DNA of 33,728 nt, taken from positions 1 to 33,728 of the forward strand of contig CAJONZ010000033.1 of assembly GCA_905236065.1 (NCBI GenBank), given 5' to 3'. The position numbers and the translations under genes are program-made. Below are positions 1 through 33,728 of the stretch, one piece after another; the stretch's first letter is position 1, and every line of letters starts with the position of its first letter. The stretch is from an uncultured Bacteroidaceae bacterium. Lineage in GTDB: Bacteria; Bacteroidota; Bacteroidia; Bacteroidales; Bacteroidaceae. Below the pieces are notes generated by a model. The model had not been told where the DNA came from. It searched no databases and saw nothing but the letters and a program-made list of their open reading frames with translations.

Positions 1-10
1 CGCCCAAATC

Positions 11-85
<75 letters not shown>

Positions 86-165
86 AAGCATTGTGAACGC
101 AATAGTTCAAAGCGGGTGCAAAGATAGGTATTATTTTTCGAACACCAAAATTTTTACAGACTTTT

Positions 166-465
166 TTATTTGCCAGCCTGTTTTTCCTTATATTTAATCA
201 GCTGTTTTTCCAATGCAGCCAACGATTCCTGTATTGCTTCTTCAAATGTGTCGCAAACTTTTTCCGCATAAAGTTCTTCTCCTGGAAGACTTACTGTCAA
301 CGCCGCCTGTTTGTTCAGCGCTGTTTCCGGCTTCACGACTTTCAGTGACACCTCCACCTTTCTTATATTGTCACAGAACTTCTCCAGCTTTCCAACTTTC
401 TTCTGGATGAAATCTTGCAACTTTTCCGTTGCATCAAATTTGATTGTCTTAACGTTAATATCCAT
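166..465 (-). CDS. hpf: Ribosome hibernation-promoting factor (HPF/RaiA family, short form)
   Basis: This 99-residue protein has the single-domain HPF/YfiA fold pattern: an N-terminal strand with a KFDATEKLQDFIQKKVGKLE helix, then VEVSLKV and ALTVSLPGEELYAE strands and a long C-terminal helix ending in a Lys-rich tail. It lacks the C-terminal dimerisation domain of long HPF, so it is the short form. The family binds the 30S decoding region and stabilises inactive 100S or 70S ribosomes in stationary phase. The gene lies between a Xer recombinase and tRNA-Thr on the same strand, the usual Bacteroidales order before tuf. A 71-nt gap separates it from xer. Family assignment is firm; the physiological trigger is not visible. 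Confidence 0.9.
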   Translation of the reverse strand: MDINVKTIKFDATEKLQDFIQKKVGKLEKFCDNIRKVEVSLKVVKPETALNKQAALTVSLPGEELYAEKVCDTFEEAIQESLAALEKQLIKYKEKQAGK

Positions 466-536
466 AGTTTAGCAAATTGTGGGATGGCTATCGGTGAAAC
501 CGAGCCTCACCGTCTCGCCATGTCCTGGTTAAACAA

Positions 537-1430
537 TTATTCGCGTAAAAGTGCGTTTTTATACACATTTCTTAATTCCTCAAACGACAGATGCGTGTAA
601 ATCTCCGTGGTTGCCAGGTTCTCATGGCCCAAAAGCTTCTGGATGGAACCCAAGTCCGCCTCGTTGTTCAGCATGGCGGTCGCAAACGAGTGGCGAAGCA
701 CGTGCGGCGTACGTTTTTTCTGGCGAGTGACCAGCGACAGGGAGTCTTTCACAATCGTTCCCACCTTCGCGTAGGGTATGTCTCCGCCTTTTTCCGTCAC
801 GAAGAAACGCCCTGAGACGTTTTCCTTCAGTTGATTGCGAGCCTCCAGATACCTCTGGATTTCACTCTTCAACTCTTCTCCAAACGGAACGAGCCGCTGC
901 TTATTGCGTTTTCCGGTCACTTTCAGGCACATTGTTCGTAAATCGACGTCCACGTCCTGCAATGAGACCAATTCCGCCCGACGGATGCCCGTCTCGTAGA
1001 ACATCATCACAATAAGCCGGTTTCTGATTCCTTCAAACGAGTCGTCCTCGCTCATCAAGTCGAGCAGGCGATCCATTTCCTTTTCCTTGACAAAGACCGG
1101 CAGTTTTTTCGGCAGCTTGGGCGAAGTCACCTTTTCCATCGGGTTCACCTCCACCCATCCCATTCGGCGCAGGTACTTGTAAAAAGTACGCAGCGGACTC
1201 AACCCGCCATAGTTCACCGTCGCAACATCCTTGCCTTCCCCGTCCAGCATGTACACCACCCACTCTCTCACGACAGCGGCATCAATGGTGCGCCAATTCA
1301 ATTTGGGGTCTAAAGTCTGGAAAAAACGCTCAAAGGCTTTCAGCGAGTCCCGGTATTTGACAACCGTCAGCGGGGAGTAATTTCGTTCAGCCTCCAAGTA
1401 TTCCAGAAAGGAATCAATCCACTTTTCCAT
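537..1430 (-). CDS. xerC: Tyrosine recombinase of XerC/XerD type
   Basis: With the ATG at 1430 the protein has 297 residues, normal for Xer. The N-terminal SAM-like core-binding domain covers about 1-85 and the catalytic domain about 108-297. The full catalytic set is visible: R150 (YETGIRRAE), K174 (VTGKRNK), H243 and R246 (PHVLRHSFAT), H269 (KLLGHENLAT) and nucleophile Y278 (TTEIYTHLS). An upstream in-frame TTG at 1457 is possible, but the N-terminus MEKWIDSFLEYLEAERNYSP matches normal Xer starts and AGACGAAAG lies just ahead of the ATG. Xer enzymes resolve chromosome dimers at dif. Its place between rpsU and hpf is the conserved Bacteroidales position, which argues for a housekeeping enzyme and not a phage integrase. 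Whether it is the XerC or XerD partner cannot be told here. Confidence 0.88.
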   Translation of the reverse strand: MEKWIDSFLEYLEAERNYSPLTVVKYRDSLKAFERFFQTLDPKLNWRTIDAAVVREWVVYMLDGEGKDVATVNYGGLSPLRTFYKYLRRMGWVEVNPMEKVTSPKLPKKLPVFVKEKEMDRLLDLMSEDDSFEGIRNRLIVMMFYETGIRRAELVSLQDVDVDLRTMCLKVTGKRNKQRLVPFGEELKSEIQRYLEARNQLKENVSGRFFVTEKGGDIPYAKVGTIVKDSLSLVTRQKKRTPHVLRHSFATAMLNNEADLGSIQKLLGHENLATTEIYTHLSFEELRNVYKNALLRE

Positions 1431-1497
1431 CTTTCGTCTGGTGATTGGACCTTTCAATCCATATTCACGCGACTAAATTAGGATATTTTTTTCACGT

Positions 1498-1511
1498 CAC
1501 CAAATTTGGTG
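1498..1511. other. 14-bp perfect palindrome in the rpsU-xer gap
   Basis: CACCAAATTTGGTG is a perfect palindrome in the 115-nt gap between the rpsU stop and the xer ATG. No run of T follows it closely enough on the minus strand to make it a standard terminator. It could be an operator for a dimeric regulator or a weak attenuating hairpin. Confidence 0.4.
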
Positions 1512-1545
1512 CAAAAAAAAATCAAAAATTAAGACGATTTAATTC

Positions 1546-1737
1546 TTACTCTTCTGCTGAGTGAAGTTTGTTGACGTAAATAGCGTGCTGCATCTTGATG
1601 CGCTTAACCACAGAGGGCTTGTTAAACTGCTTACGCTTACGTACTTCCTTAATGATGCCGGTCTTCTCAGCTTTTCTCTTGAACTTCTTGAGCGCACGCT
1701 CAATGTTCTCGCCTTCTTTTACAGGAACGATAATCAT
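1546..1737 (-). CDS. rpsU: 30S ribosomal protein S21
   Basis: This 63-residue basic protein carries the S21 signature: MIIVPVKEGENIERALKKFKRK at the start, then a Lys/Arg-rich helix with RKRKQFNKPSVVKRIK. S21 sits on the 30S platform near the anti-Shine-Dalgarno end of 16S rRNA. In Bacteroidetes S21 belongs to the group of proteins reported to sequester the anti-SD, which is relevant to the strong SD found at 26601. It is transcribed from a consensus-like promoter (1838-1868) through a leader of roughly 95 nt that can form a hairpin, and heads the rpsU-xer-hpf block. Confidence 0.95.
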   Translation of the reverse strand: MIIVPVKEGENIERALKKFKRKAEKTGIIKEVRKRKQFNKPSVVKRIKMQHAIYVNKLHSAEE

Positions 1738-1778
1738 TCTAAATCTTTTTTTGGTTATTATATATATTAATAATGTGT

Positions 1779-1829
1779 ATAGGGTTGAGGCGTTTCAAAA
1801 ACGGCACACCCTATGCTGGGATTTTCCCA
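1779..1829 (-). promoter_or_regulatory. Structured 5' leader of rpsU
   Basis: Between the rpsU promoter and start codon are nested inverted repeats. ATAGGGT (1779-1785) pairs with ACCCTAT (1808-1814). Inside them CGTTT (1791-1795) pairs with AAACG (1799-1803). A small hairpin TGGGA/TCCCA (1817-1829) adjoins. The arrangement resembles ribosomal-protein leader control, but no named leader family was recognised. Confidence 0.45.
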
Positions 1830-1837
1830 ACGGACGG

Positions 1838-1868
1838 CAAAATTACGGCAAAAACTTCAAACAGCAAA
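1838..1868 (-). promoter_or_regulatory. Promoter of rpsU
   Basis: On the minus strand TTTG (1868-1865) is followed after 19 nt by TAATTTTG (1845-1838), matching the Bacteroidetes primary sigma consensus TTTG-N19/21-TAnnTTTG. Confidence 0.7.
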
Positions 1869-1884
1869 ACTTTGCAGCGTTTTT

Positions 1885-1916
1885 TTTGTTTTTATAAGGC
1901 CATTTCCCTATTTTTG
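1885..1916 (+). promoter_or_regulatory. Promoter of the bcp operon
   Basis: TTTG at 1885-1888 is followed after exactly 20 nt by TATTTTTG at 1909-1916, an ideal Bacteroidetes promoter 45 nt upstream of the bcp ATG. It lies divergent to, and almost abutting, the rpsU promoter. Confidence 0.7.
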
Positions 1917-1960
1917 TACGGAAAAATCATCATATTCACCTCATTAACCCAACAAAAAAC

Positions 1961-2422
1961 ATGAAAATCGGAGACAAATTGCCCGAAATCCTCGGAACCG
2001 ACGAGAAAGGCGAGGAAATCACACTCACCCAGTACAAAGGCCGCAAACTGATTGTCTATGCCTATCCCAAAGACAACACCAGCGGATGCACCGCCGAGGC
2101 TTGCTCCCTCAAGCAACATTTTTCTGAACTTTCCCAAGCGGGCTATGCCATCATTGGTGTCAGCAAGGACACAGCAGCCAGCCATCAGAAATTCATCGAC
2201 AAGTATGAACTGCCCTTCCCGCTGATAGCCGACACTGAGAAGCAGCTGCTTCAGGCCCTCGGTGCCTGGGGCGAGAAATCCATGTACGGGAAAAAGACGA
2301 TGGGCACCCTCCGCACCACCTATCTCGTCAACGAGGAGGGCGTCATCGAGAAAATCTTCACTCCCAAAGAGATAAAGACCAAAATACACGCAGAGCAAAT
2401 CCTCGACTACATCAACCAATAA
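1961..2422 (+). CDS. bcp: Thioredoxin-dependent peroxiredoxin (BCP/PrxQ)
   Basis: This 153-residue cytoplasmic peroxiredoxin reduces H2O2 and organic hydroperoxides using thioredoxin. The AhpC/TSA fold is evident: MKIGDKLPEILGTDEKGEEI at the N-terminus, then YAYPKDNTSGCTAEACSL with peroxidatic Cys43 and resolving Cys48 five residues later, as in atypical 2-Cys PrxQ. The conserved SKD, PFPLIAD and TYLVNEEGVI segments follow. It has its own promoter at 1885-1916. The next gene begins 14 nt after the stop, so the peroxidase is probably co-transcribed with the FHA-like protein and the GH16 enzyme. Confidence 0.93.
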   Translation: MKIGDKLPEILGTDEKGEEITLTQYKGRKLIVYAYPKDNTSGCTAEACSLKQHFSELSQAGYAIIGVSKDTAASHQKFIDKYELPFPLIADTEKQLLQALGAWGEKSMYGKKTMGTLRTTYLVNEEGVIEKIFTPKEIKTKIHAEQILDYINQ

Positions 2423-2436
2423 CCTCATTCCCTCCC

Positions 2437-2862
2437 ATGGCTACAATCCTTCACATCGGCGAGCAATCCTACACGCTTGAAAGCTTTCTTTCTCCCAAAA
2501 GAACTCTTATCACCATTGGTCTGCAGTCCGACAAGGCATATAACGTCATCCCCTTGGCCGACGAACAGGCCGACCTCTTCCAGTGCCAGCTTTCCCAAAC
2601 GCCCCAAAGCTGGAAAATACAAAACGGCCAATGGCGCACGGAATGTCCCAAGGGCATTCGTTCCCGCCTTCAGCACGCCTGCGACCTCTGCATCGGATGC
2701 TGCGTCAACCCACGTCCCGCCCATCCCACCTATTCATGGCGTTTCCCTGAAAAGGCAACCCTTCTGAACGGCAACAGAATACCAGAAGAAGGCGCCATTC
2801 TCCATCCGGGCGACACCATCAGCATAGAAAACACAGGCATACAAATATCATCCACATGCTAA
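2437..2862 (+). CDS. Small cysteine-rich FHA-like protein of unknown role
   Basis: This 141-residue protein has no signal peptide. The pattern TLITIGLQSDKAYNVIPL near the start and TLLNGNRIPEEGAILHPGDTISI near the end (about 108-130) resembles a forkhead-associated (FHA) beta-sandwich, in which a conserved Asn-Gly turn and a GD-strand close the fold. The canonical phosphothreonine-binding Arg and Ser/His are not obvious. Inserted in the middle is a cysteine cluster, ACDLCIGCC (Cys82, 85, 88, 89, with Cys70 before it), that could bind metal. It starts 14 nt after bcp and its last codons overlap the GH16 start, so expression is probably coupled. FHA-like is an inference from motifs only. Confidence 0.6.
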   Translation: MATILHIGEQSYTLESFLSPKRTLITIGLQSDKAYNVIPLADEQADLFQCQLSQTPQSWKIQNGQWRTECPKGIRSRLQHACDLCIGCCVNPRPAHPTYSWRFPEKATLLNGNRIPEEGAILHPGDTISIENTGIQISSTC

Positions 2863-3725
2863 AACACGCAATAAAAACAACCTCCACAGCCCTTTTGTTC
2901 CTTCTCTCGTCATTCACATCCTTTGCTCAGCCCGCCCGCGATGCCTCTTGGCAACTCGTTTGGCACGACGAATTTGAAGGAACCGGCACTTTCGACCCTC
3001 AAAAATGGCAGCCGGAAACAGGCTTCGTACGCAACGAGGAAGACCAATGGTACCAAGCCGAGAATGCCTATACCCAGAACGGCCTCCTCATTCTTGAGGG
3101 ACGGCTCGACAGCATCCCCAACCCACGCTACAATCCCCGGCGAAAAGACTGGAGAAGCATCCGCCCCTACGCAAAATACTCCTCCGCCTCCCTCAACACC
3201 CGCCATTCCTATTCCTTCCTCTACGGACAGATGGAAGTTCGCGCCCGCATCCCTGCCGTCGAAGGCTCCTGGCCCGCCATCTGGACACTCGGCACCCACC
3301 GCGAGTGGCCCTCAAACGGTGAATGCGACATCATGGAGTTCTACCACATCAAGGGTAAGCCCCACATCCTTGCCAACGCCGCCTGGGGCAACGACCGTCC
3401 CTACAATGCCGTATGGAACTCAGCAAAAATCCCCTATCAGCACTTCCTTGACAAAGACCCCGGCTGGGGCGAGAAATTCCACCTCTGGCTCATGGACTGG
3501 ACTGCCGACCACATCCGCATCTACCTGGACGGTGAACTCCTGAACGACATTGATCTCTCCACCACCATCAATGGCAGCATCGGTGAACACGCCAATCCCT
3601 TCCATGCCCCGCAATACATCCTTCTCAACCTTGCCCTTGGCGGCATCAATGGCGGCACCCTCCATCCCGACTCCTTCCCCATGCGCTACGAAATCGATTA
3701 CGTCCGGGTTTGGCAGAAGAAATAG
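2856..3725 (+). CDS. Secreted GH16 family beta-glucanase (laminarinase-like)
   Basis: This 289-residue protein has a signal peptide of about 25 residues (hydrophobic stretch TALLFLLSSFTSFAQ). The GH16 jelly-roll begins at SWQLVWHDEF. The catalytic motif ECDIME places the nucleophile at Glu156, the assisting Asp at 158 and the acid/base at Glu161. The extra residue (beta-bulge) is typical of laminarinase-type GH16. Other family marks are YGQMEVRARIP, GSWPAIWTLG, the substrate-cleft Trp residues and the C-terminal YEIDYVRVWQ. It probably hydrolyses beta-1,3 or mixed-linkage glucans in the periplasm or outside. Its ATG overlaps the end of the FHA-like gene by 7 nt, an unusual operon partner for a glucanase. 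No SusC/D pair or other CAZyme is nearby. Confidence 0.88.
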   Translation: MLKHAIKTTSTALLFLLSSFTSFAQPARDASWQLVWHDEFEGTGTFDPQKWQPETGFVRNEEDQWYQAENAYTQNGLLILEGRLDSIPNPRYNPRRKDWRSIRPYAKYSSASLNTRHSYSFLYGQMEVRARIPAVEGSWPAIWTLGTHREWPSNGECDIMEFYHIKGKPHILANAAWGNDRPYNAVWNSAKIPYQHFLDKDPGWGEKFHLWLMDWTADHIRIYLDGELLNDIDLSTTINGSIGEHANPFHAPQYILLNLALGGINGGTLHPDSFPMRYEIDYVRVWQKK

Positions 3726-3800
3726 GTGCCATGTCGCATCCGTAGCTTTAGTAACAGAAACGATTATCCCGCAAAACGCCACCAATTTTTGCGGATTATC

Positions 3801-3839
3801 ATAAAAAAGAAGGCTGCGTTTCTCACGAAAGGCAACCTT
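3801..3839 (-). terminator. Rho-independent terminator, minus strand
   Basis: A hairpin pairs 3810-3822 with 3827-3839 (13 positions, two mismatches, 4-nt loop). On the minus strand it is followed by six T residues (3803-3808). It would end transcripts arriving from the small membrane protein gene at 4044. Confidence 0.55.
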
Positions 3840-3980
3840 CAGAACCAATAAAATAGATGTAAAAATATATAGTAGAAAGAGAGTGTGCGAGGATTTTTTT
3901 AATATATAATGGTCTGCGGATGGCCGTGCGGCGTACAGCGTTTTCCTTGTTTTCACATTGCAAATTTACGGCAAAATACC

Positions 3981-4015
3981 CCCCCTGCAAATGGAGTTTT
4001 CCTATTTGCAGGGGG
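3981..4015. terminator. Strong GC-rich hairpin downstream of the small membrane protein gene
   Basis: CCCCCTGCAAAT (3981-3992) and ATTTGCAGGGGG (4004-4015) form a perfect 12-bp stem with an 11-nt loop, 29 nt past the stop of the minus-strand gene at 4044. No clear T-tract follows on either strand, so it may act as a transcript-end stabiliser more than as an intrinsic terminator. Confidence 0.55.
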
Positions 4016-4043
4016 ATTTAGCCTATGGTTGGGGGAAAGTTCC

Positions 4044-4346
4044 CTACCGGCCCATGCCAGCCTGACGGCATTGCAAGAGGCTCAACACAAACCAGCAAAG
4101 GAAGATAATTCTGAGGACGAAGGGGATACCCACAGGGAAAACGAGCATGAAGAAGGCCAGGAAGGCATTGAGGAAACAGAGGGTTTGCATGGGGCTTACC
4201 TCCTCTTCCAACACAGAAGAGAAAAAGTCGGACAGGGCCTTGATGAGTTCCGTGTTGGTCAATCGTTGGGTGAGGTTTACCTCGTTGGTCAGTTTGGTTA
4301 CTACGTTCAGGTCAAACTGTGCGGAAGTGGTCATTTGCTTTTTCAT
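4044..4346 (-). CDS. Small two-helix membrane protein, unknown function
   Basis: This protein has 100 residues. The N-terminal half is polar and looks soluble (TKLTNEVNLTQRLTNTELIKALSDFFSSVLEEE, broken here only by prediction). Two hydrophobic segments follow at about 52-72 (QTLCFLNAFLAFFMLVFPVG) and 74-92 (PFVLRIIFLCWFVLSLLQC), forming a membrane hairpin with a short tail. The ATG at 4346 is used; a second ATG at 4334 is possible. A promoter-like TTACTTTGC lies about 35-45 nt upstream, and hairpins follow the gene. It is not recognised as any named family. The organised upstream and downstream signals support it as real. Confidence 0.6.
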   Translation of the reverse strand: MKKQMTTSAQFDLNVVTKLTNEVNLTQRLTNTELIKALSDFFSSVLEEEVSPMQTLCFLNAFLAFFMLVFPVGIPFVLRIIFLCWFVLSLLQCRQAGMGR

Positions 4347-4431
4347 CGTCGTATGTTTTTTAGTTTATTTCTTTTGACGATGCAAAGTAACGACTTTTTC
4401 TGCGACAAAACCTGTCACAAAACAACGGGAA

Positions 4432-5346
4432 TCACGCCTTTTTTAGCGATTTAGTTAAAAGTTGTAAATTTTTACTGATATGCTGACGGAACTCCTGACT
4501 ATCGATGATTTCAATGTCGTTGCAAAGCCCCATGACGAAGCGACCGATGCCTTGGAAGCTGCACACACGGGTGGAGAAGAGCCAATGGCTATCGTCCAGC
4601 ACCACGAGTTGATACTCGGAAACGCCGTATTCCTCCATGAGCAGATGGGCAGAGAGGTAGCCCAGCTTCAGTTTGACGCGAAAGGTGGTCTCGCCCGAAA
4701 AACCGAACATGTCGGTGTAGTAGGTCTTGTGCTCGCGCTCGAACCGCCACGGTTCATCGAGCAGTTCCACACGCCGTTTCATGCGTACCAACTTGAACGA
4801 CTTGCACATACCGCTGGACGGCTCGTAGCAGCGTATCTCCCGACTACCCGCCAGGAACTTGAAGGGCTCTACGAGTCGGTCAGAGGTCGTCTGGCTATGG
4901 GGTGAGTAGTATTCGTGGATGATGACGCACTGCTTCTGACTGATGGCCTGCATCAGGAGGTCGGTGTTCTGGGCCACGTTGCGGTCGGCTGAGGTGTCGG
5001 TGACGAACCTCATGCCATAGGTGTCGCGCAACTTGGCTTTCAGGTTGCGCACGGCCATGTCGCCGTCGCCCTGCTTCTCCAGGAGGTTGTGGATGGTGAC
5101 CTGCTCACTGGTCGTTAGGCGCACATGCTCCGTCAGCTTTCGGATGATGGGCGAGCTGGGCAGGATGCTGAAAGCCTGCTTGGTCATGACGACATGGAAG
5201 CCTGCCTCACGGAACAGTTCCATGTAGCGGTAGAGGGTGCGGAGCGAAAGACCCAGCTCCTCGCAGATTTGCTCCTTGGTCTTCAGCTCGTTGCCCACGA
5301 GCATTTCCATCAGCCGCAGTTGTTTGGTGAATTTGTCAATCTCCAT
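4432..5346 (-). CDS. WYL-domain transcriptional regulator with N-terminal HTH
   Basis: This protein has 304 residues. The N-terminal winged HTH covers about 1-60, with the recognition helix [18 protein letters not shown]. The WYL domain occupies the middle (about 140-230; [13 protein letters not shown] and [21 protein letters not shown] fit its SH3-like strands), and a WCX-like C-terminal extension follows. WYL regulators sense ligands, often nucleic acids or nucleotides, and frequently control defence or DNA-damage genes. The start overlaps the end of rnhB by 11 nt, so the two are translationally linked. The start is fixed by the rnhB overlap and the good HTH N-terminus. The regulated target is unknown. 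Confidence 0.85.
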
Positions 5347-5950
5347 CGTCGAAAGGAAGCTCCAGTTGGCTTGAGCCTAAAAGGTTAAAAGAGAGGCGGT
5401 GATAAGGCGTGACGCCATGCTCGGCAATGCCCCGGCGATGTTCCTTGGTGGGGTAGCCGGCATTGTGGTTCCAGCCGTAGTAGGGGTACTCCTCATGCAG
5501 CCCGGCCATGTAGTCGTCGCGGTAAGTCTTTGCAAGAATCGAGGCCGCCGCAATGCTGAGGTACTTCCCGTCACCCTTCACGATGGTGGTATGGGGCAAG
5601 TCCTTGTATTTCAAGAAACGGTTGCCGTCGATAATCAGTGCTTCTGGACGGACGGAGAGGGCGTCGATGGCGCGGTGCATGGCCGTGATGCTGGCCCGCA
5701 GGATGTTCAGTTCGTCGATTTCCTTGGCCGTGACAATGCCCAAGGCCCAGGAGATGGCATCGCGCTCAATCTCTTCGCGAAGCGCATAGCGTTGGCGGGC
5801 CGTCAGCTGCTTGCTGTCGTTCAGTTTCTCGCTGTGGTAGTCTTTGGGCAGGATGACCGCCGCCGCATAGACGCTGCCCGCCAGACACCCACGCCCAGCC
5901 TCGTCGCATCCCGCTTCAATCAGGTCTTTATTATAATAAGGAAGGAGCAT
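5336..5950 (-). CDS. rnhB: Ribonuclease HII
   Basis: This 204-residue enzyme removes RNA from RNA-DNA hybrids and excises misincorporated ribonucleotides. Family motifs are all present: [20 protein letters not shown] with the metal-binding Asp-Glu pair, [19 protein letters not shown] with the third acidic residue, and [17 protein letters not shown] with the fourth. The C-terminus carries HRLSFNLLG and ends in a PIP-like QLELPFDD that could contact the sliding clamp. The clamp contact is inferred. The gene overlaps the downstream WYL regulator and follows vsr after 57 nt of AT-rich repeat. Confidence 0.95.
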
Positions 5951-5957
5951 GAGGTAT

Positions 5958-6006
5958 ATGAAGAGTGAAGAATGAAAAATTAAGAATTAAGAATGAAAAA
6001 TGAACT
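5958..6006. repeat. AT-rich short direct repeats between vsr and rnhB
   Basis: The gap consists of near-repeated pieces of AAGAATGAAAAAT and TTAAGAATTAAGAATG. Three overlapping copies of the AAGAAT core are visible. Such low-complexity stretches are common between Bacteroidales genes. No regulatory role can be shown. Confidence 0.5.
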
Positions 6007-6007
6007 A

Positions 6008-6538
6008 TTAAAAACTGTCTTCGGCTGCCATCATGGATTCTTCTTCCGGCATTTCATACCGCATCACACGATGGTCTTGCAGGAATATCTTATTAAGGGT
6101 GAAAGCCAAAGACCTCAACGTACTTTCTCTTGCGGACGGTTTCAACTCACATTCCCAAATGGTGATGCTGTGCCACCCCATTGATGCCAGTTTCTGCTGC
6201 ACGTCCAAGTCACGTTGCTGATTACGCCTTATCTTATTTACCCAAAACTCTCGGTTCGTCTTTGGAATCTTACAACACGCGGAGTTTGAATTTGCCACCG
6301 GCAAATCGTCCTTTTGAAAATCGACATGATGACCATGCCAAAAGCAACCATTCACAAAGATGCAAGTTCGATATTTCCGCATTACGATGTCAGGCTTTCC
6401 CGGCAAACGTGTATAGTTCAAACGATAACGGTAGCCATGTCCCCACAACCATTTGCGCACGACAATTTCAGGTTTCGTGTCCTTGCCGTGAATGGCAGCC
6501 ATGTTTGCATGTCGTTGCTGTGAAGTAAGTCGTTCCAT
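6008..6538 (-). CDS. vsr: Very short patch repair endonuclease (Vsr)
   Basis: This 176-residue protein is Vsr-like. Family motifs run in order: TSQQRHANMAAIHGKDTKPE at the N-terminus, LPGKPDIVM with the metal-binding Asp, IFVNGCFWHGHH, PKTNREFWVNKIRRNQQRD, and GWHSITIWECEL. Vsr nicks 5' of the T in T:G mismatches that arise by deamination of 5-methylcytosine, and normally accompanies a cytosine-5 methyltransferase. None is encoded in the window, so it is an orphan here. Compared with E. coli Vsr, about 15 residues are inserted after the HGHH segment, and a Cys-Cys pair follows them, which may relocate one zinc ligand. The C-terminal about 30 residues (EMPEEESMMAAEDSF at the end) are extra. 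GGAAG precedes the ATG. It is probably co-transcribed with the M48 gene upstream. Confidence 0.9.
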   Translation of the reverse strand: MERLTSQQRHANMAAIHGKDTKPEIVVRKWLWGHGYRYRLNYTRLPGKPDIVMRKYRTCIFVNGCFWHGHHVDFQKDDLPVANSNSACCKIPKTNREFWVNKIRRNQQRDLDVQQKLASMGWHSITIWECELKPSARESTLRSLAFTLNKIFLQDHRVMRYEMPEEESMMAAEDSF

Positions 6539-6615
6539 CTTCCTTTTTCATTTCCGCCCACAATGGTATCTGATTCCATGAATGAAGGCTTGGCAGACAA
6601 GAGCCACTTTTTTCC

Positions 6616-7524
6616 CTATTTCTTGGAAGAGATATGGAGGGTCTTGGTGGATTTGGGAATGGCCTTCGTCTTCGATTGGCTCGTAGCGGAGGAAGAGGTT
6701 GAAGCCGAGGTTGTCGCAGGTTTGTAATAGGGCAAGACTTCGGGCATCCACTTCTGGATTTGCTTGATGCGTTTGGCATCGGAGGGATGGTCGCTAAAGA
6801 TGGAAGAGGAGCCTCCGCCTGTGGCACTGGACATACGCTGCCAAAAAGTCACGGCCACTTGCGGGTCATAACCAGCCATTGCTGCAAAAATCAGGCCGAT
6901 GTGGTCTGCCTCGCTTTCCTGGCTACGGGAAAAACCTGACGACCAAGCCTGTGCACCAATGCCTAACACCCCTGCACCCAGCTGCTGCAGCTCCGTGCTG
7001 ACGCCTGCAGCCTGAGCCACACCGCCAAGAATCTGGATTCCATATTGCTGACGGTAATCGTTGCTGATTCGCTCCGCCGAATGTTTCGCCACGGCATGGG
7101 CAATTTCATGTCCAAGCACAACGGCCAACGATGCCTCATCACGGGTAACAGGCAGGATGCCCTCATAGACAACAATCTTCCCACCAGGCATACAGAAGGC
7201 ATTCACACTGTTATTCTGCACAAGGTTGAATTCCCACTGATATTGCGAAACCTCGTCGCCCAGTCCGTTGGCTTTCAGATAATCCACCACTGCGGTAGCT
7301 AATCGCTGCCCCACCCTTTTCACCATGGCCGTGTTCTGTGCATTGGTCGAAATCTTCGCCGTCTTCATGTATTCCTGATACTGTTGGCTGCTCAGGCTGA
7401 GTATCTGTTGGTCACTGACAATCAGATGTTGCTTACGTCCCGTAATAGGAACTCTCGATGTTGTGCCACAGCTGACACAAATGGCGGTCAAAACCACCCA
7501 CAAAATCACTCTAACGTTTTTCAT
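6616..7524 (-). CDS. M48 family metalloprotease, lipoprotein (LoiP/BepA-like)
   Basis: With the ATG at 7524 the protein has 302 residues. A hydrophobic N-terminus leads to a lipobox-like VSC followed by GTTSRVPITGRK, so it is probably anchored as a lipoprotein. The peptidase domain has the zinc motif HEIAH (VVLGHEIAHAVAKHSAERIS) and the downstream ESEADHIGLIFAAMAGYDP with the third ligand Glu. AFCMPGGKIVVYEGIL and SDHPSDAKRI are also typical. Such M48 proteins clear misfolded outer-membrane or periplasmic proteins. The Ser/Thr/Ala-rich tail (about 265-290) is low complexity. An in-frame upstream start at 7548 would add eight polar residues ahead of the signal and is less likely. It follows the MscS gene by 46 nt. 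Confidence 0.88.
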   Translation of the reverse strand: MKNVRVILWVVLTAICVSCGTTSRVPITGRKQHLIVSDQQILSLSSQQYQEYMKTAKISTNAQNTAMVKRVGQRLATAVVDYLKANGLGDEVSQYQWEFNLVQNNSVNAFCMPGGKIVVYEGILPVTRDEASLAVVLGHEIAHAVAKHSAERISNDYRQQYGIQILGGVAQAAGVSTELQQLGAGVLGIGAQAWSSGFSRSQESEADHIGLIFAAMAGYDPQVAVTFWQRMSSATGGGSSSIFSDHPSDAKRIKQIQKWMPEVLPYYKPATTSASTSSSATSQSKTKAIPKSTKTLHISSKK

Positions 7525-7570
7525 ATTTTCGTCTTTTTGAGTTTGCAAGCTCCCCTAAGTACTTCATTTC

Positions 7571-9346
7571 CTACGCTTTCGATGTCGATTTTTCACCGCC
7601 ATGTTCCTCTGCGGGAATCTGCGGCGGCAAATCCGTTCGGTGGGCATAGATGTGTGGCGACATAATCTCCACACCCGCATGATGGAAATTGTCAAGAATA
7701 TTCTGATGCAACGTTGAATACACGACGGGCAGCGTTTCATAGCTGGTCGTATAGGCATTGATTTCGTACTCCACATAGAAATCGTCCAAAGCCTTCACGA
7801 TGACAAAAGGCTTCGGATTCTTCTTGATATTCGGCGTTGCTTCGGCAGCCGCAATCAACAGCTTTTTGATTTTTTCCCATGGCTCATCATACCCAATCGT
7901 CACCTGTGTGTGGACGACAATGCCGTAGTTTTTGGCCGCCGCCGTGTAGTTCGAAGTCTGCGAACTCATCAGATTGGAATTTGGAATTGTAATGATGTCA
8001 TTCTTCCTGGTTCTGATTCGCGTCACAAGGATTGTCTTCTCCGTGACGTAACCCTCTATATCCCCATATTTTATAAAGTCACCTATATGGAAAGGCCGCA
8101 TGTAGGTCATGACAAGTCCGGCCATCACATTGCCCACAATGGAGGTGGAACCCAGCGACACAATCAAACCGATGAAGACAGAAACGCCCTGGAAAACCTC
8201 CGAATTGGAACTGGGTAGCAAAGGCCATATCATTACCAACATGAAGGAGTAGCACAAAATTCGCAAGATGTAGAACGTCGGTTCCGCCCAATCCGGGTAA
8301 AAGCCGTTAATTTTCAGATTTCCATTTGCTATCTCGTTCGACAGATAGCGCAGTCCCTTCACCAAATAACGGAAACAGAAGATGATGACAATAATCTTAA
8401 AGAATTTCGGCAGGAAACCGATAACCGCAAAGAAGATGTCAGTGACAGGTTCCCAGATATAATTCAATATGGTGTAGGTAAACATCTTTGTCTCAGGAAA
8501 AGCAGAGAACATGAGCGGAATACTGATAAACAGCAGCATCACAATCACCGCAATCCTCAGTACCTTAAACATAATCACCAACAAAATGCCCATCCGGCGC
8601 ATGTTCAGCAATTCATATTCCTTAATGGTCAACGGCTTCAGAAACCTCATCAGTTTGTGAATCCAATACATCCGCCACTTGTGATACGCCCAGTTCGTAG
8701 TCTTAATCAGCGACACCAAAACCGCAAGCACGATTACCACCAACAACAGTCCCCAAAGCTTCTGTTGCAGGCCGTAGTCCTCATGCAGCTCCTGCACCTT
8801 TTCCTGGATAATCTTCCGGTACCTCTCCGCCAATTCCTGCCGCGTCGTGTTTTGCCAAAGTCCGTCCATCTCCGACAGACTCAGCAGCACTTCCTCGCCG
8901 GCCATAATATCTGTAGAGAACTCACTCTCATACACATAAATCGAATCTGCAAAAAAAGACAGCTTTTTGCCCAATTCAATAATCATTTCCCGTGCAGCTT
9001 CAACCCTCGCCTCCGGCAACATGCCTCCACTGCGGGCATACAGCACAAAAAGCGTATCGTCACCCACAACAAGAGGCACACCCCGCGTGATGGCCCGCAA
9101 CGAATCAACACTGGCCTTCCGCTCCGCAAGCTGCCGCACACCAATATTCAGTTTTTCATCCGAACGTTCCAACTGCTCCATCAAGAGCAAATTCTTCATC
9201 TGCTCTTCATGCAACTGACTGCGCAAGTCCTCCATGAGGGAGTCGGAAACCGCACTTAGCGAGTCCTTGACATCCTGAGCCTGCACTCCCACGACGAAGA
9301 AAAACAAAAAAACAGCGGAAATAAACCTAAGAATCATAGTAAACAT
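7571..9346 (-). CDS. MscS-family mechanosensitive channel with periplasmic coiled-coil domain
   Basis: This protein has 591 residues. A signal peptide (about 1-23, ending VGVQA) is followed by a mostly helical periplasmic domain to about residue 200 with coiled-coil character (EEQMKNLLLMEQLERSDEKL). Several membrane helices follow. The pore helix and beta domain are the MscS signature: LGSTSIVGNVMAGLVMTYMR, then FHIGDFIKYGDIEGYVTEK and IRTRKNDIITIPNS. The C-terminal alpha/beta domain ends about residue 570. Channels of this family release solutes on hypo-osmotic shock. The long N-terminal part makes it a YbdG/MscK-type variant. Its promoter lies at 9395-9427. The next gene follows after 46 nt. 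Confidence 0.9.
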   Translation of the reverse strand: MFTMILRFISAVFLFFFVVGVQAQDVKDSLSAVSDSLMEDLRSQLHEEQMKNLLLMEQLERSDEKLNIGVRQLAERKASVDSLRAITRGVPLVVGDDTLFVLYARSGGMLPEARVEAAREMIIELGKKLSFFADSIYVYESEFSTDIMAGEEVLLSLSEMDGLWQNTTRQELAERYRKIIQEKVQELHEDYGLQQKLWGLLLVVIVLAVLVSLIKTTNWAYHKWRMYWIHKLMRFLKPLTIKEYELLNMRRMGILLVIMFKVLRIAVIVMLLFISIPLMFSAFPETKMFTYTILNYIWEPVTDIFFAVIGFLPKFFKIIVIIFCFRYLVKGLRYLSNEIANGNLKINGFYPDWAEPTFYILRILCYSFMLVMIWPLLPSSNSEVFQGVSVFIGLIVSLGSTSIVGNVMAGLVMTYMRPFHIGDFIKYGDIEGYVTEKTILVTRIRTRKNDIITIPNSNLMSSQTSNYTAAAKNYGIVVHTQVTIGYDEPWEKIKKLLIAAAEATPNIKKNPKPFVIVKALDDFYVEYEINAYTTSYETLPVVYSTLHQNILDNFHHAGVEIMSPHIYAHRTDLPPQIPAEEHGGEKSTSKA

Positions 9347-9394
9347 ATAGACAGAAGGTTAGAAACAAACTTACATCTTTTTCAAAAGACAGAT

Positions 9395-9427
9395 GCAAAG
9401 GTACGATTAAGCGAGCGAAAAAGCAAA
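9395..9427 (-). promoter_or_regulatory. Promoter of the MscS-M48-vsr run
   Basis: On the minus strand TTTG (9427-9424) is followed after 20 nt by TACCTTTG (9403-9396) and a C, an ideal Bacteroidetes promoter about 50 nt upstream of the MscS ATG. Confidence 0.75.
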
Positions 9428-9460
9428 AGTTTTTTTGATTTTTCTGATTATCTGAGTGTA

Positions 9461-9622
9461 CCATCAGGACGCTGAAAGCGTCTCCGCTCCGTAACCGTAG
9501 GTCGAAACGACCTGCGGATGGGATGCAAGGAGGGAAGCAGCACCCTGGAGGGGTGCCCCATCAATGGCACTGGGCACCCCCATGCCAACGAATCGCAGAA
9601 CAGTTACAGGGGACAGCCCCAA
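9461..9622. repeat. Array of GC-rich hairpins between divergent promoters
   Basis: A non-coding GC-rich block in an AT-rich gap contains at least four hairpins. GACGC/GCGTC pairs 9468-9472 with 9478-9482 around TGAAA. A 10-bp stem (one G-U) spans 9495-9517 around a 3-nt AAA loop. GGGGTGCCC (9550-9558) pairs with GGGCACCCC (9572-9580), or alternatively GCACCC (9540-9545) with GGGTGC (9551-9556). GGGG/CCCC pairs 9609-9612 with 9617-9620. The block lies upstream of both flanking promoters, so it is outside both 5' leaders. It looks like a dispersed repeat insertion (REP/BIME-like). Its family is not recognised. Confidence 0.65.
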
Positions 9623-9664
9623 ATCATAAAAAAACATAAATAAACGTCACCAACACCGCCTTTT

Positions 9665-9696
9665 TTTCCCCGTTTACCCTTTTCTCCATAAATTTG
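9665..9696 (+). promoter_or_regulatory. Promoter of the TonB-dependent receptor
   Basis: TAAATTTG at 9689-9696 matches the TAnnTTTG element. A T-rich stretch occupies the -33 position (9665-9668, TTTT). The element is 34 nt from the ATG. Confidence 0.55.
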
Positions 9697-9730
9697 TCTG
9701 AAAATCAAATTAAAAACAAAACAAACACAT

Positions 9731-11587
9731 ATGAAACATTTCTTCCTGACCCTCTCGCTCCTGGTAGCTTGCACGTCATCCTTTGCACAAACAGAGGCCA
9801 CACCTCTGAACGAAGTCGTGGTTACAGGCACCCGCAACGCCACCGACGTGCGTCACCTCCCCATGACCGTCACCGTCATCGACCGTGAGAAACTGACCGA
9901 ACAGCACCAACCCTCCATCCTGCCCACCGTCATGCAGGAAGTCCCCGGCCTCTTTGTCACCAGCCGCGCCATGATGGGCTACGGCGTATCGACAGGTGCA
10001 GCCGGCGGCATCAATCTGCGTGGCATCACCGGTGGAGCCGGCCAGCTACTCGTACTCATCGACGGACATCCGCAATATCAAGGCATCTATGGCCACCCCA
10101 TCAGCGACAGCTATCAGACGATGATTGCCGAGCGTGTCGAAGTGCTGCGCGGTCCTGCCTCCATGCTTTATGGCAGCAACGCTATGGGCGGCGTCATCAA
10201 CATCGTCACCCGAGGCATGGAGAGCGATGGCGTACAGACACACGTCAACCTCGGAGCTGGCAGCTACGGCACCGTGCAGACCGAAGCCAGCAATCAGGTA
10301 CGCATCGGGAATTTCTCTTCCACCGTTGCCGCCCAATACAACCGCACCGACAACCACCGTCCCCGCATGGGCTTCCAGCAATATGGTGGCTACGTCAAAC
10401 TGGGCTACGACTTCAGCAAAAACTGGAAAGCCACGGTGGATGCCAACCTCACCCGCTTCAACGCCTCCTATCCGGGAGCAGAAGACAGCCCGCTCTACGA
10501 TGCCGACCAATGGATTACCCGTGGCGTGGCATCAGCAGCCATCGAGAACCACTACGACCGCACCAGCGGAGCCCTGAGCGTCTATACCAACTTTGGCAAC
10601 CACAAGATTGACGACGGCACCGACAACCCCGACAAGCCCACACAACGCTATTTCCGTTCAAAAGACGCACTGACAGGCATTTCTTGGTACCAAAGCGTCC
10701 AACTGTTCAAAGGCAACCGCATCACCGCAGGCGTGGATTACCAGCACATCTACGGCAATGCCTACTACACCTCAAAAAAGACCGGCGAAGTCATGGATAC
10801 CCCCAACAAGCAGAGTGCCCGTTCCCATCGCAACGAAGTTGCCGGCTACGTTGACTTCCGTCAGGACATCATTTCGTGGCTGACCATCGATGCCGGCATC
10901 CGCCTCGACCACCACAGCATCACCGGCACTGAGTGGATTCCGCAGGCAGGCATCGTCGTCCGCCCCATACAGTCGGGCGAAATCAAGGCCATGGCCAGCA
11001 AGGGATTCCGCAACCCCACGATGCGTGAGCTTTATCTTTATCCCCCCTCAAACGAGGAACTGGAGCCTGAACGCCTCTGGAACTACGAACTCTCATGGCG
11101 TCACCGCATAAACGGCGGATTCACCTACGGCGCGAACCTCTTTTACAACAAGGGCGACAACATGATTCAGACCATCCAGCGCAAAAACGTGAACACGGGC
11201 GAGATTGAAAACTGGGGCTTCGAATTGGAAGCCAAATGCCCCATCAACCGCCACTTCGGCGTCAGTGCCAACTCGTCCTACCTGCACATGAAAAACAAAA
11301 TCGTCGCCGCTCCCGTTTCCACGGTTTACCTCGGCATCGATTACCGCAGCAGCAAGTGGTTCGCCAACCTGGGCGTACAACACATCGGCAACCTCTACAC
11401 CGCCGTAGGCAACGACGAAAAGACCGAGAACTTCTGGCTGCTGAACGCCTCCGTCACCTACACCGCCACCCACAACCTCCGCCTTTGGGCACGTGGCGAA
11501 AACCTGCTGGCACAAAGCTACGAAATCAACGCCGGCTACCCCATGCCCCGCGCCACCTTCATGGGCGGCATCACTCTGAACTTCTGA
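9731..11587 (+). CDS. TonB-dependent outer-membrane receptor
   Basis: This protein has 618 residues. A signal peptide (about 1-20, ending SSFAQ) is followed directly by a TonB-box-like LNEVVVTGTRN and the plug domain (about 40-150), with LVLIDGHPQYQGIYG and the hallmark RVEVLRGPASMLYGSNAMGG. A 22-strand barrel follows, with RLDHHSITGTEWIPQAGI and FRNPTMRELYLYPPSN, and the chain ends in the Phe typical of outer-membrane barrels. It lacks the carboxypeptidase-like N-terminal domain of SusC proteins, so it resembles BtuB/CirA-type receptors for metal chelates or cobalamin. No SusD, transporter or riboswitch is adjacent, so the ligand is unknown. The gene is GC-richer than the island that follows. 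Confidence 0.9.
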   Translation: MKHFFLTLSLLVACTSSFAQTEATPLNEVVVTGTRNATDVRHLPMTVTVIDREKLTEQHQPSILPTVMQEVPGLFVTSRAMMGYGVSTGAAGGINLRGITGGAGQLLVLIDGHPQYQGIYGHPISDSYQTMIAERVEVLRGPASMLYGSNAMGGVINIVTRGMESDGVQTHVNLGAGSYGTVQTEASNQVRIGNFSSTVAAQYNRTDNHRPRMGFQQYGGYVKLGYDFSKNWKATVDANLTRFNASYPGAEDSPLYDADQWITRGVASAAIENHYDRTSGALSVYTNFGNHKIDDGTDNPDKPTQRYFRSKDALTGISWYQSVQLFKGNRITAGVDYQHIYGNAYYTSKKTGEVMDTPNKQSARSHRNEVAGYVDFRQDIISWLTIDAGIRLDHHSITGTEWIPQAGIVVRPIQSGEIKAMASKGFRNPTMRELYLYPPSNEELEPERLWNYELSWRHRINGGFTYGANLFYNKGDNMIQTIQRKNVNTGEIENWGFELEAKCPINRHFGVSANSSYLHMKNKIVAAPVSTVYLGIDYRSSKWFANLGVQHIGNLYTAVGNDEKTENFWLLNASVTYTATHNLRLWARGENLLAQSYEINAGYPMPRATFMGGITLNF

Positions 11588-11594
11588 TTACCAC

Positions 11595-11640
11595 TCCTTG
11601 GTGCGGGCGTGTGTACCTGCACCAAGGACAATTTTCTTGC
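11595..11640 (+). terminator. Terminator of the TonB-dependent receptor gene
   Basis: TCCTTGGTGC (11595-11604) pairs perfectly with GCACCAAGGA (11619-11628), and CAATTTTCTT follows. It begins 8 nt after the stop codon. Confidence 0.6.
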
Positions 11641-11677
11641 AAAAACGTCGCATAATATGCGTTATTTTGCAAGTTTT

Positions 11678-11709
11678 TTTGGCAGTTCGGAATAGCTTTA
11701 GTATTTTTG
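11678..11709 (+). promoter_or_regulatory. Promoter of the Fic gene
   Basis: TTTG at 11678-11681 is followed after exactly 20 nt by TATTTTTG at 11702-11709, an ideal Bacteroidetes promoter. It overlaps an upstream in-frame ATG at 11707, which therefore cannot be the start codon. Confidence 0.75.
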
Positions 11710-11766
11710 CCGCAGAATCTGCGACGATACACCCGGCATTTCGTCGCACATAAGTTAGCAAGCATT

Positions 11767-13065
11767 ATGTATATACACGAAAGAGGCAATTGGACAAACT
11801 TCCGTTGGGACACTTCGCAGGTGTCACTCCTTCAGGAGGAAGTGTTTCGTAAACAGGGGTTGCTTTATGGCAGACTGAGCTCTTTGGGCTTTGACAGCAA
11901 ACTGCGTGCTATGGCAGAGAACCTGACTTATGACGTAGTATATTCTTCTGAGATTGAAGGCATCCGACTGAACGTGGAGCAGGTTCGCTCTTCCATTGCC
12001 AGAAAGCTTGGCATTGAGAACGTGAAATTTACTGCGCCTTCGCACTATGTCGATTCCGTTGTGAGTGTAATGCTTGAAGCAGTTCAACATTATGACATGC
12101 CTCTGGGGAAAGAAAAACTTTGTGCTTGGCAAGCTGCTTTCTTTCCATCCGGCTATAGCAAAGGTGGGCAGATAGAGATTGGGCAGTACCGAACAAACGA
12201 GGAACATATCGTCAGTGGAATGTTCGGACATGAAAAGGTTCACTATATTGCTCCTTCTCCAGAGCGCATTGAAGAGGAAATGGAAAAGTTCCTCCTGTGG
12301 TTTGATGGAGAAGAGCCTGTAAGCAGTGTCATCCGTTCTGCCATCGCTCATTTTTGGTTTGTGAGCATTCATCCCTTTGAGGATGGCAATGGACGATTGG
12401 CCCGCATCCTTTCCGACATGCTCTTGGCTCGTGGAGAGAAGAGTGAGTTCCGTTTCTACAATGTCTCATCACAGATTAACAAGGACAAGAATCACTACTA
12501 CGACATTCTTGAACGTATGCAGCATGGCGATGGTGACATTACTGAGTGGTTAGTGTGGTACATGCAGAAATTGGTGGAGGCGCTTGACGAGGCAAACACC
12601 ATCGTTTCTACTATCTTGAACAAGAGTTTTTTCTGGCAGAAAGCATCGGCTGTGCCAATGACAGAACGACAGACGCAGATGCTCAATCTTTTTCTTGACG
12701 GCTATGAGGCAAAGATCACGTCAAAGACATGGGCTACATTGGCAAAATGCTCGAAAGACACGGCCATACGTGACATACAGGACCTGGTTGACAAAAACAT
12801 CCTTATAGAGGACATACCTGGAGCAAAGCGACCAAGCTACTCCATCGTCTATGATGCAGAGGACTTGACGCAGTTCTTCACCGAGGTAAGCATCACAGAA
12901 GAAAATGGCATTCCATATCTCCATGCTCTGTTCAGGGGAAAGAAGCCGATATGCGAAAGAATCCTAAAGCTTGATGCAGACCGATACCAGAAAGGAGATT
13001 TGCCTTTGGCCAATTTGCTCAGTAAATACTGCTCGTATATAGTTGCAAACAATAGAAATTTGTAA
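11767..13065 (+). CDS. Fic family protein, class II, with DUF4172-like N-terminus and C-terminal wHTH
   Basis: This 432-residue protein is predicted to transfer AMP (or another nucleotide group) to a hydroxyl on a target protein. The N-terminal helical part (about 1-90) resembles DUF4172 (IHERGNWTNFRWD) and contains SSEIEG at residues 60-65, which fits the self-inhibitory [S/T]xxxE[G/N] helix with Glu64 in the ATP site. The Fic core has the complete motif HPFEDGNGR at 202-210 (catalytic His202). The C-terminal part (about 300-420) contains a helix-turn-helix-like stretch (TWATLAKCSKDTAIRDIQDLV), suggesting DNA or partner binding. The start at 11767 is chosen because the earlier ATG lies in the promoter. 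The gene opens an AT-richer accessory island. No separate antitoxin is adjacent, as expected for class II. Confidence 0.9.
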   Translation: MYIHERGNWTNFRWDTSQVSLLQEEVFRKQGLLYGRLSSLGFDSKLRAMAENLTYDVVYSSEIEGIRLNVEQVRSSIARKLGIENVKFTAPSHYVDSVVSVMLEAVQHYDMPLGKEKLCAWQAAFFPSGYSKGGQIEIGQYRTNEEHIVSGMFGHEKVHYIAPSPERIEEEMEKFLLWFDGEEPVSSVIRSAIAHFWFVSIHPFEDGNGRLARILSDMLLARGEKSEFRFYNVSSQINKDKNHYYDILERMQHGDGDITEWLVWYMQKLVEALDEANTIVSTILNKSFFWQKASAVPMTERQTQMLNLFLDGYEAKITSKTWATLAKCSKDTAIRDIQDLVDKNILIEDIPGAKRPSYSIVYDAEDLTQFFTEVSITEENGIPYLHALFRGKKPICERILKLDADRYQKGDLPLANLLSKYCSYIVANNRNL

Positions 13066-13076
13066 CTCCCTTTTTA

Positions 13077-13124
13077 GGCCAGATTTCCAATCTTACTAAC
13101 CTCCCACTCCTTTGGAATCTGGCC
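13077..13124. terminator. Hairpin between convergent genes
   Basis: GGCCAGATTTCC (13077-13088) pairs with GGAATCTGGCC (13114-13124), one base bulged. It lies 12 nt after the Fic stop and 43 nt past the stop of the converging four-helix gene. No strong T-tract is present, so this is a candidate bidirectional terminator only. Confidence 0.5.
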
Positions 13125-13166
13125 AATCCATTCCATGCCGCTATCTTTATATTCTCCTGCCATGGG

Positions 13167-13862
13167 TTAGTGATTCTGGTTATTCTGATTATTCTGACTA
13201 CTCTGACTACTCTGATTTCTTTGATTATTCTGATTATTCTGACCATTCCGATAATTGATTCTACTCTGGAACATGCGCTCTTTGATACCACCCTCTTTCA
13301 CAAAGCGGTCCTGCATAGTTACCAACAGCTTGTGGAGCATATACATAGCCTGATGGATGAGAGTAATGCTAAGATTGGCTATTTCCTCGTCATTCATACG
13401 CTGTATCTTCTCTGCATAGTCCTTTTTTATCTGTTCGCTTCGAGCATATTGTCGCATCTTCTCATATCTGGGGTGAAGGTTGCCCCATTGCTCCAGATTG
13501 CGCACACGCAGGTAGTCCTCATAGTCATCAAGCAGTTCCTCCAAGCTTGCCTTCGCCACATTGGTCAGTTTTATCTCTGTTTCGCTGGACGTGGCAGCAG
13601 CTTGATTGCCCTCAGCAATGTTCTGCTTGCCAGAACGGGCAGCCTGTACCATCTGATCAATCGTACGGTCACCTTTCTGCAAATAATGTTGGGTAAAATA
13701 AAAGGTGATGTCATAAATCATTTCAGTCACCTGATAGACTCGCAGGTGGCGATAATGACCATGCTGAGGAAGAAAAGTTATCTTCTGGTTTTGATCATCC
13801 TGATTACTCCGAATATTCTGAGCACTCTGATTATTCTGATAATTTTGATTATTCTGATTCAT
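13167..13862 (-). CDS. Four-helix-bundle suffix-domain protein flanked by Asn/Gln repeats
   Basis: This protein has 231 residues. The core (about 28-205) matches the four-helix-bundle suffix family, related to the 23S rRNA intervening-sequence (S23) proteins. Marks are FLPQHGHYRHLRVYQVTEMI, GDRTIDQMVQAARSGKQNIAEG, SETEIKLTNVAKASLEELLDDYEDYLR and the LINQ-like C-terminal helices. Both termini are low-complexity Asn/Gln tracts: NQNNQNYQNNQ at the start, and NQNNQRNQSSQSSQNNQ near the end. They come from 9-nt DNA repeats and are probably disordered. The ATG overlaps the stop of the degraded AlbA_2 gene (ATGA). Its function is unknown; S23-type bundles can bind nucleic acid or act as accessory subunits. 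Confidence 0.8.
   Translation of the reverse strand: MNQNNQNYQNNQSAQNIRSNQDDQNQKITFLPQHGHYRHLRVYQVTEMIYDITFYFTQHYLQKGDRTIDQMVQAARSGKQNIAEGNQAAATSSETEIKLTNVAKASLEELLDDYEDYLRVRNLEQWGNLHPRYEKMRQYARSEQIKKDYAEKIQRMNDEEIANLSITLIHQAMYMLHKLLVTMQDRFVKEGGIKERMFQSRINYRNGQNNQNNQRNQSSQSSQNNQNNQNH
13170..13260. repeat. 9-nt repeat tract encoding the C-terminal NQ tail
   Basis: About ten imperfect tandem copies of a 9-nt unit like TTCTGATTA occur (plus strand reading ATTCTGATTATTCTGACTAC and similar). Because the unit is a multiple of three, copy-number change would lengthen or shorten the protein tail without a frameshift. Confidence 0.75.
13795..13862. repeat. 9-nt repeat tract encoding the N-terminal NQ leader
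   Basis: About seven imperfect copies of the same 9-nt unit (CTGATTATT/CTGATAATT) lie at the other end of the same gene and in the same orientation. Recombination between this tract and 13170-13260 would delete the gene core. Confidence 0.7.
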
Positions 13863-14148
13863 CTTCCCATGACTTTAGCCATTAATGCTGTTTTCTGTTG
13901 CTCCAACTCTTGCAGATGAGCAAAGATTTCCTCGCTTTTTGGGGTGGCACATATTTGTAGAATTCATTGCTGTCCTCTAATAGTTTCTTGCTATCTTTCA
14001 GGCCACAAACCTCATGGTCACCATCCACGCCCAAATACACGACGACTCCCTGAGCGTTTGCAAAGCCGCAAATCCATTTCAGGTATTCGTCTTTCCAGAT
14101 ACGTTTGAACTCAACGTCCTGGCATTCTTTTGGTTTTATCTTGCTCAT
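13859..14148 (-). pseudogene. Degraded AlbA_2 (Schlafen-like) gene, internal deletion with frameshift
   Basis: The first about 57 codons read as an AlbA_2 domain start: KECQDVEFKRIWKDEYLKWI, CGFANAQGVVVYLGVDGD, VCGLKDSKKLLED. Family members continue for several hundred residues, but here the frame runs into an unrelated tail and stops at 13882. The other frame over 13859-13945 reads smoothly as CATPKSEEIFAHLQELEQQ then KTALMAKVMGR, and its TGA overlaps the ATG of the four-helix gene (ATGA). This looks like the surviving tail of the original protein. The simplest reading is an internal deletion of most of the gene near 13945-13980 that put the two ends out of frame. AGGAG precedes the ATG at 14148. 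Confidence 0.75.
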
Positions 14149-14290
14149 CTCCTTATAACGTTTTCATTCCTGTTTCTATTACGTGTTGAAATTATGGTAA
14201 CGTATCTATCCCTGTGTCACTTCTCATGTGCAATAATTCATTTTTCTCATTAGATAAAATTATGATTATGAACTGTCTCCACCGATTCTG

Positions 14291-16093
14291 CTATAGACTA
14301 TAGAAATAATCTTTAATCTTTTGAGCCATCAGCAGTCTTCGTTTTTCAAGGAAAATGTCATAATCTGTAAAAATCATATCCTTGAAATCCATCTGGATAC
14401 AATTGGATCTACAATTGTTAATCAATTCGTCAGTATTCGTGATGGTTGTGTATTTCGACTCTGCCCCATTCATGCATGCCTCGTAAACTTCTTTCATGTA
14501 CACATTAGGAGCCTGCATCCCAATGGCAATATTGATGGGCTTTGAAAGTACGGCATAATTGGCGACCTGATTATAACGGACGACACTGTTGATGCCTGCA
14601 TTCTGCAAATACTTCCTAGGGAACAGGTGATGAATGTCTGCTGTTTCAAGCAAGTCTCTCACTTTCGCTCCTGGACTCAGGAAAGAGTCGTCGTTAAATT
14701 TGCATTGTGCAGCAAGGAAAACAGTAAATGCAGGCGATGTAGAAGAAGACGTTTCCAACTGCTGGGGTAGCGTCACGTCCCAGAAAGTCTCAGCCAAGTT
14801 TGCCATTACCTCATTGTAATAGCGCAAAAAGCCTCTGTCATTAATGGCTCTCAAATCCCTTTCCATCTGGGTCTCAGGTGAGCCGACATAGCGGCCTGTC
14901 AATACAGACATTACATACCATCTCTGCACATAGTGCGACACTTTGAGTTTTTCTATCGAATTGTCATTTCTTAGTCTTATGAATAAAGTATAGGCAAAGT
15001 CCAATGCCATTCTACCCTTGACCAATCTGGAATAGACGAAGCCTGCTTGCTTGATTGTGTCAAAGAATTGTTTCAGGATATACTCATTGCAATAGTCCTT
15101 GACGCCATCAGTGAACCTGGCAAACGTATCTTCCTGTATCGCCTCTTCAAACGAACGTGTCTCAAAGTTTCTGCCATGCAGAAGATCTGTCAGGTTAGCC
15201 AGTTTGCCACGATAATACTTTGTCATGAAGGAAGTCCTCAGCACATCGTCAAAAACAGGAGTGTAGATATTGAAATGATAATTGGCAACCCACTTGATTA
15301 TGTTGTAGTATTCTGAGGCCACAAATTCAGAGTCCTGATTAATCTTATTAATGAACTCAGAACTGACAGCCAAATGACTGAAATAGTCGATAGCTTTGCG
15401 AAGCATGTATCCTCCGTATTTCTCATCAGCAGCTATTGTAGACATCACGAAATCTGCCTGTGTCAGTGCCTTTCCTTGGCTATTGATTCGGATAAAGATT
15501 TCTGTCACTTCATCTATAGAAAGACTTTCTGCCAAGCGAATGATTCCAATAGGGCAGTTTTTGATGTTAATGACGTTCTGAATGAGAGAACTAAGCACTT
15601 GAGGCTCCATTTCAGGATTTGCGTTACAGAACTCTGTTACAAAAGTCCAAGAATTGAAGTCTGGTTTGAATAATTCGGCTATGTCTTGAATCCAACGTTT
15701 ATCTTTCAATATGGCAGCACTCTGCACTTCAAACCTGGATTCGTCTTTCTTTGCGAAGGGGTTGAAGGCAATCTTATAAACTTTCTCGTTGAAGTCTTTA
15801 TCAAGGACCTTCATTCCTACAAGGGCTGTCATAATAGCGGTAACACGCTGCTGCCCGTCAATCATAATCATCTTACCACTTGTAAGATTCCCTTGTTTAT
15901 CTTTCATGTTTGGGTTTTGCCAAACAATGAGATACCCAACAGGGAAACCATTATACAAAGAATCTATGAGGTCACGAATCTTTGAACCGTCCCAAACAAA
16001 TGGCCTCTGAATTTCAGGAATAGAAATCTGGCCATTATTGATATAACCTATGACATTGTCGATTGTTCTACTATCTACTGAGAATTGTGGCAT
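14291..16093 (-). CDS. DUF262/HNH protein of the GmrSD restriction type
   Basis: This protein has 600 residues. The N-terminal DUF262 domain (about 1-220) has IPEIQRPFVWDGSKIRDLI at 25-43 and the IDGQQR motif at 78-83, which in GmrS-type domains forms an NTP-dependent, ParB-like active site. FIRINSQGKALTQADFVMS is also typical. The C-terminal region contains ETADIHHLFPRKYL (His488-His489) and later Asn-rich VANYAVLSKPINIA, which fit the HNH nuclease (DUF1524/GmrD-like) fold. Fused GmrSD proteins cut DNA with modified cytosines, mostly phage DNA. That function is family knowledge, not shown here. The gene stands alone, with an IS remnant upstream and the broken AlbA_2 gene downstream. Confidence 0.85.
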   Translation of the reverse strand: MPQFSVDSRTIDNVIGYINNGQISIPEIQRPFVWDGSKIRDLIDSLYNGFPVGYLIVWQNPNMKDKQGNLTSGKMIMIDGQQRVTAIMTALVGMKVLDKDFNEKVYKIAFNPFAKKDESRFEVQSAAILKDKRWIQDIAELFKPDFNSWTFVTEFCNANPEMEPQVLSSLIQNVINIKNCPIGIIRLAESLSIDEVTEIFIRINSQGKALTQADFVMSTIAADEKYGGYMLRKAIDYFSHLAVSSEFINKINQDSEFVASEYYNIIKWVANYHFNIYTPVFDDVLRTSFMTKYYRGKLANLTDLLHGRNFETRSFEEAIQEDTFARFTDGVKDYCNEYILKQFFDTIKQAGFVYSRLVKGRMALDFAYTLFIRLRNDNSIEKLKVSHYVQRWYVMSVLTGRYVGSPETQMERDLRAINDRGFLRYYNEVMANLAETFWDVTLPQQLETSSSTSPAFTVFLAAQCKFNDDSFLSPGAKVRDLLETADIHHLFPRKYLQNAGINSVVRYNQVANYAVLSKPINIAIGMQAPNVYMKEVYEACMNGAESKYTTITNTDELINNCRSNCIQMDFKDMIFTDYDIFLEKRRLLMAQKIKDYFYSL

Positions 16094-16178
16094 AATTATG
16101 TCTTATTTCGTTTGTTTATTATAGGGATTCCCCCCTAAAAAAGCGATATAACAAGCAATACTTATTTTTCCATCCATA

Positions 16179-16197
16179 CCCCAGTTCGGGATAAGAA
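16179..16197 (+). repeat. Copy 1 of a 19-bp sequence, possible IS end
   Basis: CCCCAGTTCGGGATAAGAA differs at one position from the copy at 25795-25813. Here it lies about 107 nt before the transposase remnant ATG and is preceded by A, as expected for a left terminal repeat starting ACCCC. The IS-end reading is inferred. Confidence 0.5.
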
Positions 16198-16285
16198 AGT
16201 TCTCTAAAAAGTTGGCAACCTGAGGCGTTTTTACATCTTTACATGTGATTTCCAGTTACTTATAAGGTTACAAAAGAACACGCTC

Positions 16286-16427
16286 ATGATTACCAACGAC
16301 AAAAATACAGAAAATTTCTGTGCCGTGGATGGATTTTGCAAGGAATTTGATAAGGAGATGGACAAAAAGTCTCTGATGTCGCAAAATGGCAAACCGCGAA
16401 GATACCGCAAGGCACCACGACTAAGCA
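16286..16427 (+). pseudogene. Transposase N-terminal remnant (IS982-like)
   Basis: About 47 codons from an ATG read NTENFCAVDGFCKEFDKEMD, then KKSLMSQNGKPRRYRKAPRLS. This resembles the start of IS982-type DDE transposases of Bacteroidetes, whose next residues would be a Ser/Asp-Glu-Ile helix. The homology-like stretch stops at about 16427, and no DDE catalytic region follows. The element is therefore a fossil, perhaps cut by the event that brought in the adjacent repeats. The family name is from memory of the motif and only moderately sure. Confidence 0.55.
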
Positions 16428-16447
16428 TCGTTCGTTCAATCCGTTAT

Positions 16448-16527
16448 GACGCAGAACTCTTTTCGTGAATAGAGTACTGCGTGAAATCGAGAAGAGTTCT
16501 GCGTCGTCTCCGATAGAGTTCTGCGTC
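16448..16527. repeat. Three 22-nt-spaced direct repeats plus one inverted copy
   Basis: AGAGTACTGCGT (16471), AGAGTTCTGCGTC (16493) and AGAGTTCTGCGTC (16515) start exactly 22 nt apart. An inverted copy GACGCAGAACTCTT lies at 16448-16461 and pairs perfectly over 14 bp with 16492-16505. The spacing equals about two helical turns, so bound proteins would sit on one face of the DNA. The cluster lies 37-116 nt past the stop of the thioesterase gene (minus strand) and just after the transposase remnant. Confidence 0.7.
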
Positions 16528-16563
16528 AAATTTGGAATAGCCCACCGACGAGTATCTCAGATT

Positions 16564-17016
16564 TTAGTCGGGAGTGAGCCCGTATTTCTTGAGCCATTCT
16601 ATGTAATAGTCTGGCCGCTCCAACATTAGCTGACCATCTTTATCTAAAAAGAGTTGGGTTGTGCTTCCTTCGGCACAAAGCATTTGGTCGCTTTCCCTAT
16701 AGACTTTGTATGAATAGTCAAGACGTGCACCACGCTGGGGTACGTAAGTTGTGTGGATAACGGCAACGTCGTTCATGGCAAGTGGTGCCAGATGGCGCAC
16801 ATGGACTTCATAGATAGGCGCATAGATGCCCGTCTGCTGCATCACGTCGTAGCCAATGCCGGGAAAGTGGCGCCCGAAGGATTCGCGGCCATCCTCAAAG
16901 TAAGTGACATAGGCTCCATGCCACACACGGCGCATGGAGTCTATCTCACTAAATTTGACCTGGATGCGGCAGATGTCGGTCAGGGCATCATTTGAAGGTG
17001 TAATCTGAAAACTCAT
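16564..17016 (-). CDS. Hotdog-fold acyl-CoA/ACP thioesterase (4HBT type), last gene of the polyene-type operon
   Basis: This protein has 150 residues. The 4-hydroxybenzoyl-CoA thioesterase pattern is clear: VKFSEIDSMRRVWHGAYVTY with the active-site Asp and a His in place of the usual Asn-His pair, then FGRHFPGIGY, APIYEVHVRHLAPLAMND and the central strand ARLDYSYKVYRESDQML. Such enzymes hydrolyse acyl-CoA or acyl-ACP thioesters. Aryl-polyene clusters commonly carry a thioesterase of this type, which could release or edit the chain. Its start overlaps the end of the LolA-like gene by 29 nt in another frame, showing tight coupling. Confidence 0.85.
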   Translation of the reverse strand: MSFQITPSNDALTDICRIQVKFSEIDSMRRVWHGAYVTYFEDGRESFGRHFPGIGYDVMQQTGIYAPIYEVHVRHLAPLAMNDVAVIHTTYVPQRGARLDYSYKVYRESDQMLCAEGSTTQLFLDKDGQLMLERPDYYIEWLKKYGLTPD

Positions 17017-17587
17017 AATCGGTATAGTTCTGTCCCTTCTCGTTCATTCGGAGTGTCTTGATTTCGGATGTCTTGGCATCCATGGTGATAACAAACGATG
17101 TAAACATCATGCGTTTTTTGCTCTTGCCTGTTTCGGGGGTAATGGTGAGAACGATGTCCGTACCCTTTTTTTCAAGTGTAACGCCTGAAATCTGAGCAAT
17201 ATCCACGCCGTTGGAAGCTCCCGTGATGATGTTTTCCAGTACTTGCTGGAAGGTGGCAAACTGCGGATTGGTTTTACTGCTGGTTTTGTGAGACTTCCCG
17301 CCGATTGTCATGGTGAAGTTTTCACCCTGCATATCGAGTTGGTCTTTGCCATTATTCACACTGATGTTCACCTTGTTGGGCGGCGTAATGGTAAAAGTAC
17401 CCGCAAACTGTTCGTCCTTCTTCACCGCTGCCTTATGTTTCGTCTTGAGGGCAGAGGCGGTAACGGCATGAACATTTTTGTATCTTGCAACAGCTGCCAG
17501 ATAATCAGCCTTCTGTGCATGGAGCGGAAGGGCTGAGAGAAGGAAAAGGTAAAAGGAAAAAAGTAAAAAACGCTGCGAAAGTTTCAT
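16988..17587 (-). CDS. LolA-like periplasmic lipid/lipoprotein carrier
   Basis: This protein has 199 residues and a clear signal peptide (FLLFSFYLFLLSALPLHAQ, cleavage near 24). The rest fits the open beta-barrel of LolA-like proteins: GTFTITPPNKVNISVNNGKD, LDMQGENFTMTIGG, then VTLEKKGTDIVLTITPE and a final amphipathic strand pattern. In polyene clusters a LolA-like protein and an MMPL exporter are thought to move the lipid-linked pigment to the outer membrane. It begins 25 nt after the ketoreductase and overlaps the thioesterase. Confidence 0.8.
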   Translation of the reverse strand: MKLSQRFLLFSFYLFLLSALPLHAQKADYLAAVARYKNVHAVTASALKTKHKAAVKKDEQFAGTFTITPPNKVNISVNNGKDQLDMQGENFTMTIGGKSHKTSSKTNPQFATFQQVLENIITGASNGVDIAQISGVTLEKKGTDIVLTITPETGKSKKRMMFTSFVITMDAKTSEIKTLRMNEKGQNYTDYEFSDYTFK

Positions 17588-17612
17588 TTTAATATCAATT
17601 TTTAAACGTTAA

Positions 17613-18341
17613 TCATGTATAAAGTCCACCATTGATGGAAAGTACATTGCCTGTGATGTAACCAGCCTGAGGAGAAATGAGGAAAGCCACTGCGGCTGCC
17701 ACTTCTTCGGGTGTGCCGAAGCGTCCTGCCGGAATCGTTTTCGAGAGGGCCGCTTCATCCAATCCTTCGGTCATATCCGTCTTGATGAATCCCGGTGCAA
17801 TGGCATTGACGGTAATATTCTTCTTGGCTACCTCCTGTGCCAAAGCCTTGGTCGCGGCAATCAATCCTCCCTTGGCAGCAGAGTAGTTGGTCTGTCCAGG
17901 CAAACCACGCAATCCGCTGACACTGGCCATGTTGATGATACGGCCAAATTTATGAAACTGCATGGGCATAAGCAGGGGTTGGGTCACGTTGTAGAAACCG
18001 TCGAGGGTGATGCTGAGAACACGTGCCCAGTCTGCCGCCGGCATCAGCGAAAGCAGCGTGTCGCGGCGAATGCCAGCATTATTTACCAGCACCTCGATGT
18101 ATTCACCATCGTGTGCATCCTGCCAAGCTTCAATGGCTGTCCGAGTCTGCTCGGCATTGGCCACATCGAAGGGCATCAGGTCTCCATCGGAACCAGCCTG
18201 CCGCACTTCCTGTAAGGTTTCTTCTGCAGCAGCTGTGTTGCCAGCATAATTGATGAGGATGTGGTAGCCCAGCGTGGCCAGTTTCACGCTGATGGCTCGG
18301 CCCAGACCTCGGCTGGCTCCTGTGATAAGTGCGTATTTCAT
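17613..18341 (-). CDS. fabG: 3-oxoacyl-ACP reductase, FabG type (SDR)
   Basis: This 242-residue NADPH-dependent short-chain dehydrogenase has TGASRGLG (cofactor glycine motif) at its N-terminus, NNAG in the middle, the Ser in NMASVSG and YSAAKGG with catalytic Tyr and Lys, then APGFIKTDMT and a C-terminal YITGNVLSINGGLYT. It would reduce the beta-keto group after each ketosynthase step. The ATG at 18341 follows the stop of the oxidoreductase gene by two bases; an earlier TTG at 18347 overlaps that stop and is less likely. The gene lies in a polyene-type operon, so it is probably the dedicated ketoreductase and not the housekeeping FabG. Confidence 0.9.
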   Translation of the reverse strand: MKYALITGASRGLGRAISVKLATLGYHILINYAGNTAAAEETLQEVRQAGSDGDLMPFDVANAEQTRTAIEAWQDAHDGEYIEVLVNNAGIRRDTLLSLMPAADWARVLSITLDGFYNVTQPLLMPMQFHKFGRIINMASVSGLRGLPGQTNYSAAKGGLIAATKALAQEVAKKNITVNAIAPGFIKTDMTEGLDEAALSKTIPAGRFGTPEEVAAAVAFLISPQAGYITGNVLSINGGLYT

Positions 18342-18343
18342 TG

Positions 18344-19750
18344 TCAAATTGTTATGTTTTTACAAGTTTCTTTGGCTGTCATTACTACTCCCTGCAAACC
18401 GTGAAGTGCCAGACTCTGTCCGGTAAGCAGCAGATTTGAGATGGGTGTTTGAGGCGAAAGCACCGTCAGCAGGGCATTGGTGCAGTCCTTGCGAATGCCA
18501 TAGGCAGAACCCAGGGGCGAGCGGTTGTAATCGCGATAGGTAAGAGGGGTGCTGGTATAACATTCGTTGATGCTGTCGGACAGACCAGGGACGACACTTT
18601 CTGCCAGTTCGATACACGCTGTGGCAAAACGATGTTTCAGTTCGCAGTAGGCAGCACTTCGGTGTCCCACGGTGCTATCGGCAAAGGGTTGACAAAGCGA
18701 CCACGGCATGGGAGTGAGCAAATCCAGTTGCCGTACAAAGGGCGAACCGTCTGCCGGCACTCTTGCACTGACCATCACGCCGCCCACAGGCTCTGTCGTC
18801 GCTTCGTAGAAAGTCCAAACGTTGGGCTTTCTGTAGATATATTTATTATGGTTGAAGTATGGGATGGTGTTGGGTTTCAGCAGTAACGAAGCTGTAAACA
18901 TACCGAAAGTGTTTTCCTGTAGGAAAATCCGCTTACGGAAAGTACGCTTTATCTTGCTGTTTTCCTCTTTGATGAGACTTAGCATGACGGCTGGATGGAC
19001 GTCGCAGATGAATGTAGCACCTTCGTATGTCATACCGTTGGCACAATGTACAGAGGTGATGCGCCCATCATGCTCCACCAACTCCGTCACTTCGGCATTG
19101 CAGACCACCTCCCCACCTTGGCGGCGAATGTCGTCCGTTAGTGCTTCCACCAACAGATTGCCATCTCCACGCAATCGCCAGCTGCTTTCGATAAAGGCAC
19201 TGTTCAGGTGTGCAAAGGAGAAAAGCGGCAGTGTGTCTTTACGGAGTTCAAGCTTCATCGATGCTCCGCTGAGCACATTGATGAGCAATTCATCACGGAA
19301 CAACTCATGCAGATATTTCCAGGCATTCACATGGATGCTCTGCTCATCGTCCAGATGTCCGAGCATATCGACGTATCGTTGCAATGCCTCCTTCTCCCGT
19401 GGGAAATAGTGGGCAAGCGTTGCCGCAAAGGTCGTAAAGCCTTCGGCAAGGGGGAATGTCTCCTGAGCAATCGTCACACGGTCAAAGCCCTCGGCGTCCA
19501 GTCGCTGCCAAGGCAGACGAAGCAATCCCAATTCCGAGAATGCAGCGTGCAAGGACTGTCCTTCAGCCAACCCTCCCACATAATGTAAACCCGTATCAAA
19601 ACGGAAATGGCCGCGCTGGTAACTCTGCATACAGCCCCCTGGTTGCTGCTGCCGTTCAAGCACCAACACCCCGAGGCCCCGTTTTGACAGCAACTGTGCA
19701 CATGCCAATCCGCCAAGGCCCGACCCGATGATGACAACGTCAGTCTTCAT
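18344..19750 (-). CDS. FAD-dependent oxidoreductase, CrtI/phytoene desaturase-like
   Basis: This protein has 468 residues. An N-terminal Rossmann motif VVIIGSGLGGLACAQLLSKRG (residues 5-25, split here only by description) is followed by VLERQQQPGGCMQSYQRGHFRFDTGLHYVGG, the hallmark of carotenoid desaturases, isomerases and retinol saturases. The C-terminus NLLLTGQSLALHGLQGVVMTA is the matching FAD-binding end. It could desaturate, isomerise or saturate a polyene chain. Enzymes of this class are not universal in aryl-polyene clusters, which makes the product of this operon less predictable. It overlaps the MMPL gene by 11 nt. Confidence 0.85.
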   Translation of the reverse strand: MKTDVVIIGSGLGGLACAQLLSKRGLGVLVLERQQQPGGCMQSYQRGHFRFDTGLHYVGGLAEGQSLHAAFSELGLLRLPWQRLDAEGFDRVTIAQETFPLAEGFTTFAATLAHYFPREKEALQRYVDMLGHLDDEQSIHVNAWKYLHELFRDELLINVLSGASMKLELRKDTLPLFSFAHLNSAFIESSWRLRGDGNLLVEALTDDIRRQGGEVVCNAEVTELVEHDGRITSVHCANGMTYEGATFICDVHPAVMLSLIKEENSKIKRTFRKRIFLQENTFGMFTASLLLKPNTIPYFNHNKYIYRKPNVWTFYEATTEPVGGVMVSARVPADGSPFVRQLDLLTPMPWSLCQPFADSTVGHRSAAYCELKHRFATACIELAESVVPGLSDSINECYTSTPLTYRDYNRSPLGSAYGIRKDCTNALLTVLSPQTPISNLLLTGQSLALHGLQGVVMTAKETCKNITI

Positions 19751-22223
19751 GATTCATCCTTCGGAAAACGGCTGGTTGCACTACGTATGAGAGCACGACA
19801 GATGCCACCATGCCGACCAGTGTGGCAAAACCTACAGAGTGGATGGCAGGATGCTGGGCTGCCAGCATCGAACTGACCGTGACGATGAGGATAATGGCAG
19901 AGAAGAAGATGGCCGTCTTGTGATAAGCCAGCAGCTGTTTGTCATTGTCACCCATCAGTCCGTTCATCACAAAAATGCTGTAATCCACTCCGATACCGAA
20001 TATAAATGTGGAGATAATGATGTTTATCAGATTAAATTTCATGTCGAACAGGGCCATTGCTCCCAACACGATGAGCCAACTCAGCAGGATGGGAGCAAAA
20101 CCCAAGAGCGTGTAGCGCAGGTTGAAACGGAAACTGACCAGCAACACCATAAACACAAACGCCATGCTCACCCACTGCAGCAAGTTGAAGTCGCGGTTCA
20201 ATGCAGCCAGCGTGTCCCTGGTATAATAATAGGTGTCCAGCACCAACATGTTCGGTTCTTCGGCAATCGCCGAACAAATGCGGTGATAGTCTCCCCGTTC
20301 ATCATGCACCGTATCATTCGCACAGCGCACCGAGGTAAAGCAGAGATAATCACCGCTGTATGTCTCCTCCATCAACGTGGACTGATAGCCTGGCGGCAAG
20401 ATGCCTGCCTCATAGAGTGGGGCTGGTTCGTAGTCCGCCGTGGCATAATCGAAGAAGCTGTCGAACCCCTCAGGGGTAAGCCCTGCCTCGGGTGCCGTCT
20501 GATGGATGAGTTGCCGTACCTTGTTGAGTCGTTCTTCCGTCCAGTATGCCTTCCATGCATCAATGCGTTTTTGCTGTGTCTTCAGCGGAATGAACATCTG
20601 GTCCGTATGCGTATAACTCTTCACCAAGCCCAGCGCCTGAAGCGAATCCAGTTTCTGGCTAAGCTGGTGGAAATTGCAAATGGCTTCTTCCATTGTTTTG
20701 CCCTGAGCGGCAAAATACTTGGACTTGTCGCCCGTAAAAGTTTTGCTACGCAACAACTCTTCCGAGTAGGTGGTCAGTTCTGCCTTATAGCCCAGGTTGT
20801 GCATATCGGAATCAAACTGTGTACCCTTCGCCACATAGCAAGCTACCATCCCCACTGTCGCCAGCAGGATAACAACTAACAGCAATTTCTTGCGGTCAAA
20901 CGGATAGCGATTCAGGCGGTCTATCAAGGCAAAAGCCCGTTTGTTCATAGCAACCCGTTCCAATTCCAAAAGATGAGGTAAATAAACAAGTGCAAACAAC
21001 GTTGTGCCCACAATGGCCAAGGCTGCAAACAGTCCGAAGTCCAACAGCAAATCTGTCTTAATGAAAAACAGACCCATGAACGAGCCAATCGTCGTGATAC
21101 AGCCCAACAGCACAGGTTTCACCTCGCTTCGCAACACCTCCACACTGTCTGTCACATATTTATAATGAATCAGCACATGGAGCACATAACTCATTGCAAC
21201 GCCCAGCACAATGGCACCGATGCCCAAAGCCATCAGTGAGAATTGCCCTTTCAGCACATACATGACGGCCAATCCGAACAGCGTGCCAAATGCCACAGGC
21301 AGCAACAGGAGTGGAACCGTACTCCAACCCCGCAAACAGATAGCCAGCAATAACAGCACAATAATCAGCGACCACGCCACACTCCCTATCAAGTCGTGCT
21401 TGATGGTGCTGGAATTGTAATAACCGCTGGCAGGTGTGCCGTGATAGGAAATCTTCACTTCGGGATGACTGATTGAGAAACTGTCTATCAGCTCATTCAA
21501 CCAGACAAAGAGCTTTGACCCTTGTCCCGTGTTCGTAGCAGAGAAGCTGGGAGAGATGAATGCCACACAAACCGAGGAGTCACGCACAAAGAAGTGGTTC
21601 TCCAGTGTGCGGTAACTGCCTCCCGTGGCTTGCATCAGCGGCGCCATCTGTTCCTTCAGTACCATGCGCAAACCAATGGGATCCATCTCTATCAGTTCGG
21701 GGAACATATCGCCAAACTCGCTTTGAAAGTCCTTGGCGTTCTGCGCCATCTGCCGCTTGAAATGTTCGACCGTAAGCAAGGTGTCGAATGCTGCGTATGC
21801 CGCCGTGTCGATATAACACGGTAAATGTTCGCTCAGGAAATCAATGGCGTCGGGCAGCAAATCTTCTGGAATCCTGTAAAACACATCGCCCACAGGCTGT
21901 TCCATACTGTCCAAGGCTGCATTACGCTCCAACAACGTATCAACAAACGCATCGCAGACCGCCGCCAATTCTTCCACGCTCAAATCGGGGTTTTGCTTCT
22001 CAAACAGCAAGAAGGTCTTATCCTTGATGCGCAGACTGGCAAAAGCCATCTTCGTGCTGCCATCTTCATTCTTCGACGACGGCATCAGCTTGTTGAGGTC
22101 TTCTTCCAGATGGATACGGGATGTCAGTATGCCGAAGAGCACAAACAAAAAGGCCATCGAGAGCCACAATGCAGCCCGATGGCAATGGAAATACTGGTAT
22201 ATCTTAATGAAAAAGGATGTCAT
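19740..22223 (-). CDS. MMPL/RND-superfamily lipid exporter
   Basis: This protein has 827 residues and the two-fold RND layout. TM1 is at about 16-35. A large periplasmic loop (about 40-280) has SYHGTPASGYYNSSTIKHDL at its end. Five or six TMs follow (about 282-415; VLGVAMSYVLHVLIHY in the conserved helix). Then come a second first-helix (about 450-470), a second loop (about 475-680), and a final helix block with FGIGVDYSIFVMNGLMGDND. MMPL proteins export lipids or polyketides using the proton gradient. Within this operon it is the probable inner-membrane exporter, working with the LolA-like carrier. It starts just after the first hotdog gene, with only 3 nt between. Confidence 0.9.
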   Translation of the reverse strand: MTSFFIKIYQYFHCHRAALWLSMAFLFVLFGILTSRIHLEEDLNKLMPSSKNEDGSTKMAFASLRIKDKTFLLFEKQNPDLSVEELAAVCDAFVDTLLERNAALDSMEQPVGDVFYRIPEDLLPDAIDFLSEHLPCYIDTAAYAAFDTLLTVEHFKRQMAQNAKDFQSEFGDMFPELIEMDPIGLRMVLKEQMAPLMQATGGSYRTLENHFFVRDSSVCVAFISPSFSATNTGQGSKLFVWLNELIDSFSISHPEVKISYHGTPASGYYNSSTIKHDLIGSVAWSLIIVLLLLAICLRGWSTVPLLLLPVAFGTLFGLAVMYVLKGQFSLMALGIGAIVLGVAMSYVLHVLIHYKYVTDSVEVLRSEVKPVLLGCITTIGSFMGLFFIKTDLLLDFGLFAALAIVGTTLFALVYLPHLLELERVAMNKRAFALIDRLNRYPFDRKKLLLVVILLATVGMVACYVAKGTQFDSDMHNLGYKAELTTYSEELLRSKTFTGDKSKYFAAQGKTMEEAICNFHQLSQKLDSLQALGLVKSYTHTDQMFIPLKTQQKRIDAWKAYWTEERLNKVRQLIHQTAPEAGLTPEGFDSFFDYATADYEPAPLYEAGILPPGYQSTLMEETYSGDYLCFTSVRCANDTVHDERGDYHRICSAIAEEPNMLVLDTYYYTRDTLAALNRDFNLLQWVSMAFVFMVLLVSFRFNLRYTLLGFAPILLSWLIVLGAMALFDMKFNLINIIISTFIFGIGVDYSIFVMNGLMGDNDKQLLAYHKTAIFFSAIILIVTVSSMLAAQHPAIHSVGFATLVGMVASVVLSYVVQPAVFRRMNHED

Positions 22224-22226
22224 GGC

Positions 22227-22601
22227 TTATGTTTTAATCAGCGTCCCTTTCAGTTCCATGTAGGTCTGCGACTGGTTGTAGATGCTGGCCTGAAGTTGGT
22301 AGCCCTCTTCCGTGGGCGTGGTCTGTATGCGGACAAGGAGGACAGGACATGTCGCAGGTGTGGCAACGGCAGTCAGGCGGCACTGTTTGATAGTTTTGAA
22401 ACAGAGGTTTTCGCCGAGAAGTCGCATGGCGCACTCTTTGATAGTCTGGATGTTGCACACACCTGGACAAACGGGCTTGCCAGGGAAATGCCCCTGATAG
22501 ACCGTGCAATCGGCAAGCAGTTCAATGGTATAGGTAGCCACGTGCTCATTGTCCTTGGCCACAGCGGCAATTCTGTAGAACTTGTCGTCGAGTAACATCA
22601 T
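22227..22601 (-). CDS. FabZ/ApeI-like hotdog dehydratase subunit with catalytic Glu replaced
   Basis: This protein has 124 residues. The hotdog helix motif is VYQGHFPGKPVCPGVCNIQT (residues 34-53): it keeps the catalytic His38 of HFPG and the PGV turn. At the position where FabZ has its catalytic Glu (PGVxxxE) it has Gln52. The start at 22601 is chosen because ATGATG overlaps the TGA of the neighbouring hotdog gene (ATGA); an in-frame extension far upstream reads through that neighbour in another frame and is not real. It resembles ApeI of aryl-polyene clusters, which works as a heterodimer with ApeP. See the partner at 22598-23017. Confidence 0.8.
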   Translation of the reverse strand: MMLLDDKFYRIAAVAKDNEHVATYTIELLADCTVYQGHFPGKPVCPGVCNIQTIKECAMRLLGENLCFKTIKQCRLTAVATPATCPVLLVRIQTTPTEEGYQLQASIYNQSQTYMELKGTLIKT

Positions 22602-23017
22602 TCCTGCGCTATGAAAATTTTCATCTGTGTCTTGGCTACCAGTTCTTTGCCATTCCTCAGGGTTTCGCCGTGTAGTAAGGTGACTCCCTGTGCCTCTGGT
22701 CCCATCACGATGGTTGTTTGCAATTGGTCGCCCACTTTGGGCAGTTGATAGAGGTGGAAATTTTTGATTTCCCCGATATATCCCACAGGCGGCACTTTGG
22801 CTCCGCCCTGTAAGGCTTTGTGTCCAGCATAGGCTGAAGCCGACTGTGCAATGTGTTCGATAATACCCGTTTCGGCCATTGTACCATCTGACTGCAAAAA
22901 GAAGTTGTCTTCCCTCACAGTCAGTTGGCACAGAGCCTGTTCCTCGTCAGCCTCTGTCAGTTCGTCCACCATGATGATGGGTGGACGCTGCGGAATGAGT
23001 GCCTGTATGTTGTCCAT
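22598..23017 (-). CDS. ApeP-like hotdog dehydratase subunit with catalytic His absent
   Basis: This protein has 139 residues. It starts with IQALIPQRPPIIMVDELTE, a FabA/FabZ-like N-terminus, and carries the hotdog helix MAETGIIEHIAQSASAYAGH (residues 47-66), keeping Glu54 of the catalytic helix. The HFPG segment with the catalytic His is replaced by NFFLQSDGT. The protein is therefore the mirror of the other hotdog subunit, which keeps His but lacks Glu. Its stop overlaps the partner start by 4 nt (ATGA), strong support for equal expression of a heterodimer. It lies 8 nt after the ACP gene. ApeP-like is assigned from motif and context. Confidence 0.8.
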   Translation of the reverse strand: MDNIQALIPQRPPIIMVDELTEADEEQALCQLTVREDNFFLQSDGTMAETGIIEHIAQSASAYAGHKALQGGAKVPPVGYIGEIKNFHLYQLPKVGDQLQTTIVMGPEAQGVTLLHGETLRNGKELVAKTQMKIFIAQE

Positions 23018-23025
23018 ACTTAATT

Positions 23026-23268
23026 TTAGGCAACGTGACTTTCAATGTAGTCGTAGAGCTGAGCGAAAGTCTTGATGGTAGGCAGTTCCTCAGCAGGAAT
23101 CTTCACCTTAAAAGTGTATTGTACAACTGCCACCAAGTCAACCAAACTGAGGCTGTCTAACTGCAAAGTCTCATAAATAACAGCCTCTGGCTGGATTACA
23201 CTTTCATCTACTTCAAATTCTTCGGCAAGTGTGCCTTTTACTTTCTCAATGATTTCTTCACGTGTCAT
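23026..23268 (-). CDS. Acyl carrier protein
   Basis: This 80-residue acidic protein has four-helix ACP architecture. The phosphopantetheine site is LQLDSLSLVDLVAVVQ with Ser39, and helix I is REEIIEKVKGTLAEEF. It would carry the growing chain between ketosynthase, reductase and dehydratase. It differs from housekeeping AcpP in the DSLSL motif, where AcpP has DSLDTVE. This supports a dedicated ACP. Confidence 0.92.
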   Translation of the reverse strand: MTREEIIEKVKGTLAEEFEVDESVIQPEAVIYETLQLDSLSLVDLVAVVQYTFKVKIPAEELPTIKTFAQLYDYIESHVA

Positions 23269-23294
23269 TTTTTTAAATCTTATCTGTTTTGTGA

Positions 23295-24512
23295 TTAAAT
23301 ATTCTTTACGATCAGCGTGGAATTGGTGCCGCCAAAGCCAAACGAATTGGAAAGGAACATATCGAAATGCGCCTCTCTTGTTTCGGGTACGACGTTCACC
23401 TTTGCCGTTTCCTCGTCGGGATTTTCAAATCCTGTGTTACCGGCAATGAAGCCGTTCTTCATCATCAGCATGGAGTAAATCAACTCGCTGGCACCTGCCA
23501 TCCACATTTCATGTCCAGTTTGGCTCTTGGTAGAAGTCACAGGTACACGGTAGTCGCCAAATGTCTGGGCGATGGCCAATGCCTCGCGTCCGTCGCCAGC
23601 CTTTGTGGAAGTGGCATGAGCGTTCACATAGCCTATCTGCTGTGGAAGGATGCCGCCATTCTTCAACGCCAATTCCAGAGAACGTGTGGGGCCAGCAACA
23701 TTGGGCGTAGAGATATGGTCGCCATTGCCTGAAAAGCCCCAGCTCACGATTTCGCCCAAGATGGTTGCACCGCGCTTCACGGCATGGTCGTAACTCTCCA
23801 GGATAACTGTAGCCGCACCACCACCCGGTACCAGTCCGTCGCGGTCGCGGTCGAAGGGACGACTGGCCTGTGTGGGATTGTCCTCACGCAAGGAGAAAGC
23901 CTGAATGCCGTCAAACGAAGCCACACTGTACATGTTCGCCTCTTGTGCTCCACCACAGATGATGCAGTCTTGCAGTCCATTCTTGATGAGCAAGTAGGCA
24001 TTGCCAATAGCCAGCGAACTGGAAGCACAGGCTGCGCTTGCCGTCAGGTTGATGCCACGCAAGCGGAACAAGCAAGCGAGGTTCATCGTCACCGTAGAGT
24101 TCATCGACTGGAAGATGGCACCACTTCCGCAAGCCGCCGTATCACGAAACTCGCGGAATTTGTCGAGTGCTGCCATCGTAGCTTCAGCCACCGAATCATT
24201 CCCATAAATGATACCCACCTCGTGTGCATCCAAAAAATCCTGGTCAATCTTTGCATGGTCCAGGGCCTGAAGCGTAGCCATATAGGCATATTGTGCCTCT
24301 TCGGGCATAAACATACGCAAATTGCGCGGAATCAGTTTCTTCAAATCGGGCTTCGGAACATTGGCGCACAGTCCGCTGCGAAAACCGGCCTCCTTGCGTT
24401 CTGCACTCAGCACGATACCGCTACGACCCGTGTAGAGAGAATCTCGCACCTCGTCGAGCGTCTGTCCCAAGCAAGACCAAATGCCCATGCCCGTAATAAC
24501 TACTCTATTCAT
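23295..24512 (-). CDS. Beta-ketoacyl synthase, FabF-like, active
   Basis: This 405-residue ketosynthase has a complete Cys-His-His set: Cys162 in TASAACASSSLAIG, His299 in YVNAHATSTKAGD, Lys329 and His334 in STKSQTGHEMWMAG. The C-terminus SNSFGFGGTNSTLIV is typical. The region after the second His (EMWMAGASE, where FabF has LGAAGA) marks a subfamily seen in Bacteroidetes polyene-type clusters. It condenses malonyl-ACP with the growing chain. Classical aryl-polyene synthesis pairs a ketosynthase with a chain-length factor that lacks the Cys; no such partner is in the window. The start overlaps the upstream GNAT gene end by 4 nt (ATGA). Confidence 0.92.
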   Translation of the reverse strand: MNRVVITGMGIWSCLGQTLDEVRDSLYTGRSGIVLSAERKEAGFRSGLCANVPKPDLKKLIPRNLRMFMPEEAQYAYMATLQALDHAKIDQDFLDAHEVGIIYGNDSVAEATMAALDKFREFRDTAACGSGAIFQSMNSTVTMNLACLFRLRGINLTASAACASSSLAIGNAYLLIKNGLQDCIICGGAQEANMYSVASFDGIQAFSLREDNPTQASRPFDRDRDGLVPGGGAATVILESYDHAVKRGATILGEIVSWGFSGNGDHISTPNVAGPTRSLELALKNGGILPQQIGYVNAHATSTKAGDGREALAIAQTFGDYRVPVTSTKSQTGHEMWMAGASELIYSMLMMKNGFIAGNTGFENPDEETAKVNVVPETREAHFDMFLSNSFGFGGTNSTLIVKNI

Positions 24513-25651
24513 AATTCTATCTTCTTCTTCCAGCAGCGTCGCCGTTTGATGTATTCAGGATTCATCGGCTTCCACTGCGAAAGTTCCTTTATATTCGTTT
24601 CTAACTGCGGAGCTGTTTCAGCCCACTTGTATCCCTTCCTATTATAAATAGGTATCAAATCGTTGAAGACAAGTGCCGTCAGCCCCAATCCCTGCATGTC
24701 AGGGCGCACGGCGATGAGCAGCAACTGTGCCGTGTCTTCATGTTTGAACTTGAGCGACTTCAGAATATGGAACCAACCAAAGTGGCTCAACTTCCCGCCC
24801 GCCTTCTGCAAGGCGTGCGACAGACTGCTCAGCGTGACACAGCCACAGACCAGTTCATTCCGCTCGTTCACGATGAGAGGCACCATGTCCATGTCCAACA
24901 GCGGCACGTAGGTACGCAAAAATTTGGCTATCTGTCCGTCAGACATCTGCGAGAAACCAAACAACGGTGCGTATGCTTCGTTCATCAGCGTCAGTAGCCT
25001 GCGTCCCCATTCGCCCATCGCTTCGCGTCGGGTCACCTTTATCAGGCAAAGACCAAACATCTCCTGGGAAAGTGCAGCCACACGGGCATACTTTGGCGGA
25101 ACTTGTTCGGGAATCCGTACACGTATCTGCACCCAGTCTGCCTCCTTCTCAAAACCCAATGCCACCATGTGGTCGGGGTAATAAGGATAATTGTAGATTT
25201 CCACCATGCCACCCATCAGATGGAAGTCCTCTACCAACATGCCTTCCTTGTCAAAGTCTGAAATACCCATAGGCCCTTGGATGTATTCCATGCCGTGCTG
25301 TTTGCCCCATTGTTCCACAGCCCCTATCAGAGCCGCCGAAACCGCAGGGTCGTCAATAAACTCTATCAGTCCGAAGCGCACATTTTTCACATTCCAAGTC
25401 TCGTTGGCACGGTGATTGATTATGGCTGCTACACGCCCGACCACTTCATCGTTTTTCAATGCTATAAAGGGTTGGATATCGCTAAATTTCAACCCTGCAT
25501 TCTTTTTTACATCAAACATGCCACGCACATCACTGTCCATGTCGGGGACATACTGTGCGCAGCCTTTATAAAGCCTATGCGGAAAAGCCAGGAAAGCTTT
25601 CATGTCCGACTCAGACTTTACAACCCTTATGATAACACCCGATTGTGTCAT
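24509..25651 (-). CDS. GNAT-fold N-acyltransferase, first gene of the polyene-type operon
   Basis: This protein has 380 residues from the ATG at 25651. The N-terminal domain begins IIRVVKSESDMKAFLAFPHR and contains VVGRVAAIINHRANE. The C-terminal GNAT domain has AQLLLIAVRPDMQGLGLTALVFND, the acetyl-CoA-binding motif A, and ends KYKWAETAPQLETN-like. Proteins of this size and layout often open flexirubin/polyene-like operons in Bacteroidetes, with a role not known to me. A TTG at 25681 would lie inside the -7 promoter element and is rejected. The end overlaps the ketosynthase start by 4 nt. Confidence 0.8.
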   Translation of the reverse strand: MTQSGVIIRVVKSESDMKAFLAFPHRLYKGCAQYVPDMDSDVRGMFDVKKNAGLKFSDIQPFIALKNDEVVGRVAAIINHRANETWNVKNVRFGLIEFIDDPAVSAALIGAVEQWGKQHGMEYIQGPMGISDFDKEGMLVEDFHLMGGMVEIYNYPYYPDHMVALGFEKEADWVQIRVRIPEQVPPKYARVAALSQEMFGLCLIKVTRREAMGEWGRRLLTLMNEAYAPLFGFSQMSDGQIAKFLRTYVPLLDMDMVPLIVNERNELVCGCVTLSSLSHALQKAGGKLSHFGWFHILKSLKFKHEDTAQLLLIAVRPDMQGLGLTALVFNDLIPIYNRKGYKWAETAPQLETNIKELSQWKPMNPEYIKRRRCWKKKIEL

Positions 25652-25678
25652 TCTGTTCGTGTTTGCCAAAAAATCGTG

Positions 25679-25710
25679 CAAAATTACGAAATAATTAGGA
25701 AAAAGTCGAA
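25679..25710 (-). promoter_or_regulatory. Promoter of the polyene-type operon
   Basis: On the minus strand TAATTTTG (25686-25679) is a perfect TAnnTTTG element. After a 20-nt spacer the -33 position reads TTCG (25710-25707), one mismatch from TTTG. It lies 28 nt upstream of the GNAT ATG and is the only good promoter seen in the 9-kb operon. Confidence 0.65.
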
Positions 25711-25794
25711 AAAAGAATCTTTTTTTTCAAAAAGAAGACCTTTTGAAACAAAAAAGGAGCTTTTTAGAACATATTCGTGTGGAGGGGAAATAAG

Positions 25795-25813
25795 CCCCTG
25801 TTCGGGATAAGAA
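25795..25813 (+). repeat. Copy 2 of the 19-bp sequence, possible IS end
   Basis: CCCCTGTTCGGGATAAGAA matches 16179-16197 in 18 of 19 positions and in the same orientation. The two copies bracket the polyene-type operon. No transposase remnant is seen beside this copy. Confidence 0.5.
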
Positions 25814-25976
25814 TTGATACACTTTTATGCTTTTTAAGGGCATTTTGCTCTATTGATATTTTTTAGGGATAGTCAGATTACAATGTTTGATGGCATATTT
25901 TATAGTAGAAACCATATAAAAACATCAAATAAACATATTTTTATATTAGAAACGATGTAGTTTGAGAAAAATGTTG

Positions 25977-25984
25977 TAATTTTG
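25977..25984 (+). promoter_or_regulatory. Promoter element of the hip operon
   Basis: TAATTTTG fits the TAnnTTTG -7 element, 22 nt before the hipB-like ATG. No TTTG is found at the expected distance, so transcription may be weak or regulated. Confidence 0.5.
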
Positions 25985-26006
25985 CATTCGAAATAATATA
26001 ATTTAT

Positions 26007-26207
26007 ATGGAAAAGACAAAATTGTCGGCAGTGGTAAAGGCTTTGCGCAAGGAATATGGCCTTACGCAAGAAGACCTTGCCATGAAGTCTGGAGTGGGTC
26101 TGTGCTTTGTGCGCAATCTGGAGCAAGGAAAGCAAACTCTACGGATGGATAAGGTAAATCAACTCCTCGATTTGTTCAACTACGAACTTACAGCAACCAA
26201 GAAATGA
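26007..26207 (+). CDS. hipB: HipB-like XRE-family antitoxin/regulator
   Basis: This 66-residue protein is almost entirely one helix-turn-helix: LSAVVKALRKEYGLTQEDLA, then MKSGVGLCFVRNLEQGKQTL, followed by a short helix and a C-terminal strand (FNYELTATKK) that could form the intermolecular sheet of HipB dimers. It would bind operators in its own promoter and repress the operon. Together with the next two genes it gives the order hipB-hipS-hipT. It lies 74 nt upstream of the next start. Confidence 0.85.
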   Translation: MEKTKLSAVVKALRKEYGLTQEDLAMKSGVGLCFVRNLEQGKQTLRMDKVNQLLDLFNYELTATKK

Positions 26208-26281
26208 CATAGCAGCGAGTGCAGAGCCAAGTTTACTTGAGCTCTGCCGAGTCGCTATGGAATTCGAATGAAATTCAATCA

Positions 26282-26620
26282 ATGAGACAAGCAGAAATAT
26301 ACCGAAAAGAAATCCTTGCAGGTGTCCTGACAGAAGATGGTGGTGAATACCGCTTCTGTTATGGTGAGGCGTATCTTGCACGGGAAGACGCACAGCCTGT
26401 CAGCCTGACACTCCCACTACAGCAGGAAGCATTCGTAAGCCCCGTGCTATTTCCGTTTTTTGACGGATTGATACCTGAAGGCTGGCTACTCGATGTGGCA
26501 CTTCGCAACACCGACATCAGCATTCTTGACCGCATGTCGCTACTGCTGTTATGCTGTAAGGAGTGTATAGGTTCCGTCAGTGTTGTGCCCATAATCAAGG
26601 AAGGAGGTGACCATGTGTAA
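26282..26620 (+). CDS. hipS: HipS-like protein (HipA N-terminal subdomain 1)
   Basis: This 112-residue protein from the ATG at 26282 corresponds to the N-terminal subdomain of HipA made as a separate polypeptide: MRQAEIYRKEILAGVLTEDG, then PVSLTLPLQQEAF, VLFPFFDGLIPEGWLLDVAL and ECIGSVSVVPI. In the HipBST system of enteropathogenic E. coli the equivalent HipS is the antitoxin that blocks the kinase, and a Trp has been implicated; Trp68 here (PEGW) lies in a similar region, but equivalence is inferred. A GTG at 26219 is an alternative start that would add 21 residues not typical of the family. Its last 8 nt overlap hipT. Confidence 0.8.
   Translation: MRQAEIYRKEILAGVLTEDGGEYRFCYGEAYLAREDAQPVSLTLPLQQEAFVSPVLFPFFDGLIPEGWLLDVALRNTDISILDRMSLLLLCCKECIGSVSVVPIIKEGGDHV
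26601..26609 (+). promoter_or_regulatory. Exceptionally strong Shine-Dalgarno site for hipT
   Basis: AAGGAGGTG (with A following at 26610) gives a ten-base match to the 16S anti-SD complement, 3-4 nt before the ATG at 26613. Such sites are rare in Bacteroidetes, where the anti-SD is largely unused. It lies inside the end of hipS. Confidence 0.8.
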
Positions 26621-27548
26621 ATGTCTGTATTGCTATCAAGAATTGGAAGAGGGTCAGAAAGACTTTCATCCAGGGTGCGCACGGAAATTCTTTGGGACAA
26701 AAGATGTACCCTTGTTGGAATATAAGCATGAAGATCTCGATCAATTAGCCGAGCAAGTAATCCGCGCCCAAACATCGCTGACAGGTGTCCAACCCAAATT
26801 GTCTCTAAACCTCAACAAGCACGATGGCTGTAGCCGACTTTCTATTGTAGGACTTTGGGGTGATTATATCTTCAAGCCTCAGACAGAGAGTTATCCACAG
26901 TTGCCCGAAAACGAGGATTTGACGATGCACCTTGCAGAAGTGGCAAAGATAAATGTCGTGCCTCATAGCTTGATTCGTCTGGCTGACGGAAAACTGGGTT
27001 ATATTACCAAGCGCATTGACCGTATCAAGAGTGGCGAGAAGATTGACATGGAGGATATGTGCCAATTGACATTGCACCCTACTGAATACAAGTATAAGGG
27101 TTCGCATGAGCAGATCGCAAAAACTATAATACAATATAGTGGCACGCCCAAACTCGACTTGACGAACTACATGCAATTATTGCTATTCTGCTTTGTCACT
27201 GGCAACAATGACATGCACTTAAAGAACTTTTCTCTTTACCGCCCTTCAAAGGGTTATCAGTTGGCTCCGGCTTATGATCTTCTCAATGTTGCGATTGCAA
27301 ATCCCAAGGACAAAGAGGAACTGGCGCTGCCTCTTTCCGGGCGAAAGACGAAACTATGTCTAAATGATTTCCTAATTGCGGCAAAGACAATGGGGCTGGA
27401 TGAGAACGTGGTGAGGCGTCTCATAGAAGGACTTCAAAAGGCTCTCCCTAAATGGCAAACGCTCATATACAGTTCTTTCCTCAGCGAAGATATGAAGAAA
27501 GCGTATGAAGAACTCATCGTCTCTCGGTTGGGGCGCTTGCAGAAATAA
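26613..27548 (+). CDS. hipT: HipT-like Ser/Thr kinase toxin with N-terminal zinc-finger-like motif
   Basis: This protein has 311 residues. At the N-terminus C4, C7, H19 and C22 (CLYCYQELEEGQKDFHPGC) look like a zinc ribbon. The HipA kinase fold then follows: the loop TSLTGVQPK (Ser55, Thr57) aligns with the S-x-S autophosphorylation loop of HipT, IFKP holds the ATP Lys region, GNNDMHLKNFSL has catalytic Asp200, and APAYDLLN has the metal-binding Asp222. All are intact, so an active kinase is expected. Known HipA/HipT targets are aminoacyl-tRNA synthetases. Lacking the N-terminal subdomain, which is supplied by hipS, it fits the tripartite HipBST arrangement. Confidence 0.85.
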   Translation: MCKCLYCYQELEEGQKDFHPGCARKFFGTKDVPLLEYKHEDLDQLAEQVIRAQTSLTGVQPKLSLNLNKHDGCSRLSIVGLWGDYIFKPQTESYPQLPENEDLTMHLAEVAKINVVPHSLIRLADGKLGYITKRIDRIKSGEKIDMEDMCQLTLHPTEYKYKGSHEQIAKTIIQYSGTPKLDLTNYMQLLLFCFVTGNNDMHLKNFSLYRPSKGYQLAPAYDLLNVAIANPKDKEELALPLSGRKTKLCLNDFLIAAKTMGLDENVVRRLIEGLQKALPKWQTLIYSSFLSEDMKKAYEELIVSRLGRLQK

Positions 27549-27557
27549 TACGCATAG

Positions 27558-27586
27558 AACCACCTTCGTAAATTGCGAATGTGGTT
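27558..27586 (+). terminator. Hairpin after hipT
   Basis: AACCACCTTCG (27558-27568) pairs with CGAATGTGGTT (27576-27586) with one mismatch and a 7-nt loop, 10 nt after the hipT stop. No T-run follows, so read-through into the next gene is possible. Confidence 0.45.
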
Positions 27587-27646
27587 AATAACGCATTATG
27601 GAACTTCTATGATACTGCGTGACAGAAAAAAGAAGACTGAAACAAA

Positions 27647-28408
27647 ATGTTTACGGATTGGTTACTGAAACTGCTGAAAAGGTTGTTTACATCAGAAGAA
27701 CGGCCTGTGGAAGAGGACTGTGTGCAGCGTGAGTACACGTGGCACTTGGATTCTGTGCATAAACGGAAATTGCACGGAGAACTGACGCTTGAATTCTCGA
27801 AGCAGGAAGTGGAACAGCTTCGCCGGATGAACCCGTTCAACACATACGGGCGCGACGGCTATACCTACGACATGAATATCCGATGCATGTTTGATTATCT
27901 GCTGCATAATGACTATACGCGGCAGCATGTGCGCACCATCGCCCAATACATCAAGGAGCGGATAGAACGTGCCCACTATTCCGAGCTCGACCTGGTGCAG
28001 TTTGCCCTGGATTTCGTGCAGGAGCCCAACATCATGTATCGCATCGATGAGGAATGCGCTGCGATAGGCCACGTCAAAGAGTACATGCGTTTCCCCGACG
28101 AGGTGCTCTACGACAAGGAGGGCGACTGTGACTGCAAGTCATCACTCATGGCGGCCCTCTTTCACGAGCTGGGATACGGTGTGCTTATCATGCTGTCGAG
28201 AGACTTAGGCCATGCAGCTATCGGCGTGGAATGCGGGAAAGGGTGGCTCAACTATGTCAAGCCCCAACAGTTGCGTCGCATCCTGCTGACCTACAATGGC
28301 AAGCGCTATCTGTTCTGCGAGACGACAAGCGACGGCTATAAGGTGGGACAAATCAGGTTCACCGACTCCACCAAGGATTTTGAAACAATCATAGAAATCC
28401 CAGCATAA
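27647..28408 (+). CDS. Transglutaminase-like (papain-fold) protein of unknown role
   Basis: This protein has 253 residues. It has a mixed N-terminal region, then helices (YTRQHVRTIAQYIKERIERA), then a transglutaminase-like core: VLYDKEGDCDCKSSLMAALF with candidate nucleophile Cys161 (pattern GDCxxK), GHAAIGVECG with His189, and YLFCETTSDGYKVG with Glu225 as third member of the triad. Members of this superfamily are proteases, peptidases or protein cross-linkers. No signal peptide is evident; the first residues WLLKLLKRLF form a short amphipathic helix that could touch the membrane. It lies 98 nt after hipT on the same strand, so co-transcription is possible but not shown. Confidence 0.75.
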   Translation: MFTDWLLKLLKRLFTSEERPVEEDCVQREYTWHLDSVHKRKLHGELTLEFSKQEVEQLRRMNPFNTYGRDGYTYDMNIRCMFDYLLHNDYTRQHVRTIAQYIKERIERAHYSELDLVQFALDFVQEPNIMYRIDEECAAIGHVKEYMRFPDEVLYDKEGDCDCKSSLMAALFHELGYGVLIMLSRDLGHAAIGVECGKGWLNYVKPQQLRRILLTYNGKRYLFCETTSDGYKVGQIRFTDSTKDFETIIEIPA

Positions 28409-28447
28409 CATCCTTTCAAATGTCCCAAAAACGGGTGTTATTTTTGC
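28405..28447 (+). terminator. Possible terminator after the transglutaminase-like gene
   Basis: ATAACA (28405-28410, overlapping the stop codon) pairs with TGTTAT (28436-28441), with CC/GG extending the stem, and TTTTG follows. Confidence 0.4.
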
Positions 28448-28811
28448 GGACAACCATTATAAATTTTCCCATAAGCCGCTCCTTTTTTCCAAACAGTCCC
28501 GCGTAAGAAAATATTCTCGTCGCCATACTTTTTATTATCGCCGCGAATATCAAATATGACGGCGATATATTTTTTATTCTCGGTGAGAATAATCTTTTTC
28601 AACGAAGCGTTGGGAAAATGCACATCCTTCTTCACAAAAAACAGAATGATTCCCTGCAAAAACACACAAAAAAGGTGAGGCAAAAAAGCTAATACGTCTG
28701 AAAAGCAACACCGTTGATTGGGACGATTGGGGGTAAAATGGACTTTTTCTTTGGATTTTGTCTGCTTCTGGTGAATTATTTCCTTGGATTTTATCAATTT
28801 TAGTCAGGTTA
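28448..28811. other. Gene-free stretch with two hairpins
   Basis: No convincing gene is seen. ATCGCCG (28537-28543) pairs with CGGCGAT (28560-28566). TTATTCTC (28574-28581) pairs with GAGAATAA (28585-28592) and is followed by TCTTTTTC. A minus-strand open frame (28797 to 28438) exists but has low-complexity composition and no start signals. It may hold a degraded gene or an unrecognised small RNA. Confidence 0.5.
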
Positions 28812-28843
28812 TTTGTTTGGATAATATCTTTTGTGTATTTTTG
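28812..28843 (+). promoter_or_regulatory. Promoter of the AAA/DUF4143 ATPase
   Basis: TTTG at 28812-28815 is followed after exactly 20 nt by TATTTTTG at 28836-28843, 25 nt before the ATG at 28869. Confidence 0.75.
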
Positions 28844-28868
28844 CAACCGATAAAACAAGAAGTAAAAG

Positions 28869-30272
28869 ATGTATTATCCAAGATACATAGATAGCTATTT
28901 AGCGGAATGGGCCTCACGTGAGACTCATAAGCCGCTATTGCTTCGTGGGGCACGTCAAGTGGGCAAGTCAACAGCTGTACGTCATCTGGCAGAGCATTTC
29001 GAGAGCTATGTGGAAATCAATTTTGAGAAACAGGCATCTTATATTCCACTGTTTCAGGTGAAAGATATCGATGTAAAGAAAATCGTCTCACAGATAGCCG
29101 CAATGGCTGGGAAGCGCATTGTTCCAGGCAAGACGTTGCTTTTCTTGGATGAGGTTCAGGCCTGTCCAGGGGCCGTTATGTCGCTTTGGTTCTTCAAAGA
29201 AGATCTGCCCGAACTGCATGTCGTTGCTGCTGGATCGCTACTGGAGTTTGCTCTTGAAGACCTGCCGTCCTTCGGCGTGGGCCGCATCCATTCCATGTTC
29301 ATGTTCCCGATGACTTTCGACGAATTCCTCATTGCAAACAACGAACAGCTATTGATGGAAGTCCGAAACGGTGCCACTTCATCCCAGCCACTCCCCCAAC
29401 CACTCTATGAGAAGTTGGTAGGGCTCACAAGGACTTTCATGCTTGTAGGTGGTATGCCTGAGGCTGTGGCCAAATGGGTGGAGACACACGACTATCAGGC
29501 CTGTCAGGAAATACAGGATGATATTGTTGTGACTTACGAGGATGATTTCCCGAAATACCGCAAGAAGATCGACCCCACGCTACTTCGCAACACCATGCGA
29601 AGTGTCGCCGTGCAGGCTACGGATAAGTTCGTTTTTTCTGCCGTGGAGGGCAACTACAAGGCTGCCGAGGTGAAGAAGGCACTGAATATGCTCACCAAGG
29701 CCGGAATTGTGATACCCGTGACACATACTGACGGTAACGGACTGCCACTGGGAAGCGAGGCAGATAAGGCGTACCAGAAAATGCTGCTACTCGACACGGG
29801 TCTGATGCTGCGCCTGCTGAACATGACCACCGGCGACATCTCGGAACTCACCGAACAGATACTGACGAACGATGTTACCGACCTAGTTAACAAGGGGCCG
29901 ATGGCTGAGATGCTGGCTGGACTCGAATTGCTGCACTACCGAACCCCCAACATCCGCCATGAGATATACTACTGGCAACGCCAGGCAAAAAACTCACAGG
30001 CCGAAGTGGATTACATTTCGAGTTATCTGCAGACGGTACTGCCAATTGAAGTAAAAGCCGAAAAGCAAGGTGGCATGAAGAGTCTCTGGATTTTTTTGCG
30101 CGAAAGGAAACTCACGAACGCCATCCGCTGTTCGCTGGAAAACTTTGGTGCCTTCGACTATCAAGACCCAGAGGTCAGTGGAGCCGTCCGCCATGTACAG
30201 ATTTGTCCGCTCTATGCCATATCACAGATGAATCAAATATTGAAGTCTTTTAAATGGGACTCACAAAGTTAA
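28869..30272 (+). CDS. AAA_14/DUF4143 family ATPase
   Basis: This protein has 467 residues. The Walker A motif GARQVGKST is at 27-35 and Walker B LLFLDEVQ at 90-97 (Asp94, Glu95). Sensor-like AAGSLLEFAL and the family segment FMFPMTFDEFL follow. The C-terminal DUF4143 region contains EVDYISSYLQ and LPIEVKAEK, a PD-(D/E)xK nuclease-like core (Asp, Glu-x-Lys). These ATPases are abundant in Bacteroidetes and their cellular role is not settled. The gene has its own strong promoter and is followed after 12 nt by the regulator gene. Confidence 0.9.
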   Translation: MYYPRYIDSYLAEWASRETHKPLLLRGARQVGKSTAVRHLAEHFESYVEINFEKQASYIPLFQVKDIDVKKIVSQIAAMAGKRIVPGKTLLFLDEVQACPGAVMSLWFFKEDLPELHVVAAGSLLEFALEDLPSFGVGRIHSMFMFPMTFDEFLIANNEQLLMEVRNGATSSQPLPQPLYEKLVGLTRTFMLVGGMPEAVAKWVETHDYQACQEIQDDIVVTYEDDFPKYRKKIDPTLLRNTMRSVAVQATDKFVFSAVEGNYKAAEVKKALNMLTKAGIVIPVTHTDGNGLPLGSEADKAYQKMLLLDTGLMLRLLNMTTGDISELTEQILTNDVTDLVNKGPMAEMLAGLELLHYRTPNIRHEIYYWQRQAKNSQAEVDYISSYLQTVLPIEVKAEKQGGMKSLWIFLRERKLTNAIRCSLENFGAFDYQDPEVSGAVRHVQICPLYAISQMNQILKSFKWDSQS

Positions 30273-30284
30273 TGCTCATTCATC

Positions 30285-31376
30285 ATGTACGATCAGATTC
30301 GGGAAGACACGCTCTTTATTATGCTTTATGCAGCAGTGACAATGCTGTCTTTGAACGCATGTTGCTATCTGCTGTTCCGTCAAGGTAATGCCTTTGCCAA
30401 AAACATTATACCGCCAGCACGCCTGCGCCGTTGGACTGCTGCGTTTTTTGCCGCCATTGCCTTGTGCCACCTGTGGTATCTGCCGACGTATTTTCTCACC
30501 TCAAGCGACGACAAAATGTTGGGCGGTCTTATAGCCGAATTGCTTGACTGCATGACGGTTATTCCTCTGGCGATAGTAGTGCTGTTCACGATGCTGCAAG
30601 ACCGCAGGCGGCTACTGTGGCCTATCTGCGTCGTGATGGTTCCGTGCGTCGTAGGATTGGCATGGTGCGTCGCTACCCGTAGCGAAGACCTTCTGCCTGT
30701 GTTGCTTGTCTATTTCCTTCTGATGTGCATTGGCTTAATTATATATTTGGTACGTGCGTTGAGGCAATACGGACGCTGGCTGCGTGATAACTATGCCGAC
30801 CTGGAACACAAGGAGGTGTGGCAGAGTTTCGTAGTGCTGGCCATTATTTTGCTGGGATACGCTATCTATTTGCTCGATGTAGGGGAAACGATATACGAAT
30901 ATGCTACGGAGGTCATCAACATCGTACTTATCTGCTATCTCTTATGGCGAGTAGAAACGCTGAGCGACCTGAGTACCCTCCAGTCGCTGGATGTCAATGA
31001 AGAAACGCCCATCATAGAGGAACAGACCACTAACAGGGACCTTGGCCCCTTGCTACAAAAGTATTGTATAGACACACAGCTTTACCTACAACACGACCTG
31101 ACTGTTATCCAGCTTGCTAAAGCTATTGGTACCAACCGCACTTATCTCGGCCAGTATTTCTCCAGCCTTGACACAACCTACAATGCCTATATCAACAATC
31201 TGCGCATCAATCATTTCGTCAGTCTCTATCGCGAGGCCATCGCTACCCAGCGTTCCGTTTCAGCCAAACAGCTGGCAAGTGACAGTGGCTACCGGAGCTA
31301 CAGCACTTTTTCACTTGCCTTCAAGCAACGCATGGGTCAGTCCGTAATGGCGTGGATGCACGATTTTGCCGAGTAA
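30285..31376 (+). CDS. Membrane-bound AraC-family transcriptional regulator
   Basis: This protein has 363 residues. The N-terminal two thirds hold about seven hydrophobic helices (roughly 8-32, 48-68, 82-104, 110-128, 135-158, 182-204, 212-232). The cytoplasmic C-terminus (about 250-363) is an AraC DNA-binding domain: LTVIQLAKAIGTNRTYLGQY for the first HTH, and KQLASDSGYRSYSTFSLAFK then RMGQSVMAWM for the second. This architecture, seen often in Bacteroidetes, would sense a membrane or external cue and act directly at promoters. The lipoprotein enzymes downstream are plausible targets by proximity only. Confidence 0.85.
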   Translation: MYDQIREDTLFIMLYAAVTMLSLNACCYLLFRQGNAFAKNIIPPARLRRWTAAFFAAIALCHLWYLPTYFLTSSDDKMLGGLIAELLDCMTVIPLAIVVLFTMLQDRRRLLWPICVVMVPCVVGLAWCVATRSEDLLPVLLVYFLLMCIGLIIYLVRALRQYGRWLRDNYADLEHKEVWQSFVVLAIILLGYAIYLLDVGETIYEYATEVINIVLICYLLWRVETLSDLSTLQSLDVNEETPIIEEQTTNRDLGPLLQKYCIDTQLYLQHDLTVIQLAKAIGTNRTYLGQYFSSLDTTYNAYINNLRINHFVSLYREAIATQRSVSAKQLASDSGYRSYSTFSLAFKQRMGQSVMAWMHDFAE

Positions 31377-31474
31377 TTGGCGGCCCGACTCTTAAAATCC
31401 ACAAAAACAGTTTCAAAAATCACAAAACCTGATGCACAAGGCATTCAGGGCTAACTTATTTGGGATTATTTGCT

Positions 31475-31482
31475 TAGTTTTG
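31475..31482 (+). promoter_or_regulatory. Promoter element of the amidohydrolase operon
   Basis: TAGTTTTG matches TAnnTTTG, 30 nt before the ATG. The expected -33 TTTG is not at 19-21 nt, although two other TTTG sequences lie closer, which would fit an activator-dependent promoter. Confidence 0.5.
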
Positions 31483-31512
31483 CAAACAAAAAACCACTAA
31501 TACTTTATAACC

Positions 31513-33270
31513 ATGAAATGTAAACAGTCAATTATTATGAGAACAAGTAAGAAGATGCTGAAGTTCTTCACAGTTATGAGCGTCATCATCGTAACGAGTA
31601 TGCTAGCAGGCTGCAAGGGGAATACCTGTGCCGACCTTGTGGTCTATGGTAAAATCTTCACTTCTGAGAACAATCAGGTGGTAGAAGCATTTGCCGTGAA
31701 AGACGGTAAGTATGTCTATGTAGGTGACAAGGCGGGTGCCGAAGCTTTTGTTGAAGAGGGCAAGACCGAGGTGCTGGACTATACAGAGAAGGGACTTGTG
31801 ATGCCCAGCTGCGGTAATGGTCATGCACATTATTCTATGGGTTATGCTATCCATTCCGTTGGAACGATTATGAGTCGGGAAGACGATGTGGACAAATTCT
31901 TTAAGGAAATCGTTCCCGCTGCAATCAAGAAGGCAAAGGACAATGGGGCCACGTCTGTCTTTGGCCAAGGCTGGAATATGATAAAGTTTCCGAAAGATAT
32001 ATCTTACCGTCAACAGTTGGATGCCATCTGCAGTGACATTCCCATCTACTTTGCAGACGAGGAAGGTCATAAGGGTTTGGTAAACACCATCATGCTGGTG
32101 AAGGCCGGTATCATGAAGGAAGATGGGACCGTACTGAAGAAAGAAATGCGCGGCGGCGAGATTGTGATAGGCTCCGACGGTACGCCTACTGGTTATTTGT
32201 CGGAACAGGCCGGAACTTACGTGCGTTCGTTCATGGACAATGAGAATCTCTTTCCTGTTGACGTAGCAAAAGCAAATATGGCAAGCATCCAGGAACAGCT
32301 CTTGTCGGAGGGTTATACGATGTATCTCGATGGCTACTCATCCTATTTCTTTAACGATCATTTCTATCAGGCCGCCCAGCAGATGGATCAGGCTGGCGAA
32401 ATGCACTTCGTATTAGGTACGGCGTGGGAACTGGACAGCTGGATGGATGTGGATGTAACGATGGAAAAAGCCCACAATACTCAGCAATATGCTTCTGAAC
32501 ACATCAAAACAAACTGGCTTAAGCTCTTCATGGACGGTACGGTGGAAAGCGGAACGGGATTTGTAGATCCACTCTATCCAGGCGAAAAGCAGGGTATCCC
32601 AAACTGGTCGGAAGAGGAACTGACAGACATCACGCGCAAGGCTAACGAAAAGGGTGTGACCATGCACGTACATGTCATGGGCAACAAGGGTGTTGAGCGC
32701 GTTGTCAATGCCTTCATCAACGGTGGAAGGGATGAAATGCGCAATACGCTGATACACGTATATGGCGTAAAAGAGGAGGATTATAAGCGCATTGCAGAGC
32801 ATAACATACAGGTCGGCGAAGGTTTACTTTGGCATCATGCCGACAATGAACTTCAAGATGAACTGCTTCGTATTCTTCCTGAGGGCATGAAGGACAAAGG
32901 CTATCCTATGAAATCCTATTTCGATCACGGCATCAATGTGGCCTCACACTCTGACTTCCCCGCATTGAGCGGCAGTCCCGACGATCCGTTCGGCATTATG
33001 GAGATTGCAGTCACTGGCGTTTATCACCTCGAGAATGGGAAACCGTGGTGGACGGAGGAACTCCTGACCCGCGAGCAGGCTCTCATCGCCCTGACCATCA
33101 ATGTTGCCAAGCAGATGTTCATTGAGAATGAAAGAGGAAGCATCAGCAAAGGCAAGTATGCTGATTTCCTGCTCGTTGACAAAGACGTGCTGACCTGTCC
33201 AGTGACAGAGATTCACACGGCTAAGCCAGAAGCTACCTACTTCGAGGGGAAAAAGGTTTATCCTATGTAA
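31513..33270 (+). CDS. YtcJ-type amidohydrolase lipoprotein
   Basis: This protein has 585 residues. A lipobox LAGC places the lipidated Cys at 34, so it is a periplasmic or outer-membrane lipoprotein. The amidohydrolase_3 pattern follows: ADLVVYGKIFT at the start of the composite beta domain, then GNGHAHY with metal ligands His104 and His106, KLFMDGTVESGTGFVDPLY, MHVHVMGNKGVERVV, ASHSDFPALSGSPDDPFG with the catalytic Asp, and NVAKQMFIENERGSISKGKYADF at the end. Family members hydrolyse C-N bonds in amides and related compounds. The substrate is unknown. The first-shell motif GNGHAH differs slightly from the usual GFIDSHAH. A later ATG at 31537 is a possible start. Confidence 0.88.
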   Translation: MKCKQSIIMRTSKKMLKFFTVMSVIIVTSMLAGCKGNTCADLVVYGKIFTSENNQVVEAFAVKDGKYVYVGDKAGAEAFVEEGKTEVLDYTEKGLVMPSCGNGHAHYSMGYAIHSVGTIMSREDDVDKFFKEIVPAAIKKAKDNGATSVFGQGWNMIKFPKDISYRQQLDAICSDIPIYFADEEGHKGLVNTIMLVKAGIMKEDGTVLKKEMRGGEIVIGSDGTPTGYLSEQAGTYVRSFMDNENLFPVDVAKANMASIQEQLLSEGYTMYLDGYSSYFFNDHFYQAAQQMDQAGEMHFVLGTAWELDSWMDVDVTMEKAHNTQQYASEHIKTNWLKLFMDGTVESGTGFVDPLYPGEKQGIPNWSEEELTDITRKANEKGVTMHVHVMGNKGVERVVNAFINGGRDEMRNTLIHVYGVKEEDYKRIAEHNIQVGEGLLWHHADNELQDELLRILPEGMKDKGYPMKSYFDHGINVASHSDFPALSGSPDDPFGIMEIAVTGVYHLENGKPWWTEELLTREQALIALTINVAKQMFIENERGSISKGKYADFLLVDKDVLTCPVTEIHTAKPEATYFEGKKVYPM

Positions 33271-33292
33271 ATCATCATAAAATAAGGTGACA

Positions 33293-33728
33293 ATGAGAAA
33301 TAAGAAGCTATGGGTGTTAGCCGCCATCCTTATTTGCGGCGCAGGTGTTGTCTTGACAGCTTGTAAAGGGAAAAAGCAGGCTGAGGACGAAACGAGCGAC
33401 GAGGTAGCAGAGTACAAAAAAATCGTCAGATCTTGGTATGGCGAGAACAAAACAATTACCGATGGAAAATACGACCAGTCGCTGGCCGTCAAGTGCATCA
33501 ATGGTACTTTCGTCGGTAAGAAGACTGATGATGTCATAACCTTCAGGGGAATTCCGTATGTAGGCAAACAACCTGTAGGGAAACTGCGTTGGAAAGCACC
33601 TGTCGATGTTACGCCCTGCGACAACGTCTATGAGGCCTATTTCAATGCTAAAGTAGCTCCTCAGCCAGAGGTTGAAATATCGTCTTATTACTTTCAGGAC
33701 GAGGAGTGCCTGTACCTGAATGTGTGGC
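33293..33728 (+). CDS. Type-B carboxylesterase lipoprotein, 3' end beyond the window
   Basis: The first 145 codons only are present. The lipobox LTAC gives a lipidated Cys24. After a charged linker comes the carboxylesterase start: CINGTFVGKKTDDVITFRGI, then PYVGKQPVGKLRWKAP and YFQDEECLYLNVW, which match the family (GxFxG, FxGIPYA, EDCLYLN). The catalytic GxSxG lies downstream of the window. It begins 22 nt after the amidohydrolase stop with AAGG upstream, so the two lipoprotein enzymes form one operon. Confidence 0.88.
   Translation, partial: MRNKKLWVLAAILICGAGVVLTACKGKKQAEDETSDEVAEYKKIVRSWYGENKTITDGKYDQSLAVKCINGTFVGKKTDDVITFRGIPYVGKQPVGKLRWKAPVDVTPCDNVYEAYFNAKVAPQPEVEISSYYFQDEECLYLNVW

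Follow-up and report, generated by a model that had tools for sequence, protein, structure and literature searches.

A flexirubin-related ketosynthase operon of Bacteroidales carrying a GNAT of the ceramide N-acyltransferase family

Introduction

Aryl polyenes, like flexirubins, are pigments of the outer membrane; the sphingolipids of Bacteroidales, for their part, act on the animal host. The stretch of DNA analysed here (the window, 33,728 nucleotides from an uncultured Bacteroidaceae bacterium) carries ten genes that recall the first of these pathways and, at their head, one that belongs to a family of the second. What does such an operon make, and onto what would its product be attached? 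Our preferred answer, which we put forward tentatively, is a dedicated acyl amide, made by a reduced or derived relative of the flexirubin and aryl polyene operons. We infer the chemistry of the product from sequence: a specialised non-aryl chain, probably unsaturated, joined to an amine, for which a sphingoid base is one candidate, and destined for the outer membrane. This operon was not described in the titles and openings of abstracts that were searched, a coverage without most subscription journals and preprints.

Organization of the operon

The ten genes are tightly packed on the minus strand between positions 16564 and 25651 of the window, and they proved to be real, co-directional and close-packed, as the original prediction had them. 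In the order of transcription (GNAT, KS, ACP, DH1, DH2, MMPL, CrtI-like, KR, LolA-like, TE), the intergenic gaps are -4, +26, +8, -4, +3, -11, -4, +25 and -29 nt, thus ranging from -29 to +26 nt. The features are as follows.

25679..25686, minus strand: TAATTTTG, a possible -7 promoter element of Bacteroides type, a short way ahead of the GNAT ATG
24509..25651, minus strand: GNAT, 380 aa, of the ceramide N-acyltransferase (CerS/aca/YghO) family (hhalign to YghO, tree)
23295..24512, minus strand: ketosynthase (KS), FabB/ApeR-like, Cys162-His299-His334 (PF00109/PF02801, tree, alignment)
23026..23268, minus strand: acyl carrier protein (ACP), Ser39 (PF00550)
22598..23017, minus strand: DH1, hotdog subunit without the HFPG histidine, Glu kept, an ApeP-like pattern (weak FabZ in NCBIfam)
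22227..22601, minus strand: DH2, hotdog subunit with the GHFPG histidine kept and Gln at the Glu position, ApeI-like (weak match)
19740..22223, minus strand: MMPL/RND-type transporter, 827 aa (PF03176, HpnN/HAE3-like)
18344..19750, minus strand: CrtI/CrtD-like FAD oxidoreductase, 468 aa (family scans, far below the listed carotenoid-enzyme cut-offs)
17613..18347, minus strand: 3-ketoacyl-ACP reductase (KR), FlxB equivalog (NF053542; TTG start, alternative ATG at 18341)
16988..17587, minus strand: LolA-like periplasmic carrier (weak PF03548 and LolA2_flexi, both below cut-off)
16564..17016, minus strand: 4HBT hotdog thioesterase (TE), ApeK-like (PF13279/PF03061; 24% to the E. coli aryl polyene thioesterase)

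A single promoter for the whole operon is plausible, and a candidate for it is TAATTTTG, which we take to be a Bacteroides-type -7 motif. The sigma-70 promoter scan gave 11 matches where chance would give 11.5, and the terminator scan likewise stayed at chance level. The G+C content is 50% in the operon against 46-48% in its flanks, a difference that is not telling on horizontal transfer.

Relation to flexirubin clusters and missing genes

The proposed relation to aryl polyene and flexirubin clusters is upheld by both KR and KS. The KR is of FlxB type, passing the NCBIfam cut-off for that family (NF053542, 385 bits against 340), while the KS nests in the tree with those of full flexirubin-like clusters: it shares a 22-row clade (100/100) with their main ketosynthases, after which come FabB and ApeR. 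It is nearer to ApeR than to ApeO and not on the ApeO side, the positions of E. coli ApeO and ApeC being long branches that were left out of the interpretation.

What sets the operon apart from these clusters is the set of genes that it lacks, and for the genome as a whole these absences are to be read against a completeness of 88%. The host genome contains two KS in all, that is, one besides the operon KS, and at this completeness it yielded neither a chain-length-factor-type KS (PF13723) nor an aromatic lyase (PF00221). AMP-binding matches number nine elsewhere in the genome and none in the window. The searches of window and genome therefore agree with the claim that chain-length factor, ammonia lyase and AMP-ligase are missing from the operon: its one KS has no chain-length factor beside it or in the genome, and no aryl starter supply with its activating ligase was found. 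As for the second KS said to be missing, there is indeed one KS only, but what is absent is better described as the two further KS and the chain-length factor of full clusters. Elsewhere the picture is similar. No chain-length factor was found in the 91 related loci (among which at least three contigs are represented twice), whereas 19 of the 21 full clusters have one. Of the 11 genomes that carry an operon of this type, 9 lack PF13723 and two (G038 and G118) have it in a separate full cluster. The same 91 loci gave no lyase or ApeH-like match, with weak controls, as the lyase query found 2 of the 21 full clusters and the ligase query none.

Could the operon nevertheless serve a standard aryl polyene or flexirubin pathway, with lyase, ligase, chain-length factor and acyltransferase encoded elsewhere in the genome? 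The FlxB-type KR, the incomplete genome and the nine AMP-binding matches would all suit such a pathway, but a genome with two KS and neither PF13723 nor PF00221, together with the lack of PF13723 from most operon genomes and of a chain-length factor from every related locus searched, makes it very unlikely.

Chain-forming enzymes

The KS is of the FabB/FabF type, with an intact Cys-His-His triad. The Cys is kept in 89/89 aligned rows and each His in 88/89, the remaining row being a gap; the ACP serine is kept in 84/84. Of the two hotdog proteins, DH1 has no Pfam match and DH2 is weakly FabA/ApeI-like by family scans that took position 22595 as its start rather than the ATG at 22601, which overlaps the DH1 stop; both of its matches are below cut-off. 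Their catalytic residues are split between them, in the window and in the loci that have both subunits: in DH1, Glu is present and HFPG absent in 99/100 rows (one row matched no motif), while the His motif of DH2 is found in 82/82 rows, 72 of which have E or Q where the Glu is expected. E. coli ApeI and ApeP show the same split as DH2 and DH1, respectively, and together the two operon proteins resemble a single dehydratase divided into complementary halves. No enoyl reductase was found in the operon.

The LolA-like carrier is related to the LolA2 type, but it remains below the curated scores (45.7 bits against 125 for LolA2_flexi, 17.4 against 23.6 for PF03548). A clean swap among related loci between MMPL plus LolA and DUF5686 export modules was considered and rejected, as DUF5686-like genes also follow many MMPL operons.

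The GNAT and the ceramide question

The claim that the operon has no acyltransferase is not supported: the LpxL-type acyltransferase of full clusters is absent, but the ceramide N-acyltransferase family has a member here in the GNAT. In the family databases PF00583 is barely above its cut-off (22.7 against 20.7) and NCBIfam gives no match; the assignment comes from its homology to E. coli YghO, which hhalign extends over 360 columns and nearly the full length with a probability of 99.8%. YghO is a recognised member in a published account. There, yghO is listed together with CC_1154 as the N-acyltransferase aca, its role in E. coli being a prediction (PMC9386255); the sequence comparison was with YghO. 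A role of the GNAT in ceramide formation is thus predicted from its family.

The operon copies of the GNAT form one clade (100/100), and in the host genome the operon copy is the second of its family. A serine palmitoyltransferase (SPT) is also encoded there (490 bits to a solved SPT). Two distant relatives, on plasmids of Pseudomonas and Rahnella, adjoin genes for an aminotransferase, an ACP, an epimerase and an acyl-AMP ligase, and of six hand-chosen plasmid loci four have an SPT-like aminotransferase next to the GNAT relative and two do not. In the host's bacterial family, no SPT was found beside either copy; for the non-operon copy, it is absent in 8/8 loci, 6 of which have topoisomerase/coaD genes adjoining. 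Within about 140 kb around the second GNAT copy in one near-complete genome (G032), there is no SPT match and there are two weak CerR-like matches (22 and 27%), the SPT match lying on a different contig. The neighbourhood in the host's family does not, then, itself show a ceramide role. A PDB sequence search gave no match up to E 1. The predicted model, of moderate confidence (pLDDT 72), retrieved tandem-GNAT folds of a generic kind, with TM values of about 0.3 to 0.54 to the query, on which no functional assignment is based.

Two observations count against the preferred reading: extra GNAT copies occur in 3/18 searched genomes without the operon, and two operon-clade GNATs are without KS. Still, it is improbable, in our view, that the GNAT has some unrelated small amine or a protein as its substrate while TE frees the acid for genomic enzymes to esterify. 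Such a scheme would fit the generic fold matches, the presence of TE and the existence of GNATs of the clade that stand alone. Against it, the family is linked to lipid N-acylation, the KS lies directly downstream of the GNAT in 78 of the 80 top-ranked named loci that the GNAT search yielded, and in sister cluster types the acyltransferase found near the KS is of PlsC or LpxL type. These pairings suggest a rule by which related KS cores are combined with different lipid acyltransferases (LpxL-type, PlsC-type or CerS-type GNAT), the type of which would set the attachment target of the chain.

Distribution and constant core

The operon occurs in gut and rumen Bacteroidales, including the cultured Parabacteroides faecis, Paraprevotella clara, Prevotella lacticifex and Segatella baroniae, each with the KS. 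It is uncommon across the order, as a strict-threshold GNAT search found it in 3/393 genomes; the KS is absent from 8/8 sampled congeners, and the flanks of the operon are variable. In the 65 loci with flanks long enough for gene presence to be counted, the constant core is made of GNAT, KS and ACP (65/65 each) and CrtI (64/65), and the variable genes are DH1 (57), KR (48), DH2 (46), TE (41), MMPL (40) and LolA (35). In two loci (L191 and L193) each gene adjoins the next so closely that KR, DH1, DH2 and TE have no space, which together with these counts places the polyene-type processing outside the constant core.

This bears on a second way to read the operon, namely that one or a few extension cycles yield a specialised fatty acid (enoyl, keto or hydroxyl) and no polyene, any conjugation coming from the CrtI-like enzyme, and that this acid ends up as the acyl part of a ceramide or another amide. 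The KS clade adjoins ApeR, which is assigned to initiation in an aryl polyene system, so that the KS may do one or few cycles; the constant core, the loci without KR and DH2, the family of the GNAT and the SPT of the host are also in keeping with it. On the other side, the FlxB-type KR and the complementary dehydratase pair are retained in the window and in most loci, as in polyene clusters, and the operon has no enoyl reductase. We regard this as a real possibility, although a doubtful one.

Proposed product and significance

In the preferred reading of a reduced flexirubin relative making an acyl amide, a fatty-acid-type starter would be loaded on the operon ACP, and the FabB/ApeR-like KS, as a homodimer, would extend it with malonyl-ACP supplied by primary metabolism. 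KR, acting with a DH1:DH2 heterodimer in which DH2 contributes the His and DH1 the Glu, would leave double bonds, none being reduced within the operon, to give an enoyl to polyenoyl chain; operon forms without KR and DH2 may borrow the reduction and dehydration steps from fatty-acid synthesis. The CrtI-like flavoenzyme may desaturate or isomerise the chain. The GNAT would then transfer it from ACP to an amine, which may be a sphingoid base made by way of the host SPT, yielding a ceramide-like amide, while TE would edit stalled chains and the MMPL protein and LolA-like carrier would bring the lipid to the outer membrane. The original prediction of a non-aryl or differently primed lipid for that membrane fits this reading.

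A more specific version, which we consider rather unlikely, has a ceramide synthase, duplicated and dedicated to this task, join a polyketide-type polyene chain to a sphingoid base, giving a pigmented or polyunsaturated outer-membrane ceramide. If true, this polyene-ceramide would be a lipid class linking aryl polyene and sphingolipid chemistry, which the operon appears to couple. This is directly testable, as the loci exist in named cultured organisms.

Comparison with known systems

The flexirubin clusters of Flavobacterium and Chitinophaga (FlxA-FlxY, LolA2), as described in their accounts (PMC3992019, PMC11885536), share with the operon the FlxB-type ketoreductase, KS, ACP, dehydratases, thioesterase and exporter, as well as a LolA-like protein. 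Neither a tyrosine ammonia lyase nor a CoA ligase was found for the operon, and extra KS and a chain-length factor were not found either; it differs further in a LolA below the LolA2 cut-off and in the addition of the CerS-family GNAT and the CrtI-like enzyme. In the host's own family, the 21 full flexirubin-like clusters (L058-L078) have a related KS (52-60%) and, in most, KR, ACP, DH1 and TE as in the operon; unlike it, they have two more KS, an LpxL-type acyltransferase (21/21), a chain-length factor and an O-methyltransferase (19/21 each) and, in 2/21, an aromatic lyase nearby. With the E. coli CFT073 aryl polyene cluster (ApeA-R), the likeness extends to KR (49% to ApeQ), KS (36% to ApeR), ACP (35% to ApeF) and DH2 (30% to ApeI over 61 residues), MMPL and TE being distant matches; ApeB, C, D, G, H and J have no significant BLAST counterpart in the operon, and its LolA and DH1 have no significant match to ApeL and ApeP, respectively. 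Finally, among the CerS/bCerS/aca proteins (CC_1154, YghO), the GNAT is alike YghO over nearly its whole length, but it forms a clade of its own and sits with a KS system rather than with an SPT.

Organization of the operon

The ten genes are spaced by -29 to +26 nt, and the operon lies between the following flanks:

16564-25651, minus strand: N-acyltransferase of the GNAT fold (GNAT), ketosynthase (KS), carrier protein (ACP), hotdog subunits DH1 and DH2, MMPL, CrtI-like, ketoreductase (KR), LolA-like and thioesterase (TE) genes
one operon flank: GmrSD_N-domain gene
26007-27548, other operon flank: HTH gene and two overlapping genes for the HipA N-terminal and C-terminal parts

The start codon of DH2 is the ATG at 22601, which overlaps the DH1 stop. 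A TAATTTTG motif is found at 25686-25679, and we take it to be similar to the Bacteroides -7 element; a sigma-70 promoter scan gave matches at chance level. A tRNA-Thr followed by a tyrosine-recombinase gene occupies 11-1457 of the window, and the recombinase gene is separated from the operon by Vsr, Fic-domain and GmrSD_N genes.

The KS and ACP residues are intact, and the reductase is assigned to FlxB, the flexirubin ketoreductase. The catalytic residues of the hotdog proteins are split between the two subunits. In 99 of 100 DH1 rows the Glu ahead of an [HN]-x-A-Q motif is retained and HFPG is missing; one row had no motif match. All 82 DH2 rows retain the His-motif, and their Glu position holds E in 41, Q in 31 and another residue in 10, the window having Q. 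E. coli ApeI and ApeP, from the aryl polyene (APE) cluster, divide their catalytic residues in the same way as DH2 and DH1. In FabZ-type dimers, His and Glu are supplied by opposite subunits, and DH1 and DH2 would form such a pair as a heterodimer.

A constant four-gene core

We scanned named genomes with the GNAT profile and kept the best 80 loci; relatives occur in 536 of 594 stretches among the matches listed. By their titles, these 80 loci belong to Bacteroidaceae, Prevotellaceae and Tannerellaceae, with rumen and gut frequent as sources. At a strict threshold the GNAT was found in 3 of 393 genomes in an order-level sample. A KS follows the GNAT in 78 of the 80 (gap of 2-314 nt with the ORF caller; the exceptions are L180 and L200), and in 65 of the 67 loci whose downstream sequence reaches 9 kb or more. 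By same-strand tblastn, these 65 loci contain ACP (65), CrtI (64), DH1 (57), KR (48), DH2 (46), TE (41), MMPL (40) and LolA (35, always with MMPL), MMPL and LolA being both absent from 25. In two Prevotellaceae loci (L191 and L193) the order is GNAT-KS-ACP-MMPL-CrtI-LolA, with no space for KR, DH1, DH2 or TE, and two others (L177 and L196) keep DH1 alone; together they form a natural reduction series from the full cluster to a four-gene core. From these counts and minimal forms, the constant core is GNAT, KS, ACP and CrtI.

A DUF5686-like gene of outer-membrane type follows the operon in 50 of the 65 loci, with or without MMPL, and close relatives (at least 45%) of the one in L041 occur in 18 loci without MMPL and 8 with it. 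LPG-synthase-TM and CDP-alcohol phosphatidyltransferase genes are also seen downstream in some loci.

Cluster types and a possible origin of the single-ketosynthase operon

The KS is found at E 1e-134 or better in 37 of 151 sampled genomes of the family, own genome included, and at 76% identity or more in 11 of them, the window among these. We mapped about 10 kb on either side of the 38 strong matches besides the window, less at contig ends. Type A (10 loci, L041-L050) has GNAT, KS, ACP, DH1, CrtI and KR throughout, DH2 in 9 (absent from L050), TE in 8 (absent from L049 and L050), and MMPL with LolA in 3 (L044, L045 and L050); the GNAT had no match in the remaining 28 fetched loci. Type B (4 loci, L052-L055) has a PlsC-type acyltransferase before the KS, two of these by clustering alone, and MMPL in 3, L055 stopping at the KS. 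Smaller forms occur at L051, L056 and L057. The full clusters make up type C (21 loci, L058-L078); all have an LpxL-type acyltransferase and, by tblastn, additional KS genes, a count that is less certain because the KS queries cross-match; a chain-length factor and an O-methyltransferase are each present in 19, GT2 in 10, and an aromatic lyase nearby in 2.

Adding the 80 named loci and the window brings type A to 91, many with flanks below 10 kb and with three contigs counted twice (L041/L137, L044/L143, L049/L153). The predicted lack of a chain-length factor is borne out across these relatives, with 0 of 91 vs 19 of 21 in type C, and O-methyltransferase and GT2 were likewise found in none of the 91. 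The original prediction also had no acyltransferase: this holds for the LpxL type (0 of 91), but the operon GNAT is itself a CerS-family N-acyltransferase. No lyase or ApeH-like ligase was found in the 91 loci, absences that are weak alone because both queries largely miss type C too (2 and 0 of 21).

In the own genome (88% complete at 2.73 Mb), PF00109 has two matches, one being the operon KS, PF13723 has none, and no aromatic lyase was found. The expected lack of an AMP-ligase applies to the window, but nine AMP-binding matches lie elsewhere in the genome. At G000 C65:53533-61965, large open frames (2455 aa and 1456 aa) carry three AMP-binding domains and likely encode a nonribosomal peptide synthetase. 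The operon KS was not found in any of 8 sampled congeners, 3 of which have sole KS matches at 35% identity, the level expected of FabF.

The window KS and the main KS of type C, the latter mostly KR-adjacent, share a clade of 22 rows (100/100), which neighbours FabB (99/93) and ApeR (99/94). The single-KS types cluster within it (99/98), adjoined by two type C rows (97/92), a nesting which suggests that full clusters gave rise to them by reduction. In the tree, the positions of ApeO and ApeC of E. coli depend on long branches; by pairwise comparison the window KS is closer to ApeR (36%, 209 bits) than to ApeO (31%, 115 bits). Deletion of apeR in E. coli is reported to allow the APE lipid still to be made.

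The N-acyltransferase and a possible role in ceramide synthesis

Profile comparison aligns the GNAT with E. coli K-12 YghO (probability 99.8, 360 columns, 28% identity), which RefSeq annotates as a putative transcriptional regulator. A passage of PMC9386255 gives yghO (ECD_02850) and CC_1154 as aca, dihydroceramide N-acyltransferase, the E. coli role being predicted, and the Caulobacter enzyme is named CerS or bCerS in passages of PMC11324152 and PMC11087976. Among 44 plasmid records retrieved with the GNAT, six were picked for inspection, and an aminotransferase of the serine palmitoyltransferase (SPT) kind adjoins it in four (Pseudomonas, Acidisoma, Streptomyces and Rahnella) and is absent beside it in the Chloroflexota and Bacteroides finegoldii plasmids. 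These neighbours are annotated class I/II aminotransferase, and the Pseudomonas one, as query, retrieved the own-genome SPT (C19:20758-21891, 490 bits to a solved SPT). An SPT match of that kind is present in 20 of 20 genomes searched.

At least one GNAT-family copy is found in all 29 genomes searched, with two in each of the 11 type A genomes; three of the 18 genomes without the operon hold two or four. The operon-type GNATs (22 rows, 21 different) form a single clade (100/100) alongside the other copies, the nearest being the second copy of the own genome. Two of these rows, L180 and L200, have no KS: a DUF5686-like gene follows one, and the other has no neighbouring operon genes. In 6 of the 8 loci inspected, the non-operon copy lies upstream of topoisomerase-type B, coaD and S41 genes; the own genome does not show this arrangement. 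Seven loci (L044, L045, L126, L127, L128, L140 and L143, of which L044 and L143 are one contig) have two acyltransferase genes immediately ahead of the GNAT, one of PF13444 and one PlsC-type, which resemble the glycine-lipid gene pair.

A passage of an Alistipes study (PMC9304779) argues that in Bacteroidetes Spt and SulA preferentially take acyl-ACP as donor, which would fit an ACP encoded in the operon. We infer the starter, chain length and double bonds of the product, the dehydratase heterodimer, the acceptor amine, the CrtI reaction and export; the sphingoid-base acceptor and the polyene chain are the least certain steps of the mechanism.

Comparison with known systems

Among the titles and abstract openings of the open-licence papers searched, none paired a lone FabB/ApeR-like KS with a CrtI-like enzyme and a dedicated N-acyltransferase of the CerS family; taken individually, the parts of the operon belong to known families.
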